A stretch of DNA of 64,000 bases from Bacillota bacterium (GTDB lineage Bacteria; Bacillota; Negativicutes; Sporomusales; Sporomusaceae): positions 1-64,000 of the forward strand of contig JAGGAB010000008.1 in assembly GCA_017889705.1 (NCBI GenBank). Reading direction: 5' to 3'. Numbering within the stretch: position 1 is the stretch's first letter; the number at the start of each line of letters is the position of its first letter. Of this stretch, positions 1 to 64,000 are shown one piece after another. Under the pieces are notes generated by a model, which worked only from the letters and a program-made list of their open reading frames with translations, did not search any database and had not been told where the DNA came from. The translations under genes were made by a program, and so were the position numbers.

Positions 1-76
1 AGCAGGTAGGTGAACCACAGTCTTTACAGTTTGTTTTGGGCAGTTGTTTGAAAATATCCAAACCTGTTAATGCCAT
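1..76 (-). CDS. acsC: Corrinoid iron-sulfur protein large subunit (AcsC), N-terminal fragment, runs off window
   Basis: Reverse complement from ATG at 76 reads MALTGLDIFKQLPKTNCKDCGSPTC, the typical AcsC N-terminal CxxC start; directly downstream of acsB. Confidence 0.85.
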   Translation of the reverse strand, partial: MALTGLDIFKQLPKTNCKDCGSPTC

Positions 77-204
77 TTTCTCTTCTCCTTTCGAATATAA
101 AAACTTCTAAAAATTAAATATGAGAATCGGGACACATTTGAATATTTTATTATCTTTTCATAATGTGTCCCGAATTCTACCCTAAATAGATGTGTGAGGA
201 ATAC

Positions 205-2334
205 TTACATCATCGGATCCATTTTCAGAGCCGGATGTTGTTTTTCTTCCAAGAACGGCAGAATTTCTTCTTCAGTTGTGCCTATAGTTTCGTCGGCAAT
301 CTTATCAACGAAATCAGCGCCAAGACCATCACGTACTGCTGCGTCAATTAAATCTTGACCCAAAAATTCTTTCATTTCTTTTGGCAACCATACAATGCGT
401 GCAAGACCGCCATCAGCAGGAATGAATTTGGAGCTGCATACATAACGACGACCGATACCCATAAAGCCTGGAGTTTGTACGCCACCGCCGCAAGTGCCAG
501 CAAGTCCGGAGAAGGTCATACCGCAAGGAGTTTCGCCACCATGTTCACGAGTGGTAATCATGATGCCGTTACACAGCGGCAGCAAGGCAACAATAGCCTC
601 GAAGCAACCGCAGGAAGTCATCGGATCCTCCATAAGTGTGTAGAAGTTTACGGCTTCAACAGTACTATGGGAGTTAGCATAGATGAAATCATTAAGGTTT
701 TTCCATTGACCTTTTACGGTATCAACACATTCACCTTTTTCAATTGGCTGGTTAGGTCCAAGCGGATTGATCTCATTGGAAGCTTTAGCATCAAGCCACG
801 AAACAGCACCGCACAAGCCTACGCGTTCTGGTGATACTACGCACACATGGTTTGGTGCGAAGGATTGACAGAGTGTGCAGGAATAGTAGGTTTCAACGCT
901 TTCGTCAGTGAGGCCTTTGAGACGGGCATCACGGGCTGCGTATTTCTCAATTGCGAGTTTGATTTTGTCTTCAATAACGTCTTTATCGGTGATAATGGTA
1001 ACTTGTACCCGGTCAACGATAGCAGGGAAATCGGATTTGTATTTAGCGATAAGAATTTCACCAAAGTCTTTCATTTTAAAGCCGGCTGCATGAGCATTCT
1101 TACCAATACGAACCCACATCATGTTACGTTGTGCTACGTGCCACAGACCTTCGCCATAGTTCAGGTTGTAGTGAACGCGGCGCTCAAGTACGCCTTCGAA
1201 GTCTTCCTGCATTTTACGTCCATAGATATCAACCATGAAACCAAGCGGATAAACGCTGCCTTCCGGCATTTCGTCGATTTCTGGTCCGATAACTTCGATC
1301 TTACCATCTTCAACTTCGTCAGCACCAAGCATCCGGACAAGCTCGAAGCTGGTAGAACGACCGCCGCCGAACTCAACCCAGGCATCTTTCTTACGAATGG
1401 TTTCACCTTCGAAAGCAGGTCCGATAGTAATCGGTACAGGGATATCTACGATTTTGATTTTAATGCCGCGCATTTCCAGACCAAGTTTAGCAATTTTCTC
1501 ATAATCTGGCTCGGATTGATACCAGTCAGGAATCTCTTCAGCTAGCGGTTGGTCGGTAACTGTCGGGAAGCCCATGAACATAGCACCAAATTCGGCAGCA
1601 AACTTAACAATATCATTAGGTCCAAGCTGAATAACAAAGGCCAATACACGTTTTGCCTGATATTCAATAGCCCGTTCACGCTGACCGGCAGGAATACCAC
1701 CGAAAGCAAGACCGGCACGGAAAGCAAAGTTAACAGCATGAATAACCTGAGTGAAGTTACCAAGCGGGAAAGTAATGAATTCAGCACCGATTTTCACGCC
1801 TTCTTCAATACATTGCTCAATTACTTCGTTAGCCAGGAAAATCATAATGCCTTTGGCTTGAAGACCTTTTACCAGTTTGGCAGTTGATTTGCTGTCTTTA
1901 CCTTTACCAACAATAACGGCAACACCAGGAATGGTTTGGTCAACCAAAGGTACGCCGAATTTACGCAGGATCGGGTCGGCGATAAAACCGCAGTACGGGA
2001 ATTTATCAGGTTTTGCACCTTTAAGATAACGCAGAGCCTCAATAACTTCTGCTGCATATAATGTAGCTTCACCATTGAGTTTAGCGTTTTCTAAAGTCAG
2101 CTCTTCTTTGATGTTGGTGGTACGAACCCGGTTAAGAATTGGGGCAAGATCACCAATAGTATTTACTTCTTCACCGCTTAAAGCAGTGATTACAGGAAGT
2201 CTGTAAGCAGTATCAGGATATTTTACCGGGCAGTCAGCACCGTGTTCCTTAATGGCTTTAGCCAGAAGAATTTCCGCATAGCTGGTAGCTGTGACGGCAC
2301 CTTCATAGGCGCCTTTAAAAAGCTCCATAGACAT
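205..2334 (-). CDS. acsB: CO dehydrogenase/acetyl-CoA synthase, acetyl-CoA synthase subunit
   Basis: 709-aa ORF; motifs YYSCTLCQSFAPNHVCVVSPERVGLCGAVSW and GCFEAIVALLPLCNGIMI typical of the ACS A-cluster region. Confidence 0.97.
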   Translation of the reverse strand: MSMELFKGAYEGAVTATSYAEILLAKAIKEHGADCPVKYPDTAYRLPVITALSGEEVNTIGDLAPILNRVRTTNIKEELTLENAKLNGEATLYAAEVIEALRYLKGAKPDKFPYCGFIADPILRKFGVPLVDQTIPGVAVIVGKGKDSKSTAKLVKGLQAKGIMIFLANEVIEQCIEEGVKIGAEFITFPLGNFTQVIHAVNFAFRAGLAFGGIPAGQRERAIEYQAKRVLAFVIQLGPNDIVKFAAEFGAMFMGFPTVTDQPLAEEIPDWYQSEPDYEKIAKLGLEMRGIKIKIVDIPVPITIGPAFEGETIRKKDAWVEFGGGRSTSFELVRMLGADEVEDGKIEVIGPEIDEMPEGSVYPLGFMVDIYGRKMQEDFEGVLERRVHYNLNYGEGLWHVAQRNMMWVRIGKNAHAAGFKMKDFGEILIAKYKSDFPAIVDRVQVTIITDKDVIEDKIKLAIEKYAARDARLKGLTDESVETYYSCTLCQSFAPNHVCVVSPERVGLCGAVSWLDAKASNEINPLGPNQPIEKGECVDTVKGQWKNLNDFIYANSHSTVEAVNFYTLMEDPMTSCGCFEAIVALLPLCNGIMITTREHGGETPCGMTFSGLAGTCGGGVQTPGFMGIGRRYVCSSKFIPADGGLARIVWLPKEMKEFLGQDLIDAAVRDGLGADFVDKIADETIGTTEEEILPFLEEKQHPALKMDPMM

Positions 2335-2412
2335 ATTGTTTTTCTTCCTCCTTCATAGAGTCAATTCTTATTATCTATTGAGTTGCTAATACGTGATCCT
2401 AACGCTAGCTAA

Positions 2413-4353
2413 TTAGTTAGCCTCAGCTTTGGCATCACGGGCTTTTTTACGCATAGCGTTCTTCCAGTTGCGTTCTTCCAAGATTTCTACAAGTCTTGCA
2501 GAAGCTTTTACCGGATCAGTTTCCCAGAAGAAGAAACCGCCAAATACGTCTTCAGCAATCTTGGTAACAACATCATTAACAAGTTGGCTGCCAACAGTCG
2601 GGGCTACAACACCAACATGTGTCGGATTACCCATGGCTACGTTCCAGGAACCGATGGAAACGGCTTTTTCTGACATAGCTTCAGGAGCAGTAGCTACATA
2701 AGGTACATCGCGGTACTCAAGACCCATTTCTTTCCCCAGGGCTACAGCAAGTTGTTGAGCACGGCTGTTGTCAACGCAGGAGCCCATATGGAATACCAGC
2801 GGCAATTCAGCAGTAAGTCCGGCAGCTGCATTCAGGCGGGCATATAATTTTTTGAGGCCTTCGCCGGCATATTTTTTAACGCCTTCACCATTGAGCAAAC
2901 CTTCTTTTGCAAAGCACTGTGCGGCGCAACCGGTACCAACCAGGAATACATCTTGTTTAGCCAATTCAGTAGCAATAGTGAAGTGGTTTTCGTCATGAGT
3001 ACCTTTAAGGTTGTTACAACCGGCAAACAGGGCGACACCTTTAATTTCACCGGCTTCAATAGCGTCAACAAGAACGCGGATTGGGTTTTCCGGATTAATT
3101 TTAGCAAAGATACTCATCATTGACTCTAAGGAGAAACCAGCAACAACAGAATGTTTAACATCCGGAATGCTTACTTTGGCAACATCACGGTTTTTGTATG
3201 CATCAATTGCAATGCGGATAATTTCTTTTGCACTGTCAAGAGCATGCTCTTCATCAAATGCAAAATGATAAGATCCAGGAATCTTCATAATAGGCATAGT
3301 GGTAATAATTTTAGTATGGAAGCAATCTGCCAAGCTGCGGAGCGATGGCATGATACACTGAACGTCAACAACCATAGCATCCATGGCACCTGTCAGTACA
3401 GCTAATTCTTGAGTTGCAAAGTTAGTTGCAATAGCAACACCTTCACGCATCAAGACTTCATTACCGGTACAACAGATACCAACAAGGTTGATACCTTGAG
3501 CGCCGGCAGCTTTCGCTTCAGCCTGCATTTCCTTAGCTGCTTTAACAACCATTTGGGAAAGCAGCGGATTATGGCCATGGAGAGCAATGTTAACCTTGTC
3601 GGCTTTAATGGCGCCAAGGTTCGCTTCGGTAACTACAGGTACACCAGTACCAAAAAGAATATCCGACAGGTCGGTAGCAAGAGCCATGCCGTCATAGTCG
3701 CACAAAGCAGCTTTCAAGCCGCCAAAAATGATATTAACAGGATCGGAGTCATTACCTGCATGAGTTTGGTGAAGCAATTTAGCAAGACTGAGGTTGATAC
3801 CAGCCGGCATTATAGTGGTCTTGCGGAAAACGTCGAGCATATCGTCAGGACAGTCAGCTTTAATCCAAGTTAGTTCCTTGGTTTCATCTGTTTCAGCGAA
3901 TTCTTGCAAGGCAAGAGTGGCAACGTCTTTCGCAACTGCCAATACATCGCGGCCTTCGGTGGCAACACCGAGTTTTTTAGCAACAGCAGTTAGCTTTTTA
4001 GTGTCTGTGATTTCATAGTCTTTCAGTTTGCCTTCAGCTACATGAAGCACTGTTTGGGCAATTTCGCGGCCATGGTCGGAGTGGGCAGCAGCACCACCGG
4101 CAATGTAACGCACAGTATTACGGGCAACGATGGTGTAATCCATAGCACCACAAATACCTTTGTTACCGCCTGGCTTCTTAGGCAGAATACGGCAAGGGCC
4201 TTGCAGGCAAATACGGCAGCAAATACCGGTATTACCGAAGGTACAACGAGGCTCTTGTGCTTTGGCGCGATCAAATGTTGTTAAAAAGCCGATTTCTTTG
4301 GCTTTGTCTAGCATTTGAGTAGCTGCCACGTCGATTGTTTTGTGTTCGGACAT
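2413..4353 (-). CDS. acsA/cooS: Anaerobic carbon monoxide dehydrogenase catalytic subunit
   Basis: ORF with CRICLQGPCRILP and GICGAMDYTIVARN Cys motifs; likely start MSEHKTIDVAA, internal to the 655-aa ORF call. Confidence 0.96.
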   Translation of the reverse strand: MSEHKTIDVAATQMLDKAKEIGFLTTFDRAKAQEPRCTFGNTGICCRICLQGPCRILPKKPGGNKGICGAMDYTIVARNTVRYIAGGAAAHSDHGREIAQTVLHVAEGKLKDYEITDTKKLTAVAKKLGVATEGRDVLAVAKDVATLALQEFAETDETKELTWIKADCPDDMLDVFRKTTIMPAGINLSLAKLLHQTHAGNDSDPVNIIFGGLKAALCDYDGMALATDLSDILFGTGVPVVTEANLGAIKADKVNIALHGHNPLLSQMVVKAAKEMQAEAKAAGAQGINLVGICCTGNEVLMREGVAIATNFATQELAVLTGAMDAMVVDVQCIMPSLRSLADCFHTKIITTMPIMKIPGSYHFAFDEEHALDSAKEIIRIAIDAYKNRDVAKVSIPDVKHSVVAGFSLESMMSIFAKINPENPIRVLVDAIEAGEIKGVALFAGCNNLKGTHDENHFTIATELAKQDVFLVGTGCAAQCFAKEGLLNGEGVKKYAGEGLKKLYARLNAAAGLTAELPLVFHMGSCVDNSRAQQLAVALGKEMGLEYRDVPYVATAPEAMSEKAVSIGSWNVAMGNPTHVGVVAPTVGSQLVNDVVTKIAEDVFGGFFFWETDPVKASARLVEILEERNWKNAMRKKARDAKAEAN

Positions 4354-4463
4354 TCTTCTTTTCCTCCCTATGTTCGTCATAGTTGTTTTTCAATCGAGTC
4401 TACTTACAAGAAGATTAGCTACCAGTTGGGTTAATATGAGTTTTTTTTCACAAACTCTATTTA

Positions 4464-4495
4464 CAGGTATTCGCCCTTAGGCGGGCGAATACCTG
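4464..4495. other. Strong inter-cistronic hairpin between fhs and acsA
   Basis: 13-bp perfect stem CAGGTATTCGCCC / GGGCGAATACCTG, not followed directly by a T-run on the minus strand. Confidence 0.7.
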
Positions 4496-4553
4496 CAAGT
4501 TTGAAAAAAAATTCACGCAGTACTTAATTTTCTGTTTTTTTACCGTTATTAAC

Positions 4554-6314
4554 TTAGAACAAGCCGCTGACTTTACCGGTCTTAACGTCAATATCAATCC
4601 GACGATAAGCAGGGTCAGAACTGGTTCCCGGCATCAAGCTGATTGCGCCGGCCATCGGACAGAGGAATTTGGCGCCGCCATACACAAGTACGTCACGGAT
4701 CGGCAGTCTCCAGCCTTTAGGAACACCTTTCCATGTAGGCTCATGAGAAAGCGACAAGTGGCTCTTAACCATCATTGTGCTAAAGTCGGCATATTTAGGA
4801 TCAGATTCAAATTTCTTAGCTTTTTCTTCTGCCATTGGAGCCCAGTCAACGCCGTCGGCACCGTATACTTCGGTAGCAATTTTTTCAACACGCTGACGCA
4901 AAGGCATTTCCAGTGGATACAGGAATTTGATATCAACTTTTTCTTTACAAGCATCCATAACGGCATCAGCCAAATCAAGAGCACCATCGCCGCCTTTGAG
5001 CCAATGCTCAGAAACAGCAGCGCGAGCGCCGGCCTGTTCAGCAATCCGCTTAACCAAGGCATGCTCTGCAGGAGTATCAGTGTAGAAAGCGTTGATACAA
5101 ACAACCGGTTTGATACCGGACTTTTTGATAACATTGATAAGGTGAACCATGTTTTCGCAGCCTTTTTCGAGGAGACCCAAGTTTTCTTTGGTGTACTCAT
5201 CAGGCAACGGACGGCCTGGTACAACAGTAGGTCCGCCACCATGCATTTTGAGGGCGCGAACAGTTGCAACAAGAATGGATACGTTCGGAGTCAGACCGCT
5301 CAGGCGGGCTTTAACGTTCCAGAATTTCTCGAAGCCGATGTCAGCGGCAAAACCGGACTCGGTTACATGGTAATCGAAACATTTCAGGCCGATACGGTCG
5401 GCAATAATGGAGGACTGACCAATCGCAATGTTAGCAAACGGACCGGCATGAACAAAGCAAGGCTGGCCTTCAACAGTGGAACACAGTGTCGGATTGATGG
5501 TATTACGCATCCAAGCAGCCATAGCGCCGTCAACTTCAAGATCACCAGTGGTCACTGGATCACCTTGCCTGTTGTAACCAACTACAACGTGTTTGAAGCG
5601 TTCACGCATGTCTGCGAGGTCTTTAGCAACAGCCAAAATAGCCATAAGCTCGGAACCAACGGCAATACCGAATTTGGAATGCATCATGAAACCGTCTTTT
5701 TTGCCGCCAAGACCCATGATGATGTTGCGCAGGCCTTGTGCTGCAAAGTCAAGAACCCAGCCCATCTCAATGTTTTTCGGATCGATGTCAAGTCTTTTCA
5801 GACCTCTTTTGGCTAGTTCTGCATCAGTATAGTTAGCCTCATGCTGCATTCTGGCATTCATGGCAACCATGGCCAGATTGTGAGCATTCATAATATCATT
5901 GATATCGCCTGTTAAACCAAGAGAAAACTCGGTCATAGGAATGAGGAGTGCGTTACCGCCGCCAGCAGCAGTACCTTTAACATTCATAGTCGGGCCGCCT
6001 GAAGGCTGGCGTAGTGCGCCGCCGACATTCATGCCGCGTTTTCCGAGACCTTCCATGATACCGATGGAGGTAGTTGATTTACCTTCACCAAGCGGGGTAG
6101 GAGTAATGGCGGTAACCTCAATGTATTTGCCGTCCGGTTTATCTTTCAGACGATCAATTACTTTCAAGAAGTCAATTTTTGGAGTCTTGCCGTAAGGAAT
6201 GATTTCGTCTTTTTGCAGGCCCATCATTTCCTGATACTGTTCAGTAGAAGGAATATTCCCCTCTGCTGCTTCGGCAATTTGCCAGTCTTTCAATACTGTA
6301 GGATCCCAAGCCAT
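4554..6314 (-). CDS. fhs: Formate--tetrahydrofolate ligase
   Basis: Start [15 protein letters not shown] at 6314; [16 protein letters not shown]-loop; the upstream 59 codons of the ORF call are not part of the family. Confidence 0.97.
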
Positions 6315-6357
6315 AAATCTAAATCCCCCTTTTTTTAAATTGCTTCCAGACTTCGCA

Positions 6358-7128
6358 TTATTGCTTGTCTTTCCACTGTTTAACAACACGTTCAAAAATT
6401 TCTTCCATGCTCGCTTTAAAGGCTCCGGTAAGTATGTCTGTCTCGTTGCCGAGAGCGACATCAAGCAGTTCATCATCAAAACGAATGACACCTAACAGTT
6501 CCTCTGCAGTGAACTGTGCCTGGATGAATGCTTCTTCTTTGGGAGCGTGTATTTTGTTCGCAATAACTTTGGTGACTTCAATACCTAAATCTTTAGCTAA
6601 CTGCATTACAACCCGTGCTGTCTGAACACTTGTCTTGCTTGGTTCAGTGACCACGATCATAAGATCCATTCCCTTAGACGTGCCGCGTGTTAAATGCTCA
6701 ATACCTGCTCCCATATCAAGGATGACCACATCATCTTTATCTAGAATCAGGGAATCAACCACTGAGAACAAAAATGAGTTTTCACGACAGTAACATGCCG
6801 AACCACCTGGTTTAATGGCTCCCATTCGTAAAAAGCGGATGTTACCCACGCTAATGGAATACTCATCTAATATGTCATCGACATCGGGATTAAGGGTATA
6901 GAGCAAGCCACCACCGGCACTCTTTTCTTTAATCACATCTTCCATGTCAATTAGCGGAATTACTTTAGCCAAGATATCATCAGGGATTCCCAACGCAAGG
7001 CCTAAACTTGCATCCGGATCAGCATCTACTGCATATACACGACGACCTTCACGGGCAAATAATTTAGCCAAACTGGCAGAGACAGACGTTTTACCGACGC
7101 CGCCTTTGCCGGAGACTGCGATTTTCAA
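6358..7128 (-). CDS. cooC: CO dehydrogenase maturation factor, MinD/ParA-like ATPase
   Basis: [28 protein letters not shown] deviant Walker A; in the acs operon. Confidence 0.9.
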
Positions 7129-7226
7129 ATCCTCACCTCCTTAAATAGATATTTTCGAAAATTATGTATTATGTAATATATATACAATACTCTGTTAAAT
7201 CAGAACAGACTCCCTGTTAACTGTGC

Positions 7227-7874
7227 TCAGTCTAAAGTCCGGCTTATTTTGTTAAGCAGACTGGTTCCGGCAGCCGCTGCCACCACCAAGTCTTCTGTAG
7301 GCAGATAGTATTGCGCTGAGGCGTCAAATAACGCCGTAGCATTAGTGGGAAACTCTTCATCTCCCTGCCAGATGACATAGGTCACCGGAACTCGCGGAAG
7401 AATATCCAGAGTAACTGCGGCATCACCAAATTTAGCAGGCCGGCCACCAACTTGTTCGCCTGCGCTGAGCAACCGCTTTGCATCTTTACCGAAAAATGCC
7501 TTAAATGCACCAAGAACCCGCCCATTAAATGGTTGAAGATAAATCATGCCACCAGGTATTTCTTTAAACGAAATCCATTGTCCGGATAAAGGCTGACCGG
7601 TTGCTGCAAGCAGATAATGCAGCAGTACAACCTTTACAGGCACCGGAACTGAATCCTGGCGATTGGCAAAGGTTACTTCACCATCCGGATAACTGACCAT
7701 GTACTCTTCATTGATATATTTAATTAAAAATACGTTTTGGGTTTCATCAAAAGTTGCGCCACTATTTGCAGCCATTTCTGCCGGTGTTTTGGCAGCCAGG
7801 CTGGTACAAGCCTTTTCGTATGCCAGCTGATAGCCGTTCTGCAGATGTTGAGAATTTGTCTTATCTGTTTGCAT
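7227..7874 (-). CDS. DUF3786-type protein associated with the acs cluster
   Basis: 215-aa ORF in the operon between cooC and folD; recalled family resemblance (QPFNGRVLGAFKAFFGKD, FGDAAVTLDILPRVPVTYVIWQGDEEFP). Confidence 0.7.
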   Translation of the reverse strand: MQTDKTNSQHLQNGYQLAYEKACTSLAAKTPAEMAANSGATFDETQNVFLIKYINEEYMVSYPDGEVTFANRQDSVPVPVKVVLLHYLLAATGQPLSGQWISFKEIPGGMIYLQPFNGRVLGAFKAFFGKDAKRLLSAGEQVGGRPAKFGDAAVTLDILPRVPVTYVIWQGDEEFPTNATALFDASAQYYLPTEDLVVAAAAGTSLLNKISRTLD

Positions 7875-7936
7875 AAGATGTGCCTCCTAGTGCAATAAAG
7901 CAATAATTACAGATATGCCAAAACTATAGGCAATTC

Positions 7937-8800
7937 TTAAACCAAGCCGTTTTGCATTTCACAGGCTTGAATGGTCTGCTTGCAAAGCACAACAGTGGTA
8001 ACAGATCCGACACCGCCGGGAACCGGAGTAATTTTGGCAACAATAGGCTCAACTACTTCATAGTCAACATCGCCACAGTATTTTCCCGGATTCTCAGGAT
8101 CTTCATTGATACCTACATCGATAATTACCTGACCTGGTTTAACAAAGCTGGCTTTAACCATCTTGGCCCGGCCTACTGCGGCAATCAACACATCGGCCTC
8201 GGCACATACACCTGGCAAATCATCTGTCCGGGAATGGCAGATGGTTACAGTGGCATGTTCCCGTAAAAGCAGCATTGCAACTGGTTTACCAACTACCTGA
8301 GAACGCCCCAGAACAACAGCTTTTTTGCCCTTTAACGGAATATTGTAAAATTTAAGAATATCCATGCACGCCGTCGGAGTACAAGGCGGAAATCCTGTAG
8401 GATCATCGGTATATACTTTAGCCGCACTGCCAATTGTCATGCAGTCTACGTCTTTTTCTACCGGAATAAGGCTGCGGATTTTCTTTTCATCCAATTGTTT
8501 CGGCAAAGGAGCAAACATTAAGATACCGTTGATTTCTTTATTGTCACCAACACTAATTACCGCTTTCTCAAAAGCAGCTTGATCAATGTCGGCAGGGTAC
8601 TCAAACACTTGGTATTCCATTCCAATGGATTCACAGGTTTTTTTTGCACCGCCTTCATAAAAAAGGTCGTCTGGGCGGGCGCCAACCCTGATAATTCCTA
8701 GCTTGGGAGTAATTCCTTTGGCTTTGATAGCAGTTACCTTTTGAGCCAATTCCACTTTCATGGCATCGGCTACCGCTTTACCGGCTAATCTTTCGGCCAT
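7937..8800 (-). CDS. folD: Methylenetetrahydrofolate dehydrogenase/cyclohydrolase
   Basis: [17 protein letters not shown] and [16 protein letters not shown] FolD motifs. Confidence 0.95.
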
Positions 8801-8814
8801 TGTCCAAATTCCTC

Positions 8815-9447
8815 CTATTTCTTTATTTTGTTAAGTACAAGTTCCAGAGTCTCATCAGCAATTTTGGAACCTTCTGCTAATAATTGTTCCATTTCCGCAC
8901 GATTTTTGCTGACATATTCCTGGTCTTTAATGGTATTAAGATTGATTACTACATTTAACATGCCGCTGATAAGTGCAGACTTCAAAAATACTACACCGCA
9001 TCCTACATCAGATATTGCCAGATTGGTTCCGATCTGCCCCATACGTTCATGAATTTTGATACCAGCATAACAGGTACGCATGATCTTCATCGGTCCCTCA
9101 CAGGCATCTTTAGAGCACTTTTCCATGACTTGTTCTTTATAGGCAATCTGCTCCGGAGTGTCTTTTGGCAAACCATATGCTTTGGAGAGAGGCTCAAAAA
9201 CGGCAGCATCTTCATCTACCAGTCTTTTTAACTCCTCAATAATTTCTTCTCCTTTGGCAATGAGTTCTTTTACTTCTCCTTCAACTTCGGCATATTTCTT
9301 TTTGCCTACAGTCAGATTACCAACCATGTTGGACAGAGCCATTCCCACAGCACCGCCAAGTGCTGCCGCGCCACCGCCTCCCGGTACCGGAGCCTTGGAT
9401 GCCAGCACTTCCAGAAAATCGGAGCAAGACTTATCAAGCATACTCAT
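8815..9447 (-). CDS. fchA: Methenyltetrahydrofolate cyclohydrolase (FchA/cyclodeaminase family)
   Basis: [42 protein letters not shown] motif. Confidence 0.92.
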
Positions 9448-9649
9448 ACTCTTTTTCCTCCCGTTTCTTCTTGAGTTAACAGCGTGAAAACTCCCGTCAT
9501 TGCTACATTCTCAGGCATAATTAAAATTAGTTTGTTATTTCACATACATTTCATTGGAAAAAATTCGCTTTATTTTCTGAAATTCCTGCTAGTTTTTAAT
9601 TATTCAAAAAAAATATTATTGTCAACTTTTGTCGAAGAAAATACCACAT

Positions 9650-9682
9650 AAAAAAGCGCTTCTTATTCTTATTAAGAAGCGC
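9650..9682 (-). terminator. Rho-independent terminator downstream of the UbiA-family gene
   Basis: Minus strand GCGCTTCTTA...TAAGAAGCGC followed by TTTTTT. Confidence 0.75.
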
Positions 9683-9703
9683 AAAATATTACAAAAATCT
9701 TAT

Positions 9704-10558
9704 TTATTCTTCATATAGAAGCGCAATAATTGTAAATAAAAATAGTAGAATTCCCACCAAGCCATTGCGCATAAAATATCGCTGCGTAACTTTCCCTAAA
9801 TCATCGGCACTGACAATACGGTGCTGGTATACAAGCACCGCTGCGGCCAATATTACACCACCATAATAGATAAAATGTAATTTTAAAAGCCAACCAACGA
9901 TGGCAAAACCTGCAATACTAATGACATGCATAAGTTGCGATAATCTGAGCGCTCCCTGAACACCAAACCGTACCGGCATAGAATTCAGGTTGTTTTTTTT
10001 ATCGAAAGCTACATCTTGGCAAGCATAGATCACATCAAAACCGGCAATCCATACGCCTACCGCCAGCCCTAAAAACAAGACGGGAGCAGATATTTCCCCA
10101 AAAACAGCAATCCATGCACCCACCGGCGCAGCTGCCAGAGCCACCCCCAAAACCAAATGGCATGTCCAGGAAAAGCGCTTCATATACGGATACATAACTA
10201 GCGGAACTAAGGCCAGCGGCCAAAGCGTCAAACAGAGTGGCTGCAATTGAGCGGCCGCCACCCAAAACAGCACCAGACAAACAATGATCAACAAAACAGC
10301 TTCCCTCGGCTTAACCGCCCCGGTAACCATCGGTCTTTGGGTAAAGCGCGGATGCAGTTTATCATATTTAAGATCAATATAATTGTTTAATGCCAAAGCC
10401 GCACTACGGGCTCCAATCATGGCTATCGTAATCCATAAAAGATCATGTCCGGTGGGAACACCTCCGGCAGCCAAAAAAGCTCCCATATATGCAAAGGGCA
10501 GAGCAAACACAGAATGGGACAAGGCAATATTGTCAAGATGAGCTTTCAGCTTACTCAA
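9704..10558 (-). CDS. UbiA-family prenyltransferase
   Basis: NNYIDLKYDKLHPRFTQRP and DVIYACQDVAFDKKNNLNSMPVRFG DxxxD motifs; likely TTG start at 10558 overlapping the ubiD stop. Confidence 0.88.
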   Translation of the reverse strand: MSKLKAHLDNIALSHSVFALPFAYMGAFLAAGGVPTGHDLLWITIAMIGARSAALALNNYIDLKYDKLHPRFTQRPMVTGAVKPREAVLLIIVCLVLFWVAAAQLQPLCLTLWPLALVPLVMYPYMKRFSWTCHLVLGVALAAAPVGAWIAVFGEISAPVLFLGLAVGVWIAGFDVIYACQDVAFDKKNNLNSMPVRFGVQGALRLSQLMHVISIAGFAIVGWLLKLHFIYYGGVILAAAVLVYQHRIVSADDLGKVTQRYFMRNGLVGILLFLFTIIALLYEE

Positions 10559-12011
10559 GGCCAAGGTCCTTCCACTTATCATCAACCATCTTTTTAATCT
10601 CAGGTGACATAACAATTTCGTCAGGCCATTCACGGCTTTGGCCTTCTTGCGCCCAACTTTTGGTCGCATCAATACCCACTTTTGTCCCCCAGTTAGGCAT
10701 TGGCGACGAATGATCCAGCACATCCAGCGGTCCATCCACCATAACAATGTCACGTTTGGCATCAATATTGTTAAATACCCGCCACCAGACCTCATTCATA
10801 TTCTGCACATCAACATGCTCGTCAACAATGATAATCATTTTGGTAAACATCATTTGTCCCATACCCCAGATAGCATGCATTACTTTCTTGGCCTGCTGAG
10901 GATAGCTTTTCTTTATAGCAATAACCGCACAATTGTGGAAGACACCTTCCAGCGGCAAATTGATATCGACAATCTCCGGCAATTGCGTTTGCAACAAAGG
11001 CAAAAATATACGTTCAGTTGCTTTAGCTAAAAAGCAATCTTCCATCGGAGGCTTTCCGACAATAGTTGCAGGATAAATAGGATTTTTGCGATGAGTAATG
11101 CAGGTAATATGAAAAACCGGATAATCATCTGCCAGCGAATAGTAGCCGGTGTGGTCGCCAAACGGCCCTTCCCGCCTAAGCTCATCCATATTTACATAGC
11201 CTTCAAGGATGATCTCTGCACCAGCCGGCACTTCAACATCAACGGTTTGGCATTTAACCATTTCAACGGCTTTTTTACGCAAAAAGCCGGCAAATACCAT
11301 TTCATCAATATCGCGCGGCAAGGGTGCAGTAGCTGCATAGGTAATAACCGGGTCACCGCCGATAGCAACAGCCACCTCAATTTTATCTTTGCCTAGTTCC
11401 CGGTGTGCCCGGTAGTTTTCGGCACCATTTTTATGGATATGCCAGTGCATTCCTGTTGTTTGCCCATCAAAGACCTGTAGTCTGTACATGCCGACATTCC
11501 GCTTGCCGTTAAGTGGGTTTTTGGTAAACACCAACGGCAACGTAATAAACTGTCCGGCATCACCAGGCCAGCATTTTAGTATTGGAAACTTGTCCAGAGA
11601 GGGCTTATCCTTGATAATAACCTCCTGACAAGGCGCATTCTTAACATACTTGGGAAAATTTATCGCCCGTTTGGCAGTCGGAATAATTTTAACCAGATCA
11701 AGCTTGTTTTGTAGCGATATGTACGGTAATTTCAAAATTTGCCGTATTTCCTGGGCAATATCGTCAACCTGCTCCACACCAAAGGCTAATGCCATGCGTT
11801 CCATACTGCCAAACGCATTCATCAGCACAGGCATATCATAACCAATAACATTTTCAAATAATAAGGCAACGTTTTTGTCACCTTTCATTTTGGAAACCCG
11901 GTCGGTAATTTCGGTTATTTCAAGTTCGCAGCTAACCGGTTGAGCAATCCTTTTAAGCCAGCCCCTGGATTCCAGGGCATCAATAAATTCCCGCAGATCA
12001 TTATAAGCCAA
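10551..12011 (-). CDS. UbiD-family decarboxylase
   Basis: 486 aa; GDPVITYAATAPLPRDIDE, LRREGPFGDHTGYYS, VDINLPLEGVFHNC UbiD motifs. Confidence 0.93.
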   Translation of the reverse strand: MAYNDLREFIDALESRGWLKRIAQPVSCELEITEITDRVSKMKGDKNVALLFENVIGYDMPVLMNAFGSMERMALAFGVEQVDDIAQEIRQILKLPYISLQNKLDLVKIIPTAKRAINFPKYVKNAPCQEVIIKDKPSLDKFPILKCWPGDAGQFITLPLVFTKNPLNGKRNVGMYRLQVFDGQTTGMHWHIHKNGAENYRAHRELGKDKIEVAVAIGGDPVITYAATAPLPRDIDEMVFAGFLRKKAVEMVKCQTVDVEVPAGAEIILEGYVNMDELRREGPFGDHTGYYSLADDYPVFHITCITHRKNPIYPATIVGKPPMEDCFLAKATERIFLPLLQTQLPEIVDINLPLEGVFHNCAVIAIKKSYPQQAKKVMHAIWGMGQMMFTKMIIIVDEHVDVQNMNEVWWRVFNNIDAKRDIVMVDGPLDVLDHSSPMPNWGTKVGIDATKSWAQEGQSREWPDEIVMSPEIKKMVDDKWKDLGLE

Positions 12012-12043
12012 ATCAATACTCCTTTCATGGAGAAGCAGTATAT

Positions 12044-12880
12044 CTATTTCCGCAGTATATATCTTACAATCAGAATACTAATTTCATATAACAAAAGCAT
12101 CGGCACCGCAACCATTGTTTGTGAAAAAACATCAGGTGTCGGCGAAATAACTGCGCCAATAACAAAGGATAAAAAAATTACCATTTTGCGTTTGGCAGCT
12201 AGAAATGCCGAACTGATAATTCCTAGTCTGGCCATAACAAATATGAATAAGGGCAATTCAAAAATAAAACCAAAAGGCATTAAAAAAGAAATGACAAAGG
12301 AAAGATATTGTCCGATGGAAAACATCGGCTGCAGGTTGTCGGTCGCAAATCCCATAAAGAATTTAATCCCGGCCGGCAAAACCAGGTAATAAGAAAAAAC
12401 CAAGCCCACAAAAAACAAAATAATGGATGACGGAACTAAGAATATCCCGGCCTGGCGTTCTTTGTTAGTCATGGCCGGCACGATGAACGCCCACAATTGG
12501 TACATAACCACCGGCAGAGCCAGCAAAAATCCCGCAAAAAAAGAAACTTTCAGATAGGTAAAGAAAGCCTCTGACGGATTCATATAATACAGTTTTCCAG
12601 CCGGTGCTGTTATAAAACCCGAAATTTCCGCAGCATAAAAATAACAAATAGTACTGCCCACAGCAATGGCAACAATCATAACAATTAAGCGACGACGCAA
12701 TTCTTCTAAATGGTTAATTAACGACATTGCGCCCTCTGGTTGCGCTTCTTCTGCCGATTCTTCCAGGCTGGGCTCATCCACAGAATCAGCATCTTCTCGA
12801 ATCACTTTATCGCTATAGATAACACCAGGAGTCTCTGATGATTCCGTTAGCGTCGATTTGATCTCATCATGTTCTGACAT
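12044..12880 (-). CDS. tatC: Twin-arginine translocase subunit TatC, with about 50-aa acidic N-terminal extension
   Basis: LINHLEELRRRLIVMI, SFFAGFLLALPVVMYQLWAF, GVISPTPD-like C-terminus. Confidence 0.95.
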   Translation of the reverse strand: MSEHDEIKSTLTESSETPGVIYSDKVIREDADSVDEPSLEESAEEAQPEGAMSLINHLEELRRRLIVMIVAIAVGSTICYFYAAEISGFITAPAGKLYYMNPSEAFFTYLKVSFFAGFLLALPVVMYQLWAFIVPAMTNKERQAGIFLVPSSIILFFVGLVFSYYLVLPAGIKFFMGFATDNLQPMFSIGQYLSFVISFLMPFGFIFELPLFIFVMARLGIISSAFLAAKRKMVIFLSFVIGAVISPTPDVFSQTMVAVPMLLLYEISILIVRYILRK

Positions 12881-12889
12881 CGAACAACC

Positions 12890-13102
12890 TCACTTTTTTT
12901 CCGCAGGTGGTGTGATGTCTTTTTCGGCTTTAGCTTCGACCTTTACCGGTTCTTCTTTCATAACTTCATTACTCGCGCGTCGAAATTCCTGAATACCTTT
13001 TCCGATAGCCTTGCCAACTTCCGGCAGTTTGCCCGGCCCAAATACAACCAGTGCAATAACCAATATTAAAACCAATTCCGGCATACTAAAGCTAAACATC
13101 AT
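12890..13102 (-). CDS. tatA: Twin-arginine translocase subunit TatA/E
   Basis: 70 aa; [35 protein letters not shown]. Confidence 0.95.
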
Positions 13103-13182
13103 ATCCTCTCCTATTCTCCATGTACATGCTTATTCTATTATACCTGCACGTTCAGAAAAAAACAATGCAGTAAAAAAATGAC

Positions 13183-13228
13183 AAAAACGGTTTCCTGCAA
13201 TGTACGAATACCTCGAGGAAAACCGTTA
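13183..13228 (-). terminator. Terminator downstream of polyprenyl synthase
   Basis: Minus strand AACGGTTTTCCT...AGGAAACCGTTTTTGT imperfect hairpin with T-run. Confidence 0.55.
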
Positions 13229-13260
13229 TTCTTATTATTTGTGCCAACTATATATTACTG

Positions 13261-14238
13261 CTAAAAATTGCGCATCCCTACGAAATCAGCCACTGACAAA
13301 AGCGCATCACGTACAGTCGCATTAAGCGTTGTCGGCAAACTGTTCCGGCCATGTTGCAGGTAGCTGTCCACTTGCCGGTAACTATATTCTATCGCATCGG
13401 TTTCGCGAAGAATAGTTAGACCACGCCGAACATCCTCGTCAGACATATCTTGTTTTATAACAATGCGTCTGAGCTCATCCCGAAAAGGACTTGTCTTTAA
13501 TGCATAAATTGTAGGTAGTGTAACAATTCCCTGACGCAAATCATTGCCTACCGGTTTTCCTAATTGTTCAGCCGATGCGGTAACGTCAAGAATGTCATCG
13601 GTTATTTGAAAAGCCATACCAATTGCATAACCATATTCCCGAACCTGGACAACATCGCTGTCATTTAGCCCCCCAGACAACGCCCCCAATTCACAGCTGG
13701 CAGCAATAAAGTTCGCAGTCTTTTGCGCAACCCGCAAACGATAATCTGCCTCATCCTGGTCCGGATTAAAGGCTTCCCGCAATTGAACTATTTCACCTTC
13801 ACACATACTTGCTATAATATCAGTCAAAATTTTCAGCATATTTCGCTTAGCCCCTGACGCTATTACCGAAAATGCTTTCGCCCATAAATAGTCGCCTGTC
13901 AATACTGAGCTGTGGTTGCCCCAGCGAGCATTGGCAGTCGGACGCCCCCGCCGGATAGAAGCATTGTCAATTACATCATCATGCACCAACGTCGCCATGT
14001 GAATTAACTCCAAAGCTACAGCCATGGGAAGCAACTCTTCCTGGTCAGGCGGCTTGCCGCCCCTGGCGCATAACAGATACAAAGCGGGCCGCAAGCGCTT
14101 ACCGCCCGCCTGTACCAAATGTCCCCCAATATCATTGACCAAATCTACTGGCGATTGTATTGTAGAATACAGTGCTTTTTCAACAGCCACAAGATCATCT
14201 TGGACTATACCAAATATATTATTCGGAAATTTATTCAC
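13261..14238 (-). CDS. Polyprenyl (heptaprenyl-type) diphosphate synthase
   Basis: LIHMATLVHDDVID first Asp-rich and AFQITDDILD second Asp-rich motifs. Confidence 0.93.
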   Translation of the reverse strand: MNKFPNNIFGIVQDDLVAVEKALYSTIQSPVDLVNDIGGHLVQAGGKRLRPALYLLCARGGKPPDQEELLPMAVALELIHMATLVHDDVIDNASIRRGRPTANARWGNHSSVLTGDYLWAKAFSVIASGAKRNMLKILTDIIASMCEGEIVQLREAFNPDQDEADYRLRVAQKTANFIAASCELGALSGGLNDSDVVQVREYGYAIGMAFQITDDILDVTASAEQLGKPVGNDLRQGIVTLPTIYALKTSPFRDELRRIVIKQDMSDEDVRRGLTILRETDAIEYSYRQVDSYLQHGRNSLPTTLNATVRDALLSVADFVGMRNF

Positions 14239-14316
14239 TAGTTAATCACCTACAAGACAAAATCTGTTTCTATAATACACTATTTTACCAGTATTAGTCT
14301 ACAATATGAGTTGCTT

Positions 14317-14565
14317 TTATTTATTTTTTTCCACGCGGATGGCACAATCCGGACAAACCATCTGGCAAATGCCGCACAATATGCATTTTTTCATATCAGC
14401 TTCAACCCTTGGCGTACCATATACTCCAAGGCCTTCAGACCAGTCTATGCATTTAACCGGGCATTTTTCTATACATAAGCCACATCCCTTGCATAATCCG
14501 GCAAATCCCGCCCAAAAGCCTTTCTCACCAGTAAGCTTTGAGGATTCCCAATTAACTTTAGCCAT
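14317..14565 (-). CDS. korD: 4Fe-4S ferredoxin, delta subunit of 2-oxoacid:ferredoxin oxidoreductase
   Basis: CKGCGLCIEKCPVKC and CILCGICQMVCPDC; first gene after korC. Confidence 0.85.
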   Translation of the reverse strand: MAKVNWESSKLTGEKGFWAGFAGLCKGCGLCIEKCPVKCIDWSEGLGVYGTPRVEADMKKCILCGICQMVCPDCAIRVEKNK

Positions 14566-14577
14566 TTGCTCCCCTCC

Positions 14578-15294
14578 TTACATTGCACTTTTAATAAGTT
14601 GGTAACCCCGTTCAAGAGCCTTGAAATTCATCTCACGAAGTTCAGGATTTTTGGCAAACTTATCGCCAAGTTTGCTTTCAAGCGCCTTTTTTATCGCTTC
14701 AATTGGCAATACTTCGGTTGCAGCAATTACCGCGCCAAGAATGATAATATTAAAGACCCGCGGGTGTAATTCATTTTTAGCAATGTCATTTGCCGGAATT
14801 GCCAAGACCTTTTTCACCTCCGGAATATCTCCTGGGTCAACCCCGGGTCCAGGCTTACTAAATGAACAAGTTTTAGGCTCGCCGGCAATCATTTCCTGCG
14901 GCTGATCTTCATTAGGATGAGGTGATGTTGGACAAGGCGGCGTTACATCAAAGTATTGCAACCCAACAATATTGTCATTAACCTCGCCTTCTTGGATGAG
15001 GGAATTGTCGTAAATATATATTGTTTCCTTCCCGGCATACATAGTGGTTCGCCGGACTGCCCGCGGACTTACCGGAATGAGGATATCGGCTTTTTGAAAC
15101 TTAGGCGCACCAATCTGGCCGCCGCTTATTTGTACAAAAGCAATTGAGACCCCACCCCGTTGTTCAACACCAAAGTTAGGAATATATAACGCATTTTTAC
15201 CTTCTTCATTAGCGGCCTCAGCCAAAATTTCGGCAATAGACTGAACCCCCTGTCCACCTTCACCGGCAATGGCTATTTTTATAACTTTGTCCAC
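14578..15294 (-). CDS. korC: 2-oxoacid:ferredoxin oxidoreductase gamma subunit
   Basis: Likely GTG start reading VDKVIKIAIAGEGGQGVQSIAEILAEAA; SBP at end of korB. Confidence 0.88.
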   Translation of the reverse strand: MDKVIKIAIAGEGGQGVQSIAEILAEAANEEGKNALYIPNFGVEQRGGVSIAFVQISGGQIGAPKFQKADILIPVSPRAVRRTTMYAGKETIYIYDNSLIQEGEVNDNIVGLQYFDVTPPCPTSPHPNEDQPQEMIAGEPKTCSFSKPGPGVDPGDIPEVKKVLAIPANDIAKNELHPRVFNIIILGAVIAATEVLPIEAIKKALESKLGDKFAKNPELREMNFKALERGYQLIKSAM

Positions 15295-15298
15295 CAGT

Positions 15299-16069
15299 TT
15301 AGCCCTCCTTTGCTTGTGACGTCCTAAGTTCGCCGACTTTAAAATACTCTGCCATATCTTTTTCAACAAATTCCCAGGTCTGCTTGGCATTGGTGCGCCA
15401 GTTAGTCGGACAGGACGACAAACACTCCACAAACGAAATGCCATTGCCTTCCATTTGGTTTTGCAGCGCCTTTTTAATAAAACCTTTTAGTTGCCGCGGA
15501 TTGGAAATTGTACCCCTGGCAATATAAGCGCCTTCAGGCGCAACGGCTGCCACCATTTCCGGTCCTTTGGTAGGGTGACCGGTTTGTTCTACATCACGGC
15601 CATAAGGTGTTGTTTCGGTTTTCATGCCAGGCAGCGTGGTCGGCGCCATTTGACCGCCAGTCATGCCATAATTACAGTTATTGCACAAAATAATAGTAAT
15701 CTTTTCACCGCGAACCGCAGCATTAAAGAGATGCTGCGAACCAATGGCATACCCGCCGCCGTCGCCCATGTAGGCTACGCCGATAATATCGGTGTTAGCC
15801 CGTTTCATGCCGGTAATCACCGGAGTTGTCCGTCCATGATGGGTCTGCACAGAATCAACATCAAAAAAATCCCAGGCTAGTAATGAGCAGCCAATATCAC
15901 AACCAAACACCATTTTATCTTTAATGCCCAGTTCGTCAATTGCTTCACCGAGACATTTTAAGATTATGCCATGGCCACATCCCGGACAAAACTTATGCGG
16001 TTTAGTCGCCTCATCCCAGCTAGAAGGTATTGCCGGTTGAAGCACATTGTTTTCAGTTAGCTCTTGCAT
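15299..16069 (-). CDS. korB: 2-oxoacid:ferredoxin oxidoreductase beta subunit (TPP-binding)
   Basis: FCPGCGHGIILKCLGEA, YMGDGGGYAIGSQHLFNAA. Confidence 0.93.
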   Translation of the reverse strand: MQELTENNVLQPAIPSSWDEATKPHKFCPGCGHGIILKCLGEAIDELGIKDKMVFGCDIGCSLLAWDFFDVDSVQTHHGRTTPVITGMKRANTDIIGVAYMGDGGGYAIGSQHLFNAAVRGEKITIILCNNCNYGMTGGQMAPTTLPGMKTETTPYGRDVEQTGHPTKGPEMVAAVAPEGAYIARGTISNPRQLKGFIKKALQNQMEGNGISFVECLSSCPTNWRTNAKQTWEFVEKDMAEYFKVGELRTSQAKEG

Positions 16070-16089
16070 TCTAGTCCTCCCTCCTGTTC

Positions 16090-17166
16090 CTACAGCTTGT
16101 TATATTCTTCAATAATTTCTTCGGTAGTAATGCCTACGCCAGGACGCAGCATTGGCACAATTTCGATTGTGCTGCCAAAGATTTCGTGTTGAACCAGCTT
16201 CATAAGCTGACCATATGCTGATTCTGCCACAAACAATTTTTTAGCACCTTTGCAGGCATCTTTCAGCTGTTCTCCCGGGAAAGGCCGAACTGTGATCGGG
16301 CGGAAATAACCAACTTTCTTTCCTTGAGCCCGCAGTTGGTTATATGCGGTTAACGCCGCCCGCGAAACGATTCCATGGGTAAGCAAAATAATGTCCGCAT
16401 CCTCACAACCTTTTGCATCCCATTCTACAACTTCTTTCGCCATCTTATCCCAGTCATGCTGATTTTTCATGACTACTTCGTAAAGCTCATCTTCCGTATT
16501 ATAGGTGTTGCGCAAATGCTTACTTTCCCGTTCCGGTTTTTCGGTATCGCCAAGCATAGCTTGAGGTTTTACCAGCTCTAGGCCTCTTTCGTCAGGATCA
16601 TACAACGTTAACGGTTCCCGCATTTTGGCTTGATAGCCATCTCCCAGTACAAAGGTAGGAAAACGGTATGTCCAGGCCGCATCAAAAGCCTTAATGGTAT
16701 AATCAAATAACTCCTGATGGTTGGCTGTTGAATATACAATGCGATGTCCTTCGCCGTTGCCGCCAAAAGTAGTCAGCGTAGTTTCCTGTTGCGCGTAAAT
16801 AACAGTAGCTGTTGACGGCCCACCCCGCTGCTGAATAATGTACACAATGGGGATACGCATCATTTCCGCCATGCCGGCCGATTCCTGCATGAGCACATTT
16901 CCCGGTCCGGCAGTAGCGGTAAATGCTTTTCTGCCTGACATTACACCGCCAAGCGTGGTAAAACCTGCCGATATTTCGTCTTCTGTCTGCAAAAAGCGTT
17001 TGCCATGTTTTGGCGCGAGCCTTGTCCAGTAATGCATGATCTCATTTTGCGGTGTGATGGGGTAACCATACATAATATCAGCTTTAGCCGCAACCGCAGC
17101 CCAAGCACACACCTCGTTGCCTGTCATAAAGACACGTTGTTCACCTTTCAGTGAAACTTCAGCCAT
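16090..17166 (-). CDS. korA: 2-oxoacid:ferredoxin oxidoreductase alpha subunit
   Basis: GNEVCAWAAVAAKADIMYGYPITPQNEIMHYW. Confidence 0.93.
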   Translation of the reverse strand: MAEVSLKGEQRVFMTGNEVCAWAAVAAKADIMYGYPITPQNEIMHYWTRLAPKHGKRFLQTEDEISAGFTTLGGVMSGRKAFTATAGPGNVLMQESAGMAEMMRIPIVYIIQQRGGPSTATVIYAQQETTLTTFGGNGEGHRIVYSTANHQELFDYTIKAFDAAWTYRFPTFVLGDGYQAKMREPLTLYDPDERGLELVKPQAMLGDTEKPERESKHLRNTYNTEDELYEVVMKNQHDWDKMAKEVVEWDAKGCEDADIILLTHGIVSRAALTAYNQLRAQGKKVGYFRPITVRPFPGEQLKDACKGAKKLFVAESAYGQLMKLVQHEIFGSTIEIVPMLRPGVGITTEEIIEEYNKL

Positions 17167-17247
17167 AAGAACACCTCCTGAATATGTATCCTATTGTTGA
17201 TATGGAATATCTATAGTTTTTTAAAAATGCACGCAACTTATACAAAA

Positions 17248-17284
17248 TAAAAGGAAGGCGGGGTAATTCCCACCTTCCTTTTAT
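17248..17284 (-). terminator. Terminator downstream of the phosphate butyryltransferase-like gene
   Basis: AAAAGGAAGGCGGG gtaat CCCACCTTCCTTTT. Confidence 0.75.
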
Positions 17285-17328
17285 CTAACAAGCACCTGAT
17301 AAAGTTGTTTTGATTAACAGTCTTTTGC

Positions 17329-18246
17329 CTATCCAAGCAACACACCTAAGGCAATTGACATGATCTTTGCTTCAAAACTGTCAGCCCTTGATGTTACGAT
17401 TACCGGTTTGGCTGCCCCTAACACCAGGCCGGCGATTTTTCCCTTGGCCATGTATACCAGCGATTTACCCAATATATTGCCGGCCTCAATATCAGGTGTG
17501 ACCAAAATATCGGCTACGCCGGCAACAGGGCTTGTGATACCTTTATGACGGGCAGCTTCCGGACAAATGGCATTATCAAGCGCCAGAGGGCCATCGACAA
17601 TCGCTCCCCGAATTTGGCCACGATTGGCCATCTGCGTTAGCGCTGCCGCCTCCAGAGTTGGCGGCATATCAGGATTAATCACCTCAACCGCAGCTAATAC
17701 GGCAACTTTAGCCGGATTAATTCCCAGTACCTGAGCTAACAACACGCTATTTTGAATAATATCGGCTTTTTGCTGCAAGGTAGGCGCAATATTCATCCCA
17801 CCGTCAGTTACCATCAAAAGACGCTCAAAGCCTGGCAGTTCAAAGACAGCCGTGTGGCTTAATACCCGTCCGGTTCTCAGCCCTACATCTTTATCAAGCA
17901 CTGCCCGCAGCAAGTCCGCCGTGTTGATTAGTCCTTTCATCAACACATCAGCTTGGCCGCTTGACACTAACGCCACTGCCCGATAAGCGGCCATGCGGTC
18001 ATCAGGTTCATGCACAAGTGCTACCTCATCAAGATTAACATCCAGATTGGCGGCAATGGTTTTAATTTTATCAATATCTCCCACCAGCGTAAATTCCGCT
18101 AGCTGTTGTTCACGAGCCCCCCGAACAGCTTCCAGAACAGCATCATCTTGTGCGGCGGCAACCGCCACCCGTTTCGGCGGTTTTCCCTTGACGGCATTTA
18201 CTATATCTTCAAAGCTTTTGAGCGTTTTTTCAGGCAACATCGTCAC
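17329..18246 (-). CDS. ptb: Phosphate butyryltransferase-like (PTB/PTA family) acyltransferase
   Basis: 305 aa; ADVLMKGLINTADLLRAVLDKDVGLRTGRVLSHTAVFE; DGPLALDNAI. Confidence 0.82.
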   Translation of the reverse strand: MTMLPEKTLKSFEDIVNAVKGKPPKRVAVAAAQDDAVLEAVRGAREQQLAEFTLVGDIDKIKTIAANLDVNLDEVALVHEPDDRMAAYRAVALVSSGQADVLMKGLINTADLLRAVLDKDVGLRTGRVLSHTAVFELPGFERLLMVTDGGMNIAPTLQQKADIIQNSVLLAQVLGINPAKVAVLAAVEVINPDMPPTLEAAALTQMANRGQIRGAIVDGPLALDNAICPEAARHKGITSPVAGVADILVTPDIEAGNILGKSLVYMAKGKIAGLVLGAAKPVIVTSRADSFEAKIMSIALGVLLG

Positions 18247-18728
18247 TCTCCTTGCGCATATTCAGGGAAATAGTTCATACTGGTTTTTTTCCATTCCCGT
18301 GTGCTAAAAAGCAGTTGGTAGTCACTTAGGCCGGTTGCCTGAGACAATTCAGCAGCCAGTGCCTGACATTCTTCCCGGGAATGCGCATGCAGCATTGCAT
18401 AAAAATTATATGGCATTTGCGGCTGTGGAATACGTGCATAGCAATGGGTAACCGCTTTGTAGGCCGACATAAGGCGTCCGACTTCTTTAAGTCGATCATC
18501 CGGAACTTTCCAGGTACAAAGAGCATTAGCGGCATACCCGATTTCACGATGCCGCAGTACGCCCCCCATTTTCCGCAACCGTCCTTTCTGACGGTATTCC
18601 ATTAATTTGTCCAAAAGCTGGCGTTCTGTAATACCGATGCGCTTAGCCAGTTCTTTGTATGGCTCGGCTACCAGAGGAAACTCGCCCTGCATAACTGCTA
18701 TAATCCTTTTGTCCAGGTTATCCACCAT
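18243..18728 (-). CDS. ahbB: Siroheme decarboxylase subunit beta (AhbB-like, Lrp/AsnC fold)
   Basis: MVDNLDKRIIAVMQGEFPLVAEPYKELAKRIGI, LRHREIGYAANALCTWKVP; paired with ahbA. Confidence 0.82.
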   Translation of the reverse strand: MVDNLDKRIIAVMQGEFPLVAEPYKELAKRIGITERQLLDKLMEYRQKGRLRKMGGVLRHREIGYAANALCTWKVPDDRLKEVGRLMSAYKAVTHCYARIPQPQMPYNFYAMLHAHSREECQALAAELSQATGLSDYQLLFSTREWKKTSMNYFPEYAQGE

Positions 18729-18775
18729 AAAACACCTCATCAACTGCTGATAACAGCTTGTATCGGTTCTATTTT

Positions 18776-19225
18776 CTATAAATTAAATTCCACATTCACT
18801 TTATATTTTTCAATGGCCGGCAGGCTAACAAGGCCATCTACGCCTGGCAGCTTGCCAATAGCAGCCAGGATTTGTTCCTGTTCCTTTAGATCGGCAGCCA
18901 TTAGAGTAAACCAGAGATTATACTCTCCATCACGCTCATAATTATGGGTCACACCCGCGTATTCATTGACAGCCAGAGCAACTGTCTGCATTTGTTCAGT
19001 TTGTACTTTTGCGGCTGCCAGTGTACTGACATAACCCAGGCAGGCCGAATCGAAAAAAGCCCCAAACCGTCTAATATACCCTTGTTCTTTAAGGCAGGAT
19101 AAGCGCTCAATAACAGTGACTTCATCAACCCCCAACTCCTCAGCCACTATGGCAAAAGGACGCAATTCTAGGGGGAGTTTGGTTTGTATAATGTTAAGCA
19201 GCTTTTTGTCAAAGTCGGTTAGCAT
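18776..19225 (-). CDS. ahbA: Siroheme decarboxylase subunit alpha (AhbA-like, Lrp/AsnC fold)
   Basis: MLTDFDKKLLNIIQTKLPLELRPFAIVAEELGVDE...IRRFGAFFDSACLGY. Confidence 0.82.
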   Translation of the reverse strand: MLTDFDKKLLNIIQTKLPLELRPFAIVAEELGVDEVTVIERLSCLKEQGYIRRFGAFFDSACLGYVSTLAAAKVQTEQMQTVALAVNEYAGVTHNYERDGEYNLWFTLMAADLKEQEQILAAIGKLPGVDGLVSLPAIEKYKVNVEFNL

Positions 19226-19296
19226 GTGTGCCTCCTGGTTTGATCATAGTATGCAAAAGGGAACAGCCGGCCGACTGTTCCCTCCGTATAATATAA

Positions 19297-19935
19297 TTAT
19301 TTTAACAAAATATTCTTAATAACGTCAAGAAGTTCATTTCTGCCATAGCCATTTGCTGCCGAATAGGCCATAACGCAACCTTCAGGATTAAGGCCTGGCA
19401 TATCAATTCCCCTATATATAGCCTGCAGATGCTGCTGAATACGGCTTTTGGAAATTTTATCGGCTTTGGTGGCCACCACCTGAACACTAAGTCCATGCTC
19501 AATAAGCCACCGGTACACATTAATATCACTTTCCATCGGCGGGTGGCGAAGATCTATCAATTGGCACACCAATTTTAATCTGGACGATTTCAACCAGTAT
19601 TCTTCAATAAATTTCGACCAACTGGCTCTTGCCGTCTGCGCCCGTTTGGCATATCCGTAGCCTGGCAAATCCACAAGCATGAACTCTAACCGTGATTGAT
19701 CCGAAAGTTTACCGGTTAGCCGGAAATAATTAATGGTCTGCGTTTTTCCGGGAGTACCGCTGGTACGGGCAAGGCCGTTATGACGGCATAGAGAATTAAT
19801 CAATGAGGATTTGCCGACATTGGAACGCCCGATGAACGCAATCTCGGTTAAGTCACCTTCCGGATATTGACTGGAATTAACCGCAGTGGCAACATAACTG
19901 GCATTGATAATCGAAAAAGAAGTCGTGTCTGCCAT
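19297..19935 (-). CDS. ysxC: Ribosome biogenesis GTP-binding protein YsxC/EngB
   Basis: EIAFIGRSNVGKSSLINSL; VDLPGYGYAK. Confidence 0.95.
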   Translation of the reverse strand: MADTTSFSIINASYVATAVNSSQYPEGDLTEIAFIGRSNVGKSSLINSLCRHNGLARTSGTPGKTQTINYFRLTGKLSDQSRLEFMLVDLPGYGYAKRAQTARASWSKFIEEYWLKSSRLKLVCQLIDLRHPPMESDINVYRWLIEHGLSVQVVATKADKISKSRIQQHLQAIYRGIDMPGLNPEGCVMAYSAANGYGRNELLDVIKNILLK

Positions 19936-22250
19936 TACTCTGCCACCAATGCATTTTTCAGCACTTCATCCATATGTTCCACCAGGAAAAAGTCCAGGTT
20001 GCGTTTGACATTTGCAGGAATCTCGTCCAAGTCCCGCTTATTTTCTTTTGGCAGCATTACTTGTTTAATTCCGGCCCGGTGAGCAGCAAGTACTTTTTCT
20101 TTGATGCCACCGACAGGCAATACCCTGCCGCGCAAAGTGATCTCACCGGTCATTGCCAATTCACTCTTAATGGCTTTGCCGGTCAAAGCTGAGGCAATAG
20201 CGGCAGCCATGGTGATACCGGCCGACGGTCCGTCTTTAGGAATAGCTCCCTCCGGCAAATGAATATGAATATCGAGTTTTTCATGGAAGTCTTCTTCTAT
20301 CCCCAGCTCTTGCGCCCGGGAACGTATATAACTGAAGCCAGCCTGAGCCGATTCTTGCATGACATCACCCATTTGACCGGTAAGTGTCAATTTTCCCTTA
20401 CCTTTCATAGTAGAAATCTCTACCGGTAAAACTTCACCGCCAACCTCTGTCCAGGCCAGGCCGGTGGCTACGCCGATTTGGCTGATTTCTTCAGCCTGCG
20501 CATGACGGTATTTGGGAGCACCCAAAAAAGTATGTAGATTCTGGGCGGTAATTTTGATTACAGGTCCCTGGTCTTGAACAATTTTGCGAGCGGCTTTCCG
20601 GCATAGATTAGCAATATTACGTTCCAGGCTTCTTACGCCGGCTTCGCGAGTATACTCGCGAATAATTTTCTGGATGGTTCCCTCAGAAAAAGAGATTTGT
20701 TTGTCAGTTAAACCATGATCTGAGGTCTGCTTGGGAATTAAGTAACGTTTGGCAATTTCCGCCTTTTCTTCCTCGGTATAGCCGGCAATCGTAATAACCT
20801 CCATCCGGTCTAAGAGCGGACGGGGGATATTGTGCTTGACATTGGCGGTAACTACCCAGAGTACCCTGGACAAATCGTAGGGCAATTCAATATAGTGATC
20901 GCTAAAGGTATTGTTTTGTTCCGGATCAAGCACTTCAAGTAATGCCGAAGACGGATCACCCCGAAAATCGGCGCTCATTTTATCAATTTCATCCATAAGG
21001 AAAACCGGATTTTTGGAGCCCACTGTGCGCATTCCTTGGATAATACGTCCTGGCAGTGCGCCTACATAAGTGCGACGATGCCCTCTGATTTCAGCTTCAT
21101 CACGAACCCCGCCTAACGAAATGCGGACAAATTTACGTTCCATAGCACGGGCAATGGAACGGGCCAGTGAGGTTTTGCCGACACCAGGCGGCCCAACAAG
21201 GCACAGAATTGGCCCTTTCATCGTTTGCGTAAGTTTCCTGATGGATAAGTATTCTAAAATCCGTTCCTTGACTTTTTCTAAGCCATAGTGATCTTCATTA
21301 AGAATCTCTTCCGCAAGAGTAATATCCAGCCGGTCTTCGGTCTCAACATTCCACGGCAGTGCCAGCAGCCAATCCAGATAGGTTCGAATAACGCCGCTCT
21401 CGGCAACCGACGATGGCATTTTTTCCAGACGATCAATTTCTTTGCTGACTTTTTCAGCCACTTCCTTGGGAAGGTTTTGTTCCTTAAGGCGCTCGCGGTA
21501 TTCTTCCACTTCAGCCATGCGTTCGTCTTTTTCGCCAAGTTCTTTTTGGATAGCTTTAAGCTGTTCACGCAAATAATACTCTTTTTGCGTTTTTTCCATT
21601 TGCTTGCGTACGCGAATATGGATTTTTTTCTCAAGTTCAAGAATTTCCATCTCACGGCCAAGAATTTCGCATAACCGTTCCAAACGCTCGGTAATTCCCA
21701 CGGCCTCCAGCAAGATTTGCTTATCTTCAATCTTGAGCGATAAATGACTGGCAATAAGATCGGTCAACCTGCCTGGTTCCTCAACCACCACAACAGATAC
21801 TAAAGTTTCAGGCGGTATTTTTTTACTCAGTTTAACCCATTGCTCAAATTGATTAATTGCCGTACGGGTCAGTGCTTCAAGCTCAGGAGTCTTGGTTTCA
21901 TCCTCGTAAAATTCACAAATTTGCACTTCATAATAAGGATCAAAGCTGGTAAAGTTCTCAATCTTCCCACGATGCAAACCCTCTACCAGTACCCGTATAG
22001 TGCCTCCCGGCAATTTCAAGAGTTGCTTAATTTCGGCAACAGTGCCTACAGAAAAAATATCGTCCGGCTCCGGTGCATCATTTTGAGCATCTTTCTGGGT
22101 AGCCAGCATAATCATTCTATCTTGCACCATTGCTTCCTCTAGCGCACTGATCGATTTTTCCCGGCCAACATCAAGATGGATAATCATATATGGAAAAACT
22201 AAAATGCCTCGAAGCGGCAACAGTGGTATTGTACGCCGTTTTTCAGTCAA
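19935..22250 (-). CDS. lon: ATP-dependent protease La (Lon)
   Basis: [38 protein letters not shown] catalytic Ser; likely TTG start ([15 protein letters not shown]) after GGAGG. Confidence 0.96.
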
Positions 22251-22400
22251 TATTGCTTCCTCCCTTCGGTAACAATGCAAGTTTTAAACTCAATTAACAG
22301 TAGTTTCAACACCGTTATATAAAATATTCTGAGTACCTGATGAAAAATCCTCCCAATAATAACAGCCGGGTTAATTACCCGGCTGAGAAAAGTAAGCTGG

Positions 22401-24095
22401 TTACACCACATCAACACCTGCAGCAGCCAAGACTTTAGGCATAGTTGGCAGGGTTTCCGGCTTCAAACTCTCACCGGTTTTTACTACAGCATTTTTTATT
22501 ACTTCTTGAAGAGTTTCTACCGGTATAACTTCAATATCCATATTTCTATACAACTCCTGCCAATTTTCTCGGGGGATTATTATTCTTTTGGCTCCCGCCT
22601 GTTTGGCAGCTGTCACTTTCGCACTTACTCCTCCAACCGGTCTTACCAAACCTCTGATAGAAATTTCACCAGTCATGGCAACGGTATTATCAATAGGTAT
22701 ATTATTTACCGCTGAGTAAATAGCGGTAGCAACCGTCACCCCGGCTGATGGTCCGTCAATAGGTATGCCACCAGGGAAATTAACATGTATGTCATAATTT
22801 TGATATTTGACGGAAAATTCCTTACCTAAAACAGTAAGTACATTATCTAACGATCCTTTCGCCATACTTTTGCGCCGCATCGTGCGCCCCGGCGAACCGA
22901 ATTCTTCTTCGTCAACAACACCAGTAACCGTAACTTTTCCTGTTCCATAAGGATTAGGAACAGCGGTTACCTCAAGTTCCATAAGCATTCCGATATTAGC
23001 GCCATAAACGGCTAAACCGTTAACTACTCCGATCTGGGGTACTGTTGGAATCTTTCTCTCCGGTCGTGGGCTGTATTGTCCAAAGTTAATAACCCATTCC
23101 GTATCTGCCAGCGTAATAACACGCTCGGGTTTACCTGCACTTTGAACAATCCCGGCGGCAATCTGGATGATGTTAACAGCTTCCCGACCATTAGTGGCAT
23201 AACGTTTAATTACTTCTAATGCGCCGGCATCAAGGCTGTATTCAATTTTCTTTGCCGCATTTACTGCTACTTTCGCAATTTCATCAGGTAACAGCGGGCG
23301 AAAAAATATCTCAACACACCGTGAACGTATTGCCGGCGGAATATCCTGAGGCATACGGGTAGTTGCACCGATAAGGCGGAAATCTGCAGGCAGACCATTT
23401 TGAAATATATCGTGGATATGCTGCGGTATATTAGTATCTTCGCTGTTATAATACGAACTGTCCAAAAATACTTTCCGGTCTTCCAAAACCTTTAATAGTT
23501 TATGCATTTGAATGTTGTGAAGTTCACCGATTTCATCAATGAATAAGACGCCGCCATGCGCTTTGGTTACCGCTCCCGCCTTAGGCTGAGGAATGCCCGC
23601 CATTCCCATTTGCCCTGCGCCCTGATAAATAGGATCATGCACAGTACCAATAAGTGGATCAGCAATTCCTCGCTCATCAAAGCGGGCTGTTGTTGCATCT
23701 AATTCCACAAATTTAGCAGCCATCTGAAAAGGAGAAAAAGCGTTGATCCTGGCTTCCTTTAAAACCAGCCGCGCTGCTGCTGTTTTGCCTACACCAGGTG
23801 GTCCATAAATCAATACATGCTGCGGATTCCCGCCGCATAGCGCCGCCCGGAGAGCTTTTAGCCCTTCCTCCTGGCCTACTATTTCCGAAAAGTCGGAAGG
23901 TCTGGTTCTTTCAGCTAAGGGCTCTGTTAAGGATATTCCCCGCATTTTTTGCAGTTTGTCCATTTCCTTCTTGGATTCGCGTTCTACCGCCATTTTATTA
24001 CCTTGCTGCGACTTTAGCAAATTCCAGAAATAGAGTCCGATAACCATCGCAAAGAACAACTGAATCACACTGATAATATTGACAGCATAATCCAA
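22401..24095 (-). CDS. lonB: ATP-dependent protease LonB
   Basis: N-terminal TM segment, [37 protein letters not shown]. Confidence 0.94.
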   Translation of the reverse strand: MDYAVNIISVIQLFFAMVIGLYFWNLLKSQQGNKMAVERESKKEMDKLQKMRGISLTEPLAERTRPSDFSEIVGQEEGLKALRAALCGGNPQHVLIYGPPGVGKTAAARLVLKEARINAFSPFQMAAKFVELDATTARFDERGIADPLIGTVHDPIYQGAGQMGMAGIPQPKAGAVTKAHGGVLFIDEIGELHNIQMHKLLKVLEDRKVFLDSSYYNSEDTNIPQHIHDIFQNGLPADFRLIGATTRMPQDIPPAIRSRCVEIFFRPLLPDEIAKVAVNAAKKIEYSLDAGALEVIKRYATNGREAVNIIQIAAGIVQSAGKPERVITLADTEWVINFGQYSPRPERKIPTVPQIGVVNGLAVYGANIGMLMELEVTAVPNPYGTGKVTVTGVVDEEEFGSPGRTMRRKSMAKGSLDNVLTVLGKEFSVKYQNYDIHVNFPGGIPIDGPSAGVTVATAIYSAVNNIPIDNTVAMTGEISIRGLVRPVGGVSAKVTAAKQAGAKRIIIPRENWQELYRNMDIEVIPVETLQEVIKNAVVKTGESLKPETLPTMPKVLAAAGVDVV

Positions 24096-24231
24096 AATTC
24101 CACGAACCCCCTTCCCAGGCTAAATGAAAGTGATGTCATGACTTTAAAAATAGTATTATCAATGACCACCATTTTATCCTGGCAAAACCCGGCAAGTCAC
24201 GCGCAAAAAAAGAAGCCTATTTGGCTTCTTT

Positions 24232-25494
24232 TTAAGCAGATTCTTCTTTTTTCTTGTTTTTGCGTTCAGCAGCCACCAACATCGGTTCTTCTTTATTAAG
24301 AATTGCTTCTTTGGTAACAACGCATTTGGCAACATCTGTACGGGATGGTATATCATACATGACATTGCGCATGATGGTTTCAATGATCGCTCTTAGGCCT
24401 CTGGCCCCGGTGTTACGCTTTAACGCTTCAGCAGCAATAGCTTTCAGCGCGTCTTCTTTAAATTCAAGCTGAACATTATCGATTTCCAAGAACTTCTGGT
24501 ACTGTTTAACCAAAGCATTCTTAGGCTCGATAAGAATACGCACAAGAGCGTCTTCGTCTAAAGCATCAAGGGTAACAATCACAGGAAGTCGTCCCACAAA
24601 TTCAGGAATAAGACCAAATTTGAGGAGATCTTCCGGCAGGATATTGCGCAGCATCTCGCCCACTACTTTTTTCTCTTTGCTGCGTACTTCGGCACCAAAG
24701 CCCATAGACTTCTTGCCTGTTCTGGCACTGATGATCTTGTCAATACCATCAAAAGCGCCACCGCAAATAAAGAGAATATTGGTTGTGTCAATTTGGATAA
24801 ACTCCTGATGAGGATGTTTGCGACCGCCTTGTGGCGGCACACTGGCTACAGTACCCTCCAAAATCTTGAGAAGAGCCTGCTGCACACCTTCACCGGAAAC
24901 ATCGCGAGTAATCGAGGGGTTTTCCGACTTACGCGCAATTTTATCAATCTCGTCAATATAGACTATGCCCTTTTCGGCTTTTTCCACATCATAATCAGCA
25001 GCCTGAATGAGTTTTAAGAGAATGTTCTCCACATCCTCGCCTACATAGCCGGCTTCGGTTAATGAAGTAGCATCAGCTACAGCAAAAGGAACATTAAGAA
25101 TTTTCGCCAGCGTCTGCGCTAACAGCGTTTTACCGCTGCCAGTAGGCCCAAGCATGATGATATTGGATTTTTGCAACTCCACATCATCCATTTTTGCCCC
25201 AAGATTGATCCGTTTATAATGATTGTACACGGCTACTGCCAGTGATTTTTTAGCATCCTCTTGATCAATAACGTATTGATCAAGAATATCCTTTATTTCT
25301 TTGGGCTTAGGAACATCTCTGAGTTCAACATCAATATCTTCGCTTAATTCTTCTTCAATAATTTCATTACAAAGCTCAATACATTCGTCACATATATATA
25401 CTCCTGGCCCAGCAACAAGTTTCTTTACTTGCTCTTGCAGTTTGCCACAAAAGGAACACTTCAGTTGACCCCTGTCATCACCGAACTTCAACAT
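24232..25494 (-). CDS. clpX: ATP-dependent Clp protease ATP-binding subunit ClpX
   Basis: [30 protein letters not shown] zinc finger; [15 protein letters not shown]. Confidence 0.98.
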
Positions 25495-25506
25495 ATTACC
25501 ACCTCT

Positions 25507-26112
25507 CTACTTGGGAGTCTCCTTGTGTCTGTCACCTCGTACCACGACTGCATCAATAAGACCATATTCTTTGGCCTGCTCACTGGACATGAAAAAGTCT
25601 CTTTCGGTATCGTTTTGAATCTTTTCCAGCGGCTGTCCAGTGTGGTGAACAAGAATACCGTTTAGATGTTCCCGCATGCGGAGAATCTCGCGCGCATGAA
25701 TTTCAATATCGGTAGCTTGACCTTGTGCACCGCCAAGGGGCTGATGAATCATAATTCTGGAGTTGGGCAATGCGTAACGCTTGCCTTTAGCTCCAGCAGC
25801 CAGTAGCAGTGCGCCGGCACTGGCTGCTTGACCCATGCAGGTGGTAGTTACATCAGGTTTAACATATTGCATAGTATCATACATAGCCATGGCAGCAGTT
25901 ACAACACCACCGGGGCTATTAATATATACGTGAATATCTTTGTCTGGATCTTCTGATTCTAAAAATAACAATTGTGCAATAAATAAATTAGCTACATTGT
26001 CATCAATAGGTCCACCAATAAATACAATACGGTCTTTTAACAGTCGTGAGTAGATATCATACGCCCGCTCACCACGGTTAGACTGTTCTACTACAATTGG
26101 CACATAGGGCAT
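25507..26112 (-). CDS. clpP: ATP-dependent Clp protease proteolytic subunit
   Basis: [35 protein letters not shown]. Confidence 0.98.
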
Positions 26113-26142
26113 TACAAATCACCTCAAACTTTAAGATTTTAA

Positions 26143-27429
26143 CTATTTCGCTACATTTTCAACAACAAACTCGACAGCTTTTTTGCGAAGCACCGAGTCC
26201 TGAAGATCTTGGAAGCGGTTGGTCTCGCGAAGCACCTTCACGATTTCTTCCACTGTGGTCTGATAATTCGCCGCCATAAAGGCAACTTCCTGCTGCATTT
26301 CTTCAGGAGTAGCGGTAAATTTTTCTGCTTTAACAATGGCTTCTAAAACCAGATCGGTTTTAACATTGTATAATGCTGACTCGCGGTAATTATCACGCAA
26401 AGCCGCTATATCCATTTTAGTATATTCCAGATATTTCTCAAGTTTCATACCACGCTGCTGGAGATTGACGTCGAAATCCTGAATCATATTGCTGATTTGG
26501 TTTTCAATCATGATCTCAGGTACATCAACCTGTGCATTGTCAACTGCCGCTTTGAGAACTGCAGTACGGAATTCGCGCTCAGCTTTAGCAGTTGCAGCCT
26601 GTTCTAACTTATTCTTAATGTCGGCTTTTAATTCCGCCAGAGTCTCAAAATCGCTGGTTTCTTTAGCAAATTCATCATCAAGTTCAGGTACTTCTTTGCG
26701 TTTTACATCATGAATATTAACGGTAAATTTAGCTTCTTTACCAGCTAATTCAGCAACAAAATAATCTTCTGGGAAAGAAACAGTTACTTCACGCTCTTCG
26801 CCTGATTTAGCACCAATTAATTGGTCCTCAAAACCAGGGATAAAGCTGCCGGAACCGATTTCCAGCGGATAACTTTTGCCTTCGCCGCCTTCAAACGGAA
26901 TGCCGTCAATAAAACCTTTAAAGTCGATAATGGCCAAATCGCCTTGCTTAAGCTCAGCACCTTCAGCCACAATCATTTTGGCATTGCGATTGCGGTTTTT
27001 TTCAAGTTCAGCATCCACATCGGCATCAGTGATTTCAGCAGCCGTTTTTTCTACTGCCAACTCTTTATATTGTCCTAAAGTAACTTCAGGCATTTTAATA
27101 ACAGTTGCTTTAAATACTAACGGCTGGTCTTCCGCTAAAGTAACAACCTCAATCTCAGGGCGACCTACCGGAGTAATCTCTTGCTCTTCAAGAGCCTTAG
27201 TGTAAACCTCAGGAGCCAAAATTTCAAACGCTTCATCCAGCAACGCTTCTTTGCCGATACGCATTTCAACAACTTTGCGTGGCGCCTTACCTTTACGGAA
27301 GCCGGGGATGTTAACTTGATTGGCCAATTTGCGGTAAGCCTTCTCCATTGCCTTGCTTACCTCAGTTTGGGGTATTTCAAAATTGAGCACCGTTTTATGA
27401 TTGTCTATTCTTTCCGCTGTTACCTTCAT
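26143..27429 (-). CDS. tig: Trigger factor
   Basis: NIPGFRKGKAPRKVVEMRIG; FIPGFEDQLIGAKSGEEREV PPIase domain. Confidence 0.97.
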   Translation of the reverse strand: MKVTAERIDNHKTVLNFEIPQTEVSKAMEKAYRKLANQVNIPGFRKGKAPRKVVEMRIGKEALLDEAFEILAPEVYTKALEEQEITPVGRPEIEVVTLAEDQPLVFKATVIKMPEVTLGQYKELAVEKTAAEITDADVDAELEKNRNRNAKMIVAEGAELKQGDLAIIDFKGFIDGIPFEGGEGKSYPLEIGSGSFIPGFEDQLIGAKSGEEREVTVSFPEDYFVAELAGKEAKFTVNIHDVKRKEVPELDDEFAKETSDFETLAELKADIKNKLEQAATAKAEREFRTAVLKAAVDNAQVDVPEIMIENQISNMIQDFDVNLQQRGMKLEKYLEYTKMDIAALRDNYRESALYNVKTDLVLEAIVKAEKFTATPEEMQQEVAFMAANYQTTVEEIVKVLRETNRFQDLQDSVLRKKAVEFVVENVAK

Positions 27430-27668
27430 TTATGTATTTCCTCCTTATGAAATTAACTGCTGACACAGCTTATATTGTCAACATAGTTTCTCACTACAGT
27501 ATTCCCATTATTGACATAAATTTCATGGGGGTCCTGGTTTAGTTAATATTTAATTGCCAGTATCCACAATTTGTAGCAATGTCATGCATAATATCATACC
27601 ACACTTAAAAAACAAAGACAAGATATGAGCAGAAAACCCAGCATAATTATGCTGGGTTTATGGTGATA

Positions 27669-27743
27669 TGGAGCGGAAAACGAGATTCGAACTCGCGACC
27701 CTCGCCTTGGCAAGGCGATGCTCTACCGCTGAGCTACTTCCGC
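27669..27743 (-). tRNA. tRNA-Gly (GCC), CCA encoded
   Basis: Minus strand GCGGAAGTAGCTCAGCGGTAGAGCATCGCCTTGCCAAGGCGAGGGTCGCGAGTTCGAATCTCGTTTTCCGCTCCA. Confidence 0.95.
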
Positions 27744-27928
27744 ATATGTTTCAACAACGATTTTGATTATATACCATGACTTAATTCTTTGTCAAGATTC
27801 TTTTTATGTCAGTGTTTTCTTTATACTCAGCTTTGTAATCGGTTTTTCCGAAAACTAACACCTGGCCGCACTCCCGCATATTATGTATCAGGCGAATCGC
27901 TAAGATTGCGCTACGGGAGGCTGATTAA

Positions 27929-29170
27929 TTGTATTATAATCTGAAAGAAAATTGCATCCTCATCGAAGGTGCCGCACGCGGAGCCATTTATAACTTAAAC
28001 TCTGGCCGGGTATATTCTATTAATCGCGGAGCCATTGATCTCTTAAAAGCCTGTCAGGCAGCAGCGATAGAAACACTTTTGGATATAGATGCCGAAGACA
28101 GCAAACCCTACTTATCCTTCCTTGATACCTTGACAACCAAAGACCTAGGTGCCTTTTATGTTACACTTCAGACCGAAGCGGCAACCCGCGTTTTTCCCTG
28201 TCAACAGCCACACTTAGAATATATATGGCTCGAACTCACTTCGACTTGCAACAATCGTTGCTTGCACTGTTATTGTGCTAGCAGTCCGGAAGTCCCCAGC
28301 GGTTGTGTATCACATAGCCGCTGGCTCGAACTTATAAGTGAAGCACACAGTGCAGGCGCCCATACTCTCCAGCTTATCGGCGGCGAACCACTGCTTTATC
28401 CCCAGTGGCGAGAACTAGTAATAAAAGCGCGGCAGGAAAACTATGAAACCATTGAAGTTTTCACCAATGGCACACTGATTGATAATGACTGCATCAACTT
28501 TTTCAAACAACATGAGGTCAGTGTTGCCACAACACTTTATGCTGCCACTGCCGCAATCCATGATAAAGTCACACTCCACCCCGGCAGTTTTGAAAAAACC
28601 ATGGCAGCGATAAATAAGATTTTAGCGAATAATATTCCGCTCCGTATTGCTTCTATTTTGATGAAAGTCAATGAACACGAAGCCGAAAATATTATGAAAC
28701 TTTGCAGTACACTTGGTGTAGAATCGACGCCGCCGGATATTGTACGCCCCACCGGACGTGGTGACGATCTGGATTTATTACCTACATCCTATGCAAAGCC
28801 ACCAATCAAACCGCCTTTTTTTACCGATCCACAATCTTTTGCCAAGGCGCAGAAATTCCACGGTTGTTTAGCCGGGCGTTTGGCGATAACAGCCTCCGGC
28901 GATGTCATACCCTGCATTTTTGCCCGCAATCAGATCTGCGGCAATATCATCAACACCCCGCTTCAAACTGTACTTGCTGCGAAGCCGCTAACCACGTGCT
29001 GGCAAACCACTAAGGACTGTATCGCAAAATGCCAGGATTGCGAATACCGCTATGCTTGTCCTGATTGCCGACCACTGGCACAAGGTACAGATCCCCAGAA
29101 AAACTGGTTTGCAACACCAACAGATTGTTCTTATAATCCATATACAGGAAAATGGGAGGATGTTACGTAA
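27929..29170 (+). CDS. Radical SAM/SPASM peptide maturase candidate
   Basis: TTG start after GGGAGG; CNNRCLHC rSAM cluster motif; C-terminal SPASM-type Cys (CQDCEYRYACPDCRP...CSYNPYTGKW); N-terminal about 80 aa resembles a PqqD/RRE-like leader-binding domain. Confidence 0.88.
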   Translation: MYYNLKENCILIEGAARGAIYNLNSGRVYSINRGAIDLLKACQAAAIETLLDIDAEDSKPYLSFLDTLTTKDLGAFYVTLQTEAATRVFPCQQPHLEYIWLELTSTCNNRCLHCYCASSPEVPSGCVSHSRWLELISEAHSAGAHTLQLIGGEPLLYPQWRELVIKARQENYETIEVFTNGTLIDNDCINFFKQHEVSVATTLYAATAAIHDKVTLHPGSFEKTMAAINKILANNIPLRIASILMKVNEHEAENIMKLCSTLGVESTPPDIVRPTGRGDDLDLLPTSYAKPPIKPPFFTDPQSFAKAQKFHGCLAGRLAITASGDVIPCIFARNQICGNIINTPLQTVLAAKPLTTCWQTTKDCIAKCQDCEYRYACPDCRPLAQGTDPQKNWFATPTDCSYNPYTGKWEDVT

Positions 29171-29487
29171 TGTCTGATAACAAATACAAAACCCCAAAAT
29201 GGGATACCCCAGAAATGAACGAGTGGGAAGATGAATTTGAAGAAGACAAGGTCGACGAACGTGTTACCACAGTAGGGTGCCGCCCCTCCTGGAGCCCCTG
29301 CCGCCCTACTCATCCTATCGGCTGCCAGCCTTCCTGGCCACCCTGCTTCCCTCGCCAGTGCTATCCCCGCCACTGTTACCCACGGCAATGTTTCCCGCAA
29401 CATTGTTACCCACGGCAGTGCAATCCTCGCCTGTGTTATCCGCGCATGTGTATGCCTGTCAAGCACCGTCCGTGTAATCCACTATAA
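29170..29487 (+). CDS. Cys/Pro-rich repeat peptide, candidate RiPP precursor
   Basis: ATG overlaps rSAM stop (TAATG); 105 aa; acidic Cys-free N-terminus then 12 Cys all in C-x-P, including CFPRQCYPRHCYPRQCFPQHCYPRQCNPRLCYPRMC; synonymous codon variety across repeats. Confidence 0.8.
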   Translation: MSDNKYKTPKWDTPEMNEWEDEFEEDKVDERVTTVGCRPSWSPCRPTHPIGCQPSWPPCFPRQCYPRHCYPRQCFPQHCYPRQCNPRLCYPRMCMPVKHRPCNPL

Positions 29488-29500
29488 CCAAGCTTTGGGA

Positions 29501-30112
29501 TTAGTCTCCCTTATCCAGATCCTCATCCCCCGGATAAAGTTTCCTACTAATATATTTAGCATGAATAGCTGCCATCAGCGCACCTGTCATATCAGCGATT
29601 AAGTCAAGGTCTGTATCCAGCAAATTGGGTTGACTGAGCATCTTGGGTTTCATTATAGTATCTCCCAAAAACTCCCCGATTTCATATAACGCACCTATCG
29701 CAAGGCCCAGGGAAACAATGAAAACAAAGCTGAAACCCCGACCTATCAACGGGCGGCTAACTTGACAGATCACACTGTAGGCAAACAGCGAAAATGCGTA
29801 ATTACCAAATACATGTTGTACCTTGTCAAATATCGAAGATGTATTATACAGATTCCAGTATAATCCCCAGAAACTATCGCTAATAAGCACTAACATTACG
29901 CTAGTGCGCAGGATATTATTTAATTGAATGTCCCACTTTACTTCAAAACAGAAATACACCAGCCAAACAACTATCTTTATAGTAACATTCCGAGCATCCT
30001 CTGGCCGTGCCTCCTGCATCAACCCTAAAACAATGGCTGATAAAATTACTATAAAAAGTCCTGTCAGAACCAGCATCATTTTCCTTTGCACCTGCAAATA
30101 CATTACCCCCAC
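29501..30112 (-). CDS. Polytopic membrane protein (DUF2238-like)
   Basis: 203 aa with several TM segments; EIGEFLGDTI and DTDLDLIADMTGAL. Confidence 0.6.
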   Translation of the reverse strand: MGVMYLQVQRKMMLVLTGLFIVILSAIVLGLMQEARPEDARNVTIKIVVWLVYFCFEVKWDIQLNNILRTSVMLVLISDSFWGLYWNLYNTSSIFDKVQHVFGNYAFSLFAYSVICQVSRPLIGRGFSFVFIVSLGLAIGALYEIGEFLGDTIMKPKMLSQPNLLDTDLDLIADMTGALMAAIHAKYISRKLYPGDEDLDKGD

Positions 30113-30307
30113 TTCTTCACAACAGCGTGTTGTAAAACTTTCTTTCTTGCGCTGCCAACCTTATTTAGTTTATCAAGATAACTCTTAAATTATTGTGAAA
30201 CTATAGATAAAGAAAACACGGCTTGTGCCGAGCTTTAGCGATGGCAGAAGTCGATGTTGCCCTTATCCTGCTTTTAAGAAAGTTACACTTTCTGTTAGGG
30301 TAACAAA

Positions 30308-30340
30308 AAAACTTCTTAGATAAAATCTAAGAAGTTTTTT
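30308..30340 (-). terminator. Terminator of the tRNA cluster
   Basis: AAACTTCTTAGA taaaa TCTAAGAAGTTT with flanking A/T runs. Confidence 0.7.
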
Positions 30341-30344
30341 TGCA

Positions 30345-30429
30345 TGGTGCGGGAGACAGGAATTGAACCTGCACGCCTCACGGCGCTAGATCCTAAGTCT
30401 AGTGCGTCTGCCAGTTCCGCCACTCCCGC
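30345..30429 (-). tRNA. tRNA-Leu (UAG)
   Basis: Minus strand GCGGGAGTGGCGGAACTGGCAGACGCACTAGACTTAGGATCTAGC...GTTCAATTCCTGTCTCCCGCACCA. Confidence 0.95.
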
Positions 30430-30557
30430 ATAAAGTTATAATACCATAGTTATTTTTTCATGTCAATAACCAAATTAAAGATGTTATGTTCATAAACTAT
30501 TTATTCTCCTTCTATTGCATAACAAAAATTCCCAAGCATATGCCTGGGAATTTTCGT

Positions 30558-30633
30558 TGGTGACCCACCCGCGACTCGAACGCGGGACACCCTGATTAAA
30601 AGTCAGGTGCTCTACCGACTGAGCTAGTAGGTC
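30558..30633 (-). tRNA. tRNA-Lys (UUU), copy 1
   Basis: Minus strand GACCTACTAGCTCAGTCGGTAGAGCACCTGACTTTTAATCAGG...GGGTCACCA. Confidence 0.94.
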
Positions 30634-30777
30634 GTCATATAAATACGATAGACTACAATACTGTCTATCTATAAAATGGAAGGAGTACACCCATTGAATA
30701 TAGGCGCAATAGATGACCCTTCAAAGCTACGTTAGTAGCTACCTCATCGTGTAAATAAGATAAACTATGAAGTAAGG

Positions 30778-30853
30778 TGGTGACCCACCCGCGACTCGAA
30801 CGCGGGACACCCTGATTAAAAGTCAGGTGCTCTACCGACTGAGCTAGTGGGTC
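30778..30853 (-). tRNA. tRNA-Lys (UUU), copy 2
   Basis: Minus strand GACCCACTAGCTCAGTCGGTAGAGCACCTGACTTTTAATCAGG...GGGTCACCA. Confidence 0.95.
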
Positions 30854-30949
30854 AAAAAAATAAAGATGTTCTTCGCTTGCGCTCAGAACTAAATGATTCA
30901 CTCAAGTTTTCGCGTCACTTTCATTCCTAAAAACTTGGTTCTCTATTTA

Positions 30950-31025
30950 TGGCAGGGGCGGCTGGACTCGAACCAACGCATGACGGAGTCAAAGTCCGTT
31001 GCCTTACCGACTTGGCTACGCCCCT
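30950..31025 (-). tRNA. tRNA-Gln (UUG)
   Basis: Minus strand AGGGGCGTAGCCAAGTCGGTAAGGCAACGGACTTTGACTCCGT...CGCCCCTGCCA. Confidence 0.94.
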
Positions 31026-31041
31026 GTGACAAAAAAATAAA

Positions 31042-31092
31042 TGGGATACCGGAGCCACAATCCGGCGTGTTAACCACTTCACCACAGCCACC
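31042..31092 (-). pseudogene. tRNA-His (GUG) truncated: T-arm and 3' acceptor strand missing
   Basis: Minus strand GGTGGCTGTGGTGAAGTGGTTAACACGCCGGATTGTGGCTCCGGTATCCCATTTATTTTTTT; acceptor 5' strand, D-arm and anticodon arm intact, then sequence jumps to CCATTT. Confidence 0.75.
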
Positions 31093-31173
31093 ATAAACCA
31101 CTTGTCGCTAACGACAGAATTCATTCTATCATACCAATATCCTTATGTCAAGCACCCTCACTTAACTATAAAT

Positions 31174-31292
31174 GAGACTTGTTTTAGATGGGGTTTTAAC
31201 CCCACCTGAAGCTTAGTCGAATTATCCTAACGTCTAGCCGTTCTTTACTCCCACCTACAGAGGGTGGGAGTATTAGAACGGGTAGTCATCGG
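31174..31292 (+). repeat. 119-bp dispersed two-hairpin intergenic repeat, copy A
   Basis: Aligns end to end with 43268-43386; hairpins TGGGG/CCCCA and TACTCCCACC/GGTGGGAGTA; shared linker AATTATCCTAACGTCTAG. Confidence 0.8.
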
Positions 31293-33797
31293 GTTAATTG
31301 GTAATTGAGGCCGCACACGGTTAGTCGGAATAGCCGCCAGCGGATCATCAGGCCAATAATGTTTTGGATATCTGCCCATTAAATCTTTTTTGACCTCGAA
31401 ATAGGTATTACTCCAGAAATTGGCTAAATCCTGTGTCACTTGCACCGGTCGCTGTGCCGGCGATAAAAGCTGCAATGTCAGACGGACTTTTCCTTGCGCT
31501 ATAGTGGGCGTTTCCTGTAGACCAAACATTTCTTGAAGCTTTACCGCGAGTATCGGCGAATCCGGGTTGCTGTAATTGATTGGAATTCGTTGTCCGCTTG
31601 GCACAATCAGATGAGTCGGCGCATAAGATTCAAGGGTTTGTCGTTGTTCCCAGGTGAGCAGTGATTCCAAAACAGCAGCAAGATTCAACTTGGCTAATTC
31701 TGCCCGGCTGGTTATTCCATAGACATAAGGTCCCAGCCAGTTATTCAACGTGCTTATCAGTGCTTCATCAGAAACATCAGGCCAGTCCTTTTCCCACTGC
31801 CGCACAAACATCAGGCGTTCCCGCAGCTGTTTGGCCGTACGCGTCCAAGGAAGCATAGCCAGCCCCTCCCGGACAATTCTTTGTAATAAAGCTGACCAGA
31901 TAGCGCCAGGATCAGGGTTAGTACAGGGAGTATCTTTTAATATGATGGAACCCAGTTGTTCGTACACTCTGGCCCGTACAGCCTGCGCCGCTACATCCCA
32001 GATAACCTGGGTCTCTTTTGCTATTTGCTGTGAAAAACAGCTTTTTATTTGTTCTTCCATGATAGGCGCCGCAAGAAAAATCCGGCTATCACTCCCCTGT
32101 CCATCAAGATCAGCCGCTACAATGTAATCAGCCTGAGTTAGCGTTTGTCCGGCACCAATCATGGCTCCGCGTCCACTCTCAAGCAAAAAACGTCCCCCGC
32201 CCCGTTGCTGCCCAATCCTGTCCGGATAAGCAAACGCCAGCACCAAGCCGCAATAATCCAGATCGTCATTCCGGCCTGCTTTATAACTAAATTCTTGCTG
32301 TAAACGTTCGGCTTCCTGATAAATCCTTCTGCCAAGCACTATATCCAACCCGTTTGTTTGTGCGTCTTCAGCAATGTTCTTATGCCAATTGAATCTGCGC
32401 AAATATTCAACTCGCAGTCGCAAATCAATGTCTGTGGCTTTTACAAAATCCCGTTCACTCAAAATAGCAGCCAATTCACAGGCCACTCTGCCAAAACCCA
32501 GTTCACCGGCTTTGAGCACCATATGTGCTAACCGTGGATGCAAACCTAGCTGCAGCATTTGCCGTCCCTGGTGAGTAATGCAGTTTTTATCATCTACTGC
32601 CTCCAGCTTATGAAGCAATTGTTGCGCTTGCACAACTGCCTGTTCTGGCGGAAAGTCAAGCCAGTGCATTTCAGTATGTTTTTGAATCCCCCAGGCAGCC
32701 AGCTCCAGTGCAAGTGTTGTCAAATCGGCAGATAAAATTTCAGGAATAGTGTATGGTTCAAGGCAAGCATCTTCCTGTTTGGTCCACAGCCGGTAACATA
32801 CGCCTGGCGCTAACCGCCCGGCCCGGCCCTGGCGCTGATCGGCTGCCGATCTGGAAACCCGGATTGTCTCCAGTGAAGTTAAACCCGTCCGCGCCGAATA
32901 ACGCGGCACACGCATAACTCCACTGTCGACAACTATCCTGATCCCTTCAACAGTAAGGCTTGTCTCGGCTATTGAAGTAGCCAGCACCACTTTCCGCTTG
33001 CCGCTCTCACTAGGCAAAATAGCCTGATCTTGCGCAGTTATCGGCAATGCGCCGTAAAGCGGTGTTATTTGCGCTAATTGCCCTAGCCCCTGTTCAATCA
33101 GAGCGCTTTGCACCCGGCGGATTTCAGCTACCCCCGGTAAAAATACCAGGATATCGCCGTCATCATGTTTAAACGCCAGTAAAACAGTCTGGGCAACTTT
33201 GGCTTCCAGGCTTTCTGCCAACCTCTTCTCAAGATATTTTGTATCCACCGGGAAACTTCGCCCGCTGCCGCAAATAAGTGCAGCATCAGGCAGTAGTGCA
33301 GCCACCGGCTCAGCCGCCAACGTAGCCGACATAACTAAAAGCCGCAGATCTTCCCGCAAAACAGTTTGACTGTCTATTGCCAGTGCTAAACCAAGATCGG
33401 CATGGATACTGCGCTCATGAAACTCATCAAAAATAATAAGACCAACGCCGTCAAGGCCTTGATCATTTTGCAACATGCGAGTTAATACACCTTCGGTAAT
33501 AACTTCAATTCGCGTCTTAGGACTGATGCAGGTATCCAGCCTGACCCGGTAACCTACCGTTTCACCGACCTTTTCCCCCAATAAATGCGCCATGTACCGT
33601 GCGGCCGCGCGCGCCGCCAGCCGCCTTGGTTCAAGCATAATAATACGCTGTTTGCCAAGCCAGGCTTCATTCAGCAGTGCCAGAGGAATGCGTGTTGTCT
33701 TGCCAGAACCCGGCGGTGCCGCTAGCACCGCATTAACCCGGGATACCAGTGCCGCCTTAAGTTCTGGCAGAATTTCATCAATAGGTAAAGTATTCAT
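31245..33797 (-). CDS. hrpB: ATP-dependent helicase HrpB
   Basis: APPGSGKTTRIPLALL, DEFHER, QRQGRAGRLAPGVCYRLW; about 15 C-terminal residues encoded by repeat copy A. Confidence 0.94.
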   Translation of the reverse strand: MNTLPIDEILPELKAALVSRVNAVLAAPPGSGKTTRIPLALLNEAWLGKQRIIMLEPRRLAARAAARYMAHLLGEKVGETVGYRVRLDTCISPKTRIEVITEGVLTRMLQNDQGLDGVGLIIFDEFHERSIHADLGLALAIDSQTVLREDLRLLVMSATLAAEPVAALLPDAALICGSGRSFPVDTKYLEKRLAESLEAKVAQTVLLAFKHDDGDILVFLPGVAEIRRVQSALIEQGLGQLAQITPLYGALPITAQDQAILPSESGKRKVVLATSIAETSLTVEGIRIVVDSGVMRVPRYSARTGLTSLETIRVSRSAADQRQGRAGRLAPGVCYRLWTKQEDACLEPYTIPEILSADLTTLALELAAWGIQKHTEMHWLDFPPEQAVVQAQQLLHKLEAVDDKNCITHQGRQMLQLGLHPRLAHMVLKAGELGFGRVACELAAILSERDFVKATDIDLRLRVEYLRRFNWHKNIAEDAQTNGLDIVLGRRIYQEAERLQQEFSYKAGRNDDLDYCGLVLAFAYPDRIGQQRGGGRFLLESGRGAMIGAGQTLTQADYIVAADLDGQGSDSRIFLAAPIMEEQIKSCFSQQIAKETQVIWDVAAQAVRARVYEQLGSIILKDTPCTNPDPGAIWSALLQRIVREGLAMLPWTRTAKQLRERLMFVRQWEKDWPDVSDEALISTLNNWLGPYVYGITSRAELAKLNLAAVLESLLTWEQRQTLESYAPTHLIVPSGQRIPINYSNPDSPILAVKLQEMFGLQETPTIAQGKVRLTLQLLSPAQRPVQVTQDLANFWSNTYFEVKKDLMGRYPKHYWPDDPLAAIPTNRVRPQLPINPMTTRSNTPTLCRWE

Positions 33798-33824
33798 GGT
33801 AACCTTCTTATTTTGCATAAACAC

Positions 33825-34820
33825 CTAGCAACTCTTGTCGCCAAAACCGTTCGGATTGTCTTGGTGCCAACGCCAGGCAGTCGCAATTAGCTTGTTGATG
33901 TCGGTATATTCCGGCTGCCACCCCAAATCCTGCCGAATTTTAACAGAACTGGCTACCAACGCGGCCGGGTCACCTGCCCGCCGGAGAGCCATTTCTTTGG
34001 GAGCAGTTAGTCCGGTAACTGCTTCTGCAGCCTCAATGATTTCTTTGACACTAAAACCATTGCCGTTGCCAAGATTGTACACAGCAGACTCATGCCCGCT
34101 AGCTAATGCCTTAAGCGCGAGTAAATGCGCCTGCGCCAAATCATTCACATGAATATAATCCCGTACGCAAGTCCCGTCATGGGTGGGATAATCGTCGCCA
34201 AAAATCTTAAGGCCCGGCGTTTTCCCCATACAGGCTTTAAGTACAAGCGGTATTAAGTGTGTTTCCGGGCTATGATCTTCCCCAATATCACCGGCATCAT
34301 CAGCGCCACAGGCATTAAAATAACGCAAGGCTATGTATTTCAGGCCATAACTGCGCGAGTAGTCAGCCATAGCATTTTCCATGATCAGCTTGGTCCGCCC
34401 ATAGACATTAGTAGGGTTTTGGGGCATATCTTCAGTTATCGGAGAATTTTCCGGTTCACCATACACAGCCGCAGTAGACGAAAACACCAATTGTTTTACA
34501 CCATTAGCCAGCATCACATCAAGCAAATTCAAGGTCCCGACAACATTGTTATGATAATATTCCTGTGGTTTTACCATAGATACGCCAACAAGGCTGTAGG
34601 CCGCAAAGTGGATGACTGACGTAATATCATATTTTTTTATAGTTGCTGCGAGCAGTTCACTGTCAAAAATATCGCCGTTAACAAAGGTGCTGTTCTTAAC
34701 AGCCGCCTGATGACCTGTCACCAGATTGTCATAGACAATAACGTTTTCTCCTGTTTTCTCCAAAAGCCGCACAATATGTGAGCCAATATAGCCTGCTCCG
34801 CCAGTTACTAAAACACGCAC
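33825..34820 (-). CDS. galE: UDP-glucose 4-epimerase
   Basis: MRVLVTGGAGYIGSHIVRLL; SSTAAVYG...YGRTK. Confidence 0.96.
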   Translation of the reverse strand: MRVLVTGGAGYIGSHIVRLLEKTGENVIVYDNLVTGHQAAVKNSTFVNGDIFDSELLAATIKKYDITSVIHFAAYSLVGVSMVKPQEYYHNNVVGTLNLLDVMLANGVKQLVFSSTAAVYGEPENSPITEDMPQNPTNVYGRTKLIMENAMADYSRSYGLKYIALRYFNACGADDAGDIGEDHSPETHLIPLVLKACMGKTPGLKIFGDDYPTHDGTCVRDYIHVNDLAQAHLLALKALASGHESAVYNLGNGNGFSVKEIIEAAEAVTGLTAPKEMALRRAGDPAALVASSVKIRQDLGWQPEYTDINKLIATAWRWHQDNPNGFGDKSC

Positions 34821-34839
34821 TAACCAAACCTCCTAAACG

Positions 34840-36129
34840 CTAATTGGTAGCTTCTCCTGCCAGATAATCAATAAACTGCTTTGCAGTCCGCCCTGAACGA
34901 CCGGAATGAGTCATCTCCCATCGCAGCGCTCCTGATCTTAAGTCATCTTCTGACATAAATATCTGGTTTTTCCGCGCAATTTCCCCAACAATTTGCAAAT
35001 ACTCATCTTGATTAGGCAATGTGTAAAATAGGGTAATGCCAAAGCGGTCAGCTAGCGATATCTTTTCATTAATCGTGTCCTGGCGGTGCAGTTCATTACC
35101 ACTGCGCTCATCCCAGGTTTCTTTTATTAAATTCCGCCGGTTCGAAGTAGCATAAATCAAAACATTGCCAGGACGCGACTCTACCCCACCGTCAATCAGC
35201 GATTTTAAGATTTTGTACTCAACTTCCGATTCTTCAAAAGACAAATCATCAATAAATATAATAAAGCTTTTGCCCCATTGCCGCAGTATCGACATAATTT
35301 CGGGAATATGCTTAAAGTCGGCTTTAGCAATTTCAATAAGTCTAAGCCCTTGGTCAAAATAACGGTTGGCAACTGCCTTAACAGATGAGGATTTGCCTGT
35401 TCCTCTGGCTCCCACTAAGAGCACATTGTTCGCCGGTTTCCCATTAATAAACGCTTCTGTATTGCGCACAAGCTCTGTTTTTTGATATTCATAGCCAATA
35501 ATATCCTGCAGTTCTACCGGATCGGTATGTTCAATCCCGACAAGCTCCCGATTTTCCAGGTCCCATTTAAAAGCACCATACCCGGCTAAGCGTCCACAGC
35601 CGTATTGATCATAATACTTACCAAGAGCACGTACCACCTCTTGTGGTGTATAATTCTTAGTCACATCAAAGAACAAATCCCGGAGTAGCGCCAAGTCGTA
35701 AAACTTCCCCTGTTTTTTGCCGGTTCTGTCCTTAATGGGATGATAATCATCAATAACGGTTTTAAGTTCCTTGCAAAACTGCTTGGTCAAACCTTTTTTC
35801 AGCACGGCTTTCACAATAGTGATGTCATGAATAGCGGCCTTTTCCAAGCTGCTTCCTAGCAGATTGATACTTTTTCCGGCCGTAATGCTAAATATATTTT
35901 CGTCATACCCAATTTGGCATAACAAATAGTTTTCTGCAATATTGCCTGCGATCCCGTTTTCTTCCGCCCAGGCAATGAGATCGGCTACCAGCGCATACTC
36001 GTCACATTCCGCCGTACCCAGCACCCGTAATACCCGAAGTTTATCAATCAGATGATCTTTTAACAAATTACGATATAGCAGCAAATTACTAAAATTATAA
36101 TCGTTTTCTGTCACAACAATACCTCCCAT
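34840..36129 (-). CDS. DUF815-type AAA ATPase
   Basis: NVLLVGARGTGKSSSVKAVANRY; FIIFIDDLSFE; FGITLFYTLPNQDEYLQIV. Confidence 0.85.
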   Translation of the reverse strand: MGGIVVTENDYNFSNLLLYRNLLKDHLIDKLRVLRVLGTAECDEYALVADLIAWAEENGIAGNIAENYLLCQIGYDENIFSITAGKSINLLGSSLEKAAIHDITIVKAVLKKGLTKQFCKELKTVIDDYHPIKDRTGKKQGKFYDLALLRDLFFDVTKNYTPQEVVRALGKYYDQYGCGRLAGYGAFKWDLENRELVGIEHTDPVELQDIIGYEYQKTELVRNTEAFINGKPANNVLLVGARGTGKSSSVKAVANRYFDQGLRLIEIAKADFKHIPEIMSILRQWGKSFIIFIDDLSFEESEVEYKILKSLIDGGVESRPGNVLIYATSNRRNLIKETWDERSGNELHRQDTINEKISLADRFGITLFYTLPNQDEYLQIVGEIARKNQIFMSEDDLRSGALRWEMTHSGRSGRTAKQFIDYLAGEATN

Positions 36130-36244
36130 AGAAGAACAATGTACATTGTTTCATGCGCTGTTTCTTGTATTTCTTCATTTCCAAGGCATTTTCCTGCCCA
36201 TTTTTCTCAAACCGCGTTTTCATTTCCGGGCAATAATTTAAAGT

Positions 36245-36292
36245 AGACTAAACTTCAGGCAGGTTTTTAACCTCATCTGAAGATTAGTCATC
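36245..36292 (+). repeat. Short hairpin-only relative of the dispersed repeat (copy C)
   Basis: GACTAAaCTTCAG...CTGAAGaTTAGTC palindrome followed by ATCG as in copies A/B; overlaps 3' end of the aldolase gene. Confidence 0.6.
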
Positions 36293-37006
36293 GAGCAAAG
36301 CTTCCTTACGTTTACAAATTACCTTACATTCTGCTTTACAGCAATTACCCGGGTGACGCCCAGGCAGCGCCAGCTTTTTTCTAATCTCATACAAGCATTC
36401 CACTTGAGTATTTGTCAATTCCTGCGCTTCACCTAACTGTTTGGACAAAAAAGTCAATTTGGCATAGAATTCTACCGATTCAAGCTTATGGTAGGCAGTC
36501 AGCAAATCCTGACCCCAGGCCAGCGCACCATGATTGGCCAACAAAACGGCATCAAAGTGTTCCAGGTAGCCTGCCACCGCATCAGGAACCTCCTTGGTAG
36601 AGGGCGCAGCATACTCAGTTACCGGCACACAACCAAGACTGACAACAGCCTCAGCTATAAGCGGTTTATTTAGTGGCATACGGGCGACGGCAAAGGTAGT
36701 GGCATATGGCGGATGAGCATGCACTACCGCCTGAACATCCATCCGGCCCTGATATACCTTAAGATGCATCTTTAGCTCTGACGAAGGCCGCCATTCGCCG
36801 GCAACTTCTAATACTTGCCCCTCCATGTCTACCTTAACCAACATCTCAGGCGTCATAAAGCCTTTACTCACGCCTGTTGGCGTTGTCAGTATCTCATTTC
36901 CACTCAGCTTCACACTGATATTTCCGTCATTGGCGGCAACAAATCCGCTGTCATACATGCGTTTTCCGATCTGGCATATTTGCTGTTTAACCTGCGCTTC
37001 TGTCAT
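36284..37006 (-). CDS. Class II aldolase/adducin family protein (fuculose-phosphate aldolase-like)
   Basis: ANDGNISVKL, VVHAHPPYATTFA, LLANHGALAWG. Confidence 0.88.
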   Translation of the reverse strand: MTEAQVKQQICQIGKRMYDSGFVAANDGNISVKLSGNEILTTPTGVSKGFMTPEMLVKVDMEGQVLEVAGEWRPSSELKMHLKVYQGRMDVQAVVHAHPPYATTFAVARMPLNKPLIAEAVVSLGCVPVTEYAAPSTKEVPDAVAGYLEHFDAVLLANHGALAWGQDLLTAYHKLESVEFYAKLTFLSKQLGEAQELTNTQVECLYEIRKKLALPGRHPGNCCKAECKVICKRKEALLDD

Positions 37007-37016
37007 GTCTGACTCC

Positions 37017-37484
37017 TTACTGCGGCCGTACTTTGCCGGTTATCTGTTCGACGGTAATTTTTATTACAGTAGTTTTATCACCACTATTTTCAATATATTG
37101 TTTGCCTTTTTCCAGATAATCGGGTGAATACTTGGCTACTAATTCCAGCAGGGCAGCCTTTTTTTCCTCACCAACCACTTCACTTGCCTGACCAAAAACA
37201 ATAACACTCTCATAACTTGTTGAAAATTTTTCCGGCAGAGTTTGTTTATCACCAACTACACAAAAAGAAACCTTAGGATTACTCTCGATATGTTCTAACT
37301 TGTGGCCTGTTGTTGCACTATGAAAATAGACCTGGGAATCTTTAAAAACATAGCTGAGAGGGACACCATAAGGATACCCATCCTGGCTAACAGTTGATAA
37401 TACACCATACTCGCATTTTTCCAAAATAGTTATTGCCTGGTCTTTTGTACACTGCCTATCACTACGTCGCATCTCTCTAAACAT
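37017..37484 (-). CDS. Pyridoxamine 5'-phosphate oxidase/NimA-like flavin-binding protein
   Basis: CEYGVLSTVSQDGYPYGVPLSYVFKDSQVYFHSATTGHKLEHI. Confidence 0.88.
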   Translation of the reverse strand: MFREMRRSDRQCTKDQAITILEKCEYGVLSTVSQDGYPYGVPLSYVFKDSQVYFHSATTGHKLEHIESNPKVSFCVVGDKQTLPEKFSTSYESVIVFGQASEVVGEEKKAALLELVAKYSPDYLEKGKQYIENSGDKTTVIKITVEQITGKVRPQ

Positions 37485-37570
37485 GGTACTCTCCCTTTAC
37501 ATTAGTCAGAATAGCTCTCTTTATATAGTTTGACACAATTTCCAAAAAACCTACCAACTTTCCCCAGTCA

Positions 37571-38677
37571 CTATATTTTCTTATTTCTTGACTCTGAATG
37601 TACCCGGTATTTTCTGTTTATACTTGGTTGAGCAAAACTTTTGTCTGCCGGACGAAACATTAGGTAATACGCAGACTCCTGTCTAAAACCAAGTTTCTCT
37701 AACACCCTTTGTTTTCTGCAATCATCACTGTAAATCGTAATACTTATTATTCCTTGTTGGTGCCTTGATTTGATTAAAGCAACAGCTTTGTCTAGGATTG
37801 CCGGCCGCAGATATTCTGCAGATTGACTAAGGATAAGACTGATTACATAGTTTTTAGCCTTAAAATAACTGTTGATTGTCAATAAGGCTACAATCTTGCC
37901 TCCCTGTTCCACAACATAATCGAATTTATGCTTGCGCATCAGATAATTTTTGACCCAATCAAGATGCCTGACCATCATGCTGGGATTAAACTCGCCATAC
38001 CCGCGTTTTATCACCTGACGCAAGTTATGCGATACAGACGCTTTATACAGCCGGTATAATTGACTTCTGTCCTCTGCCCTAAGTTCCCGAAATCCCGCCA
38101 AATCACTATCGGCAGTTATCGCCGCCGGATTATCGACAGCTCTTTCGTAATGCAATATCTCAGTTACTGCCTTAAAGCCTAATCGTCGATAAAAATGATA
38201 TGCAGGATTGTCCGTCCGGACTTCCAGCACAGTATCATAAGACTTGTCATCAGCAACCTCATCAATCAGTTTTGTTAACACCCATCTTCCTAACCCCCGT
38301 CCCCGGTATGGCTTGCTAAAGGCAATATAATCAATATGTATTTGCAGCGCATTCAAATAAGATAACTGTATAAAGCCCACTACCTCTGCGGCCACTTTTA
38401 TCACATAGACATTAAAATGGTTTTTAACCCAAACCGAGAATCTGCTTAAAGGCTGCAGAATAAAATAAAACTGCCGCGCCCTTCGTATACGACGTTTAAT
38501 CTGCTGCAGGTCGACCTCATCAGCAAAAGCGGTAGCAAATAATTTTTCCAATTGATCTAAGTCCGCTCGTTTCACCTTTTCAATTGTCAAATTTTCAAAT
38601 GTTTTCATCGTCATTCTCCTAATAACAGCTTTTACTATTAGGAGTAGTATTCCCTGCTTGTCCGGCCGGATAAACAA
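37571..38677 (-). CDS. GNAT family N-acetyltransferase, two-domain
   Basis: FSKPYRGRGLGRWVLTKLID motif A; second degenerate acetyltransferase half. Confidence 0.75.
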   Translation of the reverse strand: MFIRPDKQGILLLIVKAVIRRMTMKTFENLTIEKVKRADLDQLEKLFATAFADEVDLQQIKRRIRRARQFYFILQPLSRFSVWVKNHFNVYVIKVAAEVVGFIQLSYLNALQIHIDYIAFSKPYRGRGLGRWVLTKLIDEVADDKSYDTVLEVRTDNPAYHFYRRLGFKAVTEILHYERAVDNPAAITADSDLAGFRELRAEDRSQLYRLYKASVSHNLRQVIKRGYGEFNPSMMVRHLDWVKNYLMRKHKFDYVVEQGGKIVALLTINSYFKAKNYVISLILSQSAEYLRPAILDKAVALIKSRHQQGIISITIYSDDCRKQRVLEKLGFRQESAYYLMFRPADKSFAQPSINRKYRVHSESRNKKI

Positions 38678-38733
38678 GGTTATACTTAAAGTATCTATCC
38701 ATTACATGAGACTTACTCAGGAGGGCGATAATC

Positions 38734-39132
38734 ATGACTTGTCAAAAATGCAATGCACAAATTCCCCCGGATGAAGAGGTTAACTACCGCGGACAAACCT
38801 TATGCGAAGATTGTTATGTCGAGCTGCTTGAGCCGCCACGCAGCTGTGATGTCGCTGCCGTTCATGCTGCCAAATCGGCCCGCAAGGCTGCCGGTCAGGA
38901 AGGCACCGATGGCCTGACCGACTTGCAAAAAAGCATTTATAACTACGTTGAGACCACCGGGCCGGTTACTCATGCCCAAATCATGGAACAGCTTAACTTA
39001 TCCCGCCTGCAACTAGATAAAAACTTTGCCATCTTACGGCATTGTGAGCTTCTCCGCGCATTCCGGCAGGACGGACAGGTATTTGTCACGATCTGGACCC
39101 AGGGCGGCCTTGGCGAAATGAAACTGGGCTAA
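38734..39132 (+). CDS. Zinc-ribbon (LIM-like) plus winged-helix protein
   Basis: CQKCNAQIPPDEEVNYRGQTLCEDCY; helix-turn-helix-like ITHAQIMEQLNLSRLQLDKNFAIL region. Confidence 0.6.
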   Translation: MTCQKCNAQIPPDEEVNYRGQTLCEDCYVELLEPPRSCDVAAVHAAKSARKAAGQEGTDGLTDLQKSIYNYVETTGPVTHAQIMEQLNLSRLQLDKNFAILRHCELLRAFRQDGQVFVTIWTQGGLGEMKLG

Positions 39133-39223
39133 CTACCTCAAATTCAGCACAACGAAAAAGATTGCTATACAGAAGCTTGATGACGAGTCAAAGCAAGCAG
39201 CAGTATAGCAATCTTTTATATTT

Positions 39224-40843
39224 CTATTTTCCGTACAATGCTGCCAATTGTTTTTTCACATCGGCATTTTCTAGATATTCGTCATACGGCATCCGGCGGT
39301 CGATCAAACCGTTTGGCGTAATTTCAATAATACGGTTGGCAACCGTCTGTATGAACTGATGGTCATGTGATACAAATAACAGTGTGCCATCATAATTAAT
39401 GAGTCCGTTATTCAGCGAAGTAATCGACTCTAAATCCAAGTGATTTGTCGGCTCATCCAATAACAGTACATTGGCACCGCTCAGCATCATTCTGGCTAGC
39501 ATGCAGCGGACTTTTTCGCCGCCAGACAGTACACTGGCTTCTTTTAAGCTTTCCTCGCCGGAAAATAGCATTCGTCCCAGGAAACCACGGATAAACGACT
39601 CTTCCTGATCACGGGAAAACTGACGGAGCCAATCAACTAAGTTTAAGTCTACACCATCAAAATACTCGGAGTTATCTTTTGGAAAATAGGCCTGACTTGT
39701 GGTTACACCCCATTTGAAAGAACCGCTGTCAGCCTCAAGTTCACCCATTAGAATCTTAAAGAGAGTGCTTTTAGCTATGCCTTCCGGACCAACAAAAGCT
39801 ATCTTGTCGCCTTTGGTTACCGTAAAGCTAATATCTCTCAGCACTTGTTCGTCTTCGAGTTTTTTGCTGATATTTTCCACGGTCAGCAATTGGTCACCAG
39901 CCTCACGGTCAGGTTTAAAGGCAATATAGGGATATTTGCGTGAAGAAGGCTTAATATCATCAAGACTGATTTTTTCCAATAACTTCTTACGCGAAGTGGC
40001 TTGCTTGGATTTAGATGCATTGGCACTAAACCGTTGAATAAAGTTCTGCAGGTCTTTAATCTTCTCTTCTTTTTTCTTGTTGGCTTCCTTAGCCAGTTGC
40101 AAAGCAAGCTGACTTGATTCCAGCCAAAAGTCATAGTTGCCCACATAAAGCTGGATATTTTGAAAATCGATATCGGCAATATGAGTACATACCTGGTTTA
40201 AAAAATGCCTGTCATGAGATACCACAATAACAGTATTGGGGAAATCTGCCAAGAAATCTTCCAGCCAGCTAATCGAGTCAATATCCAGATGGTTTGTCGG
40301 TTCGTCAAGCAGCAGTACATCCGGGTTGCCAAACAAAGCCTGAGCCAACAGCACCCTTACTTTTTCATTGCCGCTGATCTCTCCCATCTTAAGGTAATGG
40401 AGTCCTTCGCCTATGCCCAGGCCATTTAAGAGCTTAGCTGCTTCGGTTTCAGCATCCCAGCCGTTTAATTCGGCAAACTCACATTCGAGCTCCGATACTC
40501 GCATACCGTCTTCGTCCGAAAATTCGGGTTTGGCATACAGAGCATCTTTTTCTTCCATGATCTCATATAGGCGCGCATGTCCCATAATAACAGTTTTCAA
40601 AACATCAAACTCGTCAAACTCATAATGGTTTTGTTTAAGTACGGCTAACCGTTCGCCTGGAGTAATGACCACATCACCGGAGGTTGGCTCAACTTCACCG
40701 GAAAGCACTTTTAAAAAGGTGGATTTACCTGTGCCATTGGCACCAATAAGACCATAGCAATTTCCCGGCGTAAACTTTATATTAACATCCTTAAACAGAA
40801 TGCGTTTGCCAAATTGCAAAGTCAGGTTATTTGTACTAATCAT
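39224..40843 (-). CDS. ABC-F family ATPase
   Basis: Two ABC cassettes: GANGTGKSTFLKVL/LLLDEPTNHLD and GPEGIAKSTLFKIL/LSGGEKVRCMLARMML/LLLDEPTNHLD. Confidence 0.95.
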   Translation of the reverse strand: MISTNNLTLQFGKRILFKDVNIKFTPGNCYGLIGANGTGKSTFLKVLSGEVEPTSGDVVITPGERLAVLKQNHYEFDEFDVLKTVIMGHARLYEIMEEKDALYAKPEFSDEDGMRVSELECEFAELNGWDAETEAAKLLNGLGIGEGLHYLKMGEISGNEKVRVLLAQALFGNPDVLLLDEPTNHLDIDSISWLEDFLADFPNTVIVVSHDRHFLNQVCTHIADIDFQNIQLYVGNYDFWLESSQLALQLAKEANKKKEEKIKDLQNFIQRFSANASKSKQATSRKKLLEKISLDDIKPSSRKYPYIAFKPDREAGDQLLTVENISKKLEDEQVLRDISFTVTKGDKIAFVGPEGIAKSTLFKILMGELEADSGSFKWGVTTSQAYFPKDNSEYFDGVDLNLVDWLRQFSRDQEESFIRGFLGRMLFSGEESLKEASVLSGGEKVRCMLARMMLSGANVLLLDEPTNHLDLESITSLNNGLINYDGTLLFVSHDHQFIQTVANRIIEITPNGLIDRRMPYDEYLENADVKKQLAALYGK

Positions 40844-40951
40844 TCTTTATACCTATCTTTCTTAAATTTCATCGGAAAAATAATTATAACATATTTTCGA
40901 AAAAAGATAAAGTTTACCTTAACGGTAAACTTATTTCTAGTTTCAGGATTT

Positions 40952-41635
40952 TTATCTATTTTCGACAAATTTAAACCGGTGCACGGGACGACCCACCGAG
41001 AGATACTCCATGACCCGCTGAACTTGTCCCTTTTCTACAAGATACTCAAGATATCTCCGGGCAGTAACCCTTGAAATACCAACGCCTGCCGCAATTTCCT
41101 CCGCCGACTGATAGGTAGTTTGAGCGGCCATATAATTGAGAATAGTAGAAAGCGTTTGTACGTTAAAGTTCTTCGGAATAGCCTCTGTCCCAACGTTTTG
41201 GTTGAGCGTAAACAATTCGTCAATATCTTGCTGCTCCAAGGTCTTTCGCTTTTGAGATTTTTGTCGGAAATTCCTATATGCATCCAATACCGCGCGATAT
41301 CGTTCAAACTTAAAGGGCTTGGCAATGTAGGCCACTACTCCGTAACGCAGAGCAGCAGTAATAGTGACACTGTCGTCGGCAGCAGTAATCATGATTACAT
41401 CAATAGGGCGTTCCTGCCGCCTAATTTCGGCTAATACCTCTATGCCGCTTTTCTCCGGCAAGTAGTTATCTAGCACCACCAGATCAAACGACCTTTTGCT
41501 CAGCAAGTTCAGTGCTTCATTGCCGTTTTTCGCCACCGCGGCCACGCTAAAACCTTCGACAGCCTCTGTAAAGTTCTTGTTAATTTCCGCCACCATAGGA
41601 TCATCTTCAACAATTAATACTTTAAATTCATCCAT
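40952..41635 (-). CDS. Response regulator, CitB/DcuR family
   Basis: VLIVEDDPMVAEINKNF receiver and C-terminal HTH VGISRVTARRYLEYL. Confidence 0.92.
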   Translation of the reverse strand: MDEFKVLIVEDDPMVAEINKNFTEAVEGFSVAAVAKNGNEALNLLSKRSFDLVVLDNYLPEKSGIEVLAEIRRQERPIDVIMITAADDSVTITAALRYGVVAYIAKPFKFERYRAVLDAYRNFRQKSQKRKTLEQQDIDELFTLNQNVGTEAIPKNFNVQTLSTILNYMAAQTTYQSAEEIAAGVGISRVTARRYLEYLVEKGQVQRVMEYLSVGRPVHRFKFVENR

Positions 41636-43244
41636 CAGCAGTCACCCGTGTATACGGTATGGAAATGTCAAACTCAACACCGCCCTCAGAAATATTTCGA
41701 TGTAAAATTACTCCGCCAACAAACGACAGTTTTTCACTCACCATAGCCAATCCTAAACCACCGCCATTTTTCTTGGTAGTAACTCCCCGCTTATAAATTT
41801 CATCCCCAAACCGGTCATCAACCCAAGGCCCTGTGTTATATACTCTGATGTGTAATAAATCAATGTTTTGGCAAAGCAGGAGCGATATACACTTATTCTC
41901 GTGCCCCTCCACTGCTTCAATGGCATTTTGTAGTAGATTACCCAATATTAGGACAAGATCGCCAGTTGAAACGTTAACAGGCAGTTGCTGCAAATATGTC
42001 TCTGGATCAATCTCAAAATCTATGCCTTTCTCTTTCATTTCACTGGCTTTACCTAAGAGCAAGCCATAAATAACCGAATCTTTAATTTTACCACTAAGCT
42101 GATTCATCAAGCCTTCCTGGCTTACCTGGCTGTCAATCGCATAATTGACAGCTTCATCATATCTCCCTAATTGTATAAGCCCTGAAATTGTATGAAGCTT
42201 ATTCTTAAATTCGTGAGTTTGTGCCCTCAGTGCATCTACAAATCGATGAACTCCTGTCAATTCCTCCGCCAACCGTGTCATTTCGGTCCGATCACGAAAA
42301 CTAACAACAGCTCCTACCACTTTATTATCCAAAATTATCGGAACACTGTTGGCCATAATAGTTGCGTCAACAACAACCTGCTCTTCATTATATAAAGCTT
42401 GTCCCGATTCAATCACTTGCTTCAACTTGTTATTAGGTAATATCATATCCACTGGCTTACCACACCATGCTTCAACGTCAGCACCTAGTATTTTAGCTGC
42501 TTCATGATTCATCAGGCGTATACACGAATGAGTATCAACAGCTACCACGCCCTCGCGAATCGCGGTAAGAGTCGCTTCTTTTTCCTTAAGCAATCTACCA
42601 ATTTCATGAGGTTCAAGACCAAAGGTTGCCCGCTTCACATTTTGAGCTAACAACGCTGCGCCGGCGACGCAGACACACATGGTTAAAAGCAGTGCACCAA
42701 ATACCGGAGTGGCTGTTTCCCTGGTGACAGCATCAATCTCATTAAGATAGAAGCCAACTGAGACAAATCCTATCTGCTTCCCGGTCGCACTATTAAAGAT
42801 GGGGACATTAGCCCGAATAGAAGGCGACAAATTACCTTTGCCAATATATACAAATTCTTCCCCCCGTAATACCGGTTCCCGGTCTAGCCATGGAGCCAAA
42901 GGCGTGCCAACCAAGTCAGGAACTGGATATGACAATCGAATTTGCTGCATATTGCTGACAATCACAAAAGCTGCACCGGTGGCCTTCCGCCAGTTCTCAG
43001 CAAATGGCTGGATTACAGCCGAGGGATGGTCTGAAAGCAAAGCTTCCTGCACGGTAGGCGAAAGGGCAACCACCTGCGCAATGGCAAGAGCGCGGTCGCC
43101 CACACTATCCTGGACAGATTCCGCTACAGTTTTCTGAACTATTATCCCTGTTGTCAGCAGCGCAAAACAAACCATTACGATACTGAGAAAAGCAATTTTA
43201 TATTGTAATTTAATCTTTTTCATAAAAAACCCCGTCGTAATCAC
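41628..43244 (-). CDS. Sensor histidine kinase, CitA/DcuS family
   Basis: Periplasmic sensor, PAS, ALRAQTHEFKNKLHTISGLIQLG; overlaps the regulator. Confidence 0.93.
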   Translation of the reverse strand: MITTGFFMKKIKLQYKIAFLSIVMVCFALLTTGIIVQKTVAESVQDSVGDRALAIAQVVALSPTVQEALLSDHPSAVIQPFAENWRKATGAAFVIVSNMQQIRLSYPVPDLVGTPLAPWLDREPVLRGEEFVYIGKGNLSPSIRANVPIFNSATGKQIGFVSVGFYLNEIDAVTRETATPVFGALLLTMCVCVAGAALLAQNVKRATFGLEPHEIGRLLKEKEATLTAIREGVVAVDTHSCIRLMNHEAAKILGADVEAWCGKPVDMILPNNKLKQVIESGQALYNEEQVVVDATIMANSVPIILDNKVVGAVVSFRDRTEMTRLAEELTGVHRFVDALRAQTHEFKNKLHTISGLIQLGRYDEAVNYAIDSQVSQEGLMNQLSGKIKDSVIYGLLLGKASEMKEKGIDFEIDPETYLQQLPVNVSTGDLVLILGNLLQNAIEAVEGHENKCISLLLCQNIDLLHIRVYNTGPWVDDRFGDEIYKRGVTTKKNGGGLGLAMVSEKLSFVGGVILHRNISEGGVEFDISIPYTRVTADG

Positions 43245-43267
43245 CCCAATTCGGCCAAATTTAAATG

Positions 43268-43386
43268 GAGACTTGCATCAGGTGGGGTGTTAGCCCCATT
43301 TGAAGCCTAGTCGGAATTATCCTAACGTCTAGTCGCTTTTACTCCTGGCTAAAGAGGCGGGAGTCTTAGAGCTAGTTAGTCATCGG
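43268..43386 (+). repeat. 119-bp dispersed two-hairpin intergenic repeat, copy B
   Basis: Same length and order as copy A (31174-31292); both hairpins retained despite base changes. Confidence 0.8.
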
Positions 43387-43790
43387 AAAAATTTAAACTA
43401 ATTTCGGAAGGCATTGAATACAGTAATTGCTAGATTTATTGTGAATTTCTATCAATAAAATTGTTTCTTTAGATAGGTTACCATAGAATTATCTTTTTGA
43501 AAATCTTTATTGCGGGTAACAAGCCATATATATCTTTACACACTTTTGCGATGTTTCGCAACATAATAACTCAAATGATTGTTCGAGCAGTTCCAGTTTA
43601 CAAAAAGATATAAATGACCAAAATGACCAAATTATTTTCTCTGAAATTAAATATGTTATATTTATATTCGAAATATTATCAATTTGTAAATAAATCTTGC
43701 CCACAACAATACGGCAAACGAAATGGAGGAGAAAAGCTGCAAGTTAGGTCAAATTATTCAGTCTTATAAACTAATATTAGGAGGATACAA

Positions 43791-45101
43791 ATGTCAACAT
43801 TAGCACTTCTGGGCTTTGCAATGATTGCTGTTTTTATGTATTTGATTATGTCCAAACGCATGTCCGCCATGATTGCCCTCATGATTATCCCGGTACTCTT
43901 CGCTTTTGCCGCAGTAGGTTTTGATCCAAAACTTGGCAAAATGATGTGGGATGGCGTTAAACAAGTTGCTCCTACAGGCATTATGATATGCTTTGCCATA
44001 CTGTATTTTGGCGTAATGATTGATGCAGGTCTGTTTGATCCGCTGATCAACGCAATTCTTCGAGCCGTTAAAGGTGACCCGCTGAAGGTTTCCGTAGGAA
44101 CAGCCCTCTTAGCCATGATCGTTTCCTTAGACGGCGATGGCTCCACCACCTATATGGTAACCTGTTCGGCCTTACTGGCAGTACACAGAAGGGTAGGCCT
44201 TAATCCAGTAATTCTGCCCGCTCTTGCAGTAATGATGAACAGCGTAATGAACATCATTCCCTGGGGCGGTCCTACCGCCAGGGTTATGGCGGCACTCAAG
44301 CTGGAAGCCGGTGATGTGTTTGTCCCGCTAATCCCAGGGATGGTCCTTGGTGTTATGTGGGTACTCTTTATGGCCTATCGTTGGGGCTTAAAAGAACGTG
44401 CGCGCCTTGGTGTATTAACCGTCGGTAACAATGAGCCGGTTGCCAATGTTACCGTTTCCGAAGATCCTGATGCGGAGAAACTGAAACGTCCGCAATTTTT
44501 CTGGGTAAACCTTGTGTTAACCATACTCATCATGGCTGGCCTGATGCTGGAAGTATTGCCACTGGGTATTCTCTTCATGCTTGGCACAGGCTTAGCACTA
44601 ATCATCAACTATCATAGCCTCAAAGAACAAAATGCACGCATTATCGCCAATGGTACCAATGCCACTCCGGTCGTAGCCATGGTTTTTGCCGCCGGTATCT
44701 TTATGGGCATCATGAGCGGCACCAAAATGGTTGACGCCATGGCGCAAACCCTTATTAATGCTATCCCGCCTGCGCTAGGCCCTCATATGGCGTTTATTTC
44801 AGCCCTTGTCAGCTTGCCTGGCACCTTCTTCCTTACCAATGACGCCTATTATTTCGGAGTTCTCCCTGTTCTCACCAAAGCTGCCGCCACTTACGGTATA
44901 GGCGCCGCCGAAATGGGACGCGCCGCCCTTATTGGTCAAGGTGCACATCTTTTGAGCCCACTTGTTCCCTCTACCTACCTCTTGGTTGGCTTAAACAAAA
45001 TCGAATTCGGTGACCTCCAAAAATTCGCTTTGCTTCCTGCTATAGGAATATCCATAACTTGGCTGATTACAGCTGTGGCTCTTGGTTATATTCATCTCTA
45101 A
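43791..45101 (+). CDS. CitMHS-family citrate transporter
   Basis: 436 aa polytopic; LDGDGSTTYMVTCSALL and IPWGGPTARVMAAL motifs. Confidence 0.92.
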   Translation: MSTLALLGFAMIAVFMYLIMSKRMSAMIALMIIPVLFAFAAVGFDPKLGKMMWDGVKQVAPTGIMICFAILYFGVMIDAGLFDPLINAILRAVKGDPLKVSVGTALLAMIVSLDGDGSTTYMVTCSALLAVHRRVGLNPVILPALAVMMNSVMNIIPWGGPTARVMAALKLEAGDVFVPLIPGMVLGVMWVLFMAYRWGLKERARLGVLTVGNNEPVANVTVSEDPDAEKLKRPQFFWVNLVLTILIMAGLMLEVLPLGILFMLGTGLALIINYHSLKEQNARIIANGTNATPVVAMVFAAGIFMGIMSGTKMVDAMAQTLINAIPPALGPHMAFISALVSLPGTFFLTNDAYYFGVLPVLTKAAATYGIGAAEMGRAALIGQGAHLLSPLVPSTYLLVGLNKIEFGDLQKFALLPAIGISITWLITAVALGYIHL

Positions 45102-45112
45102 GAACTAGCCTA

Positions 45113-45155
45113 AAAAAAGCCATCGCGCTAAGAAATTAGCGCGATGGCTTTTTTG
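45113..45155 (+). terminator. Terminator of the citrate transporter gene
   Basis: AAAAAAGCCATCGCGCTA agaaat TAGCGCGATGGCTTTTTT. Confidence 0.9.
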
Positions 45156-45171
45156 CATACTAAAAATTTAT

Positions 45172-45210
45172 CCGATGACTAATCCGTTCTAATACTCCCG
45201 TCCCTCATCT
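45172..45210 (-). repeat. Partial copy (D) of the dispersed repeat, minus orientation
   Basis: Minus strand GAGGGACGGGAGTATTAGAACGGATTAGTCATCGG matches the right end of copies A/B. Confidence 0.6.
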
Positions 45211-45239
45211 CATTAACAACCTTTAATCCCTATCCTTGA

Positions 45240-45480
45240 CGCCCAGGGAACAGGTTATAACATTCGAAGTAAGTTTGATCTAAGGGTCTGGGGGCCTAAG
45301 GCTCACTTACGTAGGCGGGAGTAATCCCCCTTACGGGCACAGGCGAATGGCTAAGTCCCTAGATAATTCAACGAAGGGGCTGTCTGTCGCTTTAAGCAAG
45401 GTACCTCCTCGCTGTCTATTGCGCCCCTCGAAACTCCCGTAACCCACGGCTTTTGCCAGAAAAAGCGTTCCGCAGGAGAA
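45240..45480 (-). ncRNA. Candidate structured non-coding RNA (family unassigned)
   Basis: No credible ORF; GGGGG/CCCCC and GCCTA/TAGGC nested stems, CATTCG/CGAATG long-range pairing, possible GTAAGT/ACTTAC pseudoknot; stem GCGAGG/CCTTGC pairs on minus strand via G-U but has an A-C mismatch on plus strand. Confidence 0.5.
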
Positions 45481-45639
45481 AAGCCAGGTGGTAAATTATT
45501 TGATGGCGTAGATTGGATTTATCAGAATAAAATTCATCACCAGCAATAATTTTATCACTTGCGACAGCACTTTTTTCATATCTGCGCGTGAATAGCAAAC
45601 CCGTTTCAGCAAAGCTGAAAAATCGGGGGTTCAGACGGA

Positions 45640-45691
45640 GAGTCAAGTCCACCTGAACTGACGCCGCCTATAGAGGCGGGAGTCTTGACTC
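45640..45691. repeat. Nested palindrome related to the dispersed repeat (copy E)
   Basis: GAGTCAAG...CTTGACTC outer stem and CCGCC/GGCGG inner stem, with AGAGGCGGGAGTCTT as in copy B. Confidence 0.5.
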
Positions 45692-45713
45692 GCTGAATAA
45701 GGCAAAACATCAA

Positions 45714-45755
45714 AGGGGCCGTGCTGAAATTTTACATTTCAACACAGCCCCTAAT
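45714..45755 (-). terminator. Hairpin downstream of oadA
   Basis: AGGGGC-GTG-TGAAAT...ATTTCA-CA-GCCCCT long imperfect stem. Confidence 0.6.
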
Positions 45756-45763
45756 TATTTCAC

Positions 45764-47113
45764 TTACCGGTGTTTACTGAAAAAGTCTAAGGCCACTTCT
45801 GGGAATAACGCATATGACAAAACATCTTCTGTAGATGCATTACTATAGCCCTTTTCCGCTAAATCCTGCCGCAGAGAATCCATTTGCGGAGCAATGTCAT
45901 CTGCCGGACGATGGGTAATGATAGGTTCGTCGCCAACGATCATTTTCCGGAATTCCGGATCAATCGGAGCCGGGGTGCGGCCATATTTGCCGCGAACAAT
46001 ATCTTTAATTTCCCGCGGCACTACTTTGTAACGACCTAACATAACATTGAAAGCCGCCATAGAACCGGTTATCTGACTGGTTGGTGTAACCAGCGGCGGA
46101 TAGCCAAGTTCGGCCCGCACCCGTGGCATCTCTTCCAAAAGCTCAGGGTATCTGTCTTCCATTCCCTGTTCTTTCATTTGATTTAACAGGTTAGACAACA
46201 TGCCGCCGGGAATTTGGAACGACAGCACTTTGGTATCAATATCAATAGCTGTGTTAAGGTTAAAGTCGTGCGCAAGCGATTTTTTCACTGCCCGGAAATG
46301 ATCGGCGATCGGATATAATTGTTCTTTTTTGATGCCTGTATCGCGACCTGTGCCTTCCAGGGCTGCAATCATAGCTTCTGTAGCCGGCTGGGCAGTACCC
46401 ATGGCAAACGGCGACAATGCACAGTCAATAATATCCACACCGGCTTCAATAGCTTTAAGGTAAGTCATTGATGCCATACCGCTAGTATAGTGTGTATGCA
46501 GCTGAATAGGAACAGTAATGTCGGCTTTAAGCGCTTTAACCAGGTCATAGGCAGCATATGGCGCCAGCAAACCGGACATATCTTTGATACAAATAGAATC
46601 AGCACCAAGAGCCACCAAGTCTTTAGCTACTTGCAAGAAGCTTTCCTGGTTGTGATAAGGACTGATGGTATAAACAAAAGCACCTTGTACATGAGCGCCG
46701 GCTGTTTTAGCCGCTTTCATGGCCACTTCCAAATTGCGCACATCATTTAACGCATCGAAAATCCGGATATTGCTTACGCCATTATCAACAGCCCGGTTAA
46801 CAAACTCACGCACAACATCATCGGCATAATGATTGTAACCCAGCACATTTTGGCCGCGCAGCAGCATTTGAATCGGGGTTTTCTTAAGATACTTTTTCAG
46901 CGTCCGCAGACGCTCCCAGGGATCTTCATCAAGAAAGCGCAAACAGCTGTCAAAAGTCGCTCCTCCCCAGGCCTCCAGTGCATGAAATCCAGCCTCATCT
47001 AGCTGTTCCAAAACAGGAATCATGTCGGTAATACGCATACGGGTAGCGGCAAGTGATTGGTGACCGTCACGAAGTACTGTCTCCATAATTTTTACAGGTT
47101 GGTTAGTAGTCAT
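45764..47113 (-). CDS. oadA: Oxaloacetate decarboxylase alpha (carboxyltransferase) subunit without a C-terminal biotinyl domain
   Basis: ETVLRDGHQSLAATRM, LEAWGGATFD, CIKDMSGLLAPYAAYDLV; 449 aa, ends DFFSKHR with no AMKM motif. Confidence 0.9.
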   Translation of the reverse strand: MTTNQPVKIMETVLRDGHQSLAATRMRITDMIPVLEQLDEAGFHALEAWGGATFDSCLRFLDEDPWERLRTLKKYLKKTPIQMLLRGQNVLGYNHYADDVVREFVNRAVDNGVSNIRIFDALNDVRNLEVAMKAAKTAGAHVQGAFVYTISPYHNQESFLQVAKDLVALGADSICIKDMSGLLAPYAAYDLVKALKADITVPIQLHTHYTSGMASMTYLKAIEAGVDIIDCALSPFAMGTAQPATEAMIAALEGTGRDTGIKKEQLYPIADHFRAVKKSLAHDFNLNTAIDIDTKVLSFQIPGGMLSNLLNQMKEQGMEDRYPELLEEMPRVRAELGYPPLVTPTSQITGSMAAFNVMLGRYKVVPREIKDIVRGKYGRTPAPIDPEFRKMIVGDEPIITHRPADDIAPQMDSLRQDLAEKGYSNASTEDVLSYALFPEVALDFFSKHR

Positions 47114-47146
47114 AAGATGGCTCCTTCCCTTGTCAACATATTTTTA

Positions 47147-48526
47147 TTATTTTTCAATAACGTGTAAGAAATACGTGGCAGCCAGTAAATCCGCAACACC
47201 ACCTGGGCTGATATTACGGTCAATAAACCGCTTATCAAGCGCAATAATCTGCGCCCTGCCCGCCTCGGTCAGCATACCACCCTGCGCCACAATGCTCTTG
47301 GCCTGTTCCTGAACTTCATAAAGCGTATCTAGGTTATGGCGGTGTAATATAGTTGTATCCTGGACAACTGTCATTAGGTTCATTAAGGTATGCACCAAGG
47401 CATCATTAAGAGATAATCCTTGCTCTAATGCTTTCGCGAGCACCGGCAGTCCGCAGTTTCTGATACTGGGTATACCGGCTTCTATTTCACCTCTGATACC
47501 GGTCACGCCATACTTTACGTACAACTTTTCCCCGGCTGTCAGTTTTCTCATAGCGTTCGTGGTAAGCTCGGCAAGCTCACGTTCAACAATTCCACTTGTC
47601 ATTATAGTTGCCGCATCAAGAATTTGCGCGGCAGTGACACGCTGCGTCTTTCGTATACAATAAGCTGCGACCGCACTGAGAATCCCCAGTAAGAATAGCA
47701 GACCTTTTTGGGTATTAACCCCACCGGTGGCCGCCAACATCTGGCGATCGCCGTCTTTACCGATACAGCGCAGCACCGGCAAGAGATCTACAAGCTCACC
47801 TTGATGTTGATAACCGGCAGCCGCACAGCGAAACATTGCAGAGGCAAGGGCGCTACTGCTCTTCAGAAAAGTAAAAAAGTCCATATCCTGATGCGCACCC
47901 GCATTATCGCGGTCTACCAAACCAGGTGCCGGCGTACAAGCAGCTTCCAGCAGCATGGCCTCAACCGCCCGGTAACCAATGTCCCAGACAACTTCCGGCC
48001 AGGGATTGGTAGCAGCCGAAGCAAATGCTGTCAGCCGCTCCCTAACATTACCCAAAACTTCCCTGCTGTCATGGCTTACCAGCCGTCGGCACAACACCGC
48101 CGGCTGCTCACACAAGAAGCAGGTGCGTTCAGGCTGACCCAAACTGCGCCGGGAGATTTGGCGGCCTGCTGCATCAAATACATCCAAATCAAATAGTCTG
48201 GCATAATAACCGGACTTTTCAACAGCAATACAAGACAGTTTTAGCTTGTCCGCATCACCGTCGACAGCAACTACTGCCACCGGTCCTGTTGCTAAATACA
48301 AGAACCGTTCCTCTATAATTACAAAGTCTTGTTCTTGCGATACATCGCGCAGCCGGTCAACAGCTGACCTTAGCAAAGCGCGGCTTTCCGTGGTATCTTT
48401 AACTGCTCCCGGTATATTAGTGGTAATACTGACAAGAGACATTTTATAGGTACTGCGTAATTCAGCCTGCAAAGAAGCCAGTCGTTCCTTAGCTTCTAAA
48501 ACAGCCGCTAACGTCACTTGCTGCAA
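47147..48526 (-). CDS. citXG: CitX-CitG fusion (holo-citrate lyase synthase / triphosphoribosyl-dephospho-CoA synthase)
   Basis: N-terminal CitX-like part and CitG part with EAMLLEAACTPAPGLVDRDNAGAHQDMDFFTFLKS and GGVNTQKGLLF. Confidence 0.9.
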   Translation of the reverse strand: MQQVTLAAVLEAKERLASLQAELRSTYKMSLVSITTNIPGAVKDTTESRALLRSAVDRLRDVSQEQDFVIIEERFLYLATGPVAVVAVDGDADKLKLSCIAVEKSGYYARLFDLDVFDAAGRQISRRSLGQPERTCFLCEQPAVLCRRLVSHDSREVLGNVRERLTAFASAATNPWPEVVWDIGYRAVEAMLLEAACTPAPGLVDRDNAGAHQDMDFFTFLKSSSALASAMFRCAAAGYQHQGELVDLLPVLRCIGKDGDRQMLAATGGVNTQKGLLFLLGILSAVAAYCIRKTQRVTAAQILDAATIMTSGIVERELAELTTNAMRKLTAGEKLYVKYGVTGIRGEIEAGIPSIRNCGLPVLAKALEQGLSLNDALVHTLMNLMTVVQDTTILHRHNLDTLYEVQEQAKSIVAQGGMLTEAGRAQIIALDKRFIDRNISPGGVADLLAATYFLHVIEK

Positions 48527-48595
48527 GTGCCCATCTCTCCTTTAACAGTCTCCACCAAATTTACCACAGTTTTTGTCTGATGACATATTAATATA

Positions 48596-50134
48596 CTACA
48601 CAGGTTTACGCACTACGTCAATGATTGTGCCATCACGGTATTCAATCGCGGCGACAACTTCGTCCGTTACTGCAATCGGCTTAGGCTTACCAGTCAGATC
48701 GTACGCCATTTTTTGTAATTCCTCGATACTCATAACCGGCAACCCGGTACCTTTCATCCTGTCAATCAGATCGGTACGGCGCGGATTAATGGCAACACCA
48801 CGTTCGGTAACAATTACGTCAACGGTTTCACCTGGAGTAACAATAGTATTTACCTTATCAAGCACCATCGGCAGACGACCGCGGATCAGCGGTGCAACAA
48901 CAATGGCCAGATTCGCGCCAGCTGCGGTATCAGAGTGTCCGCCTGACGCCCCCATGATAACACCATTGGAGTCGGTTATAACATTAACGTTGAAATCGAC
49001 GTCAACTTCAGTAGCACTGAGAATTACTACATCCAGATTATTTACAATCGGTCCACCATTATGGGGATTGGCGTAGTAAGATGCCGACATCTCCAAATGG
49101 TTGGGGTTGTTTCTCAGGGATTCAATTGACGGAATATCAAAGTCCTGTACATCAAAGATAGTCTTAATCAGGCCTTGTTCCAGCATATCAACAAAAGGAG
49201 CGGTAATACCACCCACACCAAAACTGGCAGTAATGTTTTGCGCCAGCATCTTTTCTTTAATAAATTTAGCGGCTGCCAACGAAGCACCGCCACTGCCTAA
49301 TTGCAGTGACCAGCCATCTTTAAAGTAGCCTGAATGCTCGATAACACCGGTAGCATATTCGGCAATCAACAGTTCGCGGGGATCTTTACTGATGCGGAGC
49401 GCGCCAGAAGCAATGCCTTTCGGATTGCCAATGCTTTCAAGCACCACAATAAAATCTACCTGGGTTTGGGGAATACTGATCGGATATACCGGATGCGGCA
49501 CCAGATTATCGGTAATTGCCACAACCTTATCGGCGTAGGCGGCATCAACCATGGCATACCCCATAGAACCGCAGGCCGACGGCCCTTGGATACCATTGAT
49601 ATTGCCATAGCTGTCACAGCAGGGAGCGCCAATAAAGGCTACGTCAATTTTAAGGTCACCGGCTTCAATAGCCCGCGCCCGACCACCATGAGAGCGAATT
49701 ATGGTCGGTTTGGCCAGTGTGCCTGCAGTCATTAGTTTACCCAATTTACCGCGTCCACCACTGGTTTCAATCGCAGTAATTACCCCTTCTTCAATAAAAG
49801 GAATAATGGCATCATTAATATCATTTAAGGAACTTGGTGCCAAAGTCAAGCCTTTAATGCCTTTTTTGGCGATTGCTTCAACAACCTGATTTAAAATATA
49901 GTCACCATTACGGAAATGATGGTGAAAAGAGATTGTCATACCATCTTTCAAACCAGCGGCTTCAATCGCTTGTTCAATGGATTTAACCAGCTTTTCCGAG
50001 CGTGGCATATTAAGACGGATCTTAGGTCCGGTAAGCCGTCCTTCAGGAGTTGTGGCAAATGGTCCACAATAAGGACGAATTTTACCAAGTCCAGCTATTT
50101 GATCCGGAATTATTCTTCCAGCTGCATTTATCAT
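48596..50134 (-). CDS. citF: Citrate lyase alpha subunit (citrate CoA-transferase)
   Basis: 512 aa; DGMTISFHHHFRNGDYILN; ASGGHSDTAAGANLAIVVAPLIRGRLP. Confidence 0.95.
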   Translation of the reverse strand: MINAAGRIIPDQIAGLGKIRPYCGPFATTPEGRLTGPKIRLNMPRSEKLVKSIEQAIEAAGLKDGMTISFHHHFRNGDYILNQVVEAIAKKGIKGLTLAPSSLNDINDAIIPFIEEGVITAIETSGGRGKLGKLMTAGTLAKPTIIRSHGGRARAIEAGDLKIDVAFIGAPCCDSYGNINGIQGPSACGSMGYAMVDAAYADKVVAITDNLVPHPVYPISIPQTQVDFIVVLESIGNPKGIASGALRISKDPRELLIAEYATGVIEHSGYFKDGWSLQLGSGGASLAAAKFIKEKMLAQNITASFGVGGITAPFVDMLEQGLIKTIFDVQDFDIPSIESLRNNPNHLEMSASYYANPHNGGPIVNNLDVVILSATEVDVDFNVNVITDSNGVIMGASGGHSDTAAGANLAIVVAPLIRGRLPMVLDKVNTIVTPGETVDVIVTERGVAINPRRTDLIDRMKGTGLPVMSIEELQKMAYDLTGKPKPIAVTDEVVAAIEYRDGTIIDVVRKPV

Positions 50135-50148
50135 GTTTAACCCCCCTG

Positions 50149-51021
50149 TTACCTTTTTGCCGATTTAGCATAGGCCAATACCCGCTCAGCTCTAAGCACC
50201 ATCGGTGTATCAATCATCTTGCCATCCAGGTTAATTACGCCGGAGTTGCGTTCAATCGCCGCTTTGTAGGCTGTAATTACCCGTTCAGCATGAGCAATCT
50301 CTTTTTCGCTTGGCGTGAAAATTTCTTTGACAATCCGAACCTGACGAGGATTAATTACTGATTTGCCGTCAAACCCAAGCTGCTTAATCATATTAACTTC
50401 GGCAATAAAGGTTTCTTCATCATTAATGTCGGAATAAACAGTATCAATGGCATCAATACCAGCAGCACGAGCTGCCAGTAACAGCTGGGATCTGGCTACA
50501 TATAACTCTTTACCGTCTTTGCTGCGAGTAGTTTTAAGATCGGCAATAAAGTCCTCGCCGCCAATGGCCAGCGCCACCATCCGCGGACTGGCAGTGGCAA
50601 TCTCATATGCCAGACGCAGCCCTTTAGCGGTTTCAATCGCAGCCATCATATTAATAGACCCGGCGGCAAAACCATACTTTTGTTCAGCTTCGCTGATTAT
50701 TTCATCAACTTGTTTGATTTCATCCGGTGATTCGGCTTTTGGCAAGCGAATTAAATCAGGTTTTGCGGCCAACACCACTTTCAAATCATCTAATCCGTAC
50801 GGTGTAAGAATGTGGTTTATGCGGATAGCAACCTCACATGGATAGTTAATAGTTTTTATGGCATTATGCACAAGCTGGCGGGCTGCATCTTTTTCACTGA
50901 TTGCTACAGCATCTTCAAGGTCAAAGATTACAGTATCGGCACCATAAATACCGGCATTTTGCAGCATAGCCGGATTATTGCCTGGCATAAACATCATGGC
51001 CCGGCGTAATTTTTTCTCCAT
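50149..51021 (-). CDS. citE: Citrate lyase beta subunit
   Basis: LRRAMMFMPGNNPAMLQNAGIYGADTVIFDLEDAV; KSVINPRQV. Confidence 0.96.
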   Translation of the reverse strand: MEKKLRRAMMFMPGNNPAMLQNAGIYGADTVIFDLEDAVAISEKDAARQLVHNAIKTINYPCEVAIRINHILTPYGLDDLKVVLAAKPDLIRLPKAESPDEIKQVDEIISEAEQKYGFAAGSINMMAAIETAKGLRLAYEIATASPRMVALAIGGEDFIADLKTTRSKDGKELYVARSQLLLAARAAGIDAIDTVYSDINDEETFIAEVNMIKQLGFDGKSVINPRQVRIVKEIFTPSEKEIAHAERVITAYKAAIERNSGVINLDGKMIDTPMVLRAERVLAYAKSAKR

Positions 51022-51036
51022 ATTCTTTCTCCCTCC

Positions 51037-51312
51037 CTAGCTGCGTGCCCGGTTGATTGCTGTTACTACCCGGGCTTCAATTGTAAAGTCTAATGCACCT
51101 TTGTCGTTAGCATGGACAGTGGCGTCCTTAACCCCTTGCGCCACAAGTGTTTGCATAATTACATTTGTGATTTGCTCACCAAATTGCTGCATAGTGGGAC
51201 TCACTAGTTCAACTTTTATTCCAGCCCCCGTCTCCGCAGGAGCAATCATAATAAGGATATCACTGGATTCTACGCTGCCAGCCTGCGCCGGCTTCAGCAA
51301 TTTTGACATAAT
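51037..51312 (-). CDS. citD: Citrate lyase acyl carrier protein (gamma)
   Basis: LKPAQAGSVESSDILIMIAP with the conserved serine attachment region. Confidence 0.94.
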   Translation of the reverse strand: MMSKLLKPAQAGSVESSDILIMIAPAETGAGIKVELVSPTMQQFGEQITNVIMQTLVAQGVKDATVHANDKGALDFTIEARVVTAINRARS

Positions 51313-51522
51313 GCAATCCTCCCCCATCTTGAATATCTCACCTTGTCATTATAACTAATATTCTGAAAGAATAAGAAATACATATACACGATTGCAGGCC
51401 ATAATAAACTTGTATAACCTACAAATATAACAGGCAATTTTTATCGCTAACAAGGAAACTGAAGCACTAATGGCGTAAATAGTAAATATATGTAGAGATC
51501 ATTCTCTTCGGAGGTATTTGAA

Positions 51523-52404
51523 ATGGAAGACCGCGACTGGCTCATACTACAATTTTTGTTTGAACAAAAAAGCATTACGAAAACTGCACAAGCTTTGTTT
51601 ATCTCCCAGCCGGCATTAACATCACGCCTTAGATATATTGAAAACTATTTCGGCATTAAGATTGTCCATCGCACCAGTAAAGGGGTTCACTTTACGCCAC
51701 AGGGCGAATACTTGGCGCAGTCAGCAACCGAAATGCTAGCAAAAGTACGTACTATTAAAGAGCATGTAGCTGATATGAGCACTTCGGTTGCCGGCACCTT
51801 ACGTCTGGGTGCCTCCAGCTATATTACGATGTACATGCTGCCCAGATTGCTTAAACTTTTCAAACAGGAATATCCGCATGTTGAGTTTAAGGTCACCACG
51901 ACCTGGAGCCGCGATATTTTCAATCTAGTCCACAACCAGGATATCCATGTTGGTTTTGTCAGTTCAGACTATGGTTGGCAGGGCAAACAGCATCTGCTGT
52001 TTGAAGAACCCATCTGCATCGCCTCCACTGATGAAATCGATTTGAAACAACTCCCCAAGCTGCCGCGAATTAGTTATCGGACTGATTCCATGATTAAAGC
52101 ACTTATTGATAAGTGGTGGCGGGAAAACTTTAGTGAGCCGCCTTCCGTCAGCATGGATGTGGACAAACTTTACACTTGTAAGGAAATGGTGGTAAATGGC
52201 TTAGGTTATGGTATCATGCCATCAATGATTGTAAGTAACATCGAAAGTCTGCACAAAATCATCCTCACTGATAAAGAAAATCAGCCTTTACTGCGCCGGA
52301 CGCGGATGCTTTATCATGAAGATGTCCTGGAAATGAATGTAGTTAATGCCTTTATCAACTTTGTCAAAAACATCGATTTTTCTACGATCATTTTGCCACA
52401 ATAA
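51523..52404 (+). CDS. LysR-family transcriptional regulator, divergent from the citrate lyase operon
   Basis: N-terminal HTH KSITKTAQALFISQPALTSRLRYIENYFGIKIVHRTSKGVHFTPQGE. Confidence 0.93.
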   Translation: MEDRDWLILQFLFEQKSITKTAQALFISQPALTSRLRYIENYFGIKIVHRTSKGVHFTPQGEYLAQSATEMLAKVRTIKEHVADMSTSVAGTLRLGASSYITMYMLPRLLKLFKQEYPHVEFKVTTTWSRDIFNLVHNQDIHVGFVSSDYGWQGKQHLLFEEPICIASTDEIDLKQLPKLPRISYRTDSMIKALIDKWWRENFSEPPSVSMDVDKLYTCKEMVVNGLGYGIMPSMIVSNIESLHKIILTDKENQPLLRRTRMLYHEDVLEMNVVNAFINFVKNIDFSTIILPQ

Positions 52405-52530
52405 TAAGCACAGCCGGCTTGCCGTTTACTTTCTTCCTAACTTTAGTTATGTTAGCCAAATCACTTGCTATTGGTATAATTCCTCTCTAAAACAAAGCTT
52501 TCTCTACCAAAATACACTAAATAGCCATTA

Positions 52531-52568
52531 AATGCAGCAGAGCCAGCAGTAAGTGGCTCTGCTGCATT
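52531..52568 (+). terminator. Terminator of the LysR gene
   Basis: AATGCAGCAGAGCCA gcagtaag TGGCTCTGCTGCATTTT. Confidence 0.85.
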
Positions 52569-52631
52569 TTGTCTTTTTTCTCCAAAGTGGTACTATATAC
52601 ACATTACGTTATTAATTTAAAAGGTGAATTT

Positions 52632-53687
52632 ATGTCAAAAAACTCATTGATACTCTTTATGCTGGCAACAGCAGGTGGTTTTTTATTTTACTTTTTGCAT
52701 CTACCGCTTCCCTGGACGTTAGGCCCGCTGGTTACAGCAATTGTTTGGAAAGCAGTTTTGAAAAAAACTGTTTACTGGCCGAGAAAACTGCGTAATATGG
52801 GCTTGGTTGTTCTGGGATTTATGATGGGCAGCCCTTTTACTCCGTCGGTAGCATACCAAATAGTCCAGCAATTGCCGGTTATGCTGCTTACAACTTCACT
52901 GCTTATCAGCCTGTGTTTACTAACAGGTTACTTTGCCGAACGCTTTACTCGCGTTGGCTTGGCCAACAGTCTGATTGGCAGTCTTCCAGGTGGTTTATCA
53001 CAAATGGCCGTCATCTGTGAAGAAACCAAAGGAACCACCATATCGGTCGTCACTTTGATGCAAACCATTCGCGTTATTACAGTTGTTTTTATTGTACCCT
53101 TGCTAGCTTTACACGGCATTGCAGGCTCCGTTAACCCTGCAGCGGCTAAACCGCTGGCAGCGGCTATGCAGCTAAATCAACTTCCACTACTGGCACTTTT
53201 TTTAATAACCATTTTATTTTTAGTTAAATTAGGAAAACGATTTGGTGTATCCAATATATATGTTCTGGCTCCAGTGTTAGGCACAGCCAGTTTAACCTTA
53301 ACCGGTTTACATGCGCCAGTACTTCCGCCAGCAATCATTTCCTTGGCGCAAATTGTAGTAGGTATCAAAATGGGGCTTGATGTTGATTTTGGCAGCCTAC
53401 CCAACTGGAAAACCATTGCTCTGGCTAATTTAGTCTGTGTACTGACAGTAATAGCAATGTTGCTCGGAATTTCTTATGTTTTGTCTCTTGTCTACCCTAT
53501 TTCTTTTGTTACCGCCTTTATCAGCATGGCTCCAGGCGGTATGTCGGAAATGGCGCTGACCGCTCTAGCTACAAACGCTGATTTCCCAACAGTTGTTGCT
53601 TATCAGTTATTCCGACTGCTCTTTTTGCTCTTAGCCTGCGTGCCGCTTACCAAATGGCTAATCCGCAAAAAGTTCTGTCAGGCTTAA
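52632..53687 (+). CDS. AbrB-type (AbrB duplication) membrane protein
   Basis: Polytopic; PWTLGPLVTAIVWK, GSLPGGLSQMAVI, SMAPGGMSEMALTAL repeated motifs; start MSKNSLILFML. Confidence 0.85.
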   Translation: MSKNSLILFMLATAGGFLFYFLHLPLPWTLGPLVTAIVWKAVLKKTVYWPRKLRNMGLVVLGFMMGSPFTPSVAYQIVQQLPVMLLTTSLLISLCLLTGYFAERFTRVGLANSLIGSLPGGLSQMAVICEETKGTTISVVTLMQTIRVITVVFIVPLLALHGIAGSVNPAAAKPLAAAMQLNQLPLLALFLITILFLVKLGKRFGVSNIYVLAPVLGTASLTLTGLHAPVLPPAIISLAQIVVGIKMGLDVDFGSLPNWKTIALANLVCVLTVIAMLLGISYVLSLVYPISFVTAFISMAPGGMSEMALTALATNADFPTVVAYQLFRLLFLLLACVPLTKWLIRKKFCQA

Positions 53688-53899
53688 CCGCGTTTTTTCT
53701 CAATATCTTTAATTCGAAGCAGAAATTTTTCCACTTTGCCAACCTCACCGGACACTTCATATTCATAACACCAGCCGGCATCCTCGCTGTGGCTCTCAAC
53801 AAACCGGACAGCCAGCAAGCATTCCTCAGCCAAAATACCTACTCTCCGTGGTTCGAGCGAAGTAATCACCGCTTCAGTAAGCGTAAGAAATTTGCGCAA
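53684..53899 (-). CDS. Small hypothetical protein
   Basis: 71 aa; convergent with the AbrB gene, stop codons overlap at TTAA. Confidence 0.45.
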   Translation of the reverse strand: MRKFLTLTEAVITSLEPRRVGILAEECLLAVRFVESHSEDAGWCYEYEVSGEVGKVEKFLLRIKDIEKKRG

Positions 53900-54201
53900 T
53901 ATAGCAACCTCACTTTACCTGACATATTTCGTTGTAGTCTATTATACAACAACCAGCAAAAACCGCAATTGCGGTTTTTGTTATCCTAACAAAAAGTATA
54001 ACTTTCTTCCTATTACCAAATAATGTAGCATTCAGTACAAAAAGCATCCTAACTATCGAATAATGAACTCTGTACAACATACAGCTCATTAATCCATTAA
54101 AGCGGCCAACCAGCGACCTTGACTTTTTTTAACTTTCATATTACATTGTTACTGTCGAGACTCAAGACCAATACATTATGACAGGAGTGAACCTTTAATT
54201 A

Positions 54202-54480
54202 ATGTCAGAAAGAATGAACTTGCAAGATGTCTTGCGCGAGTATGGTGTTCCCCTCGCTACTCTCAATGTAACCGCTTCTGAAAAAGATACGTTGGCCCTT
54301 CGCGAGCGCTTGCTAGCTATCAGAGACTTAAGTCAGGGTAAAGAACAGGGATATTTGGAAGTAGCATGTACGTTTTACATTGATGTTCATGATATTGACC
54401 GCTATTTATCAGGCGAACTGCCTAATTTGGCCGAAATATTTACTTTCCCTGAAGATGTAAAGACCCACAAGGAGGAATAA
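54202..54480 (+). CDS. Hypothetical protein
   Basis: 92 aa, preceded by AGGAG, 5 nt upstream of next ORF. Confidence 0.6.
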   Translation: MSERMNLQDVLREYGVPLATLNVTASEKDTLALRERLLAIRDLSQGKEQGYLEVACTFYIDVHDIDRYLSGELPNLAEIFTFPEDVKTHKEE

Positions 54481-54485
54481 CTGGT

Positions 54486-54953
54486 ATGAAAAAAATATTT
54501 TTGCTTACCTTTATGTTTATATTTGCGTTCAACGCTGTAAGTTTTGCTGCTGTCAGCGGCTCTAAATCCAAATCGTCCGCTCCCTCTTATAAACCATCTA
54601 CCACTCAAACCTCACCAAGTACCCAAACTACACCTAGCAAAAACAGTTCCACTGAATATAAACCCTCGGCGCCTGCTCAAAGCTATAGTGACAAAGCACC
54701 GGCAGCAGCCGCAAAACCTAATACTCAAACAGCACAGCAGTCAACTGGCAGCAGTTTTCTTCGTAATGCCGGCTTATTTGCCGGCGGCATGTTCTTAGGC
54801 AGCATGCTGGGCAATATGTTTGGCTTTGGACATTCTGGCATGTTTGCCGACATTATAGGCATGTTATTCAATGTTTTGCTACTGGCCGGAATTTTTATGG
54901 CCGGACGTTTTCTCTGGGATAAATTTAAAAACAGAGATAGCAAAAACCGCTAA
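54486..54953 (+). CDS. Secreted/membrane hypothetical protein with Ser/Thr/Pro linker and glycine-rich TM segments
   Basis: MKKIFLLTFMFIFAFNAVSFAA signal; GLFAGGMFLGSMLGNMFGFG. Confidence 0.65.
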   Translation: MKKIFLLTFMFIFAFNAVSFAAVSGSKSKSSAPSYKPSTTQTSPSTQTTPSKNSSTEYKPSAPAQSYSDKAPAAAAKPNTQTAQQSTGSSFLRNAGLFAGGMFLGSMLGNMFGFGHSGMFADIIGMLFNVLLLAGIFMAGRFLWDKFKNRDSKNR

Positions 54954-54962
54954 CAATAATAA

Positions 54963-54997
54963 AATGCGAGATGCAAAAGAGCATCTCGCATTTTTTA
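54963..54997 (+). terminator. Rho-independent terminator
   Basis: AATGCGAGATGC aaaaga GCATCTCGCATTTTTT. Confidence 0.9.
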
Positions 54998-55103
54998 TTG
55001 TATTTTTTCCGATACCAGGAAGAAATAAGTGACTTTTGGCGATAATTGATTTACAATCATAAGTAACAATTAATTTACTTGAAATAGACAAAAGGAGTTG
55101 TCT

Positions 55104-55475
55104 ATGAAACTACTTTTAGTCGAAGATTCATGCCGCCTTTTGGATGCATTGGCGCATATTCTAAAAAAACACGGCTATATAGTTGACACCGCCTCAGATG
55201 GTGAAATCGGCTGCGATCTGGCGACAACAAACCATTATGATGTTTTGGTTCTGGATCGAATGCTGCCAAAAAAAGACGGCCTCTCCATCATCAAGGAAGT
55301 TCGCAATCGCAATATTACTACGCCGATACTGCTTGTATCGGCACGCGATTCTACCAACGACCAAAGCGATGGATTGTCTGCCGGTGCTGACGATTATTTA
55401 ATTAAACCCTTTACCACCGATGAATTGCTCGCGCGCCTCCGCAAACTTATCCACAGTCCCCCCCAAGTGCAGTAG
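55104..55475 (+). CDS. Single-domain response regulator (receiver only)
   Basis: MKLLLVEDSCRLLDALAHILKKHGY...VLVLDRMLPKKDGL...SAGADDYLIKPFTTDELLARLR; stops after the receiver. Confidence 0.88.
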   Translation: MKLLLVEDSCRLLDALAHILKKHGYIVDTASDGEIGCDLATTNHYDVLVLDRMLPKKDGLSIIKEVRNRNITTPILLVSARDSTNDQSDGLSAGADDYLIKPFTTDELLARLRKLIHSPPQVQ

Positions 55476-55537
55476 CGCAAGTAATTCTCTGCCGGTAAAA
55501 CATAATGAGCTTTGAAGGAAATCATTTGCCGCCTTCA

Positions 55538-55576
55538 AATAAAACAGACGCTGGAATGTACAGCGTCTGTTTTATT
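55538..55576. terminator. Bidirectional terminator between convergent genes
   Basis: AATAAAACAGACGCTG gaatgta CAGCGTCTGTTTTATT. Confidence 0.85.
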
Positions 55577-55598
55577 GCTATAGCAACCCCTTGTGCGT

Positions 55599-56636
55599 TC
55601 ATAGCTGCAGCACCTGATATACTCGTTCTACAACGGTCTCCGGGCGAACACAGCTCATACACGCATTCTTTGCCGTATGGCATTTTGTCTTATGACAAAA
55701 CGAACATGGCTGCTCAGCAACGGCAAAAGCATGTTTACTACCAGGCGGCGTATACATAGCAGGATTAGTTGGACCAAAGACAGTCACTGTCGGCGTATCT
55801 AAAGCAGCAGCCATGTAAAGGGGACCGGTATCGCCGGCAATAACTACTGTCGCTTGTTCAAGCAGTGCTGCCATTTCCAAAAGACTGGTTTTGCCAATTG
55901 TGTTGATTACCGGTACGCCGGCCTTATCTGCTATTTCTTGTCCCATGGCCTGCTCGCGCTTGCTGCCACATAACATAATTTTAAAATTCGGCACCAGCAG
56001 TCTTGCTGTTTCTGCAAAAAGTTCGGGCGGCCAATTTTTAGTTTTCCAGGTTGTCCCCGGAACTAAAATAGCCAGTTTGTCTTGCTCACTTACCTTGGCC
56101 TCAGCCAAACAGCCTTTCGCATATTGCTTAGCTACTATCGGCACAGTAAGCGTCATCTGACGGCTTACAGGCGTAATCCCGAGTGGCACCAATACGCCAA
56201 GATATCTGTCGATAATATGCTTACCCAAAGCAGGCGCTGTCTCGGTCATAAATAATGGATTTAGCTCTCTGGCATCCTTAAGGCCCACTCGGCGGCAAGT
56301 CTTGGCCTGCCTGGCAATCATGCCGGTAAGAAACAGGCCTTGAATATCCAGCACTGCATCATAGGTTGTAGCTGCCAGGTCTGTCTGCAGTTGGCGCCAC
56401 ATCTGGTAGGCCTGAGTAAACTCATAAGCTCGCAGATGCTTTTCAAAACGCTCCCGCGACCAGATCAGCAACTCGTCAATATGAGGGTTATCTGTTAATA
56501 AATCGGCACAGACCTCACCAACAAGCCAAGTAACTTTGCAATTCGGCCAGGCTGCTTTTAGCGCTTGCGCTACCGGCGTACAATGAATGACATCGCCGAT
56601 GGAGCTAAGCCTAATGATTAATATTTCTTTACTCAC
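55599..56636 (-). CDS. Glycosyltransferase family 9 (heptosyltransferase-like)
   Basis: ILIIRLSSIGDVIHCTPVAQALKAAWP; AGDTGPLYMAAAL; VTVFGPTNPAMYTPPG. Confidence 0.92.
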   Translation of the reverse strand: MSKEILIIRLSSIGDVIHCTPVAQALKAAWPNCKVTWLVGEVCADLLTDNPHIDELLIWSRERFEKHLRAYEFTQAYQMWRQLQTDLAATTYDAVLDIQGLFLTGMIARQAKTCRRVGLKDARELNPLFMTETAPALGKHIIDRYLGVLVPLGITPVSRQMTLTVPIVAKQYAKGCLAEAKVSEQDKLAILVPGTTWKTKNWPPELFAETARLLVPNFKIMLCGSKREQAMGQEIADKAGVPVINTIGKTSLLEMAALLEQATVVIAGDTGPLYMAAALDTPTVTVFGPTNPAMYTPPGSKHAFAVAEQPCSFCHKTKCHTAKNACMSCVRPETVVERVYQVLQL

Positions 56637-56671
56637 AAAATTCCCTGCCTTTACCTCTGCAACTGTCGCAA

Positions 56672-58864
56672 TTACTTTTGCAGCTTAATTTTAGCAAGCG
56701 CTTCCGCAAGGGCACTGTTGAAAGGCTGGTCATCGGTCTGTTGCTGCTGGTTTAGATACCGCGACACCTCTTTCTTAGAAACCTTGGTGTCACCTTCTTT
56801 TTTCTTGCGGTCATTAAAAGTTGTCAACTTCTCCCGGTAGCCACAAGCACAGGTAAAGGAACGCGCATCACCTTCGCCCCGCAGCTCAAGTTTCTTATGA
56901 CAGTTCGGACAACGGGCATTTGTCGTCATAGAAACATTTTTCCGGTATCCACATTCACGATCCTGACAAACCAGTACTTTCCCGCGCTTACCGTTAACAT
57001 CAAGCAGGTACTTGCCACATTCCGGGCAGCGGGTGCGGGTGATATTATCATGCCTGAACTGTTCCTGACTGTTCTTTATCTCAATAATAATCGATTTTGT
57101 GTAATCTCTTATTTCTGCAATAAAGGCTTGTTTTTGCAGTTTTCCTTTGGCAATAGCGCTTAACTTTTGTTCCCATTCGGCAGTTAAAGCTGGCGATTTT
57201 AGGTCTGCCGGTGCCAACTCCAAAAGCTGCTTGCCTTTAGCCGTAATAAAAATGTCTTTGCCTTTTTTCTCAATGACAAAACTACTGAAGAGTTTTTCAA
57301 TAATATCGGCTCTGGTGGCAACTGTCCCTAGGCCCCCTGTTTCGCCAATGATTTGTTTAAGCGCCTGCTTTTCACCAGCCATATATTTTGCCGGATTTTC
57401 CATAGCTGATAATAAGGTGGCTTCATTAAAAGGAGCCGGCGGCTTAGTCTGTCCCTTGGTTTGCGCAATAGCCGCAATCTGCAGACTATCGCCCTGGTTC
57501 AGGCTGGGCAACATTTGTTCCACAATATCGTCAGCTTCTTCATCATCCTGATGATTGTTATACAGCTCTTTCCAACCAAGCGACTGTATAGTCTTACCTT
57601 TGGCCACAAAGTTTTCACCGCCGATTTGCGCCAAAACCGTTGTCTGCTCGTACTCAAACGGCGGACACAGCACAGCCAGAAAACGCCTCACAACCAGGTC
57701 ATAAATCTTTCTTTCCTTTTCACTTAACGAACTGAGCACCACAGCCTGCTCGGTAGGAATTATGGCATGATGGTCAGATACTTTGCTATTATCAACAAAA
57801 TGACTATTACCCTTAATTGGATTTTTTACTATTTGCAGGATCTGCTTCGAGTACAGTCCGGTGTCACAAGCCTTTACCCGATCCTTCAAGGTCTCCACAA
57901 TATCACTGGAAATATACCGCGAATCAGTGCGCGGATAAGTCAGGGCTTTGTGGGTTTCGTACAGCTTCTGCATAATGGACAGCGTTTCTTTGGCGGAAAA
58001 ACCAAAAATTTTATTGGCATCACGCTGCAGCTCGGTCAAATCATAGAGCGCCGGTGAAAAGTTCTTTTTGCTTACCTTGTGTACCCCAATAATCTCGGCC
58101 TTTTTGCCTGTTACCGTCGTTATTATTTTGTCACAGCGTTCTTTGTCAAACAACCGGCTTTCTTTTGTCTTATTGTCTTGCCAGGTTAATGTAAACCGCC
58201 CGGCATTTGCCGTAATACCATAATAGGTTTGCGGCTGAAAATTCCGTATCTCAACTTCTCTGGCTGCAATAATAGCTAACGTCGGCGTCTGTACCCGCCC
58301 ACAGGATAATTGCGCGTTATATTTGGTGGTAAGCGCCCGGGTAGCATTAATGCCTACAAGCCAGTCGGATTCCGAACGGGCAACTGCCGAGGCATACAGA
58401 TTTTCGTACTCTTTGCCGGGTTTAAGCTTGTTGAAGCCCTCACGGATGGCTTTGTCGGTCACTGACGATATCCAAAGCCGTTTTACCGGTTTATGGATAT
58501 GGGCTTTCTCCAGTATCCATCGGGCAACAAGCTCTCCTTCCCGTCCGGCATCTGTTGCAATAACCACTTCACTGACATCACTACGGCTTAACTGTTCTTT
58601 AACAGCCTGAAACTGCTTGCCTGTCTGCTTTATGATCACAAGCTTAAGTTCTTTGGGCAGCATGGGTAGATCCTCGAGCCGCCAGGCTTTATAATTATCA
58701 TTATAGGCTTCCGGATCAGCCAGTGTCACCAAATGCCCCAAGGCCCAGGTAACAATGTATTTGGGACCTTCCAAATATCCGTTGCCTTTGCTGTTACAAT
58801 TCAATACCCTAGCTAAATCCCTGCCAACAGAAGGTTTTTCAGCCAGCACAACTATTTTACTCAT
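56672..58864 (-). CDS. topB: DNA topoisomerase III
   Basis: MSKIVVLAEKPSVGRDLARVL; ALTYPRTDSRYIS; C-terminal zinc ribbons. Confidence 0.95.
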   Translation of the reverse strand: MSKIVVLAEKPSVGRDLARVLNCNSKGNGYLEGPKYIVTWALGHLVTLADPEAYNDNYKAWRLEDLPMLPKELKLVIIKQTGKQFQAVKEQLSRSDVSEVVIATDAGREGELVARWILEKAHIHKPVKRLWISSVTDKAIREGFNKLKPGKEYENLYASAVARSESDWLVGINATRALTTKYNAQLSCGRVQTPTLAIIAAREVEIRNFQPQTYYGITANAGRFTLTWQDNKTKESRLFDKERCDKIITTVTGKKAEIIGVHKVSKKNFSPALYDLTELQRDANKIFGFSAKETLSIMQKLYETHKALTYPRTDSRYISSDIVETLKDRVKACDTGLYSKQILQIVKNPIKGNSHFVDNSKVSDHHAIIPTEQAVVLSSLSEKERKIYDLVVRRFLAVLCPPFEYEQTTVLAQIGGENFVAKGKTIQSLGWKELYNNHQDDEEADDIVEQMLPSLNQGDSLQIAAIAQTKGQTKPPAPFNEATLLSAMENPAKYMAGEKQALKQIIGETGGLGTVATRADIIEKLFSSFVIEKKGKDIFITAKGKQLLELAPADLKSPALTAEWEQKLSAIAKGKLQKQAFIAEIRDYTKSIIIEIKNSQEQFRHDNITRTRCPECGKYLLDVNGKRGKVLVCQDRECGYRKNVSMTTNARCPNCHKKLELRGEGDARSFTCACGYREKLTTFNDRKKKEGDTKVSKKEVSRYLNQQQQTDDQPFNSALAEALAKIKLQK

Positions 58865-58942
58865 AATTAACCTCACAAAAAAATTATCCAGCTATTATTA
58901 TACCCGCAATTTGCCAAATTTCCAACTTTCTCCGACACAGAG

Positions 58943-58976
58943 AAAACTGCCGAGGAAAAAATCCCCGGCAGTTTTC
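58943..58976. terminator. Terminator-like hairpin between topB and the ferredoxin gene
   Basis: AAAACTGCCGaGG...CCCCGGCAGTTTT. Confidence 0.75.
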
Positions 58977-59002
58977 AATCTGTAAAACAACTTAGCTTCC
59001 TA

Positions 59003-59311
59003 TTATATTACCAAACGTGCCACCGGCACGCCGCCTTCGATATGTTCTTCCATGATGGCTTCGACATCATCAGGCGTTACTGAGCCATACCAAATATTAT
59101 CCGGATAAACAACAACAATGGGTCCCTTGTCACAAATTCCGAAACAACCGGTGTTTGTCACAAAAACTTCTCCGCCTAATTCGCGTTCCTCAATCTCCTC
59201 CATAAAATTTGCAACAATTTCCACGCCGTCTTTGGTGTGGCAATGTCCTTTTTGCTGGCCGGTAGGCCGGGAACTTGTACAGACAAAAATATGATGTTTA
59301 GGCTTGTTCAC
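59003..59311 (-). CDS. Thioredoxin-like [2Fe-2S] ferredoxin
   Basis: HHIFVCTSSRPTGQQKGHC...NTGCFGICDKGPIVVVYPDNIWYG. Confidence 0.9.
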   Translation of the reverse strand: MNKPKHHIFVCTSSRPTGQQKGHCHTKDGVEIVANFMEEIEERELGGEVFVTNTGCFGICDKGPIVVVYPDNIWYGSVTPDDVEAIMEEHIEGGVPVARLVI

Positions 59312-59452
59312 AGTGTAGTCCTCCTTTTATTTTATATATAAAAAGCCGCTGACCCAAACTAGTTGGGCAGCGACTTCCACGTCACAAAAACTATTATATT
59401 ATTTATTTAGTATATGCAACTTTAATCAGCTTGTCAAGCCAATATGCGTAAT

Positions 59453-60604
59453 TTATTTAGGCACAGAAATTAGACTATGTACGGTTTCCCGTACAGCTTT
59501 TTCGCCATGGCTGGCATGAATATTCTGGATACCAATCATGCTTACCTGCGAGAAAATATAATTCCGGAAAGAATAGAAAGCCTTGCCTTTGTTGTCACTT
59601 ATACCATAATCTGCTTTAGCAATATTCTCAATGACCGGAATAGTCCACTTGGCTGCAGGAACACTGACAATCCAGTCATGGTCGCCAAGATACACAAGAA
59701 ATGGCTCTATGGCACGCGGCAGCTTCACAGTATCACCGTTATCAGCCAGCAATCCTTTTTCTATTGGATCTTTACCGGCAATAATAGCAGCTGCTTTAAT
59801 ATATTTTACCAACTTGGCTTCATCGTCCGGTGTACCGGCATTATCATGCGCACTAGCCTGGGCCACAATCACATTTGCCGGTAATCCACGGTAGATAGAT
59901 TCTGCAATGCCTAAAATATGATGAGCTCCAGTGCCGGCAATCTGAAACTCAGGCAAGGAACTGGCATCCGGTTTCCATTGAAAAACCCAGGGTTTATGTA
60001 AGTCATGCAGCAATTGGCCTGCCAAAACAACATCACGGTCAAGCTGTATAGCATTGCTGTCCGAATATCCCTGATATAATCCCATTGAAGATCTAACATT
60101 AAGCGCAGTATGAGTCGCTAATCCGCCCGGATAAGAATGGTGGCTCATATAACCGCTTCCGGCAGTTGCTTCGAAATTTTGCGGTTTAGCGCCATTTGAC
60201 GGAATAGGAGGCAATACCTCCTCTGCTGTCACCGTATCTTTTAGCAAACCCTTCGCTATTAGTTTTGCTCGCAGTTCTTCTCTCGCACTTAGGCTAATAT
60301 ATTGCTGGCCTACTTTAGGTACTGGGTTTGTCAGAATCTCAGTAACATTTGCACGCAGCTTGGCATCATTAAGCGTTTTGGCAGAATCAAGAACAAATTT
60401 ATAGGCATCTTGCACGATTGCAGACCGCTTAGCCATATCATCGGGAGTTAATTTTTTACATTCAACTAGCGATATTGCCGCACCTTTTTTTAACGCTTTG
60501 GCCGAAACCGGCGCCGCCGGCATAGCTGCCAGCATTGTCAGCGCAGCAGCCGCACCGGCAGAAAACTTGAGAAAATCTCGACGTGAAAAATCTTTTTCTT
60601 CCAT
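59453..60604 (-). CDS. Tat-signal HD-domain protein (predicted exported)
   Basis: Likely start MEEKDFSRRDFLKFSAGAAAALTMLA (twin-arginine); GGLATHTALN...LLHDLHK...HHILGIAE HD-type motifs. Confidence 0.75.
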   Translation of the reverse strand: MEEKDFSRRDFLKFSAGAAAALTMLAAMPAAPVSAKALKKGAAISLVECKKLTPDDMAKRSAIVQDAYKFVLDSAKTLNDAKLRANVTEILTNPVPKVGQQYISLSAREELRAKLIAKGLLKDTVTAEEVLPPIPSNGAKPQNFEATAGSGYMSHHSYPGGLATHTALNVRSSMGLYQGYSDSNAIQLDRDVVLAGQLLHDLHKPWVFQWKPDASSLPEFQIAGTGAHHILGIAESIYRGLPANVIVAQASAHDNAGTPDDEAKLVKYIKAAAIIAGKDPIEKGLLADNGDTVKLPRAIEPFLVYLGDHDWIVSVPAAKWTIPVIENIAKADYGISDNKGKAFYSFRNYIFSQVSMIGIQNIHASHGEKAVRETVHSLISVPK

Positions 60605-60845
60605 ATTCAACACCTCATATACGCCCCTTTTCACTATCAAATATCTAGTATTATCTTAGGAAATATTTATCGAATAGTTGTTAACAGAAAGTAAAATTTT
60701 TGTAAAATTTCCATCTTCCGCCTTGAGTCTTGTAAACTTCTAAAAAAAACACAATAACTTCTACAAAAATACAATAACGCCTGATAGAAATTTCAGATTA
60801 TGATTAAGATACTATTGTAAACTTTGTGTAAACGGGAGGCAAGTT

Positions 60846-62252
60846 ATGAAACCTTTTATGGATGAAAACTTTTTGTTGACCACCAAAACAGCTGAAACCT
60901 TGTACCATGATTATGCGAAAAATATGCCGATATTTGATTATCATTGCCATTTAAACCCCAAAGAAATAGCCGAAAATAAGCAATATCGCAATATTACCGA
61001 AGTTTGGCTGGGCGGCGACCATTATAAATGGCGGGCCTTGCGCAGCAATGGCATTGATGAACGCTACATAACCGGTGATGCCCCTGACAAAGAAAAATTT
61101 ATGAAATGGGCGGAAACTATGCCCCAATGTCTGGGAAACCCTCTTTTCCACTGGACTCATTTAGAATTAAAAGCCTACTTTGGCATTGATAAAGTGTTGT
61201 CTCCGGCAACTGCTGAAGAAATCTGGGAGAAATGCAATGCTTTACTTGCTAAGGATGAATTTAGCGCCCGTGGTTTAATTGAACGCTCTAATGTCAAAGT
61301 CATCTGCACAACCGATGATCCTATAGACTCTTTGGAACATCATATTGCCTTGGCCAAAGATGCTTCCTTCAAGACAAAAGTATTGCCGGCATTCCGTCCT
61401 GATAAAAGCTTCAATATTGAAAAACCAGGCTTTGTTGAATGGGTTGCTCAATTAGCGCAAGTATCGGGTACTGCTATCAAAGGTTTGGAAACTTTTAAAA
61501 CAGCTTTAAAGGCGCGGGTTGAATTTTTTCATCAGGTTGGCTGCCGCCTTTCCGACCATGCCTTAGACCCCATCATATTTGCCGCCGGAACCGAAGCCGA
61601 GGCCGATGCTGTTCTCCAAAAGGCTCTTAGCGGCCAAACACTCACTGATAATGAAGTGGCTGTATTTAAAACCAATATCCTCTTGTTCTTAGGCAGACAA
61701 TATGCACGCCTCGCCTGGACGATGCAACTGCATATGGGCACAATTAGAAATGTAAATTCCCGTATGCTTAAAAACTTAGGTCCTGATACCGGCTTTGATG
61801 CCATCGCCGATTACACACTTGCCGAATCGTTGGCTAAATTCCTTGATGCTTTAGATTCCACTGATGAACTGCCTAAAACCATTCTTTATTGCTTAAATCC
61901 CCGCGATAATGAACTCTTAGGCACCATTATCGGTTGTTTCCAAGGCAGCGGCATTCCCGGAAAAATACAGTTTGGCTCAGGCTGGTGGTTTAACGACCAA
62001 AAAGACGGCATGATTAAGCAACTGGTAGCCTTGGCTAATCTTGGACTCTTAAGCCGTTTTGTCGGTATGCTGACAGACTCCCGCAGCTTCCTTTCCTACA
62101 CTCGTCACGAATACTTCCGTCGCATTCTCTGCAACCTGATCGGCGAATGGGTGGAAAACGGCGAGTTCCCCAATGACATTCCCTTATTAGGCAGCATTGT
62201 ACAAAATATCTGCTTTACTAATGCCAATAATTATTTTGGTATTGAAAACTAA
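60846..62252 (+). CDS. uxaC: Glucuronate isomerase
   Basis: [57 protein letters not shown]. Confidence 0.96.
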
Positions 62253-62267
62253 AAATAAAGTATTGAT

Positions 62268-62303
62268 AACAGCCTTAGTTCAAAATGAACTAAGGCTGTT
62301 TGT
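62268..62303 (+). terminator. Terminator of uxaC
   Basis: AACAGCCTTAGTTCA aaa TGAACTAAGGCTGTTTG. Confidence 0.85.
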
Positions 62304-62426
62304 TTGCTTTTATTGATGGCGCTTCATAGTACTATAGGTTCCGATCATGCTTGTCTGGCATTAATCCTGGCAAGCAATTCGTGCTATAATTTAGATATAT
62401 TATCATTTAGATCGGAGGAAGTTTTT

Positions 62427-63050
62427 TTGTCATATACTATTGAACTAATACCCCGCCAAGAGCAAACCACCAGCAAGTGGTCTGGCGGCACAACCACACA
62501 AATTGCTATTTTCCCAAAACAGGCTGTTTATGCTGAGCGCAATTTTACCTGGCGTATCAGCTCAGCCTGTGTGGATGTAGAGCAATCAGAGTTTACTTCT
62601 TTACCGGGGATTTGGCGCCTAATCATGGTGCTTGACGGCGAAATGCGGCTTGAACATACCGGTCATCACAGCAGCCATTTGAAAGCCTTTGAGCAAGACA
62701 GCTTTAGCGGTGATTGGACAACCACAAGTTTTGGGAAAGTACGTGACTTTAATGTAATGCTGGCAAACGGTTCAACAGGAACATTAACTGCCCATAGACT
62801 GTCACCACAAGCATCCCTTTCCTTAACCGCACCAACTGCTGAGTCTGAATATTCCCCTCAAACAACTTCAGCTTTTTATTGTGTTGACGAAATAGTAACT
62901 GTTACAATTGCCAATGAAGAATACCAACTGGCCACCGGCGATATGCTGCTACTGACTAGTAGGCAACCGGCATCTCCTCTGGCCATCAGGCTGCGTAATA
63001 CCACCAATACTCCTATTCATATTGTCAAAGCCGATATTAACTACCGATAA
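62427..63050 (+). CDS. HutD-family protein
   Basis: TTG start after GGAGG; SYTIELIPRQEQTTSKWSGGTTTQIAIFP; FTWRISSACVDVEQSEFTSLPGIWRLIMVLDGEM. Confidence 0.82.
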   Translation: MSYTIELIPRQEQTTSKWSGGTTTQIAIFPKQAVYAERNFTWRISSACVDVEQSEFTSLPGIWRLIMVLDGEMRLEHTGHHSSHLKAFEQDSFSGDWTTTSFGKVRDFNVMLANGSTGTLTAHRLSPQASLSLTAPTAESEYSPQTTSAFYCVDEIVTVTIANEEYQLATGDMLLLTSRQPASPLAIRLRNTTNTPIHIVKADINYR

Positions 63051-63064
63051 TATAAAGACAACGC

Positions 63065-63110
63065 AAAAGTGGGTCTGTCTCAACATTCATTGAGGCAGAC
63101 CCACTTTACA
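63065..63110. terminator. Terminator between hutD and the pyruvate:ferredoxin oxidoreductase gene
   Basis: AAAGTGGGTCTGtCTCAA cattcat TTGAGGCAGACCCACTTT. Confidence 0.85.
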
Positions 63111-63140
63111 TGATTCTTTACAGGTAAGACTTAAGCCAGC

Positions 63141-64000
63141 TTACTCTTTTGTAGCGGCAGCTTGCTCAAATGCCTCGCCGTCTTTGGCAAGACGTTTGTA
63201 GGATTCCCGTCTTTCAGCAGCGTCTTGGGCAGTTTTCTCAAACAGCGCATCAGCATGCTCAGGGTATTGTTGTTTGAGGGAAGCATAACGTACTTCGCCC
63301 ATGAGGAATTGTTTGAAGTCAGCAGTCGGCTCTTTGGAATCCAGGCTAAACGGATTTTTGCCTGCTTCTTTAAGGGCCGGGTTGTAACGATACATATCCC
63401 AGTAACCTGCATCAACAGCTTTTTTCGATTCAAGCTGGCTGTTGCCCATACCAATCTTGATACCATGATTGATACAAGGAGCATAAGCGATGATGAGAGA
63501 AGGACCAGGATAAGCCTCAGCCTCAGCAATAGCTTTAAGGGTTTGGGCTTTATCGGCACCCATGGAGATTTGAGCTACATAAACATAGCCATAGCTCATA
63601 GCAATCATGCCAAGATCTTTCTTCTTGGTGGTTTTACCGCTGGCAGCAAATTTGGCAATAGCAGCAGTCGGAGTGGATTTTGAGGATTGACCACCGGTAT
63701 TGGAATATACCTCGGTATCAAATACCATAACATTAACATCTTCGTTGCTTGCAAGCACATGGTCAAGGCCGCCGAAGCCAATGTCATACGCCCAGCCGTC
63801 GCCACCAAAGATCCATTGTGAACGTTTTACGAAGTAATCTTGATTGTCATAGATATCATTGAGTAAGGCATTATTGCCTTTTTCAGCGGTTAAGAGTTCA
63901 ACCAGCTTGTCAGCACGCTCGCGGGTACCGTTGCCATTATCTTTATTAGCCAACCAATCTTCCAGAGCGGCTTTAAGAGCAGGGCTAACAGCAGTTTTAG
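63141..64000 (-). CDS. nifJ: Pyruvate:ferredoxin oxidoreductase, C-terminal part, runs off window
   Basis: QWIFGGDGWAYDIGFGGLDHVLASNEDVNVMVFDTEVYSNTGGQSSKSTPTAAIAKFAASGK; reading frame stays open to base 64000. Confidence 0.95.
   Translation of the reverse strand, partial: KTAVSPALKAALEDWLANKDNGNGTRERADKLVELLTAEKGNNALLNDIYDNQDYFVKRSQWIFGGDGWAYDIGFGGLDHVLASNEDVNVMVFDTEVYSNTGGQSSKSTPTAAIAKFAASGKTTKKKDLGMIAMSYGYVYVAQISMGADKAQTLKAIAEAEAYPGPSLIIAYAPCINHGIKIGMGNSQLESKKAVDAGYWDMYRYNPALKEAGKNPFSLDSKEPTADFKQFLMGEVRYASLKQQYPEHADALFEKTAQDAAERRESYKRLAKDGEAFEQAAATKE

Follow-up and report, generated by a model that had tools for sequence, protein, structure and literature searches.

The window, by which we mean the whole stretch of 64,000 nucleotides that was analysed, carries on its forward strand a gene for a radical SAM/SPASM enzyme, followed by a short gene for a Cys-rich peptide and preceded by a promoter-like sequence. 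All of the evidence presented here is computational, and the features are the following:

27858–27887, + strand: sigma-K-like promoter, ACA at 27858–27860, then 16 nt, then CATATTATGTA at 27877–27887 (exact match)
27929–29170, + strand: radical SAM/SPASM enzyme of 413 aa, predicted to modify peptides, starting at TTG (Pfam PF04055, PF13186)
27929–28165, + strand: PqqD/RRE-like N-terminal domain of the enzyme, residues 1–79, proposed to bind the leader (PqqD matches in homologues, predicted fold)
28232–28705, + strand: radical SAM core, C107-x3-C111-x2-C114 and GGEP 151–154 (invariant alignment columns)
28865–29128, + strand: SPASM region at the C-terminus; its 7 invariant Cys (alignment) would suit two auxiliary FeS clusters
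29170–29487, + strand: C-x-P peptide, 105 aa, proposed substrate (ORF and peptide profile)
29170–29277, + strand: acidic, Cys-free leader of the peptide, residues 1–36, with the motif PKW-x2-PEM-x2-W (homologue alignment)
29278–29484, + strand: core of the peptide, residues 37–105, 12 Cys, all in C-x-P (motif count, shuffles)

The ORF of the enzyme opens with TTG at 27929 and closes with TAA at 29168–29170, and the last base of this stop codon is also the first base of the ATG of the peptide at 29170. The 12 Cys of the peptide (positions 37, 44, 52, 59, 64, 69, 74, 79, 84, 89, 94 and 102) are each followed by X-Pro, and from the fourth to the eleventh (59–94) they keep a strict period of 5; in 200,000 shuffles of the core the mean was 2.9 C-x-P and the maximum 10, against the 12 observed. 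The period-5 units are written with differing synonymous codons. In these respects the locus is as the original prediction had described it, its coordinates, one-base overlap, sequence, acidic N-terminus without Cys, C-x-P count, period and codon differences all having been re-derived unchanged. In addition, K10, W11 and P14 of the leader are invariant in 19 peptide homologues, and a Pfam search with the window peptide matched no family. On the 5′ side of the pair lie a tRNA-Gly and then tig, clpP and clpX (the last three judged by their ORF translations), on the 3′ side a convergent gene for a membrane protein, and genes of the bacteriocin-cluster kind (transporter, protease, immunity) are not seen beside it. 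Past the pair, at 30345–31025 of the window, there is a cluster of tRNAs (Leu, two Lys with the same anticodon, and Gln), and the short ORFs called there are spurious.

In the enzyme, Pfam finds both of the domains that had been predicted, Radical_SAM (PF04055, 2.2e-19) and SPASM (PF13186, 1.1e-5), and in an alignment of 29 sequences, distant paralogues included, the Cys of the CxxxCxxC motif (C107, C111 and C114) and the SPASM Cys 313, 329, 368, 371, 377, 380 and 400 are invariant; in other words, the window enzyme has the pattern of a SPASM radical SAM peptide maturase (CxxxCxxC together with a 7-Cys SPASM). It reached no equivalog cut-off in a search of NCBIfam. As to the leader-binding N-terminus that had also been proposed, 8 of 15 homologues match PqqD through this domain, the best at 6.5e-4, but the window protein itself has no such match, and in a fold search with a model of the domain (moderate, pLDDT 64) the lasso-peptide RRE TbiB1 and CteB ranked at the top with sub-significant values (E 0.26–0.5). 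Its secondary structure is predicted as bbbb-aaa. Comparing profiles of this domain and of the SCIFF maturase that the genome also encodes gave no support (12.9% probability), and a PDB sequence search with the domain as query gave nothing useful. On balance, this domain is taken as likely to be an RRE. The AlphaFold model of the full-length enzyme, made from four sequences, was too poor to be used (pLDDT 44), and an apparent selenocysteine in some homologues was rejected, the internal TGA being merely the stop codon of the enzyme ahead of the next gene.

The nearest enzymes of solved structure by sequence are SkfB (6efn, 6e-26) and CteB (1.5e-13), both of which form peptide thioethers. The likeness to the sactipeptide maturases SkfB and AlbA extends to biology, SKF being also tied to sporulation; in contrast, the system in the window has no bacteriocin-type cluster and its precursors are dispersed, and with the NCBIfam equivalogs for AlbA, SkfB and StsB the enzyme scores 63–76 bits against cut-offs of 300–850. 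With SCIFF/CteB (six Cys in forty-five residues; TIGR03973/TIGR03974) it has in common a radical SAM/SPASM enzyme with an N-terminal RRE (here putative), a Cys-rich neighbouring peptide and a lineage-wide distribution, but SCIFF is a single adjacent precursor that is not known to belong to a dispersed family, and it has its own maturase at a separate locus, alongside the C-x-P system, in 28 of the 28 genomes of the order. The possibility that the window enzyme is itself the SCIFF maturase was discarded, TIGR03974 not being among its best 25 NCBIfam matches and the TIGR03974 gene of the window genome (G000) lying at G000:C99, where the SCIFF peptide GGCGECQASCQSACKTSCTVGNQVCQKQA is found just upstream of its own maturase (L101). 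Ranthipeptides of the PapB or freyrasin type likewise combine Cys-rich repeats with a radical SAM/SPASM enzyme, but the CxxxD/E pattern, whose absence from the window core had been pointed out from the start, occurs at only 20 of the 1025 Cys of the family described below, and membership of that class was rejected. The grasp-with-spasm SPASM protein TIGR04193 is similar in the C-terminal SPASM (104.9 bits, below the cut-off of 175), and no ATP-grasp partner was seen near the window pair. Judged from its sequences, the system works like a leader-guided radical SAM RiPP that stands outside the ranthipeptides, SCIFF and the known sactipeptide maturase equivalogs, and in the open-access literature nothing was found on C-x-P radical SAM systems, on spore-coat radical SAM enzymes or on coats of Negativicutes that touches it.

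A profile built from the peptide found C-x-P genes both beside the enzyme and far from it, and a second profile, built from the distant ones, found more. These genes are scattered over the genomes that have the enzyme, most of them without adjoining it, and reach up to about 10 dispersed, non-clustered members per genome; the window genome has at least three, namely the window peptide, G000:C128:28331 and one downstream of G000:C11:19535. In 81 family genes, 1015 of 1025 Cys (99%) lie in C-x-P, where shuffled sequences give a mean of 217 and a maximum of 251, and the spacing of Cys is mainly 5 or 6. The 81 leaders are 34% acidic, contain one Cys in total, and in 77 cases carry a W..P motif with the consensus W(E/D)xPE(I/M)xxW(D/E). 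The cores consist of 18% Cys, 21% Pro and 14% Arg, with Asp and Glu almost absent; within the unit, an aromatic residue (F, Y or W) takes the X position in 61% and Arg follows Pro in 60%, although both of these positions vary widely, also in the paralogous cores with double-glycine leaders, and Cys and Pro alone are invariant. A conserved leader and a variable core next to a modifying enzyme, the mark of a RiPP, are what is found. Of the two-gene RiPP that had been proposed as a candidate, the functional pair stands and its stand-alone character does not, since the proposed substrates are a family spread over the genome, within a sporulation-linked regulon.

The window genome is Sporomusa-like, its named relatives being S. 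silvacetica, S. ovata and Sporomusa sp. KB1. An ortholog of the enzyme with at least 49% identity is present in 50 of 382 Negativicutes genomes (a set that includes incomplete ones); in the family the enzyme occurs in 12 of 12 genomes, and in the order in 27 of 28, G024 among these having a distant paralogue only. In a scan of plasmids from outside the class, the best match was a SPASM protein of the general kind with 32% identity. At least one C-x-P gene is present in all 50 genomes with the enzyme and in 4 of the 332 others (Fisher 2e-58), in a class survey that treated every genome alike, with profiles seeded from genes first found near the enzyme. Of those four, two (G024 and G105) are incomplete drafts that carry SpoIVA, and G229 and G243 give marginal matches. 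The sporulation marker SpoIVA occurs in 52 of the 382 genomes, and set against the enzyme it gives 47 genomes with both, 3 with the enzyme only (drafts, 65, 83 and 93% complete), 5 with SpoIVA only and 327 with neither, counts to which shared ancestry contributes; by this measure the enzyme is a gene of spore-forming genomes. In G012, G122 and G123, SpoIVA is present and the enzyme and C-x-P genes are both absent, so that sporulation genes can be carried without the system, and enzyme and C-x-P genes seem to have been lost together. The adjacency of enzyme and peptide recurs across the order and the class, and with the co-occurrence and the common promoter described below it upholds the functional pairing first proposed: the two have not come together by chance, nor do they make up an isolated two-gene RiPP.

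Several genomes bear on whether the enzyme acts in trans. In S. silvacetica (L010/L049) the start and core of the adjacent peptide are gone, next to an intact enzyme, and the genome has further C-x-P genes; at L020 and L024 no peptide follows the enzyme, likewise intact, and C-x-P genes are found elsewhere in those genomes. Both situations are as expected for action in trans. At L026 and L035 the C-x-P gene is found on the upstream side of the enzyme instead. The simplest reading is that one enzyme would serve all members of the family via their common leader.

A distant paralogue of the enzyme (L038/L123, genus g12; ~32–35% identity) comes right after several peptides that have a double-glycine leader, VEKLTDEKLDKVSGG, and in some of them a core such as GCQPSWSPCEPKGKVGC. 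Cores of this kind, for example GCQPSWSPCEP, resemble the GCRPSWSPCRP with which the window core starts. The combination of similar cores, a different leader and a related enzyme argues for the C-x-P unit as the target of these enzymes. Clusters of such peptides, with cores containing C-x-P, lie upstream of the paralogue at L123 (G025:C5:149000-156000), L037 and L039, and probably represent a separate, more bacteriocin-like RiPP system.

The enzyme operon and the scattered C-x-P genes have a promoter in common, AC(A/C) placed 16 nt before CATATTATGTA. This last element is found at 10 or 11 of its 11 positions before 47 of 53 dispersed C-x-P genes (expected 0.3) and before 28 of 34 enzyme genes (expected 0.12), and among 327 neighbouring ORFs used as a control there are 9 matches, 8 of which are alternative or antisense frames at C-x-P loci. 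In the window genome (5.0 Mb) the exact CATATTATGTA occurs at 7 sites; the enzyme or C-x-P genes follow 3 of them and a DUF2642 gene 1. In three other genomes too, where the ORF behind the motif can be assigned, it is often the enzyme or a C-x-P gene. The published consensus for sigma-K is [a/c]AC[a/c]-N16-CATA-N3-TA (PMC5749712), and in C. difficile, where sigma-K promoters drive coat genes, a −35 AC marks sigma-K and ATA marks sigma-E (PMC3789822). The −35 AC(A/C), the 16-nt spacing and CATA fit this consensus in most genes, while the −10 box CATATTATG departs from it at the last base; dipicolinate synthase A (dpaA, TIGR02853), being absent from 28 of 28 genomes of the order, could not serve as a calibration gene. 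Given the differing last base of the −10 box and the absence of dpaA for calibration, the shared promoter is taken as the result, and that sigma-K itself regulates the enzyme and the C-x-P genes is what we infer from it. The resemblance of the window promoter to those of coat genes in C. difficile brings the system near the spore coat proteins of Bacillus and Clostridium, although the C-x-P peptide matched no sequence family, and we know of no coat family that is paired with a radical SAM enzyme.

The explanation that we consider probable is that of a late-sporulation regulon, in which a single leader-guided radical SAM enzyme modifies dispersed C-x-P proteins in trans, these being destined for the spore surface. 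A sigma-K-like promoter would turn on, in the mother cell, the enzyme, the adjacent C-x-P protein and several of the dispersed ones; the PqqD-like N-terminal domain would bind the common acidic leader; and the radical SAM and SPASM clusters would carry out repeated rounds of chemistry on the C-x-P units, most likely on Cys itself or the position beside it, for example to give a thioether or another crosslink. The modified or crosslinked proteins, rich in Cys, Pro, aromatic residues and Arg, would then join the spore coat or an outer spore layer. Chemistry at Cys is favored because, apart from Pro, no other residue of the unit is invariant. This same point weighs against the alternative that survives best, in which the regulon is the same and the enzyme modifies Xaa, Pro or Arg, by epimerisation or by aromatic-Arg or cyclophane crosslinks: the frequency of aromatic X and of Arg after Pro would suit it, and SPASM enzymes catalyse several C-C crosslinks, but the wide variation at both positions makes it, in our judgement, unlikely.

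The proteins could also be purely structural and crosslinked by disulfides, in the manner of high-sulfur keratin-associated proteins, the enzyme modifying something else at the same developmental stage. Their composition and the remoteness of most C-x-P genes from the enzyme would agree with this, as would the weak resemblance of one family member to Keratin_B2 (E 0.25), but it leaves unaccounted for the complete co-occurrence with the enzyme and the joint absence from the SpoIVA-bearing G012, G122 and G123, the repeated adjacency, the common leader and the PqqD-like domain, as well as the paralogue beside similar cores with quite another leader, and we hold it to be distinctly unlikely. A spore-coat or structural family unrelated to maturation had been named at the outset as the case that would count against a RiPP, and this is probably half right, in that these are likely spore proteins, but tied to the enzyme. 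A secreted antimicrobial or signalling RiPP made in sporulation, a sactipeptide-like bacteriocin such as SKF of Bacillus, is brought to mind by the likeness to SkfB and by the double-glycine leaders of the paralogous clusters, but is improbable for a pair without adjoining transporter, protease or immunity gene, with so many unlinked precursors, conservation across many families rather than a patchy one, and a C-x-P leader that has no GG cleavage site. Metal-binding or redox-buffering spore proteins like metallothioneins, with ligands tuned by the enzyme, would explain the share of Cys in the cores but hardly its near confinement to C-x-P with a spacing of 4–6, nor so much Pro and Arg with almost no acidic residues, and are very improbable indeed.

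Returning to the late-sporulation regulon, its most far-reaching form, that of a diderm spore envelope built with dispersed C-x-P proteins which a single radical SAM/SPASM enzyme crosslinks in trans by a new C-x-P chemistry, is put forward tentatively, as a real possibility. The modification of peptides by radical SAM enzymes has mostly been studied in antibiotics and cofactors, and here it is apparently tied to the building of spores, with a single enzyme for many scattered substrates, which have a leader and a promoter in common; genome mining for RiPPs by adjacency alone misses most of the substrates of such an enzyme. If this is true, C-x-P would be a new crosslinking motif and the system a marker for sporulation in Negativicutes, as well as a way into the spore coat, largely unknown so far, of bacteria in which spores and an outer membrane occur together, and the products would be structural proteins made by radical SAM chemistry, not small natural products, in other words, a new class of modified developmental proteins.

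The promoter is also found before genes of other kinds: CATATTATGTA precedes the DUF2642 gene L147 (G000:C118:20339), the DUF2935 gene L151 (G009) and the DUF2935-like gene L098, which may encode further spore proteins. At G098:C1:2467800-2469189, three exact promoter motifs lie within 1.4 kb, with matches to the C-x-P profile nearby, at 2469494 and 2470697, which suggests a local cluster of C-x-P genes.
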